DNA of 64,000 bases from contig CALXXE010000007.1 of the NCBI GenBank assembly GCA_944392605.1, positions 1-64,000 on the forward strand, written 5' to 3'. The position numbers and the translations under genes are program-made. Position 1 is the first letter of the stretch. Each line of letters starts with the position of its first letter. This document shows positions 1 through 64,000 of this stretch, piece after piece. The DNA comes from an uncultured Clostridia bacterium (lineage in GTDB: Bacteria > Bacillota > Clostridia > TANB77 > CAG-508). Below the pieces are notes generated by a model. That model had not been told where the DNA came from and did no database searches. It was given only the letters and a program-made list of their open reading frames with translations.

Positions 1-387
1 AAAGCAACAAGAGGAAATAGAGTTACAGATGGAGAATATGGAATTCAAGCTGTAACAGGAGCTTTAGTTACAGGTAATCAAATAGAAGCAGCCAGAGTTG
101 CAATGACTCGTTATATAAAAAGAGGTGGAAAAGTTTGGATTAAAATATTCCCAGACAAACCATTAACAGCAAAACCTATTGGTACTCGTATGGGTAAAGG
201 TAAAGGAGCTCCAGAACGTTGGGTAGCTGTAGTAAAACCAGGAAGAGTAATGTTTGAAATCGCTGGTGTACCAGAAGAAACAGCAAGAGAAGCCTTACGT
301 TTAGCAATGAACAAACTACCTAATAGAACAAAATTTGTAACAAGGGAAACTGTAGAAGAGGTAGGTGAAAATGATGAAGATAAATAA
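1..387 (+). CDS. rplP: 50S ribosomal protein L16 (5' end outside window)
   Basis: This is the C-terminal 128 residues of L16, a large-subunit protein that organises the tRNA-binding and peptidyl-transferase region. The open frame runs from base 1 with the familiar KATRGNR and [10 protein letters not shown] stretches, then [11 protein letters not shown] and [11 protein letters not shown]. About 18-20 N-terminal residues are missing compared with a usual length near 145. The last 14 bases overlap rpmC, typical of translational coupling in the S10 operon. Confidence 0.97.
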
Positions 388-580
388 AATTAGAGAAATG
401 TCTTCACCAGATTTAGAAAAAGAATTAGGTGAACTAAAAACAGAATTATTCAAATTAAAATTTAGTTTAGCTACAAATGGATTAGATAATCCAATGAAAA
501 TAAAAGAAGTTAAAAGAGATATAGCTAAAATAAATACTGTATTAACAGAAAGAAAAATAGCAGAAAGCAAAAAAGCATAA
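374..580 (+). CDS. rpmC: 50S ribosomal protein L29
   Basis: L29, 68 residues, lies beside the peptide exit tunnel and helps dock trigger factor and SRP. The sequence [18 protein letters not shown] matches the family's N-terminal helix, followed by the [10 protein letters not shown] helix and a Lys/Arg-rich end. Upstream in-frame GTG (365) and ATG (371) exist. I chose ATG 374 because it gives the conserved MKxxxIRE start with the SD-like gaggtagg about 9 bases before it. It overlaps the end of rplP. Confidence 0.93.
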
Positions 581-625
581 GTAAGGAAATAAAATTCCTT
601 GATATTAATGAAAGGAGAAATCTAA

Positions 626-889
626 ATGGAAGAAAGAAATCTTCGTAAAGTTATGATAGGAACTGTATTATCAAACAAGATGGACAAAACAGTTGTAGTA
701 GCTGTTGAAACAAGTGTAAGTCATAAAAAATATGGTAAAACAGTAAAAAGAACTTATAAATTAAAAGCACATGATGAAGAAAATGCTTGCCAAATAGGTG
801 ATAAAGTAAAAGTAATGGAAACAAGACCACTTTCTAAAGATAAAAGATGGAGAGTAGTTGAAGTTGTAGAAAAAGCAATTGTAAAATAA
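626..889 (+). CDS. rpsQ: 30S ribosomal protein S17
   Basis: S17, 87 residues, is a primary 16S rRNA-binding OB-fold protein of the small subunit. Visible family marks are [20 protein letters not shown] near the N terminus and the [25 protein letters not shown] end. An aaaggag SD precedes the ATG. The 45-base gap after rpmC holds a small AAGGAA/TTCCTT hairpin. Confidence 0.97.
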
Positions 890-906
890 GAAAGGAGGAA
901 CCATAA

Positions 907-1275
907 ATGATTCAACAACAAACAAGATTAAAAGTAGCAGATAACACAGGTGCAAAAGAACTTATGTGTATCAGATGTTTAGGTGGTTCATACAGGAAAA
1001 CATCTAACATAGGAGATGTAATAGTTGCTTCTGTTAAATCAGCAACACCAGGTGGAGTTGTAAAAAAAGGTGATGTTGTAAAAGCTGTTATAGTAAGATC
1101 TAAAAGCGGTTTAAGAAGAGCAGATGGTTCATATATAAAATTTGATGAAAATGCAGCAGTAATAATCAAAGAAGATGGAACACCAAGAGGAACACGTATC
1201 TTTGGTCCAGTTGCAAGAGAATTAAGAGAAAAGGACTATATGAAAATTCTTTCATTAGCTCCAGAAGTTCTTTAA
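907..1275 (+). CDS. rplN: 50S ribosomal protein L14
   Basis: L14, 122 residues, forms part of the intersubunit bridge and of the binding site for the silencing factor RsfS. It starts [20 protein letters not shown] and ends [13 protein letters not shown], both near-universal, at normal length. A strong aaaggagg SD is present. The stop codon overlaps the first stem of the structured repeat that separates it from rplX. Confidence 0.98.
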
Positions 1276-1358
1276 GCCGTTAGCGAGAAATATTGTTAAA
1301 TATTTCGAGATTTACGGATTAAAGATGCAAAATTGCTTTGCAATTTTGTATACCTTAA
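1272..1358 (+). repeat. Structured intergenic element, copy 1 (rplN/rplX)
   Basis: Three-stem fold read from the sequence. An outer stem pairs TTAAG (1272-1276) with CTTAA (about 1354-1358). A second stem pairs CCGT (1277-1280) with ACGG (1314-1317) and holds a GAG/CGA internal loop resembling a kink-turn, topped by an AT-rich hairpin. A third hairpin runs ATGCAAAATTG (1325-1335) to CAATTTTGTAT (1341-1351), followed by ACCTTA. The same order and core bases recur at 3984 and 9593. Function unknown. Confidence 0.7.
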
Positions 1359-1444
1359 TAATAAGAATTAAGCAAATATTGATATTTATAAAATATTAAA
1401 ATAAAGGTAAAAGAAAATTTCTAAGAAAAGGAGGCAAACTCTAA

Positions 1445-1753
1445 ATGAAGATAAAAAAAGGAGACAACGTTCAAGTTTTATCAGGAAATGATAAAGGAAA
1501 AAAAGGAGAAGTACTAGAAGTACTACCTAAAGAAGAAAAGATAGTTGTTAAAGGCGTAAATGTTAGAAAGAAACATGTAAAAGCAAGACGTCAAGGAGAC
1601 GAAAGTGGAATAATAGCAGTAGAATGTGCTATACCGACTTCAAAAGTTAACGTAGTATGCCCAAAATGTGGAAAAGTTACTAAAGTAGGATATAGCATTG
1701 AAAAAGACCAAAAAGTTCGTGTTTGTAAGAAATGTGGAGCAAAATTAAAATAG
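1445..1753 (+). CDS. rplX: 50S ribosomal protein L24 (zinc-ribbon form)
   Basis: L24, 102 residues, initiates 50S assembly and sits at the tunnel exit. The N-terminal KOW motif is clear ([20 protein letters not shown]), followed by [12 protein letters not shown]. The C-terminal third carries two CxxC pairs (CPKC about residue 77 and CKKC about residue 96) that would bind zinc; the Bacillus subtilis form lacks them. A good aaaggagg SD precedes the ATG. It sits 170 bases after rplN because of the structured element. Confidence 0.96.
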
Positions 1754-1772
1754 AAAGGAGGATTTTTGCGTA

Positions 1773-2324
1773 ATGGAAAAACTAAGAGAACAATATGAAA
1801 AAGAAGTAATTCCAGCATTAATGAAAAAGTTCGAATATAAATCAGTTATGCAAGTTCCAAAACTAGATAAAATAGTAATTAATATAGGATTAGGAGATTT
1901 AAAAGAAAATCCAAAAGCTTTAGAAAATGCAATGAAAGATTTAACTCAAATTACAGGTCAAAGACCAGTAATAACAAAAGCTAAAAAATCAATTGCAGCT
2001 TTCAAATTAAGAGAAGGAGTTAACATTGGATGTAAAGTAACATTAAGAAGAGATAAAATGTATGACTTTGCTTACAAATTATTCAATGTAGCACTTCCAA
2101 GGGTTAGAGACTTTAGAGGAGTTTCAGAGCATTCATTTGATGGAAGAGGAAACTACTCAATGGGTATAAAAGAACAATTAATATTCCCAGAAATCGAATA
2201 TGATAAAGTTGATAAAATAAGAGGTATGGATATTATATTTGTAACAACAGCTGAGACAGACGAAGAGGCAAAAGAATTATTAACACTTCTAGGAATGCCT
2301 TTTAAAACAAAAAAATCAAAATAA
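1773..2324 (+). CDS. rplE: 50S ribosomal protein L5
   Basis: L5, 183 residues, binds 5S rRNA and forms a bridge to the 30S head. Conserved stretches are [33 protein letters not shown] and the loop [20 protein letters not shown] that contacts the P-site tRNA. Length is normal. The SD aaaggagg lies a little further than usual from the ATG. It is 19 bases after rplX. Confidence 0.98.
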
Positions 2325-2371
2325 TAATCCATAATTGTATTTAAAATTAGTCAAAGGAAAGGAGTAAAACT

Positions 2372-2557
2372 ATGGCTAAAAAATCAATGAAAATAAAACA
2401 AGCTAGACCACAAAAATATACAACTAGAGAATATAATAGATGTAAATTATGTGGTAGACCACATGGATATATTAGAAAATATGGAATATGCCGTATTTGT
2501 TTCAGAGAATTAGCTCATAAAGGAGAAATACCAGGAGTTAAAAAATCAAGCTGGTAA
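2372..2557 (+). CDS. rpsN: 30S ribosomal protein S14, zinc-binding (type Z)
   Basis: S14, 61 residues, is the short zinc-binding paralogue class of the small-subunit head. [10 protein letters not shown] and [12 protein letters not shown] supply the four cysteines of the zinc ribbon, and the ending PGVKKSSW is canonical. The length separates it from the roughly 89-residue zinc-free form. SD aaaggag. Confidence 0.97.
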
Positions 2558-2590
2558 TAAAATAATGTAAAAAAAGGAGGTAAGTAATTA

Positions 2591-2989
2591 ATGAACATTA
2601 CAGATCCAATAGCAGATATGTTAACAAGAATAAGAAATGCAAATAGTGCAAAACATAAAACAGTTGATATACCTAGTTCAAATATGAAATTAGGAATTGC
2701 TGAAATTTTGTTTAAAGAAGGATATATAAAATCTTATGAAGAAATAAAAGATGATACACAAGGTATCATAAGAATTACTCTTAAATATGACGAAAAAGGA
2801 AGAAGAGTAATTGATGGATTAAGAAGAATTAGTAAACCAGGATTAAGAGTATATGCAACAAGAGATGAACTACCAAGAGTATTAAACGGATTAGGTATTG
2901 CTATAATTTCTACATCAAAAGGATTAAAGACAGATAAAGAAGCAAGAGAATTAGGAATTGGTGGAGAAGTATTAGCCTACGTTTGGTAA
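2591..2989 (+). CDS. rpsH: 30S ribosomal protein S8
   Basis: S8, 132 residues, is a central-domain assembly protein that binds 16S helix 21. It starts [18 protein letters not shown] and ends with [19 protein letters not shown] followed by GGEVLAYVW, full length. A strong aaaaggaggt SD lies upstream. In E. coli S8 represses this operon; no S8-like site was identified here. Confidence 0.98.
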
Positions 2990-3035
2990 TATACTCATAA
3001 TGCATTAAAATATAAAAAAGGAGGGAAAACCTAAC

Positions 3036-3572
3036 ATGTCAAGAATAGGAAATAAACCTATTACAGTACCAGATGGTGTTGAAGTTAAAATAGATGGAAA
3101 ACACATTACTGTAAAAGGACCAAAAGGTACACTAGAAAGAGAAATACATAACAATATTTCTTTAGAAATGGAAGGAAATACAATTAAAGTTATAAGAATA
3201 AATGATGAACCATTAAATAGAAGTTTACATGGTTTAACAAGAACTTTAATTAACAACATGATAACAGGTGTAGTTCATGAATATAGTAAAGAACTACAAA
3301 TCAATGGAGTTGGATATAGGGTTCAAAAACAAGGAAATAACCTAAATATGTCTCTTGGATATTCACATCCAGTAATATTTGAAGCACCTGCAGGAATTAC
3401 TTTTGATGTTCCAAATCCTAATACAATAATAGTAAAAGGAATTGATAAAGAATTAGTTGGTCAAACAGCTGCTGAAATCAGAACTAAGAGACCACCAGAA
3501 GTATATAGAGGAAAAGGTATCAAATATGCTGATGAAGTTATTAGACGTAAAGAAGGAAAGACAGGTAAATAG
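3036..3572 (+). CDS. rplF: 50S ribosomal protein L6
   Basis: L6, 178 residues, binds near the sarcin-ricin loop, where elongation factors dock. It shows the N-terminal MSRIGNKPITVPDGVEV, the central LQINGVGYRVQKQGN and the C-terminal RPPEVYRGKGIKYADEVIRR. SD aaaggaggg. Normal length and operon position. Confidence 0.98.
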   Translation: MSRIGNKPITVPDGVEVKIDGKHITVKGPKGTLEREIHNNISLEMEGNTIKVIRINDEPLNRSLHGLTRTLINNMITGVVHEYSKELQINGVGYRVQKQGNNLNMSLGYSHPVIFEAPAGITFDVPNPNTIIVKGIDKELVGQTAAEIRTKRPPEVYRGKGIKYADEVIRRKEGKTGK

Positions 3573-3620
3573 AATTTAAAAGTTCGAAATTAATATTACG
3601 AGAAGAAAGGAGTAATAGAG

Positions 3621-3980
3621 ATGGTAAAAAAGACAGATAGAAAAATGGAAAGAGCGAGAAGACATCTAAGAGTAAGAAGAAAAATATCTGGAACAGCTGA
3701 AAGACCAAGATTATGTGTATATAGAAGTAATACAAACTTATATGTACAAATAATTGATGATGTTGCTGGAAATACAATAGTTTCTGCTTCTACATTAGAT
3801 AAAAATGTAAAAAACAAACATGCAAATAAAGAAGCAGCTAAAGAATTAGGAGCATTAATTGCTAAAAAAGCAGCAGATAAAAAAATTGAAACAGTTGTTT
3901 TTGACCGTGGTGGATACATCTATCATGGAGTAGTAAAAGAATTAGCTGAAGCTGCAAGAGAAGGTGGATTGAAATTCTAA
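3621..3980 (+). CDS. rplR: 50S ribosomal protein L18
   Basis: L18, 119 residues, binds 5S rRNA together with L5. Family stretches [18 protein letters not shown] and [19 protein letters not shown] are present, ending REGGLKF as usual. SD gaaaggag. Its stop lies just before the second structured intergenic element, and the gap to rpsE is unusually long (211 bases). Confidence 0.97.
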
Positions 3981-3983
3981 GTT

Positions 3984-4055
3984 CTAAGTGTTTTGTTATG
4001 AGCAAAGCGAATTACAAACACTAGATGCAAACGCATAAGCGTTTGTATACCTTAG
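3984..4055 (+). repeat. Structured intergenic element, copy 2 (rplR/rpsE)
   Basis: Same architecture as the element at 1272. The outer stem pairs CTAAG (3984-3988) with CTTAG (4051-4055). A second stem pairs GTGTTT with AAACAC (4016-4021) and encloses a short GAG/CGA loop. The third hairpin is ATGCAAACGC (4025-4034) with GCGTTTGTAT (4039-4048), then ACCTTAG. Stems are kept by compensating base changes relative to copies 1 and 3. Directly downstream is a separate perfect hairpin, TTATTAGTAA/TTACTAATAA. Confidence 0.7.
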
Positions 4056-4129
4056 ACTTATTAGTAAGTTAATTACTAATAAAAACATGGCTTTAGATTC
4101 TTAAATTAGAAATAATTAATTAAAAAAGA

Positions 4130-4158
4130 TTGTAATTAATTAAATATAAGGATATAAT
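4130..4158 (+). promoter_or_regulatory. Internal promoter before rpsE
   Basis: TTGTAA (4130-4135), a 17-base spacer and TATAAT (4153-4158) lie 34 bases before the rpsE ATG. This would let the distal spc genes be transcribed independently of the upstream part. It is a match to the sigma-A consensus only. Confidence 0.6.
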
Positions 4159-4191
4159 GAGATTATCAAAAAGGAGGGTAAACTAAAACCT

Positions 4192-4677
4192 ATGGAAGAA
4201 AAAAATGAATTAAAAGAAAAGGTTGTTGCAATAAACAGAGTTGCTAAGGTTGTAAAAGGTGGTAGAACTTTTAGATTTAGTGCAGTTGTTGTTGTTGGAG
4301 ACGAAAACGGACATGTAGGTGTTGGAAATGGTAAAGCAGCAGAAGTTCCAGATGCTATAAGAAAAGCTATCCAAGAAGCTAAAAAGAACTTAGTTGAAGT
4401 ACCTATTGTTGAAACAACAGTACCACATGAATATATAGGAACTTTCGGAAGTGCAAAAGTTTTATTAAAGCCAGCTGAATTAGGTACTGGACTTATAGCT
4501 GGAGGAAGTGTAAGACCAGTTCTAGAATTAGCAGGATATAGAAATATTAGAACAAAAGTTATTGGAACAAACAATCCAAGAAACGTTGTTTATGCTACAC
4601 TAGAAGGATTAAAGTCAATGATGACAATTGAACAAGTAGCTAAAAAAAGAGGTAAAAAAGTAGAAGAAATTTTATAA
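4192..4677 (+). CDS. rpsE: 30S ribosomal protein S5
   Basis: S5, 161 residues, sits at the mRNA entry side of the 30S and affects decoding accuracy. [20 protein letters not shown] and [20 protein letters not shown] are the dsRBD-like signature, and the C-terminal domain has [22 protein letters not shown] aaaggaggg. The expected next gene, rpmD, is absent. Confidence 0.98.
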
Positions 4678-4730
4678 TTTAAGGAATATTAATTCCTTGC
4701 TAATTTAAAGAAGGAGGTGCAAGACTTAAA

Positions 4731-5165
4731 ATGAAAATAGACGAATTAAAACCAGCTGTAAAGAAAGTAAAGAGAAATAGAGTAGGTCGTGGTATAGGTT
4801 CAGGAAATGGAAAAACATCAGCAAGAGGACAAAAAGGACAAAAATCTAGAAGCGGCGGAGGAGTGAGACGCGGATTTGAAGGTGGTCAAACTCCATTATT
4901 TAGAAGATTGCCAAAAAGAGGATTTAACAATATCCATAGCAAAACTTATACAGAAGTAACATTAAAAATGCTTAGCAAAGTAAAAAATACAGATGTTACT
5001 GCTGAAAGTCTATTAGAAGAAGGAATTATTGGAAAAATCAATGATGGTATTGTTGTTTTAGCAACAGGGAAATTAGACAAAAAAGTAAATGTTAAAGCCA
5101 AAAGATTTACAGCAAAAGCTAAAGAAGAAATCGAAGCTTTAGGCGGAAAGGCTGAGGTGATTTAG
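4731..5165 (+). CDS. rplO: 50S ribosomal protein L15
   Basis: L15, 144 residues, is a late-assembly 50S protein. The Gly/Arg-rich start ([20 protein letters not shown]), the motif [15 protein letters not shown] and the C-terminal [16 protein letters not shown] are diagnostic. SD aaggaggtg. Its stop abuts the TTG start of secY, so the two are probably translationally coupled. It directly follows rpsE with no rpmD. Confidence 0.97.
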
Positions 5166-6485
5166 TTGTTTAAAACAATAAAAAATGCTTTAAAAACACC
5201 TGATGTTAGAAAAAGATTATTATATACATTAGTACTAATCATTGTATTTAGATTTGGATGTTATATAACAGTACCAGGAGTTGATAGTATAGCTCTAAAT
5301 GATGCAATGAGCAATACTAATGGAATAGCAGGATTAATTGATATGATTTCAGGAGGTGCTTTCTCAAGATTTTCTGTTTTTGCAATGTCAATTAGTCCAT
5401 ATATTACAGCTTCTATCGTAATTCAATTACTTGCAATGATTATTCCATCATTAGAGAAATTGACTAAAGAAGGTGGAGAAGAAGGAAGAAGAAAGATAAA
5501 TAGATATACAAAGATACTTACAATAGTACTTGCTTTAGTGGAGGGAATTGGTATTTATTTGTCTTACCAATCATCTGGAATATTCGTAGATAATAGTTTC
5601 TTAACAGGAGTATTGGTAGTAACTGGATTAGTTGCTGGAACATCAATACTTATGTGGTTAGGAGAACAAATCACAGCTAAAGGAATAGGAAACGGAATTT
5701 CATTATTGATTTTCATAGGTATCATTTCTGGATTACCAAGTCTAGTAACTACATTATGGGGATTAATTATGACAGATGCAGGATTTAGTACAACAGGATT
5801 ATTATTAGCAATAGGAATTATAATTGGAGCAATTATTTTAGTGGCAGGTGTTGTATTTGTACAACAAGCTGAAAGAAGAGTACCTGTACAATATTCTAAA
5901 AAGGTAGTTGGAAGAAAAATGATGGGTGCACAAAGTACTCACATTCCATTAAAACTTGCTATGGCAGGTGTTATGCCAGTTATCTTTGCAAGTAGCTTTA
6001 TGACATTCCCAGCTATGATAATTCAAATATTTGTACCTGATATAGCAAATCAAACAGGATTTTTAGCAGGACTATATAATTTCTCAATTGCCACATCAAC
6101 TTCAAATGTACCAATTGGATATTCTATAGCAAATGCACTTGTATATTTATTACTAATTTTGGGATTTACATTTTTCTATACTTATGCTACATTTAATCCA
6201 GCAGAAGTATCAAACAATATTAAGAAAAATGGTGGATTTATTCCAGGAATAAGAGCAGGAAAACCAACAACAGATTATTTATCATCAATAATATCAAAAT
6301 TAACATGGTTTGGAGGATTCTTCTTGGCATTGATAGCTATTATACCAATGTTATTAAGATTTACAAACTTAAACATTGCATTTGGTGGTACTTCAATATT
6401 AATCGTTGTAGGTGTTGCATTAGAGACGGTTCAACAACTAGAATCTCAATTAGCAATGAGACATTACAAAGGATTTTTAGAGTAA
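5166..6485 (+). CDS. secY: Protein translocase subunit SecY
   Basis: SecY, 439 residues, forms the membrane channel of the Sec translocon with SecE and SecG. Marks include the plug-region segment FGCYITVPGVDS, SRFSVFAMSISPYITASIV in TM2, and AERRVPVQYSKK in the large cytoplasmic loop; about ten hydrophobic segments are visible. It begins with TTG immediately after the rplO stop, with SD gaggtga inside rplO. A TGGGACG/CGTCCCA hairpin follows at 6491-6523, before adk. Confidence 0.98.
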   Translation: MFKTIKNALKTPDVRKRLLYTLVLIIVFRFGCYITVPGVDSIALNDAMSNTNGIAGLIDMISGGAFSRFSVFAMSISPYITASIVIQLLAMIIPSLEKLTKEGGEEGRRKINRYTKILTIVLALVEGIGIYLSYQSSGIFVDNSFLTGVLVVTGLVAGTSILMWLGEQITAKGIGNGISLLIFIGIISGLPSLVTTLWGLIMTDAGFSTTGLLLAIGIIIGAIILVAGVVFVQQAERRVPVQYSKKVVGRKMMGAQSTHIPLKLAMAGVMPVIFASSFMTFPAMIIQIFVPDIANQTGFLAGLYNFSIATSTSNVPIGYSIANALVYLLLILGFTFFYTYATFNPAEVSNNIKKNGGFIPGIRAGKPTTDYLSSIISKLTWFGGFFLALIAIIPMLLRFTNLNIAFGGTSILIVVGVALETVQQLESQLAMRHYKGFLE

Positions 6486-6490
6486 AATAT

Positions 6491-6523
6491 ATGGGACGGA
6501 TTTTATTATGCAAAAGACGTCCC
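6491..6523 (+). other. Hairpin after secY
   Basis: TGGGACG pairs perfectly with CGTCCCA across a 19-base loop, just after the secY stop. It is not followed by a clean T tract, so it could be an mRNA-processing, attenuation or weak termination site between secY and adk. Confidence 0.4.
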
Positions 6524-6632
6524 AAAATCTTGTTTAAATAGTTTTTATCATGTTTGTTATTAAAATATAATAGATATGATAAAGATTATTAAGAAATAAT
6601 CTTAAAACAAAAGTAGAGGAAGTGTTTAAATA

Positions 6633-7301
6633 ATGGTAATTATTATGTTAGGGGCACCAGGTACAGGAAAAGGTACTATAGCTGGTATATTAAAAGAAAG
6701 ATTAGGAATACCACAAGTATCAACAGGAGATATTTTTAGAAAACATATACAAGAAAAGACAGAGTTAGGAAAATTGGCAGAAAGTTATATATCAAAAGGA
6801 GAACTAGTTCCAGATGATGTTACAATAGGATTAGTAGAAAATAAATTAGAAGAAGATGATGTGCAAGCTGGAATTATATTAGATGGTTTTCCAAGAACAG
6901 TAAAGCAAGCAGAAGAATTAGATAAATTATTAGATAAAAAAGGTAAAAAAGTTGATTTAGTAATTAATTTAACAACACCAGAAGAAGAAATAATAGAAAG
7001 AATAGTAAATAGAAGAATTTGTTCAAATCAAGATTGTAAAACAGTATATAACTTAGTATTAAACCCACCAAAACAAGAGGGAATTTGTGACAAATGTGGA
7101 TCTAAATTAATACAAAGAAAAGACGATAATGAAGAAACTGTAAAAGCAAGATTTAATAGTTATATAGAACAAACTAGTCCATTAGTTGAATATTACGAGA
7201 AAAAGGGTAATTTATATTCAGCTATAGTTAGTAAATCAATAAACAAACTTGGAAAAGATGTTGCTGAGGATGTTTTAAAATTTATAGAAGAAGGAAAATA
7301 G
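6633..7301 (+). CDS. adk: Adenylate kinase (zinc-containing long form)
   Basis: Adenylate kinase, 222 residues, interconverts 2 ADP with ATP plus AMP in the cytosol. The P-loop GAPGTGKGT is at residues 7-15 and the AMP-binding stretch STGDIFRKHI follows. The LID domain holds four cysteines (CSNQDC and CDKC) that bind structural zinc, as in Gram-positive enzymes. It keeps the usual secY-adk-map order. Confidence 0.97.
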   Translation: MVIIMLGAPGTGKGTIAGILKERLGIPQVSTGDIFRKHIQEKTELGKLAESYISKGELVPDDVTIGLVENKLEEDDVQAGIILDGFPRTVKQAEELDKLLDKKGKKVDLVINLTTPEEEIIERIVNRRICSNQDCKTVYNLVLNPPKQEGICDKCGSKLIQRKDDNEETVKARFNSYIEQTSPLVEYYEKKGNLYSAIVSKSINKLGKDVAEDVLKFIEEGK

Positions 7302-7313
7302 GAGACGATCGAA

Positions 7314-8084
7314 TTGGTAACAATTAAATCAAAAAGAGAAATAGAATACATGAGAGAGGCATGCCGTGTAGTTGCCGTTATGTATAAAGAATTAGAAGAA
7401 AAAATAAAACCAGGAATGACAACTTTGGAGGTAGATGCTTTAGCAGAAAAGATTATTAGAAGAGAAGGTGCAACACCTGCTGAAAAAGGATATCCTTCTG
7501 GAGTAAAAGGAGTTCCACCATTTCCTGCATCAATTTGTATATCAATTAATGATGAAGTAATTCATGGTATCCCTTCAAAAAATAGATTCATAAAAGAAGG
7601 CGATATAGTAAGTGTTGATACAGTAGCATTAAAAAATGGTTTTAATGGTGATGCTGCAAGAACATTTATGATAGGTAATGTATCTAAAGATGCAAAAAGA
7701 TTAGTAGAAGTTACAAAGCAATCATTTTTTGAAGGAATAAAATATGCAAAACCAGGATATAGAATAGGTGATGTGTGCCACGCAATAGGAGAATATGTAC
7801 GTTCTCAAGGATATTCTGTTGTAAGAGAATTCCAAGGACATGGAATAGGAAGAGAAATGCATGAAGATCCAGGAATACCAAACTATGGAAAAGCAGGAAG
7901 AGGAATAAGATTAGAGCCAGGGATGACTTTAGCTATAGAACCTATGGTAATTCAAGGAAAACCAAACATTTTGGAACTTGATGATGGCTGGACAATTATA
8001 ACAGAAGATGGAAGTTTAGCAGCACATTATGAAAATACAATTTTAATTACAGAAAAAGAGCCAGAAATCTTGACAATTCTATAA
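7314..8084 (+). CDS. map: Methionine aminopeptidase, type I
   Basis: Type I methionine aminopeptidase, 256 residues, removes the initiator Met from nascent proteins. Metal and active-site residues are visible in HGIPS, VSVDTVA, GDAARTF, GHGIGREMHEDPG and AIEPMV. The start is TTG (7314) with AGGAG about 10 bases upstream, and the gap to adk is only 12 bases. Its 3' end contains the promoter of the next operon. Confidence 0.97.
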   Translation: MVTIKSKREIEYMREACRVVAVMYKELEEKIKPGMTTLEVDALAEKIIRREGATPAEKGYPSGVKGVPPFPASICISINDEVIHGIPSKNRFIKEGDIVSVDTVALKNGFNGDAARTFMIGNVSKDAKRLVEVTKQSFFEGIKYAKPGYRIGDVCHAIGEYVRSQGYSVVREFQGHGIGREMHEDPGIPNYGKAGRGIRLEPGMTLAIEPMVIQGKPNILELDDGWTIITEDGSLAAHYENTILITEKEPEILTIL

Positions 8085-8098
8085 TCATGATGTATAAT
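8070..8098 (+). promoter_or_regulatory. Consensus promoter inside 3' end of map
   Basis: Perfect TTGACA (8070-8075), 17-base spacer and perfect TATAAT (8093-8098) straddle the map stop codon. It should drive infA, rpmJ, rpsM, rpsK, rpsD, rpoA and rplQ. Confidence 0.85.
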
Positions 8099-8172
8099 AT
8101 AGTAGTTATTATGCACAATAGCCAAATTTTGCATAAAAATGTAAAAACTCTTAAAAATAGGAGGGGAATAAA

Positions 8173-8391
8173 TTGGCAAAAGAAGATGTAATTGAAGTAG
8201 AAGGAAAGGTAGTAGAGGCACTACCAAATACTGTATTTAAAGTAGAACTACAAAATGGACATCAAATACTTGCTCATATATCTGGTAAATTAAGAATGAA
8301 TTATATTAAAATATTACCAGGTGATAAAGTAAAAGTAGAGCTTTCACCTTATGATTTAACAAGGGGAAGAATTACTTGGAGAGCAAAATAA
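8173..8391 (+). CDS. infA: Translation initiation factor IF-1
   Basis: IF-1, 72 residues, is an OB-fold factor that blocks the A site during initiation. [19 protein letters not shown] and [19 protein letters not shown] are canonical. The start is TTG with SD aggaggg, and it lies just downstream of the consensus promoter at 8070. Confidence 0.98.
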
Positions 8392-8453
8392 TAAATTAGA
8401 TTAACCCAAAAAAGAAGATATATATAAAGCAAAGCCAAGGAGGTGCTAAGAAG

Positions 8454-8567
8454 ATGAAAGTAAGACCATCAGTAAAACCAATTTGCGATAAATGCAAAGT
8501 TATAAAAAGAAAAGGGGTTATTAGAGTAATTTGTGAAAACCCTAAACACAAACAAAGACAAGGATAA
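8454..8567 (+). CDS. rpmJ: 50S ribosomal protein L36 (zinc form)
   Basis: L36, 37 residues, is the smallest 50S protein. The translation [19 protein letters not shown] continues to [12 protein letters not shown], with the CxxC...C....H zinc ligands of the C+ form. The SD aaggaggtg precedes the ATG. It sits between infA and rpsM as usual. The 200-base gap to rpsM is filled by a large structured element. Confidence 0.97.
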
Positions 8568-8570
8568 TTC

Positions 8571-8730
8571 CTAAATAGTTAATAACACAAATGAGGTAGC
8601 GGCTGTGAATTTAAAGAAAAATAAAATTCTTTAGATTACATATCGAGTTTGTGTTTATATATATGTCTAAAAGAACTTAAACTGTACTAGGGTAAACACT
8701 AGTAGCATTTCACTTTTTAAGTTATTTTAG
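8571..8730 (+). promoter_or_regulatory. Large structured leader between rpmJ and rpsM
   Basis: Possible enlarged relative of the three intergenic repeats. CTAAA (8571-8575) can pair with TTTAG (8726-8730). AACACAAA (8584-8591) pairs with TTTGTGTT (about 8648-8655), with a GAG (8593-8595) opposite CGA (8644-8646). Inside is a hairpin built on TGTGAATTTAAAG and CTTTAGATTACA. A third arm pairs AACTTAAA with TTTAAGTT around an inner ACTAG/CTAGT hairpin. It may control rpsM and the alpha-operon genes; no known family was recognised. Confidence 0.5.
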
Positions 8731-8768
8731 AATAATCAAAACAAAAAATTTTGGAGGTGCAAAAAAAT

Positions 8769-9137
8769 ATGGCTCGTATAGCAGGAATAGACTTACCTAA
8801 GGAAAAAAGAGTAGAAATAGGACTTACTTATATATATGGTATAGGAGTATCAAGTTCTAAAAAAATTCTTGAAAAAGCTGGGGTAAATCCAGATACTAGA
8901 GTTAAAGATTTAACTGATGACCAAGTAAATGATATAAGAAAAGTAATTGATGAATCTTATGTTGTTGAAGGTGACTTAAGAAGAGAAGTAGCATTAAACA
9001 TCAAAAGATTAACAGAGATTGGATGCTACAGAGGATTAAGACATAGAAGAGGTTTACCAGTTAGAGGACAAAGAACTAAAACGAATGCTAGAACAAGAAA
9101 AGGTCCTAGAAAACTAGTAAGCAAAAGTAAAAAATAA
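8769..9137 (+). CDS. rpsM: 30S ribosomal protein S13
   Basis: S13, 122 residues, lies in the 30S head and contacts the P-site tRNA and L5. It starts [20 protein letters not shown] and has the tail [20 protein letters not shown]. An upstream in-frame TTG at 8751 lies on the SD itself (ttggaggtgc), so ATG 8769 is the start. Confidence 0.97.
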
Positions 9138-9196
9138 TAAGTAGTAAAAAGATTTTCAAAATATAAAATAATTTTGAACAAGGAGGAAAAAGCGAA

Positions 9197-9592
9197 ATGG
9201 CTAAAAATGTAACAACAAAAAAAGTAGCTAGAAGAAATAGAAAAAACATTGAAAAAGGTGCAGCTCATATTCATTCTAGTTTTAACAATACAATAGTTAC
9301 AATAACAGATACTCAAGGAAATACTATCTCATGGGGAAGTGCCGGAGAATTAGGATATAAAGGATCTAGAAAAAGCACACCATTTGCAGCAGGACAAGTT
9401 GCTGAAACAGCAGCTAAAATTGCAATGGAACATGGTTTAAAAACAGTTGAAGTATTTGTTAAAGGACCAGGTTCAGGAAGAGAAGCAGCAATTCGTTCAC
9501 TTCAAACAGCTGGTCTAGAAATAAGTGCAATTAAAGATGTAACACCAATACCACATAATGGTTGTAGACCACCAAAAAGAAGAAGAGTTTAG
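9197..9592 (+). CDS. rpsK: 30S ribosomal protein S11
   Basis: S11, 131 residues, is part of the platform and the E-site mRNA path. [39 protein letters not shown] and the C-terminal [18 protein letters not shown] are diagnostic. SD aaggagg. It is followed by copy 3 of the structured repeat. Confidence 0.98.
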
Positions 9593-9679
9593 TTAGCTGT
9601 TAGTGAGAAATTTATTTATAAATTTCGAGTATTGCAGATAACTAATGCAAAAATCACTTGTGATTTTTGTATATCTTAG
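9593..9679 (+). repeat. Structured intergenic element, copy 3 (rpsK/rpsD)
   Basis: CTGT (9597-9600) pairs with GCAG, enclosing GAG and CGA around an AAATTTA-rich hairpin. A downstream hairpin runs ATGCAAAAATCAC (9645-9657) to the TGATTTTTGTAT side (about 9661-9672), then ATCTTAG. The core follows copies 1 and 2, with CCGT/ACGG in copy 1 replaced by CTGT/GCAG here. The outer stem is weaker than in the other copies. A separate AAGGGA/TCCCTT hairpin lies at about 9708-9735. Confidence 0.65.
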
Positions 9680-9760
9680 AAGAATAAAAATTAGAGAAAT
9701 ATATATAAAGGGAATAGAAGAGAAAAATCCCTTGTCATAAAAAAAGAAAGGAGTATAAAA

Positions 9761-10387
9761 ATGGCAAGATATAAAGATGAACAATGTCGTAGATGCCGTA
9801 GAGAAGGACAAAAATTGTTCTTAAAAGGTGACAGATGTTATTCTGACAAATGTAGTATTTCAAGAAGAAATTATGCGCCAGGAGAACACGGACAAAGAAG
9901 AGCAAAACTTTCTGAATACGGAACACAGTTAAGAGAAAAACAAAAAACAAAAGCTTATTACGGAGTTGGAGAAAAACAATTCAGAAAATATTTTGAAATG
10001 GCTTCTAATAAAAAAGGAGTAACAGGTGAAGAACTATTACAAATATTAGAAAGCAGATTAGATAATGTTGTTTATAGATTAGGATTTGGAGCATCAAGAG
10101 CACAAGCAAGACAACTTGTAACTCATGCACAATTCGAAGTAAATGGAAAGAAAGTTAATATTCCATCATACTTAGTAAAAGCAGGAGATGTAATAACAGT
10201 AAGAGAAAACAAAAAAGATAATGGAACAATTAAAGTAAATGCTGAAGAATCAGCTAAAAGACCAGTTCCAGCATGGCTAGAAAAAGATACTGAAAACTTA
10301 AGTGGTAAAGTAATCAGATTAGCGTCTAGAGAAGATATTGATATTCCAATAGAAGAACATTTAATAGTAGAGCTTTACTCAAAATAA
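9761..10387 (+). CDS. rpsD: 30S ribosomal protein S4 (zinc-binding form)
   Basis: S4, 208 residues, nucleates assembly of the 30S body. The N terminus has four cysteines (CRRC at residues 9-12, then C26 and C31) forming a zinc site. The S4 RNA-binding domain follows with [20 protein letters not shown] and [20 protein letters not shown] aaaggag. S4 represses its own synthesis in Bacillus; whether the upstream element plays that part here is unknown. Confidence 0.98.
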
Positions 10388-10497
10388 TAGTTAGAAGTAA
10401 TAAAAGATATTTTGTTAAAACTTTTAAATTTTACTTGAGAAAAAACTATATAGTTTTTAAAAGTTTGAGATATATTCTCGAATATTAGGAGGTAAAA

Positions 10498-11445
10498 ATG
10501 ATAGAATTTGAAAAGCCAAATATTGAATGTCTAGAGGTAGATGATACAAATAATTATGCAAAATTTGTATGCGAACCATTAGAAAGAGGTTATGGAGTAA
10601 CAATAGGAAATTCACTAAGAAGAATTTTACTTTCATCTCTTCCAGGCTGTAGCATAACAAGTGTGAAAATTGATGGAGTTTTACATGAATTTTCAGATAT
10701 TGATAATGTAGTAGAAGATGTACCAGATATTATTCTTAATTTAAAAAATGTAAGACTAAAATTTGATGATAATGAAGAAAAAATCTTAAGAATAGATAAG
10801 AAAGGTGAAGGAGAAGTTTTAGCAGCAGATATCATTACTGATGGTACTGTAGAAATATTAAATCCTGACTTACATATAGCAACAGTTGCTGAGGGTGGAA
10901 GTTTAAAAATGGAAATGACAGCTGATAGAGGAAGAGGTTATAATTCTTCAGAGAAGAATAAGAAACCAAATCAAGATATATCTGTACTTCCAATTGATTC
11001 AATTTATACACCTGTTAAAAAGGTAAATTATCAAGTAGAAAATACTAGAGTTGGACAAATGGTAGATTATGATAAATTAATAATTGAAGTTTGGACAGAT
11101 GGAAGCTTAAAAGCTCATGAAGCTTTAAGTTTAGCAGCTAAAGTCATGACAGGTCATTTAGAATTATTTATAGATCTATCAGAAGCTACAAAAAATACAC
11201 AAGTTATGATAGAAAAAGAAGAATCTAAGAAAGAAAAAGTCTTAGAAATGACAATAGAAGAATTAGAATTATCTGTAAGATCATTCAATTGTTTGAAGAG
11301 AGCAGGAATTGGAACAGTTGAAGATTTAACAAATAAAACTGAAAATGAAATGATGAAGGTAAGAAACCTTGGAAAGAAATCATTAGAAGAAGTAACAGCA
11401 AAATTACATTCATTAGGATTAGATTTTGCTAAAGAAGACGAATAA
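10498..11445 (+). CDS. rpoA: RNA polymerase alpha subunit
   Basis: Alpha subunit, 315 residues, dimerises to scaffold RNA polymerase. The N-terminal domain has [20 protein letters not shown] and [20 protein letters not shown]. The C-terminal domain (about 245-315) has [20 protein letters not shown] and the helix-hairpin-helix that binds UP elements and regulators. SD taggagg. The 110-base leader holds an AAAACTTTTAAA/TTTAAAAGTTT stem around an inner AAAAACTATATAGTTTTT palindrome. Confidence 0.98.
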
Positions 11446-11469
11446 TAGAAATAAAGGAAGGTGAAAAAA

Positions 11470-11997
11470 TTGGCAACTAATAGAAAGTTAGGAAGAACAA
11501 CAGACATAAGAATGGCAATGCTTAGAACATTAACAACTGACCTTATTTTACATGGTAAAGTTGAAACAACATTACCTAGAGCTAAAGAAGTAAAAGCAAT
11601 TGCTGATAGTATTATAGCTTTAGCAATAAAAGAAAAAGATAACTTCGAAATGGTAGATGTTAAGGTTGTAAAAGCTAAACTAGATTCTAAAGGAAATAAA
11701 GAAACAGAATTAGTTAAAAGCAAAAATGGTAAAGAATATCTTAAAGTTGTAAAAGAAACAACAACTGAAAAAAGACAAAAAGATATGCCATCTAGATTAA
11801 ATGCTAGAAGAAAAATGATGAAAACTTTAAACAAAGTTAAAGATGAAAAAGGTAACAATATAGATTTACCATCAAAATTATTCAACGAAATAGCTCCAAA
11901 ATATGCTGATAAAAACGTAGGTGGATATACACGTATAGTTAAAGCTGGTCCAAGAAGAGGAGACGGAGCAGAAGTTGCAATATTACAATTAATATAA
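11470..11997 (+). CDS. rplQ: 50S ribosomal protein L17 (extended)
   Basis: L17, 175 residues, lies near the tunnel exit. It begins MATNRKLGRTTDIRMAMLRT and ends GGYTRIVKAGPRRGDGAEVA before the last residues. The family is usually near 115-130 residues; here about 50 extra residues (roughly 60-115, Lys/Glu-rich, between IKEKDNFEMV and RQKDMPSRLN) interrupt the middle. TTG 11470 is preferred over GTG 11461 because SD aaggaaggtg overlaps the GTG. Last gene of the alpha operon, followed by a terminator. Confidence 0.95.
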   Translation: MATNRKLGRTTDIRMAMLRTLTTDLILHGKVETTLPRAKEVKAIADSIIALAIKEKDNFEMVDVKVVKAKLDSKGNKETELVKSKNGKEYLKVVKETTTEKRQKDMPSRLNARRKMMKTLNKVKDEKGNNIDLPSKLFNEIAPKYADKNVGGYTRIVKAGPRRGDGAEVAILQLI

Positions 11998-12007
11998 TAT
12001 TTATAAT

Positions 12008-12045
12008 AAAAAGGCTGGAAATTAGATTCCATGTCTTTTTTTATT
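12008..12045 (+). terminator. Terminator after rplQ
   Basis: AAAAAGGC and TGGAA pair with TTCCA and GTCTTTTT around ATTAGA, with one bulge, followed by a run of seven T. It closes the ribosomal superoperon. Confidence 0.8.
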
Positions 12046-12134
12046 TATAAAAATATTTAAATTTTTATATAAAAAATCAAATTATATGTTATAATAAATT
12101 TGTGTTATATATAAAGAAAGGACATAAAAAACAT

Positions 12135-13199
12135 ATGAGAAAAATAATGTTAGACGAAAACGAAAGAAAAGCAATTAAAGGAATAGATGTTGATAGTGTG
12201 ATAAAAACTGAAAATCACCAAAAAAGTAATTCAGATAAAATGTTTGATTATATAGAAAAGATTATGAGTGGTAAAACTTACGGAATTGGTGTTCATTCAA
12301 TTACTAAAGGTGATAGAGAAGGAAAATTAAATAGTATTCTCGAAAATGGTATAGAACTAAAGGAAAATGAAGGAATATTATCAACTGTAAGTTCTTTTGG
12401 AACAAGAGTAGAAGGTAAAGGTACTAGACAAAATATAGTTGATTATTCTTGGGGAGATGATGAACAGAAATTAAATGTTATAGTCCTAGTACCATATATT
12501 ATTTCAAACAGTGAAGGAAAAGAACTCTATTTAGGATTTCCATCAATGGATGTAGAATGTGCTGGAAATAATCATAGGACAACTTGTGTATTAGATACAG
12601 CATGTAAAAATGAAAATGGAAAAGGAAGTCTTCCAAAAGAATTTATTTTAGGTTATTTTACACAAAGTGAAGGAAATATAAATTTTGTTGAAAATCAAAA
12701 TTATTATGAACTTTTACCAGAAGAAGAAAAAGATAGTTTCTTTTTAGAGATGGATGGTAAAATAACAGGAAAAGCTAGAATAATAAGTGATGCAGTGTTA
12801 TCAGGAAATTTTAGCTTATTAAAACAAATGAGTCAAGAAGAGCAAGAGGCAATAAAAACAAAAGAAGGAGAATTAGAAAGAAAAAATATTTTAGAAAGAG
12901 GAATTGGAAATATGCAATTAGCTAGAAATCTAGCTAAAACCTCAGTCCATTTAAATCAAGATGATTCAGCAACACAGGCTTTAGATTATTTAGAGACAGA
13001 AAAGACAAAGGAAAAGGAAAATAGCGAAAAACAAACTGGAGGAAAAACAACGAGAGCAAGTCGTGTAATTAAAGTTTTATTAGAATCATATAGAAGAACA
13101 GAAGAAGTTAATTTATCAGGGGTAAAACAGGCAAAAGGAAGGCTAGGAGAAGGGCTTGAAAATGAACAACAAAAAAGTCACGAAGGAGAAGAAAAATGA
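12135..13199 (+). CDS. Unknown protein, first of a two-gene unit
   Basis: A 354-residue soluble protein I do not recognise. It has no signal peptide or membrane span. Distinctive stretches are YGIGVHSITKGDREGKLNSI, GILSTVSSFGTRVEGKGTRQ and LGFPSMDVECAGNNHRTTCV. The last 130 residues are charged, helical and low-complexity (EREK, EEVN, EGLENEQQ), so the N-terminal 230 residues are probably the folded part. A TATAAT-like -10 lies at about 12088, so the in-frame GTG at 12102 falls at the transcript start; ATG 12135 with aaagaaagga upstream is preferred. It overlaps the next gene by 4 bases (ATGA). Confidence 0.75.
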   Translation: MRKIMLDENERKAIKGIDVDSVIKTENHQKSNSDKMFDYIEKIMSGKTYGIGVHSITKGDREGKLNSILENGIELKENEGILSTVSSFGTRVEGKGTRQNIVDYSWGDDEQKLNVIVLVPYIISNSEGKELYLGFPSMDVECAGNNHRTTCVLDTACKNENGKGSLPKEFILGYFTQSEGNINFVENQNYYELLPEEEKDSFFLEMDGKITGKARIISDAVLSGNFSLLKQMSQEEQEAIKTKEGELERKNILERGIGNMQLARNLAKTSVHLNQDDSATQALDYLETEKTKEKENSEKQTGGKTTRASRVIKVLLESYRRTEEVNLSGVKQAKGRLGEGLENEQQKSHEGEEK

Positions 13200-13654
13200 A
13201 TGAAAATACTAAAAAAGTTTATTCGGAAGTATATCAAGTGTTAAATGTTTTGGGAGATGAATATATTAGAAGATTACCTAAAAGTTTATATAATATGTTA
13301 GAAGAAAAAAGAGATACTACTTATAATCCCAAATATACGGATGAAATTACATTAGATATGCAAAATATTAATAAAGAAAGTTTGAACATTTTGGCTTTAT
13401 TACAATTTAATTATTGGTGTGATAGTTATGAGGAAAAATTGGAATTACAAAATATTTTAGAAGAGAATGAAAAAATACATGAAGAGAACTTGAGAAAGAA
13501 ATATAATTCTGAAAACTTATTTAAAAATAAGAAGAATGTTTATACGAAAGAAGCTATAGAAAATAATATGGCCATAGTAGAATATAAAGAAAATATTTTT
13601 AGGAAACTTATTAATAAGATAAAAAATATATTTGGTACAAATAGAAATATGTAA
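13196..13654 (+). CDS. Unknown protein, second of a two-gene unit
   Basis: A 152-residue protein without a recognised family. It is acidic and mostly helical (NILEENEKIHEENLRKKY), ending in a basic amphipathic stretch, FRKLINKIKNIFG, that might touch the membrane. The ATG overlaps the stop of the upstream gene (ATGA), with SD gaaggagaag, so the pair is surely co-translated. Its stop is followed at once by a decayed piece of rplQ. Confidence 0.7.
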   Translation: MNENTKKVYSEVYQVLNVLGDEYIRRLPKSLYNMLEEKRDTTYNPKYTDEITLDMQNINKESLNILALLQFNYWCDSYEEKLELQNILEENEKIHEENLRKKYNSENLFKNKKNVYTKEAIENNMAIVEYKENIFRKLINKIKNIFGTNRNM

Positions 13655-13729
13655 CAAAAAGATATGTTATCTAGATTAAATGTTAGGAAAAATTGAGATA
13701 ACTTAAAATGAAATTAAAAATGCCAAAGG
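13654..13729 (+). pseudogene. Decayed fragment of a second rplQ
   Basis: Bases 13654-13686 match 11775-11807 inside rplQ with only three mismatches. Read in the rplQ frame they give QKDMLSRLNVRKN followed by a stop, against QKDMPSRLNARRKM in L17. A weaker match continues to about 13729. It is too short to function and is best explained as the residue of a duplication or of recombination with a foreign rplQ region. Confidence 0.75.
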
Positions 13730-13765
13730 AGAATCTATAAAAGCTTTGATTCTCCTTTGGCATTT
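13718..13765 (-). terminator. Perfect 18-bp inverted repeat
   Basis: 13718-13735 is the exact reverse complement of 13748-13765, with a 12-base loop. Read on the minus strand the stem is followed by TTTTTAATTT, so it works best as a terminator for the small minus-strand ORF at 13802-13945. On the plus strand there is no T tract immediately after it. Confidence 0.65.
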
Positions 13766-13801
13766 GGGTTAAAAAGGCTATTTTTTCTTTCCAAAAATGG
13801 A

Positions 13802-13945
13802 CTAAAATATGCTTTTAGCCTCACTGTTCTTAGGTTTTACCTTAGATGGTTCGATAGTAGGATTACGATACACATATGTACCATCCTTGCTAATTCCAAC
13901 AAAATTAAGGTAAATGATACCTGTCTTGTAAGTGTAATTTGACAT
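13802..13945 (-). CDS. Small ORF or gene remnant, unknown
   Basis: The minus strand encodes 47 residues, MSNYTYKTGIIYLNFVGISK then DGTYVYRNPTIEPSKV and a short tail. Composition and the following stem-loop look like real coding sequence. The SD is weak, and stops in all nearby upstream codons mean it cannot extend. It could be a genuine small protein or the C-terminal stump of a lost gene. No family recognised. Confidence 0.45.
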   Translation of the reverse strand: MSNYTYKTGIIYLNFVGISKDGTYVYRNPTIEPSKVKPKNSEAKSIF

Positions 13946-14182
13946 AAGAAATCATTTCTATTTTAAATGCCAAGTACTATTATATAAATAGATTATACAA
14001 TGGTTTTCTACAGTTATCAATAAAATTAGATAAATAAATTCAAATAGATATTTTAGAACTATAGAAAAGCTAAGTATTAAATGGATAGTGATAAATTAAA
14101 AATTATTAGATTTAAGGCTAGTTAAATTTATAAAATGTGTCAAAAAAGAGGAAGATGAATATAATAACCATAGGTGGTAAAA

Positions 14183-14533
14183 ATGGAGTTTATAATGAAT
14201 GTAATATTTTGGACATTGGCACTTTATGGTTTGTTTGAGATAATAAAAAACATAATATATTTGAGTACATATACAAACTTTAAATCAGATGGAATTTATG
14301 TAATAATAGCAGTTAAAAATCAAGAAAATAAAATAGAAGGATTTTTACGTTCAGCATTATTTAAGCTATTATATGGAAGAGATGATTATGTGAAAGATAT
14401 AATAGTAACAGATTTAAAATCAAAAGATTCTACAAAGGAAATATTAAAGAAATTATCACAAGAATACGAATGTTTAGAGGTTGTGAATTGGAAAGAATGT
14501 AAAGAAATAATGGATAGTGTAGATGATAGTTAG
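14183..14533 (+). CDS. Membrane-anchored GT2-like small protein
   Basis: 116 residues. An N-terminal hydrophobic helix (about 3-25, VIFWTLALYGLFEIIKNIIY) anchors a cytoplasmic domain. That domain recalls the first half of a family 2 glycosyltransferase fold (GIYVIIAVKNQENKIEGFLR, then IIVTDLKSKDSTKEILKKL), but without the catalytic region, so it is unlikely to transfer sugars. ATG 14183 follows SD taggtgg; the in-frame GTG 14174 overlaps the SD. It stands alone upstream of recD2. The fold assignment is inference. Confidence 0.6.
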   Translation: MEFIMNVIFWTLALYGLFEIIKNIIYLSTYTNFKSDGIYVIIAVKNQENKIEGFLRSALFKLLYGRDDYVKDIIVTDLKSKDSTKEILKKLSQEYECLEVVNWKECKEIMDSVDDS

Positions 14534-14537
14534 TTGC

Positions 14538-14566
14538 TTGAAAAAAATGTTCGTTTGTGATAGACT
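14538..14566 (+). promoter_or_regulatory. Promoter of recD2
   Basis: TTGAAA (14538-14543), a 17-base spacer and TAGACT (14561-14566) lie 35 bases before the recD2 ATG. Confidence 0.6.
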
Positions 14567-14600
14567 AAGACTGTTAATTAAAATAAAGTAGGAGAAATAA

Positions 14601-16841
14601 ATGGAAATAACCGGAGAGATACTAACTATCATTTATAAAAATGAAGTAAATAGTTATACAATTGCAGAATTTGAAACTGACGAGGAAATAACAACTGTTG
14701 TGGGATATTTACCTTTTATAAATGTAGGAGATACATTAAAATTAATAGGAAAATTTGTAGAACATAAAGATTATGGAAGACAATTTAAAGTAGATACGTT
14801 TGAAAAAATGATGCCACAAAACCTAGCAGCATTAGAAAAATATTTAGCAAACGGAAAAATAAAAGGAATAGGAGAAGCTCTAGCCAGAAGGATAATAAAA
14901 AAATTTGGTGATGAGACAATAAAAGTTTTTCAATCTTATCCAGAAAGATTAGCAGAAGTAAAAGGAATTTCAAAAGAGAAAGCGAAAGAAATGTCAGAAA
15001 GCTTTATAGAGAACTGGGAAGTATGGCAAATAGTAGGTTTCTTAGAAAAGTTTGGAATAGGGGCAGAACATGCTCAAAAGGTATTTGATTTATATGGTAC
15101 TAATGCTATAGAAGAGATGGAACAAGATCCATATATATTAATAGATATAGCAAGAGGAGTAGACTTTAAACAAATAGATAGGATGGCATTAGACCTAGGA
15201 ATAAGCTATGATAATGAAAAAAGAGTAACAAGTGGTATTAAGTATGGATTAATCAGAAGTACAAATAATGGACATTCTTGCGTGTTAAAAGATAATTTAA
15301 TAGAGTTTGTGGTGAATTTATTAGATGTATCATCAGAAAATGTAGAGGATGGATTAATAGCTCTAAGAGCAAAAGATGAAATCATTATAGAAAAAAGAGA
15401 TGATGGATTAGAATATGCATACTCATCAGCTTTTTATAATGCGGAGGAAGAAATAGCATTTAGAATAAAAAGATTACAAAATTCTAAGAATATGAAAAGA
15501 ATAACAGGTTTGGACAAGGAGCTAAAAAAAGCAGCAAAATTATCTAGTATAGAATTATCAGAAAAACAAAAAGAAGCACTAAAATTAGTAAATGAAAACA
15601 ATGTAACTATAATAACAGGTGGACCTGGTACTGGAAAAACAACAATTATAAAAAATATAATAGATATATATGAAGATAAAGGAAAAAAAGTAATCTTAGC
15701 TGCGCCAACAGGAAGAGCGGCAAAAAGAATGACAGAGACAACAGGAAAAGAAGCATCAACATTACATAGATTATTAGAAATAGGAAAAATAGATGATGAC
15801 AGTCTTTATAAAAATACAAGTAAATATGAAGGGGCACCTATAGACGCAGATGTTATTATAGTAGATGAAGTTTCAATGATGGACATGTTCTTAATGAGTT
15901 ATTTATTAAAATGTGTATATCAAGGAACTAAGTTAGTATTAGTTGGTGATATAGACCAACTTCCATCAGTAGGACCAGGAAGTGTATTAAAAGATTTAAT
16001 AAACTCAGAAGAAATACCAACTATTAAGTTAGATAAAATATTTAGACAAGCAGCAAGAAGCAAGATAATAGTAAATGCACATAGAGTAAATGAAGGCGAA
16101 AAGTTCTTAAGTAAATCAGAAGAAGAAGAGGATATGAATGAAGACTTCTTCTTTATAAAAGAAACTAGCCAAGAGAGAATGCTTGCTCAAGTTGTGTCTC
16201 TATGTACAGGAAGATTAGAAAAATACGGAAATTATGACTTCTTCCAAAATATACAGGTGTTATCACCTACTAAAAAAGGAATGCTTGGAACTAAAGAATT
16301 AAATAAAGTATTACAAGAACATTTAAATCCTAATTTGGATAATTCACCTGAAAAAGCAAGTATGGGAGCAGTATTTAGAACTGGCGATAGAGTTATGCAA
16401 ATAAAAAACAATTATGATATTTACTGGGAAAGAGAAGGAACAGGAAAGCTAGGTGGATTAGAAAATAAAGAAGTAGGAAGCGGAGTATTTAATGGTGAAA
16501 TAGGAACAATAACAGATGTAGATGAAAGAGAGAAGCAAGTAGAGATAAAATTCGATGATGATAAAGTAGCTTGGTATGAATTCTCAGAACTTGATCAAAT
16601 AGAACATAGTTATGCTATAACAATACATAAAGCACAGGGAAGCGAGTTTGATGTAGTAATAATGGTAGTACCACCATCATCTCCAATGTTACTTACAAGG
16701 AACTTATTATATACAGGAATAACAAGAGCCAAAAAACTTTTAATAGTAATTGGAAGTGAGAAGGTAATAGATTATATGATACAAAATGTAGATAGCAAGA
16801 AGAGAAATACAGGCTTGGAATTTAAGATGAAATTAGAATAA
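14601..16841 (+). CDS. recD2: RecD2-type ATP-dependent 5'-3' DNA helicase
   Basis: RecD2, 746 residues, is a superfamily 1B helicase acting alone (not in RecBCD) in DNA repair and replication-fork stability. The N-terminal domain (about 1-320) has the family helix-hairpin-helix region (GKIKGIGEALARRIIKKFG). Motor motifs follow: Walker A TGGPGTGKTT near 345, Walker B IIVDEVSMMD near 422, VLVGDIDQLPSVGPG, and SYAITIHKAQGSEFD with LLYTGITRAK at the end. Its natural terminator is the palindrome at 16849 now flanking an insertion sequence. Confidence 0.96.
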   Translation: MEITGEILTIIYKNEVNSYTIAEFETDEEITTVVGYLPFINVGDTLKLIGKFVEHKDYGRQFKVDTFEKMMPQNLAALEKYLANGKIKGIGEALARRIIKKFGDETIKVFQSYPERLAEVKGISKEKAKEMSESFIENWEVWQIVGFLEKFGIGAEHAQKVFDLYGTNAIEEMEQDPYILIDIARGVDFKQIDRMALDLGISYDNEKRVTSGIKYGLIRSTNNGHSCVLKDNLIEFVVNLLDVSSENVEDGLIALRAKDEIIIEKRDDGLEYAYSSAFYNAEEEIAFRIKRLQNSKNMKRITGLDKELKKAAKLSSIELSEKQKEALKLVNENNVTIITGGPGTGKTTIIKNIIDIYEDKGKKVILAAPTGRAAKRMTETTGKEASTLHRLLEIGKIDDDSLYKNTSKYEGAPIDADVIIVDEVSMMDMFLMSYLLKCVYQGTKLVLVGDIDQLPSVGPGSVLKDLINSEEIPTIKLDKIFRQAARSKIIVNAHRVNEGEKFLSKSEEEEDMNEDFFFIKETSQERMLAQVVSLCTGRLEKYGNYDFFQNIQVLSPTKKGMLGTKELNKVLQEHLNPNLDNSPEKASMGAVFRTGDRVMQIKNNYDIYWEREGTGKLGGLENKEVGSGVFNGEIGTITDVDEREKQVEIKFDDDKVAWYEFSELDQIEHSYAITIHKAQGSEFDVVIMVVPPSSPMLLTRNLLYTGITRAKKLLIVIGSEKVIDYMIQNVDSKKRNTGLEFKMKLE

Positions 16842-16848
16842 GGAATAA

Positions 16849-16870
16849 AGAGGAACTATTTAGTTCCTCT
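16849..16870 (+). terminator. recD2 terminator palindrome / left target-site copy
   Basis: The 22 bases AGAGGAACTATTTAGTTCCTCT form a perfect 10-bp stem with a TT loop. An identical copy lies at 18525-18546 on the other side of the insertion sequence, so this is the target-site duplication of the element as well as the recD2 stem-loop. Confidence 0.85.
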
Positions 16871-16985
16871 CAGATTGTTGACAAAGTATATAAAAAATAT
16901 TTTGCCAACAATTTTTTTATTTTAAATTTTATAGATTTTTTATAGTAATTCTAAATTTTCTATAAAAAAGGAGTATAATGGGGTG

Positions 16986-18335
16986 TTATCCCATTACATT
17001 TGTTAGCTTTAATACTATGTTTTTCATATTTTGCGCAGCACAAATCAGCCACGTATAATCCTGATTTTTTTCTACTCCTCTATACATAGCATATCTATAT
17101 GCGTGATTATTTTTACTGTCTGCAAAGCTTCGTTCTACTTTTTCTTTTCTTAATTTATATAGTTCTTTTCCTCGTTTTGATAATCTTCGTTCTCTTGCTT
17201 TTTCATTTATCTCTTCGCATATTAGCCTTGTTATTACTCTATATCCTTTCTTGCTACAACACTCTTTTTGATGTGGACATCCCTTACAATTTTCTTTATC
17301 CGAATAATACTTATATCCATTTCTATCTATTCTTCCTGTATATGATAATATTGCTCCTGTTTTTGGACAAATATAATAATCATTTTCTTTATTATATTTA
17401 AATTCATATTTTCTTATTTTCGTTTTTCCTTGTTGGTGTCTCCTATATGCTATTACTCCAAATATTCCGTTATCTTCAAAATATTTCTTTATATCTATAC
17501 TATCATACCCTGAGTCTAATCCTACTTCTTTTATATTAAATCCGAATTTTTTCTTTATATATTCCATTCTTTTTATATATGGTTTTGAATCGTGTACATT
17601 TCCTTTGGTTATGTGACAATCTACTATTATATTACATTTTGAATCTACTGTTCTATGGTCTAGATACATAAATCCTTTTTCTTTATTATCTCTATGATAG
17701 TATCCACTTTCTTCATCTGTATCGCTTACTTTTATTTTTCTTTCTTCTTCTTCATCTTTGTACTCAAATTCTTTTCTTCCTTGTTTTCTCCTTTCTTCAT
17801 TTATTTCTTCCTCTAACCATTTTCTTCTCTTTTTTACCTCTTTTACTATTTCTTCGTGATATTTATTTTTATTTGCATTAGCTTTCTTATGTGTTGAGTC
17901 AGTAAAAAATGTTTCTCCTTTTACTAGATTATATTTTATAGCTTGTTCTACTATCTTTACAAATATATTTTCAAATACTTTTGTCCCTTTAAATCTTCTT
18001 ATATAGTTTTGGCTAAACGTAGAATAATGAGGTGTTTTCTTTCCTAAAGGTATTCCTAAAAACCATCTGTACTCTAAATCTACTTTTATTTTTTCACAAG
18101 TCTTTCTCATAGATTTTAATCCATCTATAGCTTCTATAAATACTAATTTAAATAATACTACTGGGTCTACACTATTTCTTCCATTAGTACTACAATATAA
18201 ATCTTTTACTTCGTCATAAATAAAAGTGAAATCGATATATTTATCTATTTTCCTATATAGACTTTCCTCTGGTACTAACTCGTCCAAAGTATATAATATC
18301 ATTTCACTTTGTATATTTTCATTTTTATTTAACAT
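16986..18335 (-). CDS. IS1182-family DDE transposase
   Basis: 449 residues. The N-terminal domain has the IS1182/IS5-like LDELVPEESLYRKIDKYIDF and GRNSVDPVVLFKLVFIEAID. The catalytic triad is visible as D in TFFTDSTHKKANANKNK, D in GLDSGYDSIDIKKYF and E in EKVERSFADSKNNHAYRYA. A cysteine cluster (CPKTG, CKGCPHQKECCSKKGY) lies before the last acid. Promoter-like TATAAT lies upstream on the minus strand. ATG 18335 fits CGGAG at 9 bases; TTG 18344 and ATG 18341 are alternatives. Intact and probably active. Confidence 0.93.
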   Translation of the reverse strand: MLNKNENIQSEMILYTLDELVPEESLYRKIDKYIDFTFIYDEVKDLYCSTNGRNSVDPVVLFKLVFIEAIDGLKSMRKTCEKIKVDLEYRWFLGIPLGKKTPHYSTFSQNYIRRFKGTKVFENIFVKIVEQAIKYNLVKGETFFTDSTHKKANANKNKYHEEIVKEVKKRRKWLEEEINEERRKQGRKEFEYKDEEEERKIKVSDTDEESGYYHRDNKEKGFMYLDHRTVDSKCNIIVDCHITKGNVHDSKPYIKRMEYIKKKFGFNIKEVGLDSGYDSIDIKKYFEDNGIFGVIAYRRHQQGKTKIRKYEFKYNKENDYYICPKTGAILSYTGRIDRNGYKYYSDKENCKGCPHQKECCSKKGYRVITRLICEEINEKARERRLSKRGKELYKLRKEKVERSFADSKNNHAYRYAMYRGVEKNQDYTWLICAAQNMKNIVLKLTNVMG

Positions 18336-18346
18336 TTTCATCAACT

Positions 18347-18440
18347 CCGTTCAACCAATTAAATTATATCATAAACAAAGAAAAAATGCAGACTTTTCTA
18401 GGAAAAATCTACATTTTTAGTTCTCTTTTTGGTTGAACGG
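18347..18440. promoter_or_regulatory. Inverted repeat around the transposase promoter
   Basis: CTCCGTTCAACCA (about 18346-18358) is repeated inverted as TGGTTGAACGGAG (about 18430-18442). Between them, on the minus strand, is a TATAAT -10. In the transcript the two arms could pair and sequester the transposase SD (CGGAG), a familiar way of preventing readthrough expression of IS transposases. Confidence 0.5.
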
Positions 18441-18524
18441 AGAACTATATTTATTTTACATTATTTCTTCAAAAAAGAAAAGACTATTGAGCAAAATATT
18501 TTAATATACTTTGTCAACAGTCTG

Positions 18525-18546
18525 AGAGGAACTATTTAGTTCCTCT
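18525..18546. repeat. Right target-site copy of recD2 terminator palindrome
   Basis: Identical to 16849-16870. It now serves as a stem-loop after the minus-strand gene that ends at 18590. Confidence 0.85.
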
Positions 18547-18589
18547 ATTTATATTTAAAGATAGATATAAAATTTCTAAAAATGATATT

Positions 18590-19597
18590 CTATTGATTAA
18601 TAGTTATATATTTTGCAGAGATAAGAGGTAGAGTAATCTTTGCACCCATTGTGCTAGTATAAGAATAATCACCTTGAGAGGTACCATATATTGTTATGAT
18701 ATCGTCCTCTAGTATTTTGTCTTCACCACTTTCTGGATAATAAACAACATATATAGTATCGTCATAATATGTAGAATATGTTCCTTTTTTTGTTATATTA
18801 ACTCTTAAATCAACACTCGTATCTCCATAAAGTGCTTGTACTACTTCACCTGTTACTTTAACATTTGTTCCTTTGAAGTTATCTGGATTTCTTGCTATTT
18901 GCTCAAATGTATATGTTTGACAACTTTCTTTAAATGTTTTTTCTTCTTGTTCTTTTTTTGCTTTTTCTTCTGCCTCTTGTTGTTCTTTTTCTAACCTTTC
19001 TTTTTCTAATCTTGCTTGTTTTTCTTCTTCAGTTTCTTTGACTATACTAGTCTTATATATCATGTTATTTGCTAAATTAATAAATTTGTCATTTATTTTG
19101 TATTTCTCTCCAAACATAAATACATAGGCCTCGTTTCCATTGAATGTAAAATATGATATTACCTCATATTTTTTATCATTGGAATATTTAAAGAATCTTA
19201 CATATCCATATTTATTTCCATTTATTTCTTTTATATCTTGGCTAATAAGGTCATCAGTATCTAAATTTAATCCTTTTACATAACCATCTAATGCATCATT
19301 AATATTTTCATCATCTATATAAATATCCATTTTAGAGATCATTAACATTATCATAGTGTTTTGGTTTGGATAGTAATACTTATAAATATTGCCTTCCTTT
19401 GAATTTTCTTTAATTTTCCATTTATTCGAAATATAATATGTTATTTTTCCTTCTGTAATTTCCTGATTTAAATTTGTTTCTAAAGTCTCTGTTCCATATG
19501 TTATCCTTATAATAATTCCGATTATTATGATAAATACAACAATTATCCAAAACCACCATCTTTCGTATAGTGCTTTTTTCTTTTTTTCTTCTTCCAT
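18590..19597 (-). CDS. Membrane-anchored protein with OB-like C-terminal domain
   Basis: 335 residues. A basic N terminus (MEEEKKKKALYERWWFW) is followed by one membrane span (about 15-33, IIVVFIIIIGIIIRITYG). Then comes an extracellular domain (about 40-185), a Glu/Lys/Gln-rich coiled coil (about 188-222) and a C-terminal domain. There FEQIARNPDNFKGTNVKVTG, DDTIYVVYYPES and DIITIYGTSQGDYSYTSTMG suggest an OB-like beta-barrel. Function unknown. SD aaggaga lies upstream on the minus strand. Confidence 0.75.
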   Translation of the reverse strand: MEEEKKKKALYERWWFWIIVVFIIIIGIIIRITYGTETLETNLNQEITEGKITYYISNKWKIKENSKEGNIYKYYYPNQNTMIMLMISKMDIYIDDENINDALDGYVKGLNLDTDDLISQDIKEINGNKYGYVRFFKYSNDKKYEVISYFTFNGNEAYVFMFGEKYKINDKFINLANNMIYKTSIVKETEEEKQARLEKERLEKEQQEAEEKAKKEQEEKTFKESCQTYTFEQIARNPDNFKGTNVKVTGEVVQALYGDTSVDLRVNITKKGTYSTYYDDTIYVVYYPESGEDKILEDDIITIYGTSQGDYSYTSTMGAKITLPLISAKYITINQ

Positions 19598-19734
19598 AAT
19601 AAATACATCTCCTTTTATATAATATATATGAATTATATATCATATGACAAAATAAAACAATAAATATGACTAAACACAATATATTACATACAAAGTAATA
19701 TAAAAAATATAACAAATAATAATAGAAGATTTGC

Positions 19735-19763
19735 TTGACTTATTAATAAAAATAAATTATAAT
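19735..19763 (+). promoter_or_regulatory. Promoter of toxin-antitoxin pair
   Basis: TTGACT (19735-19740), 17-base spacer, TATAAT (19758-19763), 26 bases before the antitoxin start. Such promoters are commonly repressed by the antitoxin or the complex, but no operator palindrome was seen. Confidence 0.75.
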
Positions 19764-19789
19764 ATCAAAAATAAGGAGAGGTGAAACAT

Positions 19790-20029
19790 ATGTTAAAAAT
19801 AATTAGAGCAAAAGAATTTTTTTTAGGTGTAAAATTAAAAAGATTTACAAAAAGAAAAGAAGAGACAAAAGAAATAAATAGATTACATGAGATATTTAAA
19901 ACAGAAGGTCAAATAGAAGAATTCTGGAAAGCAATTGAAAGAGCAGAAGATGACATTAAGAATGGTAGAGTATATACGCAAAAGGAGATGGATGAATATT
20001 ATAAAGAAAAATTTGGAATTCAATTATGA
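19790..20029 (+). CDS. Antitoxin of a RelE/ParE-type pair
   Basis: 79 residues, charged and mainly helical, with RIHEIFK-like and QIEEFWKAIERAEDDIKNGR segments and the ending YTQKEMDEYYKEKFGIQL, a tail common in RelB/DUF-type antitoxins that wrap the toxin. ATG 19790 follows SD aaggagagg; the in-frame GTG 19781 overlaps that SD. Its last 38 bases overlap the toxin start, giving coupled translation. The identification rests mainly on position, size and partner. Confidence 0.75.
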   Translation: MLKIIRAKEFFLGVKLKRFTKRKEETKEINRLHEIFKTEGQIEEFWKAIERAEDDIKNGRVYTQKEMDEYYKEKFGIQL

Positions 20030-20345
20030 AATAATTTATACTAAAGATTATTTAGATGAATTAGCAAATATTTATTATTATATTTCAATAGTTTTAAGGG
20101 AGCAAAATATAGCAGAAAAGTTACTGACAAAAATAAGAAAGCAAGTATTAGGTCTAAGTTATTTTCCAAAAGCTAATAAAGTAGTTTTTTCTAAACGAAA
20201 TGAAGCTGTACATAGATTAATTGTAAAGAAATATGCTATTTTTTATAAAATAGATGAATTAAAAAAACAGATTTTTATCTTACACATTTTTAATACAAGG
20301 CAAAATTATTTAAATTTTATATTTAAAAATCCATATGATTATTAA
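19992..20345 (+). CDS. RelE/ParE-family toxin
   Basis: 117 residues in the RelE/ParE fold. EIIYTKDYLDELANIYYYIS, then GLSYFPKANKVV, HRLIVKKYAIFYKIDE and IFILHIFNTRQNYLNF match the order of strands and helices, with the conserved arginine in FNTRQN. Members either cut ribosome-bound mRNA (RelE) or poison gyrase (ParE), and the sequence alone does not decide. ATG 19992 has aaaggag 4 bases upstream inside the antitoxin gene. The longer frame from TTG 19935 is not needed. Confidence 0.85.
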   Translation: MNIIKKNLEFNYEIIYTKDYLDELANIYYYISIVLREQNIAEKLLTKIRKQVLGLSYFPKANKVVFSKRNEAVHRLIVKKYAIFYKIDELKKQIFILHIFNTRQNYLNFIFKNPYDY

Positions 20346-20469
20346 TAATTTTGTAATTTATTTTTTTATTTAATATCTTTTATATTTGTATATGTTTATT
20401 AGAAAAGTTATTTTAAGTCAAAATTTTTATTCAAAAAATTAATTCTTTAAAATTCAGGAAGGAAAGAAA

Positions 20470-21168
20470 ATGAAAATTGAAAAATTAATAAACCTTATTT
20501 ATCCACCAACGTGCGGTATTTGTGGAAAACTAAATGAGAAATTTTTATGTAAAAGGTGTGAGAAAATCTTAGAGAGTGAAGCGGTTTTTGGTATTGATAA
20601 ATATAAAAATATCAAAATAAAAAAAGAAAGAAAAGAAAATATAGAAAATGATTTTAGGGATAGAAAATATTTTATTGAGCATTTATATATTTTTTTATAT
20701 CAGGGAATAATAAGAAGAATAATTTTAAAATATAAGTTTCAAGAAGAGTCATATTTATACAAAACATTTGTGAATTTTTTGTTAAAAAATGAAAACTTCT
20801 TTGAAAATATAGAAAAATATGATACAATAGTGCCAGTTCCGATTAGTAGAAAAAGGCTAAAATCACGAGGGTATAACCAAAGTGAATTAATAGCAAAAGA
20901 GATAGCATATAATTCTAATTTAATATTAGAAACAGGATGCCTTTATAAGGTTAAGAATATTGTAGAACAAAGTAAATTAAATAAAGAAGAGAGATTAAAA
21001 AATATACAAGGAGTATATGGATTAGTAAACAAAGAAAAATTATATAAAAAGAAAATATTATTGGTAGATGACATATTTACAACAGGAAGTACAGTAAATG
21101 AATGTGCTAAAGTATTAAGGAATGCACATCCTAGAAAGATAGGAGTATTTACTTTAGCAAAAGATTAA
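20470..21168 (+). CDS. comF: ComF-family phosphoribosyltransferase-like protein
   Basis: 232 residues. An N-terminal zinc ribbon (PPTCGICGK, then FLCKRCEK) precedes a phosphoribosyltransferase fold with VPVPISRKRLKSRGYNQSEL and the PRPP loop KILLVDDIFTTGSTVNECAK. ComF proteins help pull single-stranded DNA into the cell during natural transformation and interact with DprA, which is also in this window (36030). SD aggaagg. Monocistronic. Confidence 0.9.
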   Translation: MKIEKLINLIYPPTCGICGKLNEKFLCKRCEKILESEAVFGIDKYKNIKIKKERKENIENDFRDRKYFIEHLYIFLYQGIIRRIILKYKFQEESYLYKTFVNFLLKNENFFENIEKYDTIVPVPISRKRLKSRGYNQSELIAKEIAYNSNLILETGCLYKVKNIVEQSKLNKEERLKNIQGVYGLVNKEKLYKKKILLVDDIFTTGSTVNECAKVLRNAHPRKIGVFTLAKD

Positions 21169-21209
21169 AAGTAATTTGTAAAAATATTACAAAGGAGGAG
21201 CATATATAA

Positions 21210-23204
21210 ATGGAAGATTTAGTTGAAAGTATATTAGACTATATAAGGTCAGATTATACTGATTATGCAGTTATGATAAATGGTGAATGGGGTTCAGGAA
21301 AAACTCATTTTTGGAATAATAAAATAAGAAAAAAAATTGAGTCAATGCAACTAAATGGAAAAAGATATACAACTATTTATATGTCTTTATATGGTATATC
21401 AAATCTAGAAGAAATAAGTAAAAAGATATTCATAGAAACAACACAATTAATGGATAAGAACTTAAGAAAATTTATGGATGCAAATGGTCAAAGTACAATA
21501 CCAGAATATGCAAAAACAGGTATTGATATGGCAAACTTTTTTGGTGTAACACAAAATGGAGATAAAGTAGATTATGGAGAATTTTTCTCAACAGATGATA
21601 AAGTACTTTGTTTTGATGACCTAGAAAGAGCAAATGTTGATGTTATTGATATCTTAGGATATATTAATAACTTTGTTGAACATGACCATATAAAAACAAT
21701 AATTATATGTAATGAAAAAGAATTATCAACAAAATTAAAAAGTTCTAACTTAGAGATGAAAACATTTATTGCAACATATCTATTAGATAAACAAGATGAA
21801 TTAAATAATATAGATAAACCATTAGTAGAAAAAATTAGAGATAAAATAGAGCATGTATTTGATAAAGCAAATGATTATGAAAGAATAAAAGAAAAATTAA
21901 TAGGAGAAACATTTGAATATGCTCCCAAATTTGATTATATAATTAATGGAATATTAATGCGTTATGAGAACAATCCAGACTTAATAAGATTCTTAAGAGA
22001 AAATACGGGATTAATAATTTCAACATTTAATAAATCAGGTACAAGAAACTTGAGAATTTTAAAACATGCATTAAATGATTTTAAGAAAATATATGAGATG
22101 GTAAATAAATCATATCCGAATACAAATCACAGAGTTATGCAAACAATGCTTATATTTACAATCGCTATATCTTTTGAGATAAAAGCAGGAAAGATTACGA
22201 AAGATAAATTTGTAAATATTAAGGATAATGAAGAATATAAGTCAATACTTGTATCATCAAGAATACTTATGGATAATAGACAGTTCTATATTAAAGAATT
22301 TGATAATAATTATTATTATAACTTTAAATCAGAATACCGTTTCTTTAAATTTATAGAATATTATGTAAGAACACGTATATTTGATATGAAATTATTTAAA
22401 GAAAATATGGAAACAATACGTAATACAGTAGATACAGAAAACTTGCCAGCATATAAGAGATTGCTTACAGAAGAGTATTGGAAAATATCAGATGATCAAT
22501 TTGGAAACATTATTAAAGAAATAATGGATGATGTAAAAGAAGGAAGATTAACATTAATTGATACAGTAAAATTATTTGCATATTTTAGTTACTTTTCTAG
22601 AAAAGGTTTAATAGATTATGATTTAAAAACATTAAAAAGTGTGTTCTTTAATGGAATGAATATAGCTTCACTTAATTCTACATATTGTGAAAATGTAGAT
22701 GAAGAATTAGGAAAGATTGCGATTGAAGAAGTTGCAGAAGATATGGAAGATATATTGAAACACTTTAACATGTTAAATGACCAATTACATGATAAGATGT
22801 TTAAAGAAAAGGCCGAAGAAGTAATGAAATGTATTCCAATGAAAATGGAACAATTTTATGAAAAATTCGATAAGGAATGTATGGATGTACCAATATTTAA
22901 GTATTATGATCCATTCCAATTATTCCAGAGAATATCTTGTGCAAGTAATGAAGATATTGTATTAATAAAAGAAAAGTTAATAGATAGAGTAGAAAAAAAT
23001 CCTAAGAAGATAGAGCCTGAAATGAAGAACATGAAACAATTAAAACAAATAATAGATGATTATTTAAAAGGAAAAGATCCATCTATAAAAATTGTTATGC
23101 TTAAAGAATTTTCAGATAGTTTAGGTTATATTTTGGGAAAATATAAACCAAGTTTCTTACCAAAGAAAACAGATAAAGAAGCTATTGAAGAAGAGGAAAG
23201 CTAA
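21210..23204 (+). CDS. KAP-family P-loop NTPase
   Basis: 664 residues. Walker A is NGEWGSGKT (residues 24-32) and Walker B is VLCFDDLERA (about 131), preceded by TIYMSLYGISNLEEISKKIF, typical of KAP NTPases. Membrane spans, common in the family, are absent, so it is a soluble version. The C-terminal 350 residues are helical and unrecognised. KAP NTPases occur in bacterial phage-defence loci, but no partner gene is evident: the neighbours are comF and fbp. SD aaaggagg. Confidence 0.8.
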   Translation: MEDLVESILDYIRSDYTDYAVMINGEWGSGKTHFWNNKIRKKIESMQLNGKRYTTIYMSLYGISNLEEISKKIFIETTQLMDKNLRKFMDANGQSTIPEYAKTGIDMANFFGVTQNGDKVDYGEFFSTDDKVLCFDDLERANVDVIDILGYINNFVEHDHIKTIIICNEKELSTKLKSSNLEMKTFIATYLLDKQDELNNIDKPLVEKIRDKIEHVFDKANDYERIKEKLIGETFEYAPKFDYIINGILMRYENNPDLIRFLRENTGLIISTFNKSGTRNLRILKHALNDFKKIYEMVNKSYPNTNHRVMQTMLIFTIAISFEIKAGKITKDKFVNIKDNEEYKSILVSSRILMDNRQFYIKEFDNNYYYNFKSEYRFFKFIEYYVRTRIFDMKLFKENMETIRNTVDTENLPAYKRLLTEEYWKISDDQFGNIIKEIMDDVKEGRLTLIDTVKLFAYFSYFSRKGLIDYDLKTLKSVFFNGMNIASLNSTYCENVDEELGKIAIEEVAEDMEDILKHFNMLNDQLHDKMFKEKAEEVMKCIPMKMEQFYEKFDKECMDVPIFKYYDPFQLFQRISCASNEDIVLIKEKLIDRVEKNPKKIEPEMKNMKQLKQIIDDYLKGKDPSIKIVMLKEFSDSLGYILGKYKPSFLPKKTDKEAIEEEES

Positions 23205-23217
23205 AGGAAGTTAAAAT

Positions 23218-25191
23218 ATGGAAGATAAAGAAAACAATTATAATAAAAAGAAATATTTAAAATTGTTAAGTAAAGAGTATAAAAATATTTATGAGGTCGC
23301 AGAAGAAATCATAAATTTACAAGCAATTTTAAATTTACCAAAAGGGACAGAAATGTTCCTAAGCGATATCCACGGAGAATATGCTCCATTTGAGCATATT
23401 CTTAACAATGGTGGAGGAATAATAAAAAGTAAAATAAATGATATTTTTGGAAACACTATAAGCAAAAAGGAAAGAACAACACTTGCAACACTTATATATT
23501 ATCCAGAAGAAAAACTAAAATTAATAAAAGAAGAGGAAAGCGATATTAATGAATGGTATAGTATAACTTTATATCGTTTAGTTGAAATAGCAAAAAATGT
23601 GAGTTCAAAATATACAAGGTCTAAGGTTAGAAAAGCAATAACAAGTGGTTTTGAATATGTAATAGATGAGTTATTGAATTCACAGGCTGGAAATGAAAAA
23701 GATAAAGAAAGATATTATAAAGCAATAATAAATACAATAATAAGATTAAATCAAGCCGAAAGTTTTATAATAGCAATATCAAACTTAATAAAGAGAATGG
23801 CAATAGATCATCTTCATATAATTGGAGATATATTTGATAGAGGTTTAAGACCAGACTTAGTAATTGAAAAACTAGAAAAATTCCATAGTATAGATATTCA
23901 ATGGGGAAATCATGATATATTATGGATGGGGGCAACATGTGGAAATGAGGCAAGTATTGCAACAGTTGTAAGAATATGTGCAAGATATAATAATATAGGA
24001 ATATTAGAAGATAGTTATGGAATAAATATAAGACCACTTTCAACATTCGCTATGGAGACCTATAAGGATGATAGTTGCAAAAACTTTTTACCAAAAGTAT
24101 TTGATGAAACAAAATATGATGAAAGTGACAAAATGAACATATCTAAAATCCATAAAGCAATAACAATAATACAATTCAAGTTAGAAGGGCAGATGATAAA
24201 AAGACACCCAGAATATCATTTAGATAATAGATTATTGTTAGATAAAATGAATTTAGAACAAGGATATGTTGAAATAGATGGTAAAAAATATGAAATAAAT
24301 GATACAAACTTCCCAACATTAATAAAAGACAATATATATGAATTAACAGAAGAAGAAAAAGAAGTAATGGAAAGACTTTGTGAGTCATTTAAAAATAGTC
24401 CAAAACTAAATGAACACATAGATTTTCTATATAAAAAAGGAGAGTTGTATACAATATTTAACTCAAATCTATTATTTCATGCTTGTATTCCTATGACAGA
24501 AACAGGAGAATTCAAAGAGGTAGAATTCCTAGGAAAAAGAATGAAGGGAAAAAAATATTTAGATGAAGTAAATGATATTGTAAATAAAATTTGGATTAAT
24601 AAGGAAATAGTCGATAAGAATTTAAGAGATATAATGTGGTATCTATGGATATCTCCAGATTCACCATTTTTTGGGAAAGATAAAATGGCTACATTTGAAA
24701 GTTATTTTGTTAAAGACAAAGAAATGAGTAAGGAAAGAAAAAATCCATATTATACATTAACATATGATGAAAAAATATGTGATAAGATTTTAAAAGAGTT
24801 TAATTTAGATTTAAAAGATTCACATATAGTAAATGGACATATGCCAGTAAAAGCAAAAGATGGTGAAAGCCCAATTAGAGGAAACGGGAAGCTTTTAGTA
24901 ATAGATGGTGGATTTGCAAAAAGTTATCAGCAAAAAACAGGAAATGCAGGGTATATTCTTACATACAATTCTTATGGGTTATTACTTAGCCAAAACAAAC
25001 CATTTGAGTCAGTAGAACAAGCAATTGAAGAAGAGAAAGATATTATGTCAGAAATAATAGTAAAGAAAACAGGAGTTGTTAGAAAACGCGTAGGAGATAC
25101 TGATATTGGAAGAAGATTAAAAGAAGAAATAAGTGATTTAGAGCAATTGTTAGCTTACTATGAATCAGGGGAGTTAAAACAAAATAGTTAG
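23218..25191 (+). CDS. fbp: Fructose-1,6-bisphosphatase, class III
   Basis: 657 residues, the Firmicutes-specific class of fructose-1,6-bisphosphatase, a gluconeogenic enzyme. It has a calcineurin-like metal site spread over FLSDIHGEYAPFEHIL, IIGDIFDRGLRPD, QWGNHDILWMGA and the late NGHMPVKAKDGESP and LVIDGGFAKSYQ. Length is normal for the class. It starts 14 bases after the KAP gene with SD aaaggaag, so the two may share a transcript. Confidence 0.96.
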   Translation: MEDKENNYNKKKYLKLLSKEYKNIYEVAEEIINLQAILNLPKGTEMFLSDIHGEYAPFEHILNNGGGIIKSKINDIFGNTISKKERTTLATLIYYPEEKLKLIKEEESDINEWYSITLYRLVEIAKNVSSKYTRSKVRKAITSGFEYVIDELLNSQAGNEKDKERYYKAIINTIIRLNQAESFIIAISNLIKRMAIDHLHIIGDIFDRGLRPDLVIEKLEKFHSIDIQWGNHDILWMGATCGNEASIATVVRICARYNNIGILEDSYGINIRPLSTFAMETYKDDSCKNFLPKVFDETKYDESDKMNISKIHKAITIIQFKLEGQMIKRHPEYHLDNRLLLDKMNLEQGYVEIDGKKYEINDTNFPTLIKDNIYELTEEEKEVMERLCESFKNSPKLNEHIDFLYKKGELYTIFNSNLLFHACIPMTETGEFKEVEFLGKRMKGKKYLDEVNDIVNKIWINKEIVDKNLRDIMWYLWISPDSPFFGKDKMATFESYFVKDKEMSKERKNPYYTLTYDEKICDKILKEFNLDLKDSHIVNGHMPVKAKDGESPIRGNGKLLVIDGGFAKSYQQKTGNAGYILTYNSYGLLLSQNKPFESVEQAIEEEKDIMSEIIVKKTGVVRKRVGDTDIGRRLKEEISDLEQLLAYYESGELKQNS

Positions 25192-25224
25192 AAGCATTTA
25201 TTATTAATAATTTGTGACACATCT

Positions 25225-25251
25225 AAGACCTATTAATTTAGGTCTTTTTTT
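25225..25251 (+). terminator. Terminator after fbp
   Basis: AAGACCTA pairs with TAGGTCTT over a 6-base loop, followed by a T run. Confidence 0.85.
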
Positions 25252-25336
25252 ATTTTCAAATAAAATGAATAATTTTTTCCTTTTTTGTAATAATAAGATT
25301 ATAAACAAAAAAGCTTTAAATAAGAGGAGGAAGATT

Positions 25337-25891
25337 ATGAAAGCAACTGGAGTTGTAAGAAGAATAGATGATTTGGGAAGAGTTGTTATTCCAAAAGAAA
25401 TAAGAAAAACATTGAGAATTAAAGAAGGTGAGCCTTTAGAGATTTTTACAGATAGAGAAGGACAAATAATACTTAAAAAATATTCTCCTATAGGAGAGTT
25501 ATCAGAATTTGCAGCAGGATATGCAGAAACTTTATCTAAAACAACAGGACATATTGCTTGTATTACTGATAAAGATACAATTATAGCAGTGTCAGGGGGT
25601 TCTAAAAAAGAATTCTTAGAGCAAGATGTAAGTCCTGAATTAGAACAATTAATGGAAGATAAAGAAGTATATATGAGTAAAGACAATAGTGATATTGCAA
25701 TGCCTATTACAAAAAATGAAAATCCGGAAAGAAAAAATAATGCACAGGTTGTTTATCCTATAATATCTAATGGAGATACAATTGGAACTGTTATTCTTAT
25801 GTCTAAAGAGGCTAATAAAAAAATGAATGAAGTTGAACAAAAAGTGGCACAGTCAGCGGCTACATTTTTAGGAACACAAATGGATATATAA
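25337..25891 (+). CDS. spoVT: Stage V sporulation protein T (SpoVT)
   Basis: 184 residues. The N-terminal AbrB-type swapped-hairpin DNA-binding domain is KATGVVRRIDDLGRVVIPKE with RIKEGEPLEIFTDREGQIIL. The C-terminal GAF-like domain includes IACITDKDTIIAVSGGSKKE and ISNGDTIGTVILMS. It regulates forespore genes late in sporulation. ATG 25337 follows a strong aagaggagg SD; the frame open upstream to 25214 crosses the fbp terminator and is not used. Confidence 0.95.
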   Translation: MKATGVVRRIDDLGRVVIPKEIRKTLRIKEGEPLEIFTDREGQIILKKYSPIGELSEFAAGYAETLSKTTGHIACITDKDTIIAVSGGSKKEFLEQDVSPELEQLMEDKEVYMSKDNSDIAMPITKNENPERKNNAQVVYPIISNGDTIGTVILMSKEANKKMNEVEQKVAQSAATFLGTQMDI

Positions 25892-25897
25892 AAAATG

Positions 25898-25946
25898 AAA
25901 CAAGTTATAATTTTATAAAAAATAAAATTTTAGCTTGTTTTTTTCT
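25898..25946. terminator. Shared terminator between spoVT and an XRE gene
   Basis: AAACAAG (25898-25904) pairs with CTTGTTT (25934-25940), continued inside by AT pairs (ATAATTTTAT/ATAAAATT). A T tract follows on the plus strand. It lies between convergent genes and may act in both directions. Confidence 0.65.
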
Positions 25947-26157
25947 TATTTATATTTTTATTATTTGATAATCCTACTATATAATCTATTGAGGTTCCAT
26001 AATATTTTGCTAATGTGATCAAGTGTGATATAGGTATTGTTCTATTACCTTTTTCATATTCTGAATAGTACTGTTGAGATATCCCAAGTATTTGTGCTAC
26101 TTGCTTTTGAAATAAATCATGATCTTCTCTTAAATCTTTCAATCTTTTAAATCTCAC
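25930..26157 (-). CDS. XRE-family helix-turn-helix regulator
   Basis: 75 residues, a single HTH domain. LKDLREDHDLFQKQVAQILG then ISQQYYSEYEKGNRTIPISH and LITLAKYYGTSIDYIVGLSN are the full five-helix Cro/C1-type fold. It is convergent with spoVT and divergent from the pilin-like gene at 26408, so that 250-base gap is a plausible operator region. SD ggaggt on the minus strand. Confidence 0.9.
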   Translation of the reverse strand: MRFKRLKDLREDHDLFQKQVAQILGISQQYYSEYEKGNRTIPISHLITLAKYYGTSIDYIVGLSNNKNINKKKTS

Positions 26158-26407
26158 TGTAACCTCCTTGTAAACTTTGTAAAATTTAATATAATTTTAA
26201 CAAAAAAACATACAAAGAGAGAAAAATACATAATAAATCATGTAATATTACAAAGAGATTACAAAAATATTACGTTTTTTGAAATTGATAAAAATTTATT
26301 GAAACATCTTTTTAATTAATATATACTATAGATAAATACATAATATATGATGTATGATGAAATATAATAATGCAAAATACCAAAGTTAAAGGAAAGGAAG
26401 AGAGAAA
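26158..26407. promoter_or_regulatory. AT-rich divergent intergenic region
   Basis: Divergent control region between the XRE gene and the pilin-like gene. It carries repeated near-palindromic words: ACATAATAAATCATGTAATATTA at about 26228 and ACATAATATATGATGTATGATG at about 26338 share the ACATAAT(A/T)(A/T)AT(C/G)ATGTA pattern. These could be operator sites for the XRE protein. No gene is seen here. Confidence 0.45.
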
Positions 26408-27601
26408 ATGAAAAGAGACAAAACACAAAAAAACAATAAAGGTATTACTCTTATAGCACTTGTCATTACCATAATTGTTTTATTAATTTTAGCAGGAGTT
26501 TCAATTTCAATGCTAACAGGGGAAAATGGAATATTAACACAAGCACAAAGAGCAAAGAATGAAACAGAAAATGCGGCACAAAATGAAGCAGCAATACTTG
26601 ATGAATATAATCAATATTTAAATGATATAACAAAGGGAGAAACAACTGGAGGAGGTACAACAGAAAGTACACTTGGAACTGTAACAGGAAGTGAAACAAG
26701 TAATTCAATTGTACAAGATAGTTTGGGAAATAAAGTAGTGGTACCAGCTGGTTTTGTGGTACAAAACCCAAATGATAACGTAGAGAATGGAATAGTAATA
26801 GTAGATGTAGACGAAAGTAGACCGACAGTAGGAAGTGAATTTGTATGGATACCGGTGGGGATAATTCATACAAGTAGTGGAGATAAGACAATAACGTTAA
26901 GGAGATATGTGTTTAATTCAGATGGTTCAATAAATGAAGAACTATCAAAAACAGAGCCAAAAGATCAATTAGTAACGACTTCAACTAGTACAGATTATTT
27001 TATAGAAAGCTTAAAGGATGAAGAAGTAAACAATACTCAAGCAAAAGATATAGAAGCGTTTATAGCAAAAGTTAATAGTACAAAAGGATATTATGTTGGA
27101 AGATATGAGGCAAGAACCAATAAAACAAGAGAGAGTGAAGAAGATGGTTTAACACAAGTAACAGTAAAACCAGATGAATATGTATATAACTGGATAACAC
27201 AAGATCAAGCAGCAAGCTTGAGCCAAGAAATGTATAATAATATTAATTTTGAAAGTGATTTAGTTAACAGTTATGCATGGGATACAGCGATGATATTTTT
27301 ACAAAATTGTGATAATAGAGATGATAAAAACATACCTTATTCACAACAAACAAGTTTAAATAAAAGTTTAGCATTACAAGGAACAAATAATTTAGCTACA
27401 AAGGACGTTATATGTAATATATATGATATTGCTAGTAATTGTAGGGAATGGACAACAGAAGGTTGTAGGATCGGACCTTGTGTAAGTAGAGGAAGCGATT
27501 TTGTCTTTACTACATCTTATACAGCTTCTTCTCGCCGAACTGATGTAAATAGTGTTCATTATTCAAATAATTTCTCTTTTCGACCAATTATTTATTTATA
27601 A
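26408..27601 (+). CDS. Type IV pilin-like N terminus fused to FGE/SUMF-like domain
   Basis: 397 residues. NNKGITLIALVITIIVLLIL is a class III prepilin signal: cleavage would follow KG, and a hydrophobic helix (about 15-38) then runs into an amphipathic one (TQAQRAKNETENAAQNEA). After a Thr/Gly linker (about 78-92) comes a globular domain. FVWIPVG, KGYYVGRYEAR, AWDTAMIFLQNCD and SNCREWTTEGCR, then SRGSDF and FRPIIYL, match the formylglycine-generating-enzyme-like/C-type-lectin-related fold found on surface proteins. Probably displayed on a pilus-like fibre; activity unknown. SD aaaggaag. Confidence 0.75.
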   Translation: MKRDKTQKNNKGITLIALVITIIVLLILAGVSISMLTGENGILTQAQRAKNETENAAQNEAAILDEYNQYLNDITKGETTGGGTTESTLGTVTGSETSNSIVQDSLGNKVVVPAGFVVQNPNDNVENGIVIVDVDESRPTVGSEFVWIPVGIIHTSSGDKTITLRRYVFNSDGSINEELSKTEPKDQLVTTSTSTDYFIESLKDEEVNNTQAKDIEAFIAKVNSTKGYYVGRYEARTNKTRESEEDGLTQVTVKPDEYVYNWITQDQAASLSQEMYNNINFESDLVNSYAWDTAMIFLQNCDNRDDKNIPYSQQTSLNKSLALQGTNNLATKDVICNIYDIASNCREWTTEGCRIGPCVSRGSDFVFTTSYTASSRRTDVNSVHYSNNFSFRPIIYL

Positions 27602-27722
27602 TTAGAGAAATTAATTGATTTGTTTGACAGATAAAGGATAATTCTTTAAAATCAAAAGGTAAAAGAGGATATACATAAAATATATCATCAATATGATAAG
27701 ATAAGAATAAAATAAGGTTCAT

Positions 27723-27767
27723 AAAAAATCAAGGAAGAATAAATATCATTTTTTTTCTTGATTTTTT
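27723..27767 (+). terminator. Terminator overlapping the alaS promoter
   Basis: AAAAAATCAAG (27723-27733) pairs with CTTGATTTTTT (27757-27767) across a loop. The right arm contains the -35 box of the alaS promoter. Confidence 0.6.
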
Positions 27768-27786
27768 GCTTGTTTTAGAGTATAAT
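27758..27786 (+). promoter_or_regulatory. Promoter of alaS
   Basis: TTGATT (27758-27763), 17-base spacer, TATAAT (27781-27786). It rules out ATG 27791 as the start codon because transcription would begin at about 27793. Confidence 0.75.
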
Positions 27787-27820
27787 CTTAATGTTAGAGT
27801 TTAGTTTTAAGGAGATAGAG

Positions 27821-29572
27821 ATGAAAGCAATAGAAATAAGAAGAAAATATTTAGACTATTTTAAAAAACATGGTCATAGCGTAATTCCTTCTGCACCATT
27901 AATACCAGAAAATGATCCTTCTGTATTATTTACAACAGCAGGAATGCAACCATTAGTACCATATTTATTAGGAGAAAAACATCCAGAAGGAAAAAGACTT
28001 ACAGATTATCAAAAATGTGTAAGAACAAATGATATTGATGAAGTAGGAGACAATCGTCACTTAACATACTTTGAAATGCTTGGAAATTGGTCTTTAGGGG
28101 ATTATTTTAAAGATGAATCAATTGCAATGAGTTTTGAATTCTTAACAAAAGAATTAGGAATTCCAGTAGAAAAATTATCAGTAACATGTTTTGCAGGAGA
28201 TGAAGATTGTCCAAGAGATGAAGTAGCAGCTAACGCTTGGAAAAAAGCAGGAATACCAGAAGACCATATATATTATTATGGAAAAGATGATAACTGGTGG
28301 ATAGCAGGAGAAGAAGGACCTTGCGGTCCAGATACAGAAATGTTCTATGACACTGGAAAACCAGCATGTGGGCCTGACTGTCAGCCAAGTTGTGATTGTG
28401 GTAAATATGTAGAAATTTGGAATAATGTATTTATGGAATATTTCAAAGACGAAAATGGATATAGAAAATTAGAACAAAAAAATGTTGATACTGGACTTGG
28501 ATTAGAGAGAATGACAATGTTATTACAAGGAAAAGAAACTCCATTTGATACTGAATTATTTAGTCCAGTTATGGATAAACTAAAAGAGCTACAAAAAATA
28601 GATAACATTGAAAGTAGAAGAATAATAGCAGAACATTTACGTTCAAGTATGATGATAATAGCAGATGGAGGAAGACCAAGTAATCTAGATAGAGGATATG
28701 TATTAAGAAGATTAATTAGAAGAATGATAAGACATATGAATAAGTTACAAATAGACCTAGATTCATTAAAAGAATTAATAGATATCTATGTTAGAGATTT
28801 AGGTGAAATGTATCCTGAACTTGTTAAAAATAGAGAAACTATAGAACAAGTAATAATAGAAGAAAAAGATAAATTTGTAAAAACTCTTAGCAATGGCGAA
28901 AGAGAATTCCAAAAAGCAATAGGAAAATTAGAAGGAACAAATGTTATACCAGGAGAAATAGTATTTAGATTATATGATACTTATGGTTTTCCACCAGAAG
29001 TAACAAAAGAGTTAGCTTTTGAAAATGGTTATGAAATTGATATGGATAGTTTTAATGAATTATTCAAAAAACACCAAGAAAAATCAAGAGCAGGTTCTGA
29101 GCAAAAATTCAAAGGCGGTTTAGCAGAGACAACAGAAGAAACAATAAAATATCATACAGCAACACATTTATTAAATGCAGCAATAAAGAAAGTAATAGGA
29201 AAAGATGCACATCAAAGAGGATCAAATATAACTGTTGATAGAATGAGATTTGACTTTAACTGTGACCATAAGCTAACACCTGAAGAAAAACAAGAAATAG
29301 AAGACTTAGTAAATAAATGGATTAAAGAAGGATTACCTGTAATAAAAGAAGAAATGAAAAAAGAAGATGCAATAAAATCTGGTGCAGAATGTATGTTTAT
29401 TGAAAAATATCCAGATATAGTAACAGTATATACAATAGGAGATGTATCAAAAGAACTATGTGGAGGACCTCATGTTAAAAACACAAGTGAACTTGGAAGA
29501 TTTAAAATAAAAAAAGAGGAATCTAGTTCATCAGGAGTAAGAAGAATAAAAGCAGTATTAATAGATGAATAG
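27821..29572 (+). CDS. alaS: Alanine--tRNA ligase, short form
   Basis: 583 residues, charges tRNA-Ala. The catalytic core is intact: RRKYLDYFKKHGHSVIPSAP, FTTAGMQPLVPY, RHLTYFEMLGNWS, VDTGLGLERM. The tRNA-recognition domain follows (RGYVLRRLIRRMIRHM). The editing domain keeps HTATHLL and CGGPHVKNT. Against the usual 870-880 residues, two parts are missing: the beta-barrel normally between the recognition and editing domains (the chain goes from KSRAGSEQKFKGG straight to ETIKYHTATH), and the whole C-terminal oligomerisation domain. ATG 27821 follows SD AAGGAG. Confidence 0.93.
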   Translation: MKAIEIRRKYLDYFKKHGHSVIPSAPLIPENDPSVLFTTAGMQPLVPYLLGEKHPEGKRLTDYQKCVRTNDIDEVGDNRHLTYFEMLGNWSLGDYFKDESIAMSFEFLTKELGIPVEKLSVTCFAGDEDCPRDEVAANAWKKAGIPEDHIYYYGKDDNWWIAGEEGPCGPDTEMFYDTGKPACGPDCQPSCDCGKYVEIWNNVFMEYFKDENGYRKLEQKNVDTGLGLERMTMLLQGKETPFDTELFSPVMDKLKELQKIDNIESRRIIAEHLRSSMMIIADGGRPSNLDRGYVLRRLIRRMIRHMNKLQIDLDSLKELIDIYVRDLGEMYPELVKNRETIEQVIIEEKDKFVKTLSNGEREFQKAIGKLEGTNVIPGEIVFRLYDTYGFPPEVTKELAFENGYEIDMDSFNELFKKHQEKSRAGSEQKFKGGLAETTEETIKYHTATHLLNAAIKKVIGKDAHQRGSNITVDRMRFDFNCDHKLTPEEKQEIEDLVNKWIKEGLPVIKEEMKKEDAIKSGAECMFIEKYPDIVTVYTIGDVSKELCGGPHVKNTSELGRFKIKKEESSSSGVRRIKAVLIDE

Positions 29573-29594
29573 ATTTATCGTAGGAGGTTTTATT

Positions 29595-29939
29595 ATGGAA
29601 GATTGTTTATTTTGTAAAATAATAAAAGGAGAAGTACCTTCAAATAAAGTATATGAAGATGACTATGTATATGCATTTAAAGATATAGAGCCAGCAGCAC
29701 CTGTTCATGTATTAGTAGTACCTAAAAAACATATTTCATGTTTAAATGAAATGACAGAAGATGATGAATTACTAGCAGGAAAAATTCTTATGGCTATAAA
29801 GAAAATAGCTAAAGAATTAGGCGTAGATGAAAAAGGTTATAGAGTCATAAATAACTGTGGAAAAGATGCAGGACAAACAGTAATGCATTTACATTTCCAT
29901 TTACTTGCAGGTGTAGAAATGGGTGAAAAATTAGTATAA
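29595..29939 (+). CDS. hinT: HIT-family nucleotide hydrolase
   Basis: 114 residues, histidine triad protein that hydrolyses nucleoside phosphoramidates. It starts MEDCLFCKIIKGEVPSNKVY and carries the triad in QTVMHLHFHLLAG. ATG 29595 has SD taggaggt. The upstream in-frame ATG at 29565 overlaps alaS and is less likely. Probably co-transcribed with alaS. Confidence 0.95.
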   Translation: MEDCLFCKIIKGEVPSNKVYEDDYVYAFKDIEPAAPVHVLVVPKKHISCLNEMTEDDELLAGKILMAIKKIAKELGVDEKGYRVINNCGKDAGQTVMHLHFHLLAGVEMGEKLV

Positions 29940-29950
29940 AATAATTTCGA

Positions 29951-29978
29951 GAAAAGCATGTAAAATGCTTTTCTTTCT
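29951..29978 (+). terminator. Terminator after hinT
   Basis: GAAAAGCAT (29951-29959) pairs with ATGCTTTTC (29965-29973), then TTTC. Confidence 0.75.
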
Positions 29979-30076
29979 GCTATAAATAGAGAAAAGAATA
30001 ATATTCAAAAAAGAAAACGTTGAATGTGATGAAATTTTAAAATAATATAAAAAACGAAAGAAAAGGGATAATATAA

Positions 30077-31345
30077 ATGGAAGATTCAGCTAATAGAAAA
30101 TTTAATATGAAATTATATCCTATCTATATTGTATTGGGTTCAGATTTATTGTTCTTTTATGGAACTAGAGTATTATATTTATCAGAAGTAAAAAATATAT
30201 CTGATGCAAATATTGTTTTGTTATCAACGATATTTGCATTATTATCTATTGTAGCAATTATTTTTGCTAATATAATAAATATCAAAAAGGGAAATAGAAA
30301 AACTTTAATAATAGGAGATTGCATAGCAATTGCATCAATGTTTATATTTTTAGTGGGAAAAAATTTTACTCAAATAGCAATAGCTCAAATGCTAACAGCT
30401 ATAGGATTTGCAATGAAAAATATTTCTATAGCACCATTATTAAGAGAGTCTATACCTAAAACAAAATATAAAAATCAAATATTTTCAAGAATAGATAGAA
30501 AAGCATATTTTAGTTATTGCATAATTTCAGCATTGTCTATATTAGTTTCGGGATATTTATATGATATAAACAAATATATACCAATGATATTATGTTTTAT
30601 ATGTACAATTATTTCTTTAATTATATCAATTAATTTTAAAGAGATAGAAGATAAAAATGTAGATGAAAATAAAACAACTAAATCTGTTGAAATGCTTAAA
30701 GAAGGATATGTATTTTTTATTAAATCAAAAAGATTGAAAGCATTGTTATTATCATTAGGATTTATTTGGGGAATTTTTACATTATATGTTACATATCAAC
30801 CTACATTATTAAAAAATATGAATATACGAGCAACAAATATTTGTATTATATGTACGGTCTTAGAAATAATAAGGGGAATTGGAGGGAGATTAGAAAATAA
30901 ATATAATGAAAAATTCAAAAATAAATCTTTAATAATATTATCTTTAGTTATATCTTTTTCTTTTATTATAGCAGGAATTGGTAGCTTATTGAAAATGAAG
31001 TTTGCTATACAAATTTTAATAGTAATATTAGCATTTTTAATTATTGAAATTATGAGAGGAATATATATGGTTCTATATAAAAGATATGTTAACAATTTTA
31101 CGAATGCAAAAATATTACCAACTATATATACAATGACAAATATTTTTTGGAATTTAACAAGAGTAGTAATTACAGCAATAGGTTCTTTTATATTAACAAT
31201 TGTAGAGATAAAAATAGCTTTTATAGTAGTAGGAATTATATTTGTGATATTCACAATATTGATTGGAATTTATATGAAAACTAGAATCGGTTTAAATCCA
31301 GATTTATATAGCAAAGTAGATTTAAAATATGATGATAAGAAATAA
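30077..31345 (+). CDS. MFS-type transporter, paralogue 1
   Basis: 422 residues with about twelve hydrophobic segments. It begins NMKLYPIYIVLGSDLLFFYG; the cytoplasmic loop NIKKGNRKTLIIGD corresponds to the MFS motif between TM2 and TM3. Substrate cannot be told. It is clearly homologous along its whole length to the protein at 36989 (shared GSDLLF, RKTLIIGD, SIPKT, FSRID, YQ.TLLKNMN, ILPTIYTMTNI). SD aaaaggg. Monocistronic. Confidence 0.85.
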   Translation: MEDSANRKFNMKLYPIYIVLGSDLLFFYGTRVLYLSEVKNISDANIVLLSTIFALLSIVAIIFANIINIKKGNRKTLIIGDCIAIASMFIFLVGKNFTQIAIAQMLTAIGFAMKNISIAPLLRESIPKTKYKNQIFSRIDRKAYFSYCIISALSILVSGYLYDINKYIPMILCFICTIISLIISINFKEIEDKNVDENKTTKSVEMLKEGYVFFIKSKRLKALLLSLGFIWGIFTLYVTYQPTLLKNMNIRATNICIICTVLEIIRGIGGRLENKYNEKFKNKSLIILSLVISFSFIIAGIGSLLKMKFAIQILIVILAFLIIEIMRGIYMVLYKRYVNNFTNAKILPTIYTMTNIFWNLTRVVITAIGSFILTIVEIKIAFIVVGIIFVIFTILIGIYMKTRIGLNPDLYSKVDLKYDDKK

Positions 31346-31377
31346 TAGGTATTTCTAATTTTATATAGAAAAGTAAA

Positions 31378-31406
31378 TTTACATAAATGCTAAAATGTGA
31401 TATAAT
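31378..31406 (+). promoter_or_regulatory. Promoter of the G+C-rich gene at 31443
   Basis: TTTACA (31378-31383), 17-base spacer, TATAAT (31401-31406), followed 36 bases later by the start codon. Confidence 0.75.
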
Positions 31407-31442
31407 ATATTTGTAGTGTATAACTCTATTTTAGGAGGGCAA

Positions 31443-31766
31443 ATGTCTAAGACGACTCTCTTTGACGTTTCCAATGTTGTTAGAACTGGGATGGAACTGG
31501 AGCAGAGGGTAGACTTGGCTCTATACGAAGCTCAGAGCAAATCTCGTTCAGGTCGAGATTATAGTCAGGAACTTGCAGAGTGCTTGAGCACTCTAAAGGA
31601 CTTTCTTGACTATAATGAGAGGGTGCTGGACGAAATGGAAAGGAATGCTCTTTCCAATGGTAATGAGCTCTTCATTGCAGAGATAATCAATCCGATGAGG
31701 AGTGATTTACAAAGGAAAGAAGAGAGTGTTCGAGAAGAGATAAGGAGGCTTCAGATGGGAAGGTGA
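31443..31766 (+). CDS. Unknown small protein, base composition unlike neighbours
   Basis: 107 residues, soluble, predicted mostly helical: MSKTTLFDVSNVVRTGMELE, SQELAECLSTLKDFLDYNER, SDLQRKEESVREEIRRL. No family recognised. The gene uses C- and G-rich codons (GAC, CTC, GGG, GAG): I count 29 G+C in 31501-31560, against about a quarter in flanking genes. It has its own promoter, a strong aggaggg SD and a G+C-rich terminator, so it is a self-contained cassette. ATG 31443 is used; the upstream frame to 31416 contains the SD. Confidence 0.8.
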   Translation: MSKTTLFDVSNVVRTGMELEQRVDLALYEAQSKSRSGRDYSQELAECLSTLKDFLDYNERVLDEMERNALSNGNELFIAEIINPMRSDLQRKEESVREEIRRLQMGR

Positions 31767-31786
31767 CATAGTTCACTTCGAAAAAT

Positions 31787-31815
31787 GCTGGCGGGAGATT
31801 TCCGCCGGCGTTTTA
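31787..31815 (+). terminator. G+C-rich terminator
   Basis: GCTGGCGG (31787-31794) pairs with CCGCCGGC (31802-31809), followed by GTTTT. It is much more G+C-rich than any other stem-loop in the window. Confidence 0.85.
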
Positions 31816-31947
31816 AAAATATTAAAGGTATTATTAGCTATTAAATGTATCTTTACAAAAATTATATAAAAAGACGTTAATATCTTTATTTTTTTATAAA
31901 AATATGTTATAATATATTTAGTAGAATATTGTACGGAGGTAAAAGTT

Positions 31948-32619
31948 ATGTTTGAGAGTAAATATAGTAAAGTATTAACGGTAATATTAGTAATAGTAAT
32001 AGTAGCGATAGTTGGATTGTTAGGATTTTTAGCATTTGACTTTATTCAAAATTATTTGGTAACAAATGATGCAGCAAATTTTGTAGAAGATTTTAATGGT
32101 AAGGTAAATTCAGATGAAAATACAACTGTAGCAGATGGAAATACAGAAACTAACAATGAAAATCCTTTTAATGGACTTGAAACTACAAATAATAATAATT
32201 CAGGTAATTCAACACAAAGAACATATAAAGGATTTGGAGTAGTAGGAACAATGAGAATTCCAGCAACAAACTTCGAATATCCAATCCTAGAAAAAGTAAC
32301 TAAAAAATCTATAGAAACAGCAGTAGCATTTCAATGGGGAGCAGGAATAAACCAAGTAGGAAATAGTGTAATAATAGGACATAATTATAGAAATGGATTA
32401 TTCTTCTCAAATAACAAAAAATTACAAATAGGAGATAAAATATACATAACAGATAATTCAGGAACAGAGATGACATATACAATATATGATAAATTTGAAA
32501 CATCAGATTCAGATACATCATTCTATCAAAGAGATACAGCAGGAAAACCAGAAGTAACATTATCAACATGTACAGATGATAGTAGTGCAAGATTAATTAT
32601 CTTAGCGAGAGTCGAATAA
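31948..32619 (+). CDS. Sortase
   Basis: 223 residues. An N-terminal membrane span (about 9-33) is followed by an Asn/Thr-rich linker (about 50-95) and the sortase beta-barrel: VVGTMRIPATNFEYPILEKV, catalytic His in VIIGHNYRN, catalytic Cys in TLSTCTDDSS and Arg in IILARVE at the very end. The features fit class D/E sortases, which anchor surface proteins or act during sporulation; the class is not settled. No substrate gene is adjacent. SD cggaggt. Confidence 0.92.
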   Translation: MFESKYSKVLTVILVIVIVAIVGLLGFLAFDFIQNYLVTNDAANFVEDFNGKVNSDENTTVADGNTETNNENPFNGLETTNNNNSGNSTQRTYKGFGVVGTMRIPATNFEYPILEKVTKKSIETAVAFQWGAGINQVGNSVIIGHNYRNGLFFSNNKKLQIGDKIYITDNSGTEMTYTIYDKFETSDSDTSFYQRDTAGKPEVTLSTCTDDSSARLIILARVE

Positions 32620-32637
32620 AATAAATATATATAAAGT

Positions 32638-34721
<2,084 letters not shown>

Positions 34722-34729
34722 GGACGTTT

Positions 34730-34755
34730 CCATTTGTCGTTTTTTCCACAAATGG
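34730..34755. other. Hairpin after ligA
   Basis: CCATTTGT (34730-34737) pairs with ACAAATGG (34748-34755). There is no T tract on the plus strand, so it is either a weak terminator or a small dispersed palindrome. Confidence 0.4.
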
Positions 34756-34783
34756 GTACACAGCTTAAAATATAGGAGGATAT

Positions 34784-35023
34784 ATGGAAGATTATACTTT
34801 TGAAAAAATGTGGGTAGATTTAAGAGATGGTTATCAAATATATTATACATATGTAGGAAATAGATATTTATTATTCAAAACAGCGGATAATTGTTATACA
34901 CAAAAATTAATATCAGAACATAAGAAAAATCCACAACCACGCATGCTTATGCTAACATTAAAAAGAGTAAAAGAAATGTTTCCACATATGGAAGATATAG
35001 AATATAAAAGAGATGAGTTTTAA
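34784..35023 (+). CDS. Conserved-looking small protein, unknown
   Basis: 79 residues: MEDYTFEKMWVDLRDGYQIY, then YVGNRYLLFKTADNCYTQKL and PQPRMLMLTLKRVKEMFPHM. It is compact with no membrane segment, has SD aggagga, and sits between ligA and folD. Not assigned to a family. Confidence 0.7.
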   Translation: MEDYTFEKMWVDLRDGYQIYYTYVGNRYLLFKTADNCYTQKLISEHKKNPQPRMLMLTLKRVKEMFPHMEDIEYKRDEF

Positions 35024-35097
35024 AGATAAATAAAAGATAATAATTATTAATGTCATAAGTGTAATAAAAACTATATTATGTAATAAGGAGAATAAAA

Positions 35098-35961
35098 ATG
35101 GCTGTAATAATAGATGGAAAAGCATTAGCAAAAAAAATAAGAAGTAATTTAAAAGTAGAATGTGATGAATTAAAAAAGGAAGGAATAACACCAAAACTTG
35201 CTGTTATAATGGTTGGTGATAATCCAGCATCAAAAGTATATGTAAGAAATAAAAGTAAGGCATGCAATGAAGTTGGAATAGAATACCAAGAATATATTTT
35301 AGATGAGAAAACAAGACAAGATGAATTGTTAGATTTAATAAAAAGATTAAATAAAGATGAAACAGTAAATGGAATTTTATTACAAAGTCCAGTACCAGAG
35401 CATTTAAATATAAATCAAGCTTTTAAAGCAATAACATATTTAAAAGATGTAGATGGATTTACTCCTTCTAGTGTGGGAAAACTTTGTATAGGTGAAGACA
35501 CATTTGTATCATGTACTCCTTTAGGGGTTATTAAGATGTTTGAAGAGTATAATATTGACTTAAATGGTAAAGATGTGGTAATATTAGGAAGAAGTAATAT
35601 TGTAGGAAGACCACTTATACAATGCTGTTTACAAAAAAATGCAACTGTAACAGTGTGTCATTCAAGAACAAAAAGTTTAGAGGAACACACTAAAAGAGCA
35701 GATGTGATTATCTCAGCAATAGGGCAACCAAAATTTGTAACAGCAGACATGGTAAAAGATGGAGTAGTTATAATTGATGTAGGAATAAATAGGGACGAAA
35801 ACGGAAAGTTAGTAGGAGATGTTGATTTTAAAAATGTAGAGAAAAAAGCAAGCTATATAACTCCAGTTCCTGGAGGTGTTGGACCGATGACAATAGCAAT
35901 GCTTATGCACAATGTAATAAAAGCTACAAAAGAACAATATAATGAAAATTCAACATTTTGA
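35098..35961 (+). CDS. folD: Methylenetetrahydrofolate dehydrogenase/cyclohydrolase
   Basis: FolD, 287 residues, bifunctional enzyme of one-carbon metabolism. Active-site Tyr/Lys region KVYVRNKSKACNEVGIEYQ, then GILLQSPVPEHLN, DVDGFTPSSVGKL, the NAD(P) site VVILGRSNIVGRPLIQCC and the C-terminal TPVPGGVGPMTIAMLMHN. SD aaggaga. A terminator follows. Confidence 0.97.
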   Translation: MAVIIDGKALAKKIRSNLKVECDELKKEGITPKLAVIMVGDNPASKVYVRNKSKACNEVGIEYQEYILDEKTRQDELLDLIKRLNKDETVNGILLQSPVPEHLNINQAFKAITYLKDVDGFTPSSVGKLCIGEDTFVSCTPLGVIKMFEEYNIDLNGKDVVILGRSNIVGRPLIQCCLQKNATVTVCHSRTKSLEEHTKRADVIISAIGQPKFVTADMVKDGVVIIDVGINRDENGKLVGDVDFKNVEKKASYITPVPGGVGPMTIAMLMHNVIKATKEQYNENSTF

Positions 35962-35980
35962 TTTATTAAATAAAGATATG

Positions 35981-36010
35981 GGGCATTATTTTTTAATAAT
36001 GCTCTTTTTA
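35981..36010 (+). terminator. Terminator after folD
   Basis: GGGCATTATT pairs with AATAATGCTC around TTTT, followed by TTTTTATGTTTT. Confidence 0.85.
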
Positions 36011-36029
36011 TGTTTTAAGGAGGAAGTAT

Positions 36030-36935
36030 ATGGTGGAAGATAAAAAATATTGGATATGGTTTAGTTTAATAAAAGGATTAGGAAATAAAAGGAAGAAAAA
36101 GCTATTAGAAATATATAGAAGTCCTGAACGAATATATTGTTTAAAGAAAGATGAATTACTAAAAATAAGAGGAATAGGAACACAAATTGTGGATAACATT
36201 TTAGATGAGAAGATAAAAGAAGCGGTTAATAAACATATTTATTATATGGAAAAAAATAATATAGATATCATTTCAATCGTAGACAAGTATTATCCTCAAT
36301 ATTTAAAGCAAATATATGATCCGCCAATTAGCTTATATATCAAAGGAAATAAAGAAATATTAAATAATAAAGGAATAGCCATAATTGGTTGTAGAGAAGC
36401 AAGTGAATATGGTAAAAAAGTATCTAAATATTTTGGATATAACTTATCAAAAGTAGGTATAAATATAATTAGTGGTTTAGCTAAAGGTGTTGATAGTTAT
36501 TCACATGTTGGAAATTGTTGTTCTGTATTAGAGGAAAGTTATTCACATGTTGATAACTACAAAAGATGTGGAAAACCAATAGCAGTTGTGGGAAATGGGC
36601 TAGATATGGTATATCCAAAAACAAATCAAAAGTTGGAACAGAAAATAATAGAATTAGGTGGATGCATAATTTCTGAATATTCAATAGGAACAAAGCCACA
36701 AAAAATGCATTTTCCAGCAAGAAATAGAATTATTAGTGGAATGAGTAATGGGGTTCTTGTAATAGAAGCAAAAGAAAAAAGTGGAACATTAATAACAGTT
36801 GATTTTGCTTTAGAACAAGGAAAAGATGTATATGTAGTACCTGGTAATATAAACTCAATAAATTCCGTCGGAACAAATGAACTAATAAAGCAAGGAGCAA
36901 AATTAATAACAACGTATAAAGAGATTGAAATTTAG
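36030..36935 (+). CDS. dprA: DNA-processing protein DprA
   Basis: 301 residues, loads RecA on incoming single-stranded DNA in transformation. An N-terminal helical/HhH part (LKKDELLKIRGIGTQIVDNI) precedes the Rossmann fold: GIAIIGCREASEYGKKVSKY, NIISGLAKGVDSYSH, KPIAVVGNGLDMVYPK, FPARNRIISGMSNGVLVIEA and SGTLITVDFALEQGKDVYVV. Between GVD and GKPIAVV, about 14 extra residues come from an internal 42-base near-duplication (SYSHVGN and SYSHVDN). The usual third, winged-helix domain is absent. Confidence 0.93.
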   Translation: MVEDKKYWIWFSLIKGLGNKRKKKLLEIYRSPERIYCLKKDELLKIRGIGTQIVDNILDEKIKEAVNKHIYYMEKNNIDIISIVDKYYPQYLKQIYDPPISLYIKGNKEILNNKGIAIIGCREASEYGKKVSKYFGYNLSKVGINIISGLAKGVDSYSHVGNCCSVLEESYSHVDNYKRCGKPIAVVGNGLDMVYPKTNQKLEQKIIELGGCIISEYSIGTKPQKMHFPARNRIISGMSNGVLVIEAKEKSGTLITVDFALEQGKDVYVVPGNINSINSVGTNELIKQGAKLITTYKEIEI

Positions 36936-36988
36936 GATTAAACATGTTATATTAAAGTTGTATACAAAAGAAATCGAGGAGTGGACAT

Positions 36989-38266
36989 ATGAAAAAAATT
37001 GAAGAAGCTCATTTAAGAAAACATAATATGAAATTATATACTTTATATGTAATATTCGGTTCAGATTTGTTATTTTATTATGGAGTTAAAATTTTATTCT
37101 TTTCTCAAGTAAAACATATATCAGATGCAGATATAGTGTTTCTATCAACAGTTTTTGCATTGGCATCGTTAGTGAGTCTGGTATTTGCAAACTTTATAAA
37201 CAATAAGACAAGTAATAGAAAGACACTTATAATAGGAGATGTTATAAATGCAATATCTATGCTTGTATTAATCGTAGGAAACGGATTTGTACAAATGGCA
37301 ATAGCGGAAATGCTAAATGCAGTTGCTTTTGCTTTAAAGAATATTTCAACAGGTCCAATGTTAGAAGAGTCAATTCCTAAAACAGATAAGAAAAGTGAAA
37401 TATTTTCAAGAATAGATGGAAAAGCATATTTTAAATATTGTATATTTTCAGCAATAGCAACAGTAGTGGCAGGATTTTTGTATAATGTAAATCCATATGT
37501 TCCTATGATTTTGTGTTTAATATGTACAGTTATTTCAGGAATAATATCGTTCAATTTTAAAGAAATTAGTAAAGAACAAAGGAATAAACAAAAAGATTTA
37601 ATAAAAGTTGTGAAAGAATTGAAAGAAGGTTTTACATATACGATAAAATCAAAAAGAATACGTGCACTACTTTTAGCTTTAGGGTTTATGTGGGGGATAT
37701 TTATACTATATATGACATATCAAACAACGTTATTAAAAAATATGAATATTTCAGCGGCAAGTATAGGGGTAATTGCAATGTTCCTAGAAATAATAAAAGG
37801 TTATGGAGGAAGATTTGCAAACCAGTATAATAAAAAGCTAAAAAATAAATCATTAACAATTCTAGCTTTAACAGTATCTATTTCATTCATAATTGCCGGA
37901 ATGGGAAGTTTATTAAATATTCCATTTGTAATACAAATTGTAATAATATTAGCAGCGTTTATTACAATTGATACTATTAGAGGACTTTATATGGTTTTAT
38001 ATAAAAAATACGATAATAATTTTTCAAATGTAAAAATACTTCCAACAATATATACAATGACAAATATATATTGGAACTTAGAAAGAGTTATAATTACGGC
38101 AATAGGCTCTTTTGTATTAACTATAGTTGATGTAAAATATGGATTTATTGTAATGGGAGTTATATTTATTGTTACTACAATACTAATTAGTACTTATATG
38201 AAAACCAGAGTTGGACTTAAAATCGAAGAGTATAGTAAGGAAGATTTAAAATATTTTGAAAAGTGA
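36989..38266 (+). CDS. MFS-type transporter, paralogue 2
   Basis: 425 residues, about twelve membrane spans. Homologous over its full length to the transporter at 30077. HNMKLYTLYVIFGSDLLFYY, NRKTLIIGDVINAISMLVLI, EESIPKTDKKSEIFSRIDGK and ILPTIYTMTNIYWNLERVII are the equivalent segments. Substrate unknown. SD gaggagtgg. It lies between dprA and the T-box before argG and ends in TGA. Confidence 0.85.
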   Translation: MKKIEEAHLRKHNMKLYTLYVIFGSDLLFYYGVKILFFSQVKHISDADIVFLSTVFALASLVSLVFANFINNKTSNRKTLIIGDVINAISMLVLIVGNGFVQMAIAEMLNAVAFALKNISTGPMLEESIPKTDKKSEIFSRIDGKAYFKYCIFSAIATVVAGFLYNVNPYVPMILCLICTVISGIISFNFKEISKEQRNKQKDLIKVVKELKEGFTYTIKSKRIRALLLALGFMWGIFILYMTYQTTLLKNMNISAASIGVIAMFLEIIKGYGGRFANQYNKKLKNKSLTILALTVSISFIIAGMGSLLNIPFVIQIVIILAAFITIDTIRGLYMVLYKKYDNNFSNVKILPTIYTMTNIYWNLERVIITAIGSFVLTIVDVKYGFIVMGVIFIVTTILISTYMKTRVGLKIEEYSKEDLKYFEK

Positions 38267-38295
38267 GAAGATTTACATAAAATTTAAAAAATACC

Positions 38296-38324
38296 TTGAC
38301 AGAGAAAAAATATCATGCTATACT
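38296..38324 (+). promoter_or_regulatory. Promoter of the argG T-box transcript
   Basis: Perfect TTGACA (38296-38301), 17-base spacer, TATACT (38319-38324). Confidence 0.85.
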
Positions 38325-38332
38325 AAAAATGT

Positions 38333-38602
38333 AGTGATTAAAAATTGAATAATAAAATCGATGATTAAGAGAGTAATTTTATATTGAAGCAACAGCGAGT
38401 TAGGTAGAGTGAGAGCTAACATGTGGATTGTAAAATGAAAAGAACTTATGAGTGGCTATGGGAAAAATTTAAATATTTAGTATCATAGTTCGCGGACTCG
38501 GCGTTACTGAGAATGAGTGATTTATATAGAAATTAAAAAATATATAAATAATTAGAGTGGTACCACGTTTTTTAGCGTCTCTTGTAAAAGAGACGTTTTT
38601 TT
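38333..38602 (+). promoter_or_regulatory. T-box leader controlling argGH
   Basis: A roughly 270-base leader with T-box hallmarks. AAGAGAGTAA near the start is followed by a long stem I with apical AGCGAGTTAGG and GTGAGAGCTAAC. The antiterminator core AGAGTGGTACCACG is at 38554-38567 (variant of AGGGTGGNACCGCG), and the terminator GCGTCTCTT/AAGAGACGT plus eight T is at 38574-38602. The gene downstream makes arginine, so tRNA-Arg is the expected ligand; an AGA in AAAAGAACT (about 38437) is a possible specifier. Uncharged tRNA would favour antitermination. Confidence 0.9.
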
Positions 38603-38653
38603 TATTCTATATAAATAAAAATCATTGATATTATTAAAAAGGGAGGAATTAAA

Positions 38654-39862
38654 ATGAATTATAAAAAGATAGTATTATCATATTCAGGAGGATTAGACAC
38701 TTCTGTAATTATTACATGGTTAAAGGAAAAATATGATAACTGTGAAGTAATAGCAGTTACAGGAAATGTTGGACAAGGAGATTATGAATTAGAAGGATTA
38801 GAAGAAAAAGCTAAGAAAACAGGAGCATCAAAATTATATATTCTAGATTTAAAAGATGAAATGGCAAATGATTATATTGCACCAGCAATAAAAGCAGGAG
38901 CAACATATGAAGGCTGTTACTTACTTGGAACACCTTTTACAAGACCATTACTTGCTAAAAAGCTTGTAGAAATTGCTAAAAAAGAAGGAGCAGATGCAAT
39001 TTGTCATGGATGTACAGGTAAAGGAAATGACCAAGTAAGGTTTGAACTTGCTATAAAAGCATTAGCACCAGATATGCCTGTTATTGCACCATGGAGAATA
39101 TGGGACATAAAAGGTAGAGAGGATGCAATTGATTATGCGGAAAAACACAATATACCTTTAAAAATAAGTAGAGAGACAAATTATTCTAAAGATAAGAACT
39201 TATGGCATCTATCACATGAGGGATTAGATTTAGAAGATATAGCAAATGTTCCTAAATATGATGAAATATTAGAAATGGGAGTAACTCCACAAAAAGCAAA
39301 AGATGAAGAAACTATTATAGAGTTAGAATTCGAAAAAGGTTTACCTGTTGCGTTAAATGGAGAAAAACTAAGTTTAGTAGAAATTATAGAAAAGCTAAAT
39401 AAAATAGGTGGAGAAAATGGAATAGGAATACTTGACATGGTAGAAAACAGATTGGTTGGAATGAAGTCAAGAGGAGTTTACGAAACACCAGGAGGAACTA
39501 TAATTTATAAAGCACATCATTTATTAGAAACAATATGCTTAGATAAAGAAACAATGCATTTTAAGGAAATTGTTGGAAATAAATTAGGAGAGATTCTTTA
39601 TAATGCACAATGGAATATGCCATTAAAAGAAGCTATATGTGCATTTGTAGATAAAACTCAAGAAACAGTAACAGGAAAAGTAGGATTAAAACTATATAAA
39701 GGAAATATAATTCCAAACGGATTAGAAAGTAAATATTCTTTATATTCAGTAAAGACAGCATCTTTTGATGAGGATAATGAATATGACCAAAAAGATGCAC
39801 AAGGTTTCATTAATTTATATGGATTACCTGTAAAAATAAAAGCTAAAATGGAAGGTAAATAA
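38654..39862 (+). CDS. argG: Argininosuccinate synthase
   Basis: 402 residues, joins citrulline and aspartate with ATP. The ATP-pyrophosphatase loop [18 protein letters not shown] is near the N terminus, then [20 protein letters not shown] and [18 protein letters not shown]. Full length. SD gggagg. It is under the T-box leader and 19 bases upstream of argH, so the pair forms the last two steps of arginine synthesis. Confidence 0.97.
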
Positions 39863-39881
39863 AAGAAAAGAGGTGTTTTAG

Positions 39882-41255
39882 ATGCCAATGTGGGAAGGAA
39901 GATTTTCGAAAAAATTAGATGAAAGAACCAATGATTTTAATTCTTCTATAAAATTCGATCATAGAATGTATAAACAAGATATAAAAGGAAGTATTGCTCA
40001 TAGTAAGATGCTTTCAAAACAAGGAATTATAAAAGAAGAAGAGTCAAAATCAATTATAGATGGACTAAATGGAATATTAGAAGATATAGAAAACGGTAAA
40101 TTAGAATTTGACCCCAACGCTGAAGACGTTCATATGTTTATCGAAGCTGAGTTAACTAAGAGAATAGGTGACAATGGTAAAAAACTTCACACTGCGAGAA
40201 GTAGAAATGACCAAGTTGCATTAGATATTAGAATGTATTTAAAAGAAGAGGTAAAAGAGTTAAAAGAAAAATTAAAAAAATTAATTCTAACATTTATAAA
40301 TAAAGCAGAAGAGAACACTCATACAATAATGCCAGGTTATACACATATGCAAAGGGCTCAACCAATTACTTTTGCTCACCATTTAATGGCTTATGTTCAA
40401 ATGTTTTTGCGTGATTTAGAAAGACTAAATGAAACATATAAAAGAATTAATGTATGCCCTATAGGAAGTTGTGCACTAGCAGGAACTACTTATCCATTAG
40501 ATAGAGAATTTGAAGCAAAAGAATTAGGATTTTCTAAAATTACAAATAATAGCTTAGATGGAGTATCTGATAGAGATTTTATAATAGAATTGTTATCAGT
40601 AATATCGATTATTATGATGCATTTGTCTAGAATAAGTGAAGAGATTATTTTATGGTGTTCATGGGAATTTAAATTTATAGAATTAGATGATAGTTTTTCT
40701 ACTGGTTCATCAATTATGCCTCAAAAGAAGAATCCTGATATTACAGAATTAATTAGAGGAAAAACTGGAAGAGTTTATGGAGATTTGAATACAATGTTAA
40801 CAGTTATGAAAGGTACACCTCTTGCTTATAATAAAGATATGCAAGAGGATAAGGAAGCAATATTTGATGCTTTAGATACAGTTAATTTATGTATAACAAC
40901 ATTAGACCCATTAGTAGAAACTATGACTGTGAAAAAAGAAAATATGAGAAAAGCAGCAGCAGAAGGTTTTATAAATGCAACAGATTGTGCAGATTATTTA
41001 ACTGTAAAAGGAGTACCTTTCCGTGATGCTTACAAAATAGTAGGGAATCTAGTAAAATATTGTATTGATAATAATACAACTTTAGAAAAACTACATATAA
41101 ATGTTTATAAAAAATTTAGTGATGTTTTTGAAGATGATATTTATGATGCAATTGATTTAATTAATTGTGTTAATAAAAGAAATGTTCCAGGAGGACCTGC
41201 AGCAGAACAAGTTATGAAGGAAATAGAGATAGCAAAGAGTAAATTAAGTGTATAG
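39882..41255 (+). CDS. argH: Argininosuccinate lyase
   Basis: 457 residues, splits argininosuccinate into arginine and fumarate. Family marks: MWEGRFSKKLDERTNDFNSS, the HTARSRNDQVALD loop, PGYTHMQRAQPITFAHHLMA and the fumarase-superfamily signature GSSIMPQKKNPD. Full length. SD agaggtg. Operon with argG. Confidence 0.97.
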   Translation: MPMWEGRFSKKLDERTNDFNSSIKFDHRMYKQDIKGSIAHSKMLSKQGIIKEEESKSIIDGLNGILEDIENGKLEFDPNAEDVHMFIEAELTKRIGDNGKKLHTARSRNDQVALDIRMYLKEEVKELKEKLKKLILTFINKAEENTHTIMPGYTHMQRAQPITFAHHLMAYVQMFLRDLERLNETYKRINVCPIGSCALAGTTYPLDREFEAKELGFSKITNNSLDGVSDRDFIIELLSVISIIMMHLSRISEEIILWCSWEFKFIELDDSFSTGSSIMPQKKNPDITELIRGKTGRVYGDLNTMLTVMKGTPLAYNKDMQEDKEAIFDALDTVNLCITTLDPLVETMTVKKENMRKAAAEGFINATDCADYLTVKGVPFRDAYKIVGNLVKYCIDNNTTLEKLHINVYKKFSDVFEDDIYDAIDLINCVNKRNVPGGPAAEQVMKEIEIAKSKLSV

Positions 41256-41290
41256 TAAATATGCCTATAATATTTTAGGCATATTTACTA
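41253..41290. terminator. 15-bp palindrome after argH
   Basis: TAGTAAATATGCCTA (41253-41267, overlapping the argH stop) is exactly complementary to 41276-41290 over an 8-base loop. There is no T tract, so termination strength is uncertain. Confidence 0.55.
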
Positions 41291-41310
41291 CAAAAAATTC
41301 AAAAAAACTA

Positions 41311-41339
41311 TTGACAATTACTTTAAAATGGTTTATACT
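41311..41339 (+). promoter_or_regulatory. Promoter of the tRNA pair
   Basis: Perfect TTGACA (41311-41316), 17-base spacer, TATACT (41334-41339), 27 bases before the first tRNA. Confidence 0.85.
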
Positions 41340-41366
41340 TTTATCTGTGCTAAGTAATAAGCACAT

Positions 41367-41443
41367 GCTCCCTTAGCTCAGTTGGTCAGAGCAACTGGCT
41401 CATAACCAGTGGGTCCAAGGTTCGAATCCTTGAGGGAGCACCA
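41367..41443 (+). tRNA. tRNA with CAT anticodon (Met, or Ile2)
   Basis: 77 bases with encoded CCA. The acceptor GCTCCCT pairs with AGGGAGC. The anticodon arm is CTGG-CTCATAA-CCAG with anticodon CAT, and the T arm contains GGTTCGAATCC. CAT is shared by elongator Met and by the Ile tRNA modified to lysidine. The CTCATAA loop fits either, and it lacks the initiator's features. Confidence 0.9.
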
Positions 41444-41455
41444 TTTTTTATATAA

Positions 41456-41766
41456 GGGTAGGTGGCCGAGTGGCTAAAGGCGGCAGACTGTAGTCTTTGG
41501 TTTATTCCAAAACCTAAATTTGCAGCTCATACAAGTGATTGTATGATGATAACTAGGCTAATTCGGGGAATCCTTAACAGGTAAGGCTGATGGCAATCCC
41601 GAGCTAGGAAAGAAATTTCCGAGTGTAGAGACTTTATACCTAGTATCTTAATTTTAAGATAAAGAGAAAGTCCAGACTACAAACAAGAAATTGGTAGTGA
41701 AAACTATAGTAGTAAGAAATCTGTTCTCATTTGAGTACGAAGGTTCGAATCCTTCCCTGCCCACCA
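41456..41766 (+). tRNA. tRNA-Tyr(GTA), split by a group I intron
   Basis: The exons are 41456-41491 and 41717-41766 (86 bases after splicing, CCA encoded). Acceptor GGGTAGG pairs with CCTGCCC. The joined anticodon arm reads CAGA-CTGTAAA-TCTG with anticodon GTA. A long variable arm (TTCTCATTTGAG) marks the class II tRNA-Tyr of bacteria, and the T arm has AGGTTCGAATCCT. The intron falls between anticodon bases 35 and 36. It shares the promoter of the CAT tRNA just upstream and ends at a strong terminator. Confidence 0.92.
41492..41716 (+). mobile_element. Group I intron in tRNA-Tyr (225 nt)
   Basis: Core elements are legible: GGCAATCCCGAGC (P/Q region), GTGTAGAGACTTTATACC (R), and AAGAGAAAGTCCAGAC (S), with ACTTT and AAAGT able to form P7. 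These resemble the small IC3 introns of bacterial tRNA genes. The 5' exon ends CTGT; an internal GCAG (in TTTGCAGCTC) can pair with it, giving the U-G wobble at the splice site. The intron ends in G. No ORF is inside. Splice points are inferred from tRNA reconstruction. Confidence 0.88.
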
Positions 41767-41816
41767 ATAATCGACAAAAAGTAGTTTTAACTATTCATTT
41801 TGTCGATTATTTTTTT
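41767..41816 (+). terminator. Terminator after tRNA-Tyr
   Basis: ATAATCGACAAAA (41767-41779) pairs with TTTTGTCGATTAT (41798-41810), followed by six T. Confidence 0.9.
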
Positions 41817-41831
41817 AGGAGAAATAAATTT

Positions 41832-42122
41832 ATGGATTTTAAAAATAATAAAGAAAAAGGAAATTAGGGATTATTGATGGTAATAGCTTATTTTACAACT
41901 AATTGATATACTGTTTCTGTTCCTTTAAATGACACACAAGATTATGATAACAGAGATTTTAATCTTGGTCAGTATTATGTGTTTGCTAAAAGTACAGATA
42001 TATTTGAAACAGGAATTACTAATATTAAAGATAATAACCAAATTATAAAAAATTTATTTGCTGATTTTGATTTAAGAAAATTTCATCAAGCAAATAGTGT
42101 TGATAGAGGATTGAGTAGATAG
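41832..42122 (+). pseudogene. Broken PD-(D/E)XK endonuclease-like gene, intron-associated type
   Basis: One reading frame of 97 codons contains internal stops at 41865 (TAG) and 41904 (TGA). Read through, it gives MDFKNNKEKGN, GLLMVIAYFTTN and YTVSVPLNDTQDYD. This is the start of the PD-(D/E)XK endonucleases associated with group I introns (I-Ssp6803I-like), where G(L/I)..AIAYF...GY.VS(I/V)PL.DTQ.YDL is usual. After QDYD the expected domain is missing and an unrelated 50-residue tail follows, ending FHQANSVDRGLSR. Both nonsense changes plus a deletion make it dead. Family assignment is from memory of the motif. Confidence 0.7.
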
Positions 42123-42151
42123 AAAATTTGTGGAAAGAGGAGAGAGATTAT

Positions 42152-43162
42152 ATGGAAGAAAATAATATATTTGAATTTGCAACAAAAGAGTTGTCACAAG
42201 ATGCTTTTATATGTTGGTTAGTAAATTCTATAAAAAATGGAGATAAAAAAGTTGGTGAAAAAGGTAAAAGTTTTTTAAATTATATATTTACAAAAAAGGG
42301 GATAACTGTCCATAAATATGAGACAATAGAAGTTTTAAAACAATATAAAAAAATTGATATTTTAATTATTGTGAATAATAAATATTTTCTAATAATAGAA
42401 GATAAAAAGTTTACAGGAATTCATGATGAACAAATAGAAAATTATAAAAATAAAATAAAAAAAGATAAAAGATATAAAGAACAAATAAAGGATGCTAAAA
42501 TTATAACAGTGTATTATAAACCTTATGAAGAACTAGAAGAAATATATGCAGATGTACATATAAAAAGACAAGATATGTTAGAAAAAATATTAATTGATGA
42601 TGAAAATATAGATAATAATATTTATATTGATTATAAAAAGTATTTAGAAGAGATTGAAAATACAGTAAAAAAGATAAGAGAAATACCAATTAAGGATTGG
42701 AACAAGAAAAAAGAGTTATTATATAAATTTGCGTTTGATTATAATAAAAAATTCAGTAATAAAGAGAATAATAAAAAATGTAGAATACAAAGTATGCAAG
42801 GTTCAAACTATGTAGATTGGTATCTTATTGAAAATCTAAAAGAAAAATATAATAAAATGTTTAAAAAGATGTATTTAAGTTTAAACATAAATTATGAATT
42901 AAGAGAATTGAGAGTTAGAGGAGAAGTAAATGAAACAGATAAAAAATTAATGTATGACGAGAAAATAAGGAATGAAGTATCTAAAGAGCTATATGAAGAG
43001 TTTTCAAAAATATTCAATGATAAAAATTGTGAAATAACAGCTAGAAAAAAAGGAAAAAATATTAATCTGCTTACTATAAATCTTGATGAAAATATTAAAT
43101 ATGATAAATTGGAATATGTAATGAAAGAAGCAGAAGGACTATTAGATAAATATCAAAAGTAA
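42152..43162 (+). CDS. PD-(D/E)XK nuclease-superfamily protein
   Basis: 336 residues. NIFEFATKELSQDAFICWLV followed by KIDILIIVNNKYFLIIEDKK has the D...ExK pattern of PD-(D/E)XK nucleases (DILI, then IEDKK). It resembles the PDDEXK_4 group often found near restriction or defence genes. The C-terminal half is lysine-rich and unassigned. ATG 42152 has ggaaagagg upstream; GTG 42128 is a less likely start. It stands alone between the broken endonuclease gene and tmcAL. Confidence 0.7.
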   Translation: MEENNIFEFATKELSQDAFICWLVNSIKNGDKKVGEKGKSFLNYIFTKKGITVHKYETIEVLKQYKKIDILIIVNNKYFLIIEDKKFTGIHDEQIENYKNKIKKDKRYKEQIKDAKIITVYYKPYEELEEIYADVHIKRQDMLEKILIDDENIDNNIYIDYKKYLEEIENTVKKIREIPIKDWNKKKELLYKFAFDYNKKFSNKENNKKCRIQSMQGSNYVDWYLIENLKEKYNKMFKKMYLSLNINYELRELRVRGEVNETDKKLMYDEKIRNEVSKELYEEFSKIFNDKNCEITARKKGKNINLLTINLDENIKYDKLEYVMKEAEGLLDKYQK

Positions 43163-43180
43163 TAATTAATATTATAGAAC

Positions 43181-43215
43181 AAAAGATTACTAAATATCAG
43201 TTTTAGTAATCTTTT
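43181..43215. terminator. Bidirectional terminator
   Basis: AAAAGATTACTAAA (43181-43194) is exactly complementary to TTTAGTAATCTTTT (43202-43215). It lies between convergent genes with A and T tracts on both sides. Confidence 0.85.
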
Positions 43216-44448
43216 TTATATTGTAACAATTTTCTTAGTAAAATCTAGGTTATTACAAGAATTGAAATCATAACCAATAGTATATACATTAGTTGCAAAA
43301 ATATCTTTATCAAGCATAAGTTTTAAATTTTTGTTAGTAGATCTATCAGCAAAACGTTTTACAGAAGTAATTATCTCAAGCCTTGGATTTGCTTTTGCAA
43401 TTTCTGATATTATAAATTTTCCTCTATTATTTAATCCTAAAACTCTAACATAAGGATTAACTTTTTTTGATAAAGTCATATCCTTTTTCGTAATACCAAG
43501 TAGAGAATATAATAATATTCTTTGTATTCTAGTAGAAGTATATCTTTTAGATTTTATAAGAGTTAAGAACTCTTGAATAGTGTTACAAGAGTTTGCAGCT
43601 TTTTTAATAGAAAATTCTAATCCTTCTGTTACATCAGGAAGCTCAGCGATTTCTGATGTGTCCATTTTTCTTAAATTATAAATAATTTGTCTTTCAAATA
43701 CAGATAAGTCGGGAATTATATGACCTTGTTTAATATTATCCATTAAAATACCATAGCTAGGAGGTGGAAGTAGTCTTCTAGCAATTTCAAAATTACCATT
43801 TTTTATAATATTTCTAATAGCAGTTGCGCTTGCTATATTTCCAGAATAATTTAAATCATTATATCCTGCCTCAAATCGTGCAATAGGGATAGGTGTGATA
43901 CTGCTTTTGTATTTCTTTAAAGCTTTCATATATTCAATTCCTAAAATATTATTAGGAGAAGAAAGTACATGAGTGTATTTCTTATTATTACCTAAATATT
44001 GCACTAAAGCGCTTTCTCTAGCTTTAGGAAATGAAATACCTTTGTTTAATTCTTCTGATAAAATATTTCTATAAGCTTTAGGTTCTTTATATAATATGTC
44101 TGCAATTTCACCTAAAATATCAACGTCAGAAGTTTCACTACCAAATCCAAGATAGTCTACTACTTTAAGAGAATCTAAAATATGAATTGCACCTTCTGCA
44201 AAGTTTTCGGCACTAGACGTAGCATATAAAACGGGTAGTTCTATTACTAAGTCAACACCACATTTTAGTGCTGCTTCTGTTCTAGACCATTTATCAATAA
44301 TTGCCGTACTACCACGTTGTGTGAAATTACCACTCATAATTGCTACAACATAATTAGAACCAGTTGCTTTTTTAGATTGCTCTAAATGATACAAATGGCC
44401 ATTATGAAATGGATTATATTCACATACAATACCTAAAACCTTTCCCAT
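43216..44448 (-). CDS. tmcAL: tRNA(Met) cytidine acetate ligase TmcAL
   Basis: 410 residues. The N-terminal nucleotidyltransferase fold has GIVCEYNPFHNGHLYHLEQS with the HxGH motif, then AIMSGNFTQRGSTAIIDKWS and ELPVLYATSSAENFAEGAI. The family activates acetate with ATP to make N4-acetylcytidine at the wobble base of elongator tRNA-Met, whose candidate gene lies 2 kb away. Length is normal. Divergent from rnhA. Confidence 0.94.
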   Translation of the reverse strand: MGKVLGIVCEYNPFHNGHLYHLEQSKKATGSNYVVAIMSGNFTQRGSTAIIDKWSRTEAALKCGVDLVIELPVLYATSSAENFAEGAIHILDSLKVVDYLGFGSETSDVDILGEIADILYKEPKAYRNILSEELNKGISFPKARESALVQYLGNNKKYTHVLSSPNNILGIEYMKALKKYKSSITPIPIARFEAGYNDLNYSGNIASATAIRNIIKNGNFEIARRLLPPPSYGILMDNIKQGHIIPDLSVFERQIIYNLRKMDTSEIAELPDVTEGLEFSIKKAANSCNTIQEFLTLIKSKRYTSTRIQRILLYSLLGITKKDMTLSKKVNPYVRVLGLNNRGKFIISEIAKANPRLEIITSVKRFADRSTNKNLKLMLDKDIFATNVYTIGYDFNSCNNLDFTKKIVTI

Positions 44449-44535
44449 GTTAATTCCTTTCCTTGTATATTTTTATATTTACTGTTATAATATTACCATA
44501 AAATGGATAAAAAAACAATGGAAAGGTTGAAAAAT

Positions 44536-44970
44536 ATGGAAAAAGTAACTATATATACAGATGGAGCCTGCTCTGGAAATCCAGGACCAGGAGGTTGGGC
44601 AGCAGTGTTAATTTATAATGAAAACAGAAAAGAGATATCTGGAGGGAAAAAGGATACAACTAATAATGTAATGGAATTGACAGCTGTTGTAGAAGCTTTA
44701 AAGATGCTAAAATATCCTTGTGAGGTCGATTTACATAGTGATAGTGCATATATTGTGAATTGTTTTACACAAGGATGGATATATAACTGGGTAAAGAATA
44801 ACTGGAAAACAGCTTCAAAGGAACCTGTAAAGAATAAAGAGATATGGGAAGAATTATATAATTTAACAAAAATACATAAAGTTAATTTTATAAAAGTAAA
44901 AGGACATAGTGATAACGAACTAAATAATAGATGTGACGAACTAGCAAGAAATGCAATAAAAGAATTATAA
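44536..44970 (+). CDS. rnhA: Ribonuclease HI
   Basis: 144 residues, removes RNA from RNA-DNA hybrids. Catalytic acids are visible in [20 protein letters not shown] (Asp), [12 protein letters not shown] (Glu), [10 protein letters not shown] (Asp) and [11 protein letters not shown] (Asp), with [10 protein letters not shown] supplying the loop histidine. ATG 44536 follows ggaaagg. The frame open from 44503 would add 11 unneeded residues. Confidence 0.96.
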
Positions 44971-45081
44971 TATATTACATTTATATTACATTAGGAAAAA
45001 ACATTGAAATATTTTGTCTGTTTCAGTATAATAAAAGTGTATAATATTGAACGAAAGAGAATTTTGCAGGGGAGGATTTTA

Positions 45082-45879
45082 ATGGATACTTTTGCAGATT
45101 ACATATTAGAAGAAAGAGATTTAGCTTCTAAAATGGAAATAGTATATTATTTAGCAAAAAAGAATAGAATATTTTTTGATAAATCTGTTATATTTAAAAC
45201 AGAGATAGCAAGAATGTTCTTAAATTATTCAAAAATTGAAGTAGATAAAAACCTAGTATTAACAGCAGCTTTACTTTGTAATGTAAAAAAAGTAGACAAT
45301 GCTCAAGATATAGAAGGTATCCATACTTATGCAAAAAAAGGTGCAGACTATCTCTCTACAATAGGTTTTAATAAAAGATTTTGTAAAATATGTGAAGAGG
45401 TAAATAGATATAGTAATAGTAATCCAAGAGAAAGAGAAAGTGACATATTAGAATTAGTTGATCAATTTGGAGGAATGCTTTTAGATAGACCTGAAAGAAT
45501 AGGTTTTAAACCAGATGAGGCGTTGGTACTTTTAGAACATAGGAATCTTAAAGATAAGTATAATCGTTATATGGAAACATTTATTGATTTTGTGAATTTT
45601 ATGGAGCGAATAAATGTTAGTGAATTAGTAAATATGACAGCTTTGAGAAGGTTAGTAAAAATTCATAATGAAACAGATGGAGTAATTAATTTCATAAAAG
45701 AAGTTTCTTATAGTTATGAACCAAAGGTAGATAAATTGATAGAGAAACAAAAAGAAAAGTTATCTAAAGAGATGTTTAATAATATAGAAGATCCTAATAG
45801 ACCATTATTTAGTGAAGAAACAGCAAAGAAAATAATGAATCATTTAGGAGAAGGAGTAGGAGAAAAAGTAGGGGAGTAG
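45082..45879 (+). CDS. HD-domain-like protein of unknown function
   Basis: 265 residues, all helical. VLTAALLCNVKKVDNAQDIE, GIHTYAKKGADYLSTIGFNK and DILELVDQFGGMLLDRPERI follow the helix order of HD-type domains, but the metal-binding HD pair is not preserved, so catalysis is doubtful. ATG 45082 has SD ggggagga; the upstream frame from 45004 is ignored. It ends 3 bases before the endonuclease Q gene, so the two are co-transcribed and may work together. Confidence 0.7.
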   Translation: MDTFADYILEERDLASKMEIVYYLAKKNRIFFDKSVIFKTEIARMFLNYSKIEVDKNLVLTAALLCNVKKVDNAQDIEGIHTYAKKGADYLSTIGFNKRFCKICEEVNRYSNSNPRERESDILELVDQFGGMLLDRPERIGFKPDEALVLLEHRNLKDKYNRYMETFIDFVNFMERINVSELVNMTALRRLVKIHNETDGVINFIKEVSYSYEPKVDKLIEKQKEKLSKEMFNNIEDPNRPLFSEETAKKIMNHLGEGVGEKVGE

Positions 45880-45882
45880 AAA

Positions 45883-47082
45883 ATGTACGAAATATTTGCA
45901 GATTTACATGTACACATAGGAAGAAGTGAAAATGGTAAGCCAATAAAAATAACAGCAGCAAGATCACTTAATTTTGCCAATATTGCAAAAGAATGTGCAG
46001 ATAAAAAGGGAATAAATGTTGTAGGAATTATAGATTGTGCATCACCATATGTAATAGAAGATATAGAGAAATTTTTAGAAACAGGTGAAGCTTACGAGTT
46101 AGAGGATGGAGGAATTATATACAAGGATAAAGTGTGTATAATTCTTGGAAGCGAAGTAGAAACTTCTGAAAAAGGAAGAAATGGAAAATCAGGAGCAGCA
46201 CATAACTTGTGCTATTTTCCACATCTAAGTGATATAAAGAATTTTTCAAACGAACTTAGCCATCATTTGAAAAATATTACATTAAGTACACAAAGAACAG
46301 ATTTATCAGGATATGATTTAATAGATATGGTAGAAAAATATAATGGGATATTAGTTCCTGCACATATATTTACACCATATAAGAGTTATTATGGAAATTG
46401 TACTGATAGATTAGGAGATGTATTTAAGGAAAAATTTGATAAAATATTTGCAGTAGAATTAGGACTAAGCTCAGATACATTCTTAGCAGATGAGATATCA
46501 GAGCTAGAAGCAAGAACTTTTCTAACAAATTCAGACGCACATTCTCTTCCAAAGATTGCAAGAGAATATAATAAAATGCAAGTGGAAGATATCTCTTTTA
46601 AGGAAATAGTAAAAGCTTTAAAAAATGAAGATGGAAGAAAAGTGATTTCAAACTATGGATTAGATCCAAAACTTGGAAAGTATCACAGAACCTATTGTGA
46701 TGATTGTAATAAATCAATAGAAACAAAAGAACCAGTAGATAAATGCCCATATTGTGGCGGAAAAAATGTTACTTTTGGAGTTTTTGATAGAATAGAATTA
46801 ATAAAAGATAAAAAAGAAACAAAAAGCCCGGAAAATAGACCACCTTATATTTATCAAATACCACTAGGATTCATTCCAGGGGTAGGTGGAAAAACAGTTC
46901 AAAAATTATTAGATGCATTTGAAACAGAAATGAATATTTTGCATAGATTATCAAAAGATGATATAGAAGCAGTTGTAGGAAGTAAGATTGCAAATAATAT
47001 AGAAAATGCGAGAAACGGAAACTGTGAAGTACACTCTGGTGGAGGAGGAAACTACGGAAAAGTTTCTGTGAAAAATAAATAA
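45883..47082 (+). CDS. Endonuclease Q-like PHP-domain protein
   Basis: 399 residues. The PHP metal site starts at FADLHVHIGRSENGKPIKIT, continues with GIIDCASP, GSEVETSEK, VPAHIFTPYKSYYG and TNSDAHSLPKIAREYN. Then come a zinc ribbon (CDDC and CPYC) and helix-hairpin-helix (LGFIPGVGGKTVQKLLDAFE). This order matches EndoQ, which nicks DNA 5' of deaminated bases (uracil, hypoxanthine, xanthine) in archaea and a few Bacilli and Clostridia. The tail is Gly-rich. Confidence 0.85.
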   Translation: MYEIFADLHVHIGRSENGKPIKITAARSLNFANIAKECADKKGINVVGIIDCASPYVIEDIEKFLETGEAYELEDGGIIYKDKVCIILGSEVETSEKGRNGKSGAAHNLCYFPHLSDIKNFSNELSHHLKNITLSTQRTDLSGYDLIDMVEKYNGILVPAHIFTPYKSYYGNCTDRLGDVFKEKFDKIFAVELGLSSDTFLADEISELEARTFLTNSDAHSLPKIAREYNKMQVEDISFKEIVKALKNEDGRKVISNYGLDPKLGKYHRTYCDDCNKSIETKEPVDKCPYCGGKNVTFGVFDRIELIKDKKETKSPENRPPYIYQIPLGFIPGVGGKTVQKLLDAFETEMNILHRLSKDDIEAVVGSKIANNIENARNGNCEVHSGGGGNYGKVSVKNK

Positions 47083-47143
47083 AAAAGTTCTAAAAATCTC
47101 TTTATCGAATACACATTATGTATAAACGATGAGGAGATTTTTT

Positions 47144-47779
47144 ATGAAGGAAAAAGGATTAAGGGTTAAAGAGACTATAAAACAACATATAATGAATAAC
47201 AAAAAAGAATACATAATAGTGACTTTACTATTTATAATTGGAATATTTTTAGGAGTTTTTTTTGTAAACAATTTGGACGAAATACAAAAAAATGAAGTAC
47301 AAGAGTATTTAAATAATTTTGTAGAAAAAATGAAGCAAACAGAGAATTTAGATAATATTAGTTTATTAAAAACAAGCATTGTACAAAATGTAGTTCTTGC
47401 AGTAATAATATGGTTTTTTGGAACTACTGTTATAGGAATCCCAGTTGTATTTGGAATACTGATTTTTCGTGGTTTTTGCTTTGGATATACTATATCAGTT
47501 TGCGTTACCATTATGGGGATGTCGAAAGGTCTAGCATTTGTACTCATAAATTTATTATTGCCAAGTTTATTATTAATACCAGCAACTTTAGCTTTAGCGG
47601 TAAGTGGATTTAAATTATATAAGTCAATTGTAAAAGACAGTGGAAAAGAAAATGTGAAAATGGAAATAATAAGACATACAGTATTTTCATTAATAATGCT
47701 TGCAACTATGATAGGAGCATCACTCGTAGATGTGTTTATTTCCACAAATATTTTAAAGCTTGTTATTAAATATTTCTAA
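47144..47779 (+). CDS. spoIIM: Stage II sporulation protein M
   Basis: 211 residues with five to six membrane spans, part of the SpoIID/M/P peptidoglycan-degrading machine that drives engulfment. IVTLLFIIGIFLGVFFVNNL, FGILIFRGFCFGYTISVCVT and LLLPSLLLIPATLALAVSGF are typical. ATG 47144 follows gaggag; the earlier ATG (47129) contains that SD. It is upstream of xerD, a neighbourhood seen in other Firmicutes. Confidence 0.93.
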   Translation: MKEKGLRVKETIKQHIMNNKKEYIIVTLLFIIGIFLGVFFVNNLDEIQKNEVQEYLNNFVEKMKQTENLDNISLLKTSIVQNVVLAVIIWFFGTTVIGIPVVFGILIFRGFCFGYTISVCVTIMGMSKGLAFVLINLLLPSLLLIPATLALAVSGFKLYKSIVKDSGKENVKMEIIRHTVFSLIMLATMIGASLVDVFISTNILKLVIKYF

Positions 47780-47806
47780 AAATATGTAAAAATATAAAAA
47801 AATGTA

Positions 47807-47835
47807 TTTACATTTTTTAAATTGTTTGATATAAC
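47807..47835 (+). promoter_or_regulatory. Promoter of xerD
   Basis: TTTACA (47807-47812), 17-base spacer, TATAAC (47830-47835), 51 bases before the ATG. Confidence 0.65.
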
Positions 47836-47885
47836 ATATATAGTTTATGTAAATAGATTATTAAAGATTAGGGGTAGATATAGAT

Positions 47886-48767
47886 ATGGAGAGACAATTA
47901 AAACTTTTTTTCGAATTTTTAGAGAATGAAAAGAAATTATCAAACAACACATTACAATCATATAAAAGGGACCTAAAGCAATTTAGGAAATTCTTAGAAT
48001 CATATAGCCTTCATTATAATAAAGTAAGTGAAGATGATATAAATTTCTATATAAAAGAACTACAAGACAATGGTAAAAAGGCATCTAGTATATCTAGAGC
48101 TATTGCATCAATTAGATCATTTTATCAATTTGCACTAAAAAGAAAAAAAGTAAAAAGAGATCCAACAGCAAATGTAAAATCACCTAAAATAGAAAAAAGA
48201 GTACCTAGTGTATTAACAGCAAAAGAGGTCGAATTATTATTAGATCAACCAAAAGATGTTGATTTAAAGGGAACTCGTGATAAAGCAATGCTAGAATTTG
48301 CTTATGCAACAGGTATGAGAGTTACAGAAATTATTTCATTAGACATTGATGATGTAAACCTAGATGAAGGATATGTAACTTGTAGAAATGGAAACAAACA
48401 AAGAACAATACCTCTTGGAACAATGGCATTAAATGCATTAAAAGAATATATAGAAGATGCTAGAGATATATTAATTAAAAATGAAAATCAAAAAGCATTA
48501 TTTGTTAATGTTAATGGAGGAAGATTAACAAGACAAGGATTCTGGAAGATTATTAAATATTATAAAGAACAAGCTCATATAACAAAAGATATAACACCAC
48601 ATGTTTTAAGACATTCTTTTGCAACACATCTTTTACAAAATGGAGCAGATTTAAAAGCGATTCAAACAATGCTTGGACATTCAGATATATCTTCTACACA
48701 AGTATATATGCAATTCCAAGATGGAGGATTGAAAGATATTTATAAAAAAGCTCATCCAAGAGCATAA
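47886..48767 (+). CDS. xerD: Tyrosine recombinase XerD
   Basis: 293 residues, resolves chromosome dimers at dif. It has an N-terminal SAM-like domain (KLSNNTLQSYKRDLKQFRKF) and a catalytic domain with R in ATGMRVTEIISL, HVLRHSFATHLL (HxxR), LGHSDISSTQVYMQF (H and the nucleophile Tyr). Full length, so a housekeeping Xer rather than a phage integrase. SD ggggtaga is modest. Confidence 0.93.
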   Translation: MERQLKLFFEFLENEKKLSNNTLQSYKRDLKQFRKFLESYSLHYNKVSEDDINFYIKELQDNGKKASSISRAIASIRSFYQFALKRKKVKRDPTANVKSPKIEKRVPSVLTAKEVELLLDQPKDVDLKGTRDKAMLEFAYATGMRVTEIISLDIDDVNLDEGYVTCRNGNKQRTIPLGTMALNALKEYIEDARDILIKNENQKALFVNVNGGRLTRQGFWKIIKYYKEQAHITKDITPHVLRHSFATHLLQNGADLKAIQTMLGHSDISSTQVYMQFQDGGLKDIYKKAHPRA

Positions 48768-48775
48768 TATATAAG

Positions 48776-48805
48776 ACTACTATGCTAATTCATAGTAGTT
48801 TTTAT
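48776..48805 (+). terminator. Terminator after xerD
   Basis: ACTACTATG (48776-48784) pairs with CATAGTAGT (48791-48799), then TTTT. Confidence 0.85.
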
Positions 48806-48834
48806 TTGTATTTTTTTAAAATATGTGCTATAAT
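48806..48834 (+). promoter_or_regulatory. Promoter of the G+C-rich gene at 48892
   Basis: TTGTAT (48806-48811), 17-base spacer, TATAAT (48829-48834). The leader contains a CAGCAT/ATGCTG hairpin next to the SD. Confidence 0.75.
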
Positions 48835-48891
48835 AAAAGCTATCATTGTCAGTTTGTCGTTTGCAGCATAATGCTGCAGGAAGGGGGACAA

Positions 48892-49299
48892 ATGTCCACG
48901 GCAATGCAAATTATTGAAAGGGCAAATCGGGAGAACAAAGGAATCGTGATTATCATTTCAGGAAGAGAGATGGAAAGAAGGATTCCTATCTGTGTGAGGT
49001 TTAAGAGCAACTATAAGAAAGGTATTGCTCAGGAGACCTCTCATCATGCAGAAGAGCTTACTCTTGAGTTGGATTTGAGGAATGGGGCTAACAAGCTAGC
49101 ATATGTTTGCGATGAGAATCGCACAAAGGTGAGGGTGTCTGAATTCTTGATTACTGATTCAGTAAGAGATGGGGCACCAGTATATGCATTTCTTTCAGCA
49201 CATGTGTTTACCAGTTTGGACGAGCTTGAGATTCCTCAGACGGGGGGAATACCATTTATTCCTACGATTCAAGAGAATCATTATGGTAATGAGTGGTAA
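48892..49299 (+). CDS. Unknown protein, base composition unlike neighbours
   Basis: 135 residues, soluble, mixed alpha/beta: MSTAMQIIERANRENKGIVI, RRIPICVRFKSNYKKGIAQE, ELTLELDLRNGANKLAYVCD, PVYAFLSAHVFTSLDELEIP. No family recognised. Like the gene at 31443 it uses G+C-rich codons (28 of 60 in 49081-49140), has its own promoter, an aaggggga SD, and its own terminator. Probably a recent acquisition. Confidence 0.8.
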   Translation: MSTAMQIIERANRENKGIVIIISGREMERRIPICVRFKSNYKKGIAQETSHHAEELTLELDLRNGANKLAYVCDENRTKVRVSEFLITDSVRDGAPVYAFLSAHVFTSLDELEIPQTGGIPFIPTIQENHYGNEW

Positions 49300-49327
49300 A
49301 CTCTAACCGAGGCTAAGCCTTTTCTTT

Positions 49328-49378
49328 AGGCGGATCAGTGCGTGTTTGAAAGAACATTTACTGGTCTGCCTATCTTTT
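49328..49378 (+). terminator. Terminator after the G+C-rich gene
   Basis: AGGCGGATCAGT (49328-49339) pairs with ACTGGTCTGCCT (49360-49371) with two mismatches, then TATCTTTTTTTT. Confidence 0.8.
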
Positions 49379-49393
49379 TTTATATCTTTTTAC

Positions 49394-49422
49394 TAGACAT
49401 AAATGTGAAAAAAAGATATAAT
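49394..49422 (+). promoter_or_regulatory. Promoter of the Alg14/Alg13-like operon
   Basis: TAGACA (49394-49399), 17-base spacer, TATAAT (49417-49422). Confidence 0.65.
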
Positions 49423-49450
49423 ATGATTATTAAAAGAAAAGGTGTGTAAA

Positions 49451-49927
49451 ATGAAGAAAAAAGTATTATTCATATCAAGTACAGGAGGACATTTAAGTGA
49501 AATGTTACAATTATCTCCTTTATTTGAAAAATATGATTATCATATAATAACAGAAAAAGATAAAGCAAATGAATCTTTAAAAGAAAAATATGGTGATAAA
49601 ATAGATTTCTTACCATATGGTACAAGAAGTAAATTATTTAGTTATATTTTTAAATATTTTTATTTATGCTTAAAAACAGTATATTATTATTTTAAACTAA
49701 GACCAAAGGTTATTATAACAACAGGAACACATACAGCAGGTCCAATGTGTATTTTAGGAAAAATATTCGGAAGTAAAGTAATATATATAGAAACATTTGC
49801 AAATAGAAACAAAAAAACAGCGACAGGAAGATTAATATATCCAATTGCAGACTTGTTTATAGTGCAATGGGAGGAGATGCTTAAAGTTTATCCAAAAGCT
49901 GTATATGGAGGTTCAATTTATCAATGA
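49451..49927 (+). CDS. Alg14/PssD-like glycosyltransferase subunit
   Basis: 158 residues. KVLFISSTGGHLSEMLQLSP is the Alg14/EpsE/PssD start, followed by a hydrophobic helix (YIFKYFYLCLKTVYYYF) and VIITTGTHTAGPMCILGKIF, ending PKAVYGGSIYQ. Such proteins anchor a catalytic partner at the membrane to add a sugar to a lipid-linked precursor of a surface polysaccharide. The partner is the next gene, overlapping by 4 bases. ATG 49451 chosen over TTG/GTG upstream because of SD aaaaggtg. Confidence 0.9.
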   Translation: MKKKVLFISSTGGHLSEMLQLSPLFEKYDYHIITEKDKANESLKEKYGDKIDFLPYGTRSKLFSYIFKYFYLCLKTVYYYFKLRPKVIITTGTHTAGPMCILGKIFGSKVIYIETFANRNKKTATGRLIYPIADLFIVQWEEMLKVYPKAVYGGSIYQ

Positions 49928-50406
49928 TATTAGTTATGTTAGGAACACAAAATAATAGTTTCCATAGGCTATTAGAGGAGATAGATAGATTAATAGATAA
50001 AAAAATAATAAATGAAAAAGTAGTAGTACAAGCTGGATATACAAAATATTCATCAGATAATATGGAAGTATTTGGATTGATACCACAAGAAGAGTTAGAA
50101 AAATATCAAGACAAAGCAGATTTAATAATAACTCATGGTGGAGTAGGCTCAATAATAGGTTCAATAAAAAAAGGAAAAAAAGTAATTGCAGTACCTAGGC
50201 TACATGAATATGGAGAACATGTAAATGACCATCAAAAGCAAATAATAGAAAATTTTGATAAAAAAGGATATATTATAGGTATTTATAATGTTTCTGATTT
50301 AGAAAAAGCAATAGAAAAGTCAAAAGAATTTGAACCTAAGAAATATGAAGCAAGTAATAAAAAAATGTTATCAATAATAGAAAATTTTATAGATAGCATA
50401 AAATAA
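49924..50406 (+). CDS. Alg13/PssE-like glycosyltransferase catalytic subunit
   Basis: 160 residues, GT28 C-terminal-like domain. MILVMLGTQNNSFHRLLEEI at the start, then LIITHGGVGSIIGSIKKGKK, VIAVPRLHEYGEHVNDHQ for UDP-sugar binding. It overlaps the Alg14-like gene (ATGA), and together they make a two-part transferase. Downstream is an LTA-synthase-like gene, suggesting a cell-surface polymer locus. Confidence 0.9.
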   Translation: MILVMLGTQNNSFHRLLEEIDRLIDKKIINEKVVVQAGYTKYSSDNMEVFGLIPQEELEKYQDKADLIITHGGVGSIIGSIKKGKKVIAVPRLHEYGEHVNDHQKQIIENFDKKGYIIGIYNVSDLEKAIEKSKEFEPKKYEASNKKMLSIIENFIDSIK

Positions 50407-50424
50407 AAGATAGGGAAGAATAAA

Positions 50425-52350
50425 TTGGAAAATAGAAAAGTAGTAAATCAAGAACTAAAAGTAAATAAAGAAAAAATTATAGAGATATTAAATAAAGTTT
50501 TTAATTCTATATGGTTTCCAATAATTATCGGAATCATATTATTATTGAAAACGATATTCTTTTATGGAAATACCATAACAATAAGAGAAGCTATAGATAA
50601 AAATCTTGTTATAGGAACAGTTATGTTTTTAGTGACTTTTATGTGTATAGTATGCGTATTACCCAATAGAGCTAGAACTGTGACTACAATTATAGTAGGT
50701 ACATTACTTAGTGTTTTGCTTTTTGCAGATAATTTGTATTATATATATTCAAGTTCAGTATTATCAATTGCTCAAATGACAAATCTCCAATATGGAGAAG
50801 AAATAATGGGAACTATTCCGATGCTTTTAGAATTTAGACAGATATTATATTTTATTGATATAATTCTAATTGTAGTATTGTTATTAACAAAAATATTAAA
50901 AATACAAAAGAAGAATAAAGCAGATTGGAAGGTAAATGTATTAAGAGTGCTATCAGGAGTGGTTGCTATTGTTCTGTTTTTCACAATAGATGCAGATTAT
51001 GTGGAAAAAGCAGGGGAAGATCCATATAATAAAGACACACAGGTAAAAAAAGGAACAATTTATGGATATCACATATCAGATATTGAAAGTCTAATTAATA
51101 TAAAAAAGAGAGCAAAATATGATAATAAAGAAGAAATGATTTCTGATTATGAAGAATTAAAAGATGAGTATGATGAAAAATATGGAGAAAGTAATTATAA
51201 TTTAGATGGAATTGCAAAAGGAAAGAATGTTATAATTTTACAATTAGAATCAATTCAAGAATTTGTAATAAACAAGACAATAAATGGTAAGGAGATAACT
51301 CCAAATTTAAATAAATTTATAGAAGAAAATATAGAATTTTCAAATATGTTTATGCAAAGTTATTCAACAACTGCGGATTCGGAATTCTCAGCAATAACAT
51401 CTTTGTATCCTATGGAAAATGGTATGTCATATAGTAGATATTATTCAAATAAATATGATGATATATTTACTATGTTTAAAAATGAAGGTTATGATACGTC
51501 ATATATGCATGGGAATTATGGATACTTTTGGAATAGAGGAAATGTATATAGGACTTTTGGAGTAAATCATTTGGAATTAAAAGATTCTTTTGATGATACA
51601 TCAGAAAATGTAATGGGATATCTATCTGATGAATTGTTATATAAACAAGCTGTTGAGAAAATGAAAACATATAATATGCCATTTTTCTCATTTATAGTAT
51701 CAGCATCATCACATACAGGATTTACATTAGATGGATTAGAAGATAGAAGTAAAGTTAGTATTGATGTTGGAAAATACAAAGATACTTTCTTTGGAAATTA
51801 TTTAGAATCTGTTAATTATGCAGACTATGCTTTTGGAACATTTATAGAAGAACTTAAAGAAGCTGATTTATATGATGATACAATTATTTTTATATATGGT
51901 GACCATAATGGAATTGATATGTACAATGAAGAAATGTTAGATTTCTTAGAGCAGATAAATCCTAATATTACTGATGTAGATATTAAATTAAATTATATTA
52001 GAGTAGTATGTAGCATGAAAATACCAGGTATGGAAAATTTAACTATCGAAAAACCGGTAAGTAAGTTAGATATAAAACCTACATTTGAGTATTTAATAAG
52101 TGGACAAGCAGGGGTAAGTCTTGGAACTAATATGTTTGCTAGAAAAGATTTTATTTCTTTAAATAATGAAAGAATTGTAACTAGTAGATATTATTATGAT
52201 GAAAAGTGGTTTAGGATAATTGATGGAATAGAAGTAGATTTAGAGGCAATTCCAGAAGATGAAAAAGAACTATTGTATGAATATTATAATGATATGGAAG
52301 AAGAATTAGCTATATCAACTTCAATAAGTATAAATAATTTATTAAAATAA
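50425..52350 (+). CDS. LTA synthase-family phosphoglycerol transferase
   Basis: 641 residues. Five membrane spans in the first 200 residues precede an extracellular sulfatase-like domain: [13 protein letters not shown] (metal Glu), [20 protein letters not shown] with the Thr nucleophile, [33 protein letters not shown] and [15 protein letters not shown]. Members polymerise glycerol-phosphate from phosphatidylglycerol. The start is TTG with SD agggaag. In an operon with the transferase pair. Confidence 0.93.
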
Positions 52351-52373
52351 AGCTAAATAGAAAGGAAATGGCT

Positions 52374-53381
52374 ATGGAGGAAGAAAGGATAATTAGTCCA
52401 ATGCTGGAAAATAGCACAGAGGAAAGACTTGAAAATTCATTGAGACCTAAAACTTTAGATGAATATATTGGTCAAGATAAAGTAAAAGAAAACATGAAGA
52501 TATATATAGAGTCAGCTAAAAAAAGAAATGAACCATTAGACCATTGTTTATTATATGGACCTCCTGGTTTAGGTAAGACAACTTTAGCAAATATTATTGC
52601 AAATGAAATGGGGTCAAACTTAAAAGTTACATCAGGTCCAGCAATTGAAAAACCAGGAGATTTAGCAGCGTTACTTACAAATTTATCTGAGTTTGATGTT
52701 TTATTTATAGATGAGATTCATAGGCTAAGTAAAAGTGTAGAAGAGATATTATATCCAGCATTAGAGGATTTTACATTAGATATAGTAATAGGAAAAGGAC
52801 CAGGAAGTAAGTCTATCAGACTAGATTTACCAAAATTTACTCTTATAGGAGCAACAACAAAAGCAGGTTCTTTAACTACTCCACTTCGTGATAGATTTGG
52901 AATTATACATAGATTAGAATTATATTCACCAGAGGATCTAGCTACAATAGTAAAAAGGTCAAGTAAAATATTAAATGTAAATATAGATGAGGAAGCAGCA
53001 GTAGAAATTGCAAGAAGGTCAAGAGGAACACCTAGAATTGCAAATAGACTATTGAAAAGAGTAAGGGATTATGCTATTGTATTAGGCGATGGACATATTA
53101 CTCTAAAGATTGCAAAACATGCATTAAATAAATTAGAAATAGACGAATTAGGTCTAGATGATATAGACAGAAAATTACTGGAAACAATGATTGTACAATA
53201 TGGTGGTAGAGCAGTTGGAATAGAAGCACTAGCTGCAACAGTAGGTGAAGAAATAGATACAATAGAAGATGTTTATGAACCTTATTTAATACAAATAGGA
53301 TTTATTGCAAGAACATTAAGAGGAAGAAAAGTATTGCCACCAGCATACAAGCATTTAGGATATGAATATTTAAGAATGTGA
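52374..53381 (+). CDS. ruvB: Holliday junction helicase RuvB
   Basis: 335 residues, AAA+ motor for branch migration. [20 protein letters not shown], Walker [19 protein letters not shown], Walker [13 protein letters not shown], sensor [18 protein letters not shown] and the C-terminal winged helix ([20 protein letters not shown]). ATG 52374 gives the better SD spacing than ATG 52368, which abuts aaagga. ruvA and ruvC are not in the window. Confidence 0.97.
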
Positions 53382-53395
53382 AAGGAGAAAGTAAA

Positions 53396-53899
53396 ATGAG
53401 TAGTTTTTATGATAGAGTAAAAGAGATTTGTAGTAAGTATAAAAAGATTGCAATGTTCATAGATATGGATGGGACAATAGTAGAGTATAATCTTTATCCA
53501 GATGGGGTTATAACACCAGAAGCAAAAGGATTATTTGTAAATAACAAGCCTTTGAAAATAGTTCTTGATGAGTTAAGAGAAATAAATAAAATAGAAAATA
53601 TAGATTTATATATTTTATCAATGTCAAGAAGTTATATAATAGCAGATGAAAAGAGAGTGTGGCTAAAAAAATATGCAGACTTTATAGATGAAAATAACTA
53701 TATAATAATAAATAAGGAAGCTGGAGATTATACAACTGAAAATAGAAATCGCATAAAAGCAGACAAGATAATAGAAAAATTAAATCAAGGGTATGAGCAC
53801 GCAATCTTTTTAGATGATGACCACAAGGTATTGCAAGGAGCAATGAAATTATTAGGAGATAAATGTGATGAGTTCCATGTATCATCAGCGATAATTTAG
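53396..53899 (+). CDS. HAD-like phosphatase
   Basis: 167 residues. MFIDMDGTIVEYNLYPDG is HAD motif I (DxDGT), YILSMSRSYI gives motif II, and AIFLDDDHKVLQGAMKLLG gives the acidic motif IV. Substrate unknown. ATG 53396 follows aaaggag, 15 bases after ruvB; the GTG overlapping ruvB contains the SD. It precedes a membrane protein gene and may share an operon with it. Confidence 0.8.
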   Translation: MSSFYDRVKEICSKYKKIAMFIDMDGTIVEYNLYPDGVITPEAKGLFVNNKPLKIVLDELREINKIENIDLYILSMSRSYIIADEKRVWLKKYADFIDENNYIIINKEAGDYTTENRNRIKADKIIEKLNQGYEHAIFLDDDHKVLQGAMKLLGDKCDEFHVSSAII

Positions 53900-53915
53900 A
53901 ATTAGAGGGAAATCG

Positions 53916-55625
53916 ATGTTTTTAGAAAAGATAAAAAATAACTATAAAACATTAATGATTGTTGCAGGTATTAATGTTTTAGTGTTTGCTGTAGTAAATC
54001 TTATATTTGATATAAAATATGAACAGGTTGATGATTTTATTATATATAATCTATATTCTGGATTAGATGGAACATATAATGTTCATGGCATTTATATTCA
54101 TCCAGCTTTGTGTTTTATATTAGGTTTGTTTTTTAGAATTCTACCAATGGTAAATTGGCATACGATGTTTTTACTTGTAATGCAATTTATTTGCTTTACT
54201 ATAATAGGAACTTTAATAATAAGAAAAAGCAACAGTAAAATTTCTTATATATTATATGTGTTATTTGTAAGTGTATGTTATACTTCATTATTACAATTAA
54301 TACAATATACATCTGTTGCAGCACTTTTAATATTAACAGCTTTTTTTGTGATGATGGATTATATAGAAAGAGCAAAACATGGAAAGAAATATATAATCTG
54401 TTATGCTATTATTTTTACATTGGGAATAATGACAAGAATGCAATCTCTAATGATAATAGCACCATTTTTTGTATTATACTTTGCATATAATTTAATTTTA
54501 TTTATAAGAAAAAAAGTTGAAAAAGAAAAAATAATAAAAATAGTAAAGAATTATTTATTATTTGGAATTTTGACTGTTGTAGTATATGTGTCAAATTATA
54601 TATTTTATAATAATGAAATTTACAAAAATTATGATGAATTTAATGGACTAAGAACTATATTACATGATAATGTTTATGTTTCATATGAAGAAAACAAAGC
54701 GATTTTTGATGAGATAGGATGGTCTGAAAATGATCATTATCTGTTCTATACCTTTAACTTTGGAGACGAGAATGTTTATAGTAAAGAAAATTTGCAAAAA
54801 ATAGTAGATTATAAAAAGAGTCAAGGTGACCTTTACAATTATGAGTTTAAATTAGATAATATTGTAAATGATTTAATAGACCAAATGAGAAATACAAATC
54901 CATATATTTGTATAATGTTTTTGGGAAGTTTCTTAGTTGCAATTTACACAAATAATAAAAATAGAGGTTATATAATATCAATATTTTTAGTAACACTTGC
55001 AGTGAATTGTATATTTATTGTAATAAATAGAAGTATGCAAAGAGTTGTAATACCTGAATATATTTTGGGAATAGCGATGTTCTTGTATTTGATAAGATAT
55101 AGAGAAAAAGTAGATAATGAAAAGTCAAATATAATAAAAGCAATTTCAGTATTTATAATTGTTATAACAGTAATTTTTTCAGGAGGAGCATATCAGTTTA
55201 ATTATCATTTAGAAGATTATAGTAACTATAAGGATGTAATAGAATATACAAATTCACATAAGGAAAATGTGTATTTATACACTGTTCCAGCACTTCAATA
55301 TAGATACTTAACATATTCTGTATATGAAATGCCACCTGAAGGAGCTTTCTCAAATTTAAGAGTTATGGGTGGATGGGATATGTATACCCAAAATTATTAT
55401 GATTTTAAAGATAGATATGGTTTGGATGGTACATTCCTAGATTTATTAAAAGAAAATGTATATTTAATAGATGGAGATGTTACGTGGTCTGGTAATTATT
55501 ATGAAGATTATAAGAAACATATAATTTTATTTATTAAAGAACATTATGATGTAGATGTATCTTATGAATTAGTAGAAACTTTTGATAATATATATATCTA
55601 TAAATTATATGAAGTAGCAGACTAA
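53916..55625 (+). CDS. Polytopic membrane protein, possible glycosyltransferase (GT-C type)
   Basis: 569 residues. About ten to twelve hydrophobic segments spread over the first 410 residues, then a C-terminal extracytoplasmic domain (YNYHLEDYSNYKDVIEYTNS, AFSNLRVMGGWDMYTQNYYD). The layout resembles GT-C glycosyltransferases that use lipid-linked sugars, but no catalytic motif was identified with certainty. SD agaggga. The stop overlaps a terminator. Confidence 0.6.
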   Translation: MFLEKIKNNYKTLMIVAGINVLVFAVVNLIFDIKYEQVDDFIIYNLYSGLDGTYNVHGIYIHPALCFILGLFFRILPMVNWHTMFLLVMQFICFTIIGTLIIRKSNSKISYILYVLFVSVCYTSLLQLIQYTSVAALLILTAFFVMMDYIERAKHGKKYIICYAIIFTLGIMTRMQSLMIIAPFFVLYFAYNLILFIRKKVEKEKIIKIVKNYLLFGILTVVVYVSNYIFYNNEIYKNYDEFNGLRTILHDNVYVSYEENKAIFDEIGWSENDHYLFYTFNFGDENVYSKENLQKIVDYKKSQGDLYNYEFKLDNIVNDLIDQMRNTNPYICIMFLGSFLVAIYTNNKNRGYIISIFLVTLAVNCIFIVINRSMQRVVIPEYILGIAMFLYLIRYREKVDNEKSNIIKAISVFIIVITVIFSGGAYQFNYHLEDYSNYKDVIEYTNSHKENVYLYTVPALQYRYLTYSVYEMPPEGAFSNLRVMGGWDMYTQNYYDFKDRYGLDGTFLDLLKENVYLIDGDVTWSGNYYEDYKKHIILFIKEHYDVDVSYELVETFDNIYIYKLYEVAD

Positions 55626-55643
55626 AAAACTGCTACTTTTATT
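55614..55643 (+). terminator. Terminator overlapping the stop at 55625
   Basis: GTAGCAG (55614-55620) pairs with CTGCTAC (55630-55636), then TTTTATTT. Confidence 0.85.
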
Positions 55644-55696
55644 TGTAACGAAATTCAATTTTGTACGTCATATATGTAAGAAAGGGGATAAAGGTT

Positions 55697-56173
55697 ATGC
55701 AGGATATAGAAAAAATATATGAAGAATATTTTGAAACTGTAAATAAATATTTATTCTGTTTAACTAAAAATTATGACATAGCAGAAGAATTGACCCAAGA
55801 AACGTTCTATAGAGCGGTAAAGAAGATTGGTACATATAAAGGGGATTGTAAGATATCTGTATGGTTATGTCAGATAGCAAAAAACTTATGGTATGACCAA
55901 TGTAGGAAAAATAAAAAAATAGTTAATAAAGAATATGAACTTCTTGACATGAAAGGCAAAGATAGTGTAGAAGAGCAAATAATTTCAAATGATGAAAAAA
56001 TTACATTATATAAGAAAATGCAAAAATTAGATGAAAAAACGAGAGAGGTAATATATCTTAGAATAACAGGAGAATTAAGTTTTAAAGAAATAGGAGATAT
56101 TTTAAATAAATCAGAGACATGGGCTAGAGTAACCTTTTATAGAGGTAAACAAAAAATGAAGGAGGGTGATTAA
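55697..56173 (+). CDS. ECF-type RNA polymerase sigma factor
   Basis: 158 residues. Region 2 is YFETVNKYLFCLTKNYDIAE with ELTQETFYRAVKK; region 4 is LDEKTREVIYLRITGELSFK with EIGDILNKSETWARVTFYRG. ATG 55697 follows gaaagggg. Its stop overlaps the control region of the next gene, a zinc-type anti-sigma factor that should hold it at the membrane until a surface signal arrives. Target promoters are unknown. Confidence 0.93.
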   Translation: MQDIEKIYEEYFETVNKYLFCLTKNYDIAEELTQETFYRAVKKIGTYKGDCKISVWLCQIAKNLWYDQCRKNKKIVNKEYELLDMKGKDSVEEQIISNDEKITLYKKMQKLDEKTREVIYLRITGELSFKEIGDILNKSETWARVTFYRGKQKMKEGD

Positions 56174-56174
56174 G

Positions 56175-57101
56175 ATGAAAGAGAAAGAAAAATGTAAAAT
56201 TGTTCAAGATTTATTACCAAGCTTTATTGAACATCTAACAAATGATGAAACAAATAAGTTTATAGAAGAACACTTAGAGACTTGTGAAGATTGTAAAAAA
56301 GTTTATGAAAATATGAAAAAAGATTTAAATGTAGATAATAATACTAAAGAAAAGAAAAAAGTTAAGTTCTTAAAGAAATACAGAAATAAACTAAGAGTAC
56401 TAGAAATTATTATATTAATCATATTTGTTGCATTTGTTATAAATACTGGAAGAAAAATATATATTATAACAGATTTAAATAACAAAGCTGAAGAATATAC
56501 AAGTTCTACAAATTATCATAGAGTAATTTATACAATAAATAAAGGAAATTATAGAAAAACAGAAATTTTTAGTCTAGATGATAAGAAAAAAATAGTATCA
56601 ACAACTATGTCAAGTGATGGCAAAAAGAAAGTTGTTAGAATGTATGGAACAAAAATAGGAACTGATACAGATACACAATATGTAAAAACAAATACACCTA
56701 TTGAAAATTATAGACAAAACATATATGTAGAAACTGAAACAGAAAGAACAGCTAGGTTAAATTTAGAAGCAAGTATATCTGTAGATCCACAAGAAGCATT
56801 TTGGGGATTGGACAATATCGGACAACTAATAGTATGTGCAATTACAACATCGATAAATAAAACAACATTTGATGGAGAAGAATGTTATTATGTATCAGCG
56901 ATGCCATATATACTTTCTAATACAAGTATGTATGTAAATAAGAATACAGGATTATTAATTAGTGCAATGGCATCTGAAATAGAGGTTGTTGATGGAAGTA
57001 TACAAAGGATACCAGGTGCTGAATACGAATTCGAATTTGGAACAGTAACTGAAGACGATTTCATAGAACCAGATATTAGTGAGTATGAAATTGTTGAGTA
57101 A
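56175..57101 (+). CDS. Anti-sigma factor with zinc-finger domain
   Basis: 308 residues. The cytoplasmic N terminus has the anti-sigma zinc motif HLETCEDCKKVYENM (H-x3-C-x2-C), then one membrane span (about 74-93, EIIILIIFVAFVINTGRKIY) and an extracellular domain of about 200 residues (YHRVIYTINKGNYRKTEIFS, GEECYYVSAMPYILSNTSMY). ATG 56175 follows ggaggg; GTG 56166 overlaps that SD. Encoded 1 base after the sigma gene stop. Confidence 0.88.
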   Translation: MKEKEKCKIVQDLLPSFIEHLTNDETNKFIEEHLETCEDCKKVYENMKKDLNVDNNTKEKKKVKFLKKYRNKLRVLEIIILIIFVAFVINTGRKIYIITDLNNKAEEYTSSTNYHRVIYTINKGNYRKTEIFSLDDKKKIVSTTMSSDGKKKVVRMYGTKIGTDTDTQYVKTNTPIENYRQNIYVETETERTARLNLEASISVDPQEAFWGLDNIGQLIVCAITTSINKTTFDGEECYYVSAMPYILSNTSMYVNKNTGLLISAMASEIEVVDGSIQRIPGAEYEFEFGTVTEDDFIEPDISEYEIVE

Positions 57102-57109
57102 AAGAAATA

Positions 57110-57138
57110 AAGGAAAGAGTAGAAATATTCTTTCCTTA
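57110..57138 (+). terminator. Terminator after the sigma/anti-sigma pair
   Basis: AAGGAAAGA pairs with TCTTTCCTT over about 10 bases, then TATAT. Confidence 0.6.
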
Positions 57139-57219
57139 TATATTGGCTAAAATAGTGGAAAAATTCTTGAAAATGTGATATATTAATATACATAAATAAT
57201 GTAAAAGGAAGTAGAAAAA

Positions 57220-58278
57220 ATGAAATTATTATTACATACTTGTTGTGCACCATGTAGTGTATATTGTATTGATGAATTAAGAAGTGAAAATATAGAGCCG
57301 GTAGTATATTGGTTTAATCCAAATATACATCCATATATGGAATATAAAGCAAGGAGAGATTGTTTAAAAGAATATACTAAAAGCATAAATGTAGAAGCCA
57401 TATTTGAAGAAAATTATGGCTTAGATGATTTTTGTAAAAACGTATCAAATAAATTAGATACAAGATGTCAAGATTATTGTTATCCAGTTCGTTTAGAACA
57501 AACTGCAAAATATGCAAAAGAACATGGATTTGATACTATATCAACTACACTTTTAGTTAGTCCATATCAAAAGCATGATATAATAAAAGAACTAGGAGAA
57601 GTAATAGCTAAAAAATATGGTGTGGAATTTTTATATAGAGATTTTAGAGTTGGATTTAGAGAAGGACAAGCAAAAGCAAGAGAAATAGGACTTTATATGC
57701 AAAAATATTGTGGATGTATTTTTTCAGAGGAGATTAGATATTATAACCGCAATCAAGCAATGGCAAGACTACCAGAAGGGTTTGAATTCTTACCGGTAAA
57801 GTATTTGGTTAATATAAAAAAAGAAAGAGGAAACAAAGAACAATATTTAGACTTACTTCTTGAAGCAGATCCAAGCAAAGAGATGATTAACAAATATTTA
57901 TCTAATGGTGAATTATTTGTATTAACATATAAAGATGAGCCTGCTTGTGTTGCTGTAGTAATAAAAATAGATAATCATACTGTAGAATTAAAAAATATAG
58001 TAACAAGGGAAAATTATAGAGGAAAAGGCTATGGTACAAAAATGATAAAATATTTAGTAGATAATTATAAAACAAAATATAAAAAGATGGTTGTTGGAAC
58101 AACGCAAAACAACATACCCTTCTATGTAAAGCAAGGCTTTGATAAGTATGAAAAAACAATAAACAATTTCTTTATAGATAATTATGATGAAGAAATATTT
58201 GATGGAAATATGCAATGTGTTGATATATATTATTATTCAAAAGATTTAAAAAAAAATAATGTAGTAAGTAATGTATAA
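57220..58278 (+). CDS. queH: QueH epoxyqueuosine reductase fused to a GNAT acetyltransferase
   Basis: 352 residues. Residues 1-185 are QueH: MKLLLHTCCAPCSVYCIDEL with the CC..C cluster ligands, WFNPNIHPYMEYKARRDCLK, DYCYPVRLEQTAKYAKEHGF, STTLLVSPYQKHD and YCGCIFSEE. This is the last step of queuosine synthesis on tRNA. Residues about 195-345 are a GNAT domain: ELKNIVTRENYRGKGYGTKM is the acetyl-CoA loop, followed by NNIPFYVKQGFDKYEKT. QueH proteins usually stop after the first part. SD aaaaggaag. Monocistronic. Confidence 0.9.
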   Translation: MKLLLHTCCAPCSVYCIDELRSENIEPVVYWFNPNIHPYMEYKARRDCLKEYTKSINVEAIFEENYGLDDFCKNVSNKLDTRCQDYCYPVRLEQTAKYAKEHGFDTISTTLLVSPYQKHDIIKELGEVIAKKYGVEFLYRDFRVGFREGQAKAREIGLYMQKYCGCIFSEEIRYYNRNQAMARLPEGFEFLPVKYLVNIKKERGNKEQYLDLLLEADPSKEMINKYLSNGELFVLTYKDEPACVAVVIKIDNHTVELKNIVTRENYRGKGYGTKMIKYLVDNYKTKYKKMVVGTTQNNIPFYVKQGFDKYEKTINNFFIDNYDEEIFDGNMQCVDIYYYSKDLKKNNVVSNV

Positions 58279-58336
58279 TAATTTATGAAAAATATAAAAA
58301 CATTAGTCAAAAAATGAAGTAAAAAGGAGATTTAAT

Positions 58337-59395
58337 ATGAAGAAGAATAGAAAAATTTTAATAATAATATCTATTTTAATAATTATAGCAATTATAATAA
58401 TGTTGCTAATTTATAATAATAAGAAAAACTCAAATGAATATTCGAATTCTGTTTTAAATTCGAACTCAGAAGAGTATTCAAATTTTACTCTAGATTCAGA
58501 TTCAAAATATATATTAACAACTAATGCAAAAATTTTAACAATGCAGGATGATGGTGGTTCACATATGAATGATTATTATCAAATTGATTTTGACAATAAT
58601 CAAGTTACTAAATGCGAAGATAAATATGTGGGATTCAAAGGGTATGAATATAAAGGAAAAATTATTTACACAAAAAATTTAAGCGAAAATGAAATAAGTG
58701 AATTAAAGTCATTAATTGATGAAATAATTACGAAAAAAGATGATGAGCAGACCCCATCTACTTTTAACTATAATTATTACACACTTTCAACTAAAGATTA
58801 TAAAGAGATTAGAATATATGATGAATCTATAATAAATAAACTTGAAAGTATATTGTCATTAAGTAGTCAAGAAAATAATGAAACACAAGAAAATACATCT
58901 AAAGATAATGAGAACGGTTTCATAAATAATGACTGGAAAAAAATAAATATAGAAAATTATAAATATAATGAATCTACAACGGTGGAATTAGATTTAGATG
59001 GAGACAATATAAAAGAAAAGGTCGGTATAAATGAAACAGGGAAATACATTTCTATTAATGATACGGATTATATTGTTAATAAATATTTGAATGATGATGA
59101 TACAACAGGTTTTAATGATTATAATGTAAATCAATATTATATTGTAGATTTAAATAGTGATGGAATATTAGAGATTATACATAGAACTTTTTCGAATATG
59201 ATTTCACCAATTACTAGTGAGTATACAATATATAATTATATAAATAATAAGTTGAAGGAGATAGGTAATTTATCAATAATGGGGAATATTCCAAATGAAA
59301 TATATGTTAAAGAAAATAGAATAAAATTTGAATATTGGCCATATGAATCTCCACAAGATAATACTAAAGAAGTTATATATGAATTAGATATATAA
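58337..59395 (+). CDS. Membrane-anchored extracellular protein, unknown
   Basis: 352 residues. A basic start and a single hydrophobic helix (about 6-27) serve as signal or anchor, followed by a Ser/Asn-rich linker. There are two extracellular regions separated by another polar linker (about 178-195). In the second, LDLDGDNIKEKVGINETGK and VDLNSDGILEIIHRTF look like calcium-binding Asp-rich loops of VCBS/FG-GAP-type repeats. No lipobox cysteine. SD aaaggaga. Function unknown. Confidence 0.7.
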   Translation: MKKNRKILIIISILIIIAIIIMLLIYNNKKNSNEYSNSVLNSNSEEYSNFTLDSDSKYILTTNAKILTMQDDGGSHMNDYYQIDFDNNQVTKCEDKYVGFKGYEYKGKIIYTKNLSENEISELKSLIDEIITKKDDEQTPSTFNYNYYTLSTKDYKEIRIYDESIINKLESILSLSSQENNETQENTSKDNENGFINNDWKKINIENYKYNESTTVELDLDGDNIKEKVGINETGKYISINDTDYIVNKYLNDDDTTGFNDYNVNQYYIVDLNSDGILEIIHRTFSNMISPITSEYTIYNYINNKLKEIGNLSIMGNIPNEIYVKENRIKFEYWPYESPQDNTKEVIYELDI

Positions 59396-59557
59396 AATCT
59401 ATTCACCATAAAAAGTATTATAAAGTAAGATATACTAACTATTTTAATGAGTAATGACAGGGTACGCAAATTTGAGTGGTTATAAAGGAAAAACTCAGAA
59501 GAGGACAGATATAAAAAGAAAATCGAGAAAGATATGAACAAAAATAAGTAAAAAGAG

Positions 59558-60574
59558 GTGATTATTATAAATAATATAGAAAACTTAAGAGATTTAATTA
59601 TATATCAAAGCCAAAATAATGAAAACATATCAGTTGAAGTTTTATATGATAGTGAAGATTTTTGGCTTACGCAAAAATCAATGGCCAAATTATTTAATGT
59701 TGAAGTAAATACTATTAATTATCATTTAAAAGAAATTTTTAAATCAAACGAATTAAAAGAAGAATCAGTTATTCGAAAAATTCGAATAACTGCAAATGAT
59801 GGTAAAAATTATAATACAAACTTCTATAGTCTAGATGCAATAATAGCAGTAGGATATAGAGTGAATTCAAAAGAGGCAACAGATTTTAGAATATGGGCTA
59901 CAAATACTTTAAAAGAATATATAAAAAAAGGTTTTGTTTTAAATGATGAATTTTTAAAAAACGGACCTAAATTTGGAAAAGATTATTTTAAAGAATTATT
60001 AGAACGTATTCGTTCAATTAGAGCAAGTGAACGTAGAATATGGCAGCAAATAACAGATATATTTGCGGAATGCAGTATTGATTATGATAAAGATTCAGAG
60101 ATAACGCGTAAGTTTTATGCAATGGTACAAAATAAATTTCATTATGCAATTACAGGCAATACAGCAGCAGAAATAATTTATCAAAATGCAGATCACAAAA
60201 AAGAAAATATGGGATTAAAGACTTGGAAAAATTCACCTGATGGAAGAATATTAAAATCTGATGCTATGATTGCTAAAAATTATTTAAATGAAAAACAAAT
60301 AAAAAAGCTAGAAAGAGCGGTTACAGGTTACTTTGATTATATAGAAGATTTAGTAGAAAGAGAAAATATTTTCACGATGGAGGAATTCGCAAAAAGTGTA
60401 AATGAATTTTTAGAATTTCGTAAATATGATATACTTAAGGATAATGGAAAAATATCAAGAAAACAAGCGGAAGAAAAAGCAGAAAATGAATATGAACAAT
60501 TTAATAAAACACAAAAAATAGTATCAGATTTTGATGAATTATTATTAGAGGCTAAAAAAGTAGAAAATAAATAA
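59558..60574 (+). CDS. RhuM-family (virulence-associated) protein
   Basis: 338 residues. SEDFWLTQKSMAKLFNVEVN, SVIRKIRITANDGKNYNTNF, YSLDAIIAVGYRVNSKEATD and FRIWATNTLKEYIKKGFVLN are the RhuM signature; a charged helical C terminus follows. The family is common in mobile and accessory regions, with biochemical role unclear. The SD AGAGGTGAT (59554-59562) matches the 16S tail perfectly and overlaps the only in-frame GTG. A start at ATA 59567 or ATT would give normal spacing, so the true start codon is uncertain. Confidence 0.85.
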   Translation: MIIINNIENLRDLIIYQSQNNENISVEVLYDSEDFWLTQKSMAKLFNVEVNTINYHLKEIFKSNELKEESVIRKIRITANDGKNYNTNFYSLDAIIAVGYRVNSKEATDFRIWATNTLKEYIKKGFVLNDEFLKNGPKFGKDYFKELLERIRSIRASERRIWQQITDIFAECSIDYDKDSEITRKFYAMVQNKFHYAITGNTAAEIIYQNADHKKENMGLKTWKNSPDGRILKSDAMIAKNYLNEKQIKKLERAVTGYFDYIEDLVERENIFTMEEFAKSVNEFLEFRKYDILKDNGKISRKQAEEKAENEYEQFNKTQKIVSDFDELLLEAKKVENK

Positions 60575-60611
60575 TAAAAATGAAGCATTTATAAAAAATA
60601 ATAGCTAAAAC

Positions 60612-60640
60612 TTGTTTAAAGAAAAATATTATTATATAAT
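60612..60640 (+). promoter_or_regulatory. Promoter of the Thg1-like operon
   Basis: TTGTTT (60612-60617), 17-base spacer, TATAAT (60635-60640). Transcription would begin near 60647, exactly at the first base of the leader's closing stem. Confidence 0.75.
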
Positions 60641-60646
60641 AAATAT

Positions 60647-60752
60647 GCAATATTTAAGTGTTGGAACGTAATCCACGAATGCATTTGTAGAACTAGTACA
60701 TTGGTTATTAGTATATTGCGAGAGTAAGTAGGCTTTTAGCTTGCTTACTCAA
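60647..60752 (+). ncRNA. Structured leader or small RNA before the Thg1-like genes
   Basis: GCAATAT (60647-60653) pairs perfectly with ATATTGC (60713-60719), closing a 73-base domain. Inside are a TGGA/TCCA hairpin (about 60661-60675) and an ACTAG/TTAGT hairpin (about 60691-60712). Immediately after comes GAGTAAG..GC pairing with GC..CTTACTC (about 60721-60750), not followed by a strong T tract. The 7-bp closing stem and size are tRNA-like, but no T-loop or anticodon arm is convincing. It may be a riboswitch-like leader or an independent RNA. Confidence 0.5.
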
Positions 60753-60777
60753 TTATTTTATAATAAAGAGGAATGAA

Positions 60778-61489
60778 ATGGAAGAAAATAAGGTAGAAAG
60801 AAAATGGTTTAATTATTATGGAAATATTAGAAATAAATATGATGTTAGAGTAAGTATAAAAAAACCATTAATCGTATCTTTGGATGCAAAGTTTTTATCA
60901 GAAAATGAAAAAAAATTATTAATAAATACAGAAAATAATTTTTTTGATTCAATGAAAAAGACTGTTAAATTTTTTACTAATAAATATAAGTGTATAGCAA
61001 TATATGGGAGTGATAAAATTAGTTTTATTATAGAAGATGTAGAAAATTTTACAGGTTCTATACATAATGATAAAAAGTATAGAGTACATGATATTACATC
61101 AGTATTTTCACAATATTTTTTCGAGTATTTTAATAATTTATATAATCGGAGATATAGTTTTTTGGAATTGTAGATGTTTTAATATTTCAAAAGAAAAAGT
61201 ACAATCGTATATTAGATTTAAAAGTAAAGAAATATTAGATAATGTAACCAGTATCTTCTTAAAGCAAAATGGAATGAATACTTATGGTATAAATTTAGAA
61301 GAAAAGTTGGAGATGTGTAAAGCTTATAAGGAATTTTCTTTTATATCAGACAATAAAGAAGGCGTTTTATATCATAATGGAGATAAAATAGATTTAAATG
61401 AGTTTTTAAATGGAAATGTTGTAAGTATAGAAAACAATAATAATGAAAATGATTTTTTTGATTTGATAGAGTTTGATAATTCGATATAG
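60778..61489 (+). pseudogene. Thg1-like protein A, frameshifted
   Basis: Paralogue of the gene at 61503. The first frame (60778-61173) gives KWFNYYGNIRNKYDVRVSIK, KPLIVSLDAKFLS and CIAIYGSDKISFII, ending at a stop. The second frame resumes with DIVFWNCRCFNISKEKVQSY and runs to 61489. Removing one base near 61146-61149 (the A after CGG) joins them so that FNNLYNRDIVFWNCRC aligns with FNDRYINSPVYWHCKC of the paralogue. Against Thg1, the DG pair is DA and the SDE motif is SDK, so the active site is damaged too. Either a pseudogene, a sequencing error or +1 frameshifting. Confidence 0.7.
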
Positions 61490-61502
61490 ATTGGATGATA
61501 TT

Positions 61503-62204
61503 ATGAATAATAAAGAATGGAACAATTATTTTATAAATATACAAAATAAATATGATTTAAAAATGAGTAAAAATAAACCTATAGCAATATTGCTTGATGG
61601 AAAAGATATTACAAAAAGTATCAAACATGATTTGTTGGATGAAAGTAAGGAAGGATTTAATGATATTTTTGAACAGACAATAAAGTTTCTTTCAGATAAA
61701 TTTAATTGTATAGCAATTTCAGGTGCGGATGAAGTGAGTTTTGTTTTTGAAAATAGTGAAAAATTAAGAAAATTAGTACCTAAGGGAAAATATAAAGCAC
61801 AAGAAATCGTTTCATTGTTTTCACAAGCATTTTATAAATATTTTAATGATAGATATATAAATAGTCCAGTATATTGGCATTGTAAATGTTTAAATATACC
61901 TAAAGGAAAAATTAATTCATATATAGAGTATAGAAGTTCTACAATATATGAAGCGGCTTTAACATATTTCTTAAAAAGAAAACAAAGAATACGAAATGCA
62001 GGGAGGATTCCAACTGTAGAAAAGGAAAGAATGTGTAATGAAGTAGAAGAATATCAAAAATATAAGCCATTTATAAAAGGAAAATTATATTTAAAAGGAA
62101 AACAAGTTGATTTAAAATCTTTTCTTGAAGGAAAGATAATAGAATTACAAGAAAACGAAAGGCAAGAAAAAATCGGATTTTTTGACCTAAATAATTTTGA
62201 ATAA
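61503..62204 (+). CDS. Thg1-like protein B (tRNA-His guanylyltransferase-like)
   Basis: 233 residues, divergent member of the Thg1/TLP reverse (3'-5') polymerases, which add nucleotides to RNA 5' ends. KPIAILLDGKDITKS supplies D32 and G33, and CIAISGADEVSFVF supplies D76 and E77, the two-metal site. SPVYWHCKCLNIPKGKINSY with IEYRSSTIYEAALTYFLKRK corresponds to the FDARVFxLP...YFxWRQxDAxRN segment. TLPs repair truncated tRNA 5' ends. ATG 61503 starts 14 bases after gene A with a weak SD (ggatgat). Confidence 0.75.
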   Translation: MNNKEWNNYFINIQNKYDLKMSKNKPIAILLDGKDITKSIKHDLLDESKEGFNDIFEQTIKFLSDKFNCIAISGADEVSFVFENSEKLRKLVPKGKYKAQEIVSLFSQAFYKYFNDRYINSPVYWHCKCLNIPKGKINSYIEYRSSTIYEAALTYFLKRKQRIRNAGRIPTVEKERMCNEVEEYQKYKPFIKGKLYLKGKQVDLKSFLEGKIIELQENERQEKIGFFDLNNFE

Positions 62205-62219
62205 TGGGGGTGAACTAAT

Positions 62220-62747
62220 ATGAAAAAAAGATTTGCAAATGGAGTAAAAGAAGGAGAAAATGATTATTCTATAAAACAAATAAATGAAGATTATTTTAAA
62301 GGATATATTTGCTTAGTTAAAATAAAAAATGTAAGGCATCCTTGGATTATTAATGATGAAGATTATAATGGATGTATCTTAGATGAAAATTATGAGTGGC
62401 TTGAAATATATCCTGATAATGAAAAATATGCAATTACAGTAATGTATGACAATAAAAAGAACTTGATTGAATGGTATTTTGACATGGTAAAATTAAATGG
62501 CATAGAAAATGGAATACCATATATTGATGATCTATATTTAGATTTAGTTATAAGAAGAAATGGAAAACAAATAATTCTTGATGAGGATGAACTAGAAGAA
62601 GCTCTTAATGAAAAAGATATTACAAAAGATGATTTTGATATGGCATATAGAACAATGAGAGAAATTCAAAATAAATATGGAGATAATTTAGATGATTTAA
62701 TTGAATTAACAAATAAATTATATAATAAATTTAATAATGAGGAGTAA
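62220..62747 (+). CDS. DUF402-family protein
   Basis: 175 residues. WLEIYPDNEKYAITVMYDNK, LIEWYFDMVKLNGIENGIPY, IDDLYLDLVIRRNGKQIILD and EDELEEALNEKDITKDDFDM match DUF402, the fold of nucleoside di/triphosphatase Ntdp, FomD and related phosphate-ester hydrolases. Some members act on RNA or nucleotides. SD ggggtga, 15 bases after the Thg1-like gene and 2 bases before the next, so within one operon. Confidence 0.85.
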   Translation: MKKRFANGVKEGENDYSIKQINEDYFKGYICLVKIKNVRHPWIINDEDYNGCILDENYEWLEIYPDNEKYAITVMYDNKKNLIEWYFDMVKLNGIENGIPYIDDLYLDLVIRRNGKQIILDEDELEEALNEKDITKDDFDMAYRTMREIQNKYGDNLDDLIELTNKLYNKFNNEE

Positions 62748-62749
62748 AA

Positions 62750-63628
62750 ATGCTAGGAGCAATAATAGGAGATTTAGCAGGAACAAGGTATGAATATCAA
62801 GAGTTCTTAGATTCAAGAAAAGGTGTTATAAATGTAGATAGAAGAAGAAACATACTTAATCCAAATACTGAGCTATTAACAGACCAAAGCTTTATTAGTG
62901 ATGACTCACTTCTAACAATAGCAATTGCAGAAGCTATAATTTATAATAGAGACTATAAAGAAGCTTTGAAAAAATATGGAAAAAAGTATGGAAATAAGCC
63001 TGTAGAAAGAGAAGGATTTTTTAGAAATGCATTTTCTCCATCATTTATAAAATGGGCAAATTCTGAAACTAATGAAAATGGCACAAGTCAAGGAAATGGA
63101 GCAGCTATGAGAATTTCACCTGTAGCATTTTTATTTGGTGATTTAGAAACGGTTGAAAAAGAGGCTAAAAAAGCAACTATACCTTCTCATAATAGTGAAC
63201 AAGCTATAAAAGGAGCGAAATGCCTTGCAGAAACAATATTTTTAGCAAGGAAGAAAGAAAGCAAAGACAAAATAGAAAAATATGTTACTGAAAAATATGG
63301 ATATGATTTAGATTATAATTTGGAAGAATTACAAGAAAACAATACTTTTAATGGAACATGTGAAGTTACTGTACCACAATCTATATTTATATTTTTGCAA
63401 TCTAATGATTTTGAAGATTCAATAAGAAAAGCTATATCAATTGGAGGAGATACAGATACGATTGCTTGTATGGTAGGTGGAATTTCAGAAGCATATTATG
63501 GAATACCAAGAGAGTTAAGAAATAAAGCTTTAGAATTAATACCTGAAGATTTAAGACATATTATTATAAAAGCTTATGAAAAAAAGAAATTAATGACTAA
63601 AAATAAAGAAGAACAAGAACGTAATTAA
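62750..63628 (+). CDS. ADP-ribosylglycohydrolase (DraG-like)
   Basis: 292 residues. MLGAIIGDLAGTRYE, FISDDSLLTIAIAEAI (metal-binding DDS), GNGAAMRISPVAFLF, TIPSHNSEQAIKGAKCLAET and SIGGDTDTIACMVGGISEAY (second metal motif) define the family. It removes ADP-ribose from proteins or nucleic acids. Its start is 2 bases after the DUF402 stop, and together with the Thg1-like gene the operon suggests repair or reversal of a modification on RNA. SD gagg. Confidence 0.92.
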   Translation: MLGAIIGDLAGTRYEYQEFLDSRKGVINVDRRRNILNPNTELLTDQSFISDDSLLTIAIAEAIIYNRDYKEALKKYGKKYGNKPVEREGFFRNAFSPSFIKWANSETNENGTSQGNGAAMRISPVAFLFGDLETVEKEAKKATIPSHNSEQAIKGAKCLAETIFLARKKESKDKIEKYVTEKYGYDLDYNLEELQENNTFNGTCEVTVPQSIFIFLQSNDFEDSIRKAISIGGDTDTIACMVGGISEAYYGIPRELRNKALELIPEDLRHIIIKAYEKKKLMTKNKEEQERN

Positions 63629-63641
63629 AAGGGGAGAAAAG

Positions 63642-64000
63642 ATGGAAAAATTAAAAGAAGAAGATTTTAAAGAAGAAATGGAAAGTAAAGATTATGACAG
63701 TATTTATAAAGTTATAGTAGAAAAATCTATTGAACTAGTAAGGGAAATTGCAAAAGTTAAAAAAATAAAGCTACCAAAAATAGATTTAGATGATGAAAGT
63801 ATATTTGACGAAATAGATGAAATATTTAAGTCAAATAGTATATATTTCGGATCAATCGAAACTTTAATGTGGAATTTTAGCAGATGGGAAGATGATTATT
63901 TAAAAGATTCAAAGGAACAAAAAATAAAAACGAGTATAAGGTTATATAATGAAAGCTTAGTAAGATTAGGAGAATATGAAACAATTAAACAGAAAATTAA
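63642..64000 (+). CDS. Unknown protein, 3' end outside window
   Basis: 119 codons are visible from ATG 63642, which follows SD aagggga 13 bases after the ADP-ribosylglycohydrolase gene. The translation is acidic and helical: MEKLKEEDFKEEMESKDYDS, IYKVIVEKSIELVREIAKVK, FGSIETLMWNFSRWEDDYLK. No family recognised. Spacing places it in the Thg1-like operon. Confidence 0.75.
   Translation, partial: MEKLKEEDFKEEMESKDYDSIYKVIVEKSIELVREIAKVKKIKLPKIDLDDESIFDEIDEIFKSNSIYFGSIETLMWNFSRWEDDYLKDSKEQKIKTSIRLYNESLVRLGEYETIKQKI

Follow-up and report, generated by a model that had tools for sequence, protein, structure and literature searches.

We infer, with good confidence, that the tRNA-Tyr gene of this uncultured Clostridia bacterium carries an essential, self-splicing group I intron that has been spread by an adjacent endonuclease. 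In the window (the whole 64,000-nt stretch of contig CALXXE010000007.1 that was analysed), the 5' exon lies on the forward strand at 41456-41491 and ends in U35 of the anticodon, and the 3' exon, with a long variable arm and an encoded CCA, lies at 41717-41766 (both from ARAGORN). Joined, the two exons give a class II tRNA-Tyr(GUA), called by ARAGORN as tRNA-Tyr(gta), just as the first-pass annotation had claimed for the removal of 41492-41716. When allowed to look for introns, ARAGORN reports a single tRNA-Tyr with a 225-nt intron at gene position 37, which enters after gene base 36, that is, tRNA position 35; the junction thus falls between anticodon bases 35 and 36 (U35/A36), and the annotation's placing of the cut in a tRNA-Tyr host is borne out. 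At the exon join a single A could belong to either side, which leaves the position of the join uncertain by one base. In group I introns a U precedes the 5' splice site and a G ends the intron, and we set the join at 41491/41492 and 41716/41717 because of these rules. The splice-site U, the guide G opposite it and the terminal G, all proposed earlier, are present in the window sequence. At the same time, ARAGORN run without introns calls no tRNA-Tyr at this locus, finding the upstream tRNA-Met only, and the Rfam tRNA model matches the interrupted gene in the window's genome as a mere fragment.

The 225-nt intron (41492-41716, forward strand), which ends in G and contains no reading frame of at least 80 aa in the list of open reading frames, is defined by its match to the Rfam group I model, by covariation in 21 introns and by empty sites in relatives. 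Over the 361 bases searched, RF00028 matches positions 41499-41697 at E 3.3e-9, and its score of 40.8 bits does not reach the 50-bit gathering score, a listing threshold and not a property of the RNA class, and the intron is therefore missing from the list of the whole-window scan. Nor was the tRNA-Tyr intron recovered by an RF00028 search of the window's own genome, and because of that miss we built a core model, R1, from the conserved P2 to P7 region (41526-41677 in the window, forward strand). R1 scores the window intron at 170.9 bits, by construction, since this intron is among its 21 training sequences.

Those 21 introns (13 Tyr, 6 Asn, 1 Lys and 1 Thr; alignment A4) were aligned with six exon bases on either side, and a structure running from P1 to P9.1 was drawn by hand with helices taken from RNAalifold. 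In this structure 98.8% of the 996 base-pair cells are paired and 26 of 48 pairs show two-sided changes, located in P1 (one pair), P2, P3, P4, P5, P6, P8, P9 and P9.1, with a covariation score of 0.438 as compared with 0.161 for shuffled and at most 0.069 for slid alignments. The conserved P3-P8 group I core with its P7 pseudoknot is present throughout; P7 is paired in 21/21 introns but invariant, and hence uninformative on covariation. RNAalifold applied to the introns alone gave two-sided changes in 26 of 46 pairs, a result that is not independent of the hand-drawn structure because the helices were borrowed from it. The covariance match, below the curated cut-off as it is, and the covariation of the core together uphold the earlier identification as a group I intron, and the 225-base RNA almost certainly splices itself out.

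The internal guide, ATTTGCAG, lies at 41518-41525 (forward strand) and makes 8 of 8 pairs with the joined exons, CUGU followed by AAAU: guide GCAG pairs with 5' exon CUGU in P1, where the G at 41522 stands opposite the splice-site U (G·U), and guide ATTT pairs with 3' exon AAAU in P10. Among the aligned introns, the guide fits the joined exons at 7-8 of 8 positions in 20/20 Tyr, Asn and Lys cases and at 6/8 in the single Thr case. Considering that the guide scan kept the best of 100 places per intron, a match of 7/8 is not rare in itself; the guide nonetheless occupies the identical position, directly before P2, in 21/21 introns. A U·G at the splice site in P1 and a terminal G were likewise read in all 21, the ends being set by exon motifs, and the U and G counts of a larger automatic intron set are not independent because these rules chose its splice sites.

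When the window's genome and 54 relatives were searched at the DNA level, the tRNA-Tyr intron was found in 12 of the 54, from four families of the order. Exact empty sites, where the BLAST halves of tRNA-Tyr meet at the predicted join and share the ambiguous A, were counted by hand in 28 of the 55 genomes, some within the same genus as intron-bearing loci, so that presence is patchy; eight genomes gave no match and six a partial one only, which in G031 is an intron cut by the contig end. Where only the intron interior matched, the cause was a related intron in tRNA-Asn(GTT) beside 5S rRNA, in tRNA-Lys(CTT) or in tRNA-Thr(TGT). ARAGORN misnamed some interrupted tRNAs (for example as 'Phe'), and their hosts were then assigned by hand from the exons.

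With R1 we found 100 matches in 65 of the order's 191 genomes and 18 of its 39 genera; four matches scored below 62 bits, and genome G160 is counted on one such weak match alone. Their hosts are tRNA-Tyr (39), Thr (33), Asn (21), Lys (1) and Leu (1), with five left unassigned, among them one (L294) with an N-stretch inside what ARAGORN calls tRNA-Tyr. The first-pass annotation had called the tRNA-Tyr host unusual, and for the order this has to be qualified: introns of this family, whatever their host, are common there, with at least one match in 65 of 191 genomes. Across the class, R1 matched 10 of 391 genomes, eight in the window's order and two, weakly, outside it; this search scored seven candidates per genome under stricter filters, and weak R1 matches may therefore be lost.

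Beyond the class, the core DNA pattern occurs at 82 sites in viral contigs and at least 118 in genome contigs. Among the matches listed, most of the named genomes are metagenome-assembled and carry the label Clostridia or Clostridium; animal guts are the source of many, and some belong to Bacilli, Proteobacteria, Omnitrophica or Bacteroidota. Splice sites and hosts were assigned for 113 of the 119 listed named-genome matches (six cut at the contig start were left out), for 83 of 99 viral matches (leaving out the 16 weakest) and for 96 of the 100 order matches, the other four having been read earlier, plus the two class matches. No host could be assigned in 12 of 113 named, 29 of 83 viral and 7 of 98 order and class cases (five order, two class). 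The 113 named hits, among the matches listed, lie in Thr (46), Tyr (31), Asn (13), Leu (5), Lys (4) and initiator-like Met (2) tRNAs; this set overlaps the order set, 13 of its 31 listed Tyr introns being identical to an order-set intron. The viral hits are in Arg (25), Tyr (6, with L134 doubtful), Leu (6), Asn (5), Ser (4), Lys (3), Glu (3), Thr (1) and a CTA-anticodon tRNA (1), single assignments in this set being less sure.

Some viral contigs deserve separate description. In contig L083 four tRNA genes (called Tyr, Glu, Leu and Thr) are split by group I introns, and contig L094 repeats its Tyr and Glu introns. In the CTA case (L101), an intron of the same family as the tRNA-Tyr intron interrupts a tRNA whose anticodon is of the stop type; in another contig (L099) the initial call of the anticodon was TTA, revised later to Lys(TTT). 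Three R1 matches, L378 (37.7 bits), L380 (69.3 bits) and L382 (28.8 bits), lie beside phage helicase and capsid genes, in two crAss-like phages and one Pelagibacter phage.

The insertion point is 35/36 in Tyr, Asn and Lys tRNAs and 36/37 in Thr. Comparison of guides with hosts over 184 bacterial introns assigned to these four tRNAs, many of them near-copies, showed that the guide fits its own junction best in Tyr (7.22 of 8), Asn (7.94) and Lys (7.25), these fits being partly built in because the splice finder applied a guide criterion. Thr guides averaged 5.24 of 8 at their own junction versus 5.44 at the Tyr junction, and 59 of 78 pair with just two of the four bases of the 3' exon. Guide and host thus agree well for Tyr, Asn and Lys and more poorly for Thr.

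We built a quick tree of the introns from 187 rows and 162 columns, leaving out unassigned, tRNA-Met and duplicate rows and adding one Lys row; several of its branches are long. Introns group by host tRNA in this tree, with 24 host changes in total as against 105 after shuffling: bacterial Asn introns require one change (support 98), Tyr two and Thr three. Leu and Lys rows are ungrouped (four changes each, for six and for five rows); the phage introns of Leu, Asn and Glu tRNAs are scattered over the tree. For the order's 38 Tyr introns, placing one genus (g1) as a single clade was rejected (p 0.00015), which supports transfer between genera, and placing one family (f1) as a single clade was compatible with the data (p 0.21), which gives no support for transfer between families. 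One related record, L187, contains a 225-nt intron identical to that of the window, and its flanks match at 88.8 to 97.8%, the two longest matches at about 89%.

A nuclease gene accompanies many of the Tyr introns. In two Bacilli records (L178 and L231), both in tRNA-Tyr, long introns encode a PD-(D/E)XK protein; the L178 protein matches PDDEXK_5 (PF11645) with 62.5 bits against a cut-off of 26.1, a score that belongs to this in-intron copy, and the L231 protein is 85% identical to it. The nuclease reading frame in L178 and L231 appears to cross the guide and P2, overlapping the ribozyme sequence. Among phage introns, one in tRNA-Asn (L109) encodes a PD-(D/E)XK protein (89 bits) and one in tRNA-Thr (L154) an HNH protein. 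In the order, queries with such proteins placed the gene outside the intron and downstream of the tRNA at 20 of 38 Tyr-intron loci. At 16 of these loci the distance from the first base of the 3' exon to the start of the match is 116-134 nt, and at the other four it is 63, 216, 524 and 1187 nt; 11 of the 20 genes are intact as judged by a sequence pattern, the rest being truncated, carrying stops, reduced to C-terminal stubs or leaving the fetched stretch. The remaining 18 Tyr-intron loci gave no downstream match, and only in seven did the available sequence fall short of 1 kb. No downstream nuclease was found at 32 Thr, 20 Asn or one Leu intron loci (520-748 nt examined downstream; 81 nt in one), or at 11 intronless tRNA-Tyr loci, where the flank of two was no longer than about 50 nt. 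A later find, L402 in genome G201, has an intronless tRNA-Tyr with a C-terminal nuclease relic just downstream, where either the intron was lost or the relic arrived alone. The named-genome set, which overlaps that of the order, has a nuclease at 16 of its 31 listed Tyr loci, and one of six phage Tyr loci (L085) has one. In two Bacteroidota records, L219 and L264, an initiator-like tRNA-Met with a 300-nt intron is followed by a similar nuclease gene (2/2).

Searching whole genomes of the order gave nuclease matches in 30 of 191. All 19 copies that match over at least 115 residues with at least 63% identity (one with a stop) are in genomes with a Tyr intron; 17 share the intron's contig, at distances of up to about 1.3 kb in 15 cases and of about 9 kb in two. 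Genome G154, with no intron match, has a full-length relative that is 42% identical, and weaker relatives (30-33%) occur elsewhere; the G154 relative (L406) sits within an array of eight tRNA genes. A profile of the nuclease matched I-Ssp6803I (2OST) with E 2e-8, where a single sequence reached only 0.11, and the predicted fold of a downstream copy (pLDDT 87.4) had I-Ssp6803I as its first Foldseek match (E 3.4e-7, TM 0.78). Residues D39 and Q52 are invariant and K54 nearly so, and the intact copies in relatives have the predicted fold and the active-site pattern of I-Ssp6803I-like PD-(D/E)XK enzymes. The median dN/dS over 55 pairs of the 11 intact genes was 0.25 by a simple counting method. 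Intron and nuclease distances at 18 loci correlate with r 0.37, equalled or exceeded in 6 of 5000 permutations, a correlation that shared descent alone could also produce.

In the window, the nuclease is a broken PD-(D/E)XK (PDDEXK_5) remnant at 41832-41954 (forward strand; tblastn E 2.5e-6) whose reading frame is not intact, with two in-frame stops. The order-wide search recognised it with E 1.0e-14 and 76% identity over aa 1-41, the rest of the gene being unrecognisable, and in a Pfam search of its own genome it scored 14.8 bits, under the 26.1 cut-off. Upstream of both tRNA genes, TTGACA and TATACT spaced by 17 nt (41311-41339, forward strand; read by eye) form what we take to be a sigma-70-like promoter, followed by an uninterrupted tRNA-Met(CAT) at 41367-41443 (forward strand; ARAGORN; RF00005 74.4 bits over 41367-41440). 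A terminator-like hairpin and T run follow at 41766-41818 (forward strand), with perfect 14-nt arms at 41766-41779 and 41798-41811 found by repeat search. The gene after the nuclease relic, at 42128-43162, is PDDEXK_4 nuclease-like; we rejected it as the intron's nuclease, as it belongs to another Pfam family and lies in a stretch without a match in L187. In L187 this stretch without a match reaches from the tRNA end to about 43168, though both sides match, which looks like an insertion beside the tRNA or a loss in L187. Elsewhere in the window a T-box leader (38352-38585) precedes an argininosuccinate synthase gene. Locus L032 (G000:C12:42600-43500) has a second, partial tRNA-Phe-like stretch directly before a tRNA-Phe and a matching 3' part after it, an arrangement in which we suspect an integrated element.

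The first-pass annotation held that the cell depends on the intron unless a second tRNA-Tyr gene exists, and this is well supported. In 20 intron-bearing genomes, including the window's, a spliced tRNA-Tyr query matched with its halves apart and never across the join, and 19 of the 20 show no sign of a second copy (18 with a completeness of at least 94%). The window's own assembly has 31 tRNA matches above cut-off and no second tRNA-Tyr among them, an absence that is weak because the assembly is 88.7% complete and other tRNAs (Ala, Asn, Ile) are unseen too. This incompleteness would suit a reading of the interrupted gene as a dead copy, with another tRNA-Tyr serving the cell, as would a 27-nt, tRNA-Tyr-like tRNA-end fragment at a contig start in one of the 20 genomes (G146). 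We consider that reading very improbable: the exons yield a complete tRNA, the introns show compensatory change, and a second copy was not seen in 19 of the 20 genomes. An assembly chimera or chance fold, for which the draft state of the assembly and its 7.25% contamination might speak, is more improbable by far, as a like structure occurs in 12 of 54 relatives in separate assemblies and the L187 intron is identical over its whole length next to flanks whose two longest matches are at about 89%; the relatives, the lack of a match to a second tRNA-Tyr and the covariation led us to reject it. The cell most likely relies on splicing of the intron for its tRNA-Tyr.

How the intron moved is a separate question, and here collaborative homing fits the anatomy of the locus best. 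In the precursor, 5' exon CUGU and 3' exon AAAU would both be paired to the guide AUUUGCAG; a guanosine cofactor would attack after U35, and U35 would then attack after the terminal G, giving an intact tRNA-Tyr. The intron belongs to a family that sits in the anticodon loops of Tyr, Asn, Lys and Thr tRNA genes, and spread of the Tyr branch was most likely driven by the separate PD-(D/E)XK gene about 70 nt downstream of the tRNA. Its product would cut intronless tRNA-Tyr, and repair from an intron-bearing copy would transfer the intron together with the nuclease gene. The window's copy of that gene has decayed, leaving the intron, presumably self-splicing, on its own. Alternatively, the intron could be old and vertically inherited within the order, and the nuclease a separate selfish gene whose own intronless homing targets the 3' flank of tRNA-Tyr, independently of any intron movement. 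The clustering of introns by host tRNA and the acceptable single clade for f1 agree with this, as do the position of the nuclease outside the intron, about 9 kb off in two genomes, and the relic behind one intronless tRNA-Tyr. We nevertheless regard it as unlikely, considering the exact empty sites inside one genus, the rejected g1 clade, the confinement of the 19 near-full-length nucleases of at least 63% identity to Tyr-intron genomes and the like nuclease inside the Tyr intron of two Bacilli records; the correlated distances point the same way, with the caveat that shared descent could suffice. Returning to homing in trans, we lean modestly towards a wider account in which one self-splicing family colonised essential tRNA genes (Tyr, Thr, Asn and rarely Lys or Leu), its Tyr branch was moved in trans by the downstream nuclease, the coexisting nuclease states record how a composite mobile intron arises and decays, and phages were possible vehicles.

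Known systems share parts of this arrangement. In Synechocystis the I-Ssp6803I gene lies inside the tRNA-fMet intron, whereas the order's nuclease gene is usually outside the intron, downstream of the tRNA. The Synechocystis intron is, in the passages available to us, likewise a group I intron in a tRNA anticodon loop, and I-Ssp6803I (PD-(D/E)XK, PDB 2OST) has its fold and family in common with the order's nuclease; host tRNA and phylum differ. Bacterial Leu(UAA), Ile, Arg and fMet tRNA introns are also small group I introns at the anticodon loop. The published passages at hand place bacterial tRNA introns in cyanobacteria and alpha- and beta-proteobacteria, with fMet, Ile2, Leu(UAA) and Arg(CCU) hosts and, in cyanobacteria, also Arg, Gly and Lys, and these accounts, as far as their available passages go, name no Tyr, Asn or Thr hosts in Bacillota. 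Collaborative (trans) homing is described, in the passages of PMC3984707 at hand, for two phages, where a cyanophage psbA intron is paired with a free-standing nuclease; the likeness consists of a free-standing nuclease gene, an intron without an ORF and a common presumed target, but that system belongs to phages, whereas the tRNA-Tyr case concerns bacterial chromosomes, a tRNA gene and putative cleavage. We found no description of a bacterial tRNA-Tyr group I intron in the passages of PMC8450103, PMC3984707, PMC2729099, PMC4033280, PMC5733544, PMC3943268 and PMC7886860, or in the open-access literature as far as its available passages extend; subscription papers and preprints lie mostly outside that coverage, which is therefore weak evidence of novelty. 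Neither the sister introns in tRNA-Asn, -Thr, -Lys and -Leu nor the homing-endonuclease relic just behind the tRNA figured in the first-pass annotation.

Since default tRNA finding misses the interrupted gene, genomes of this gut lineage can seem to lack tRNA-Tyr and, by the same logic, tRNA-Asn or tRNA-Thr. The range of nuclease states (outside the intron, inside it, broken, or a relic beside an intronless gene) makes the acquisition of endonucleases by introns directly testable. If splicing is essential, many members of the order need a ribozyme to decode Tyr codons.
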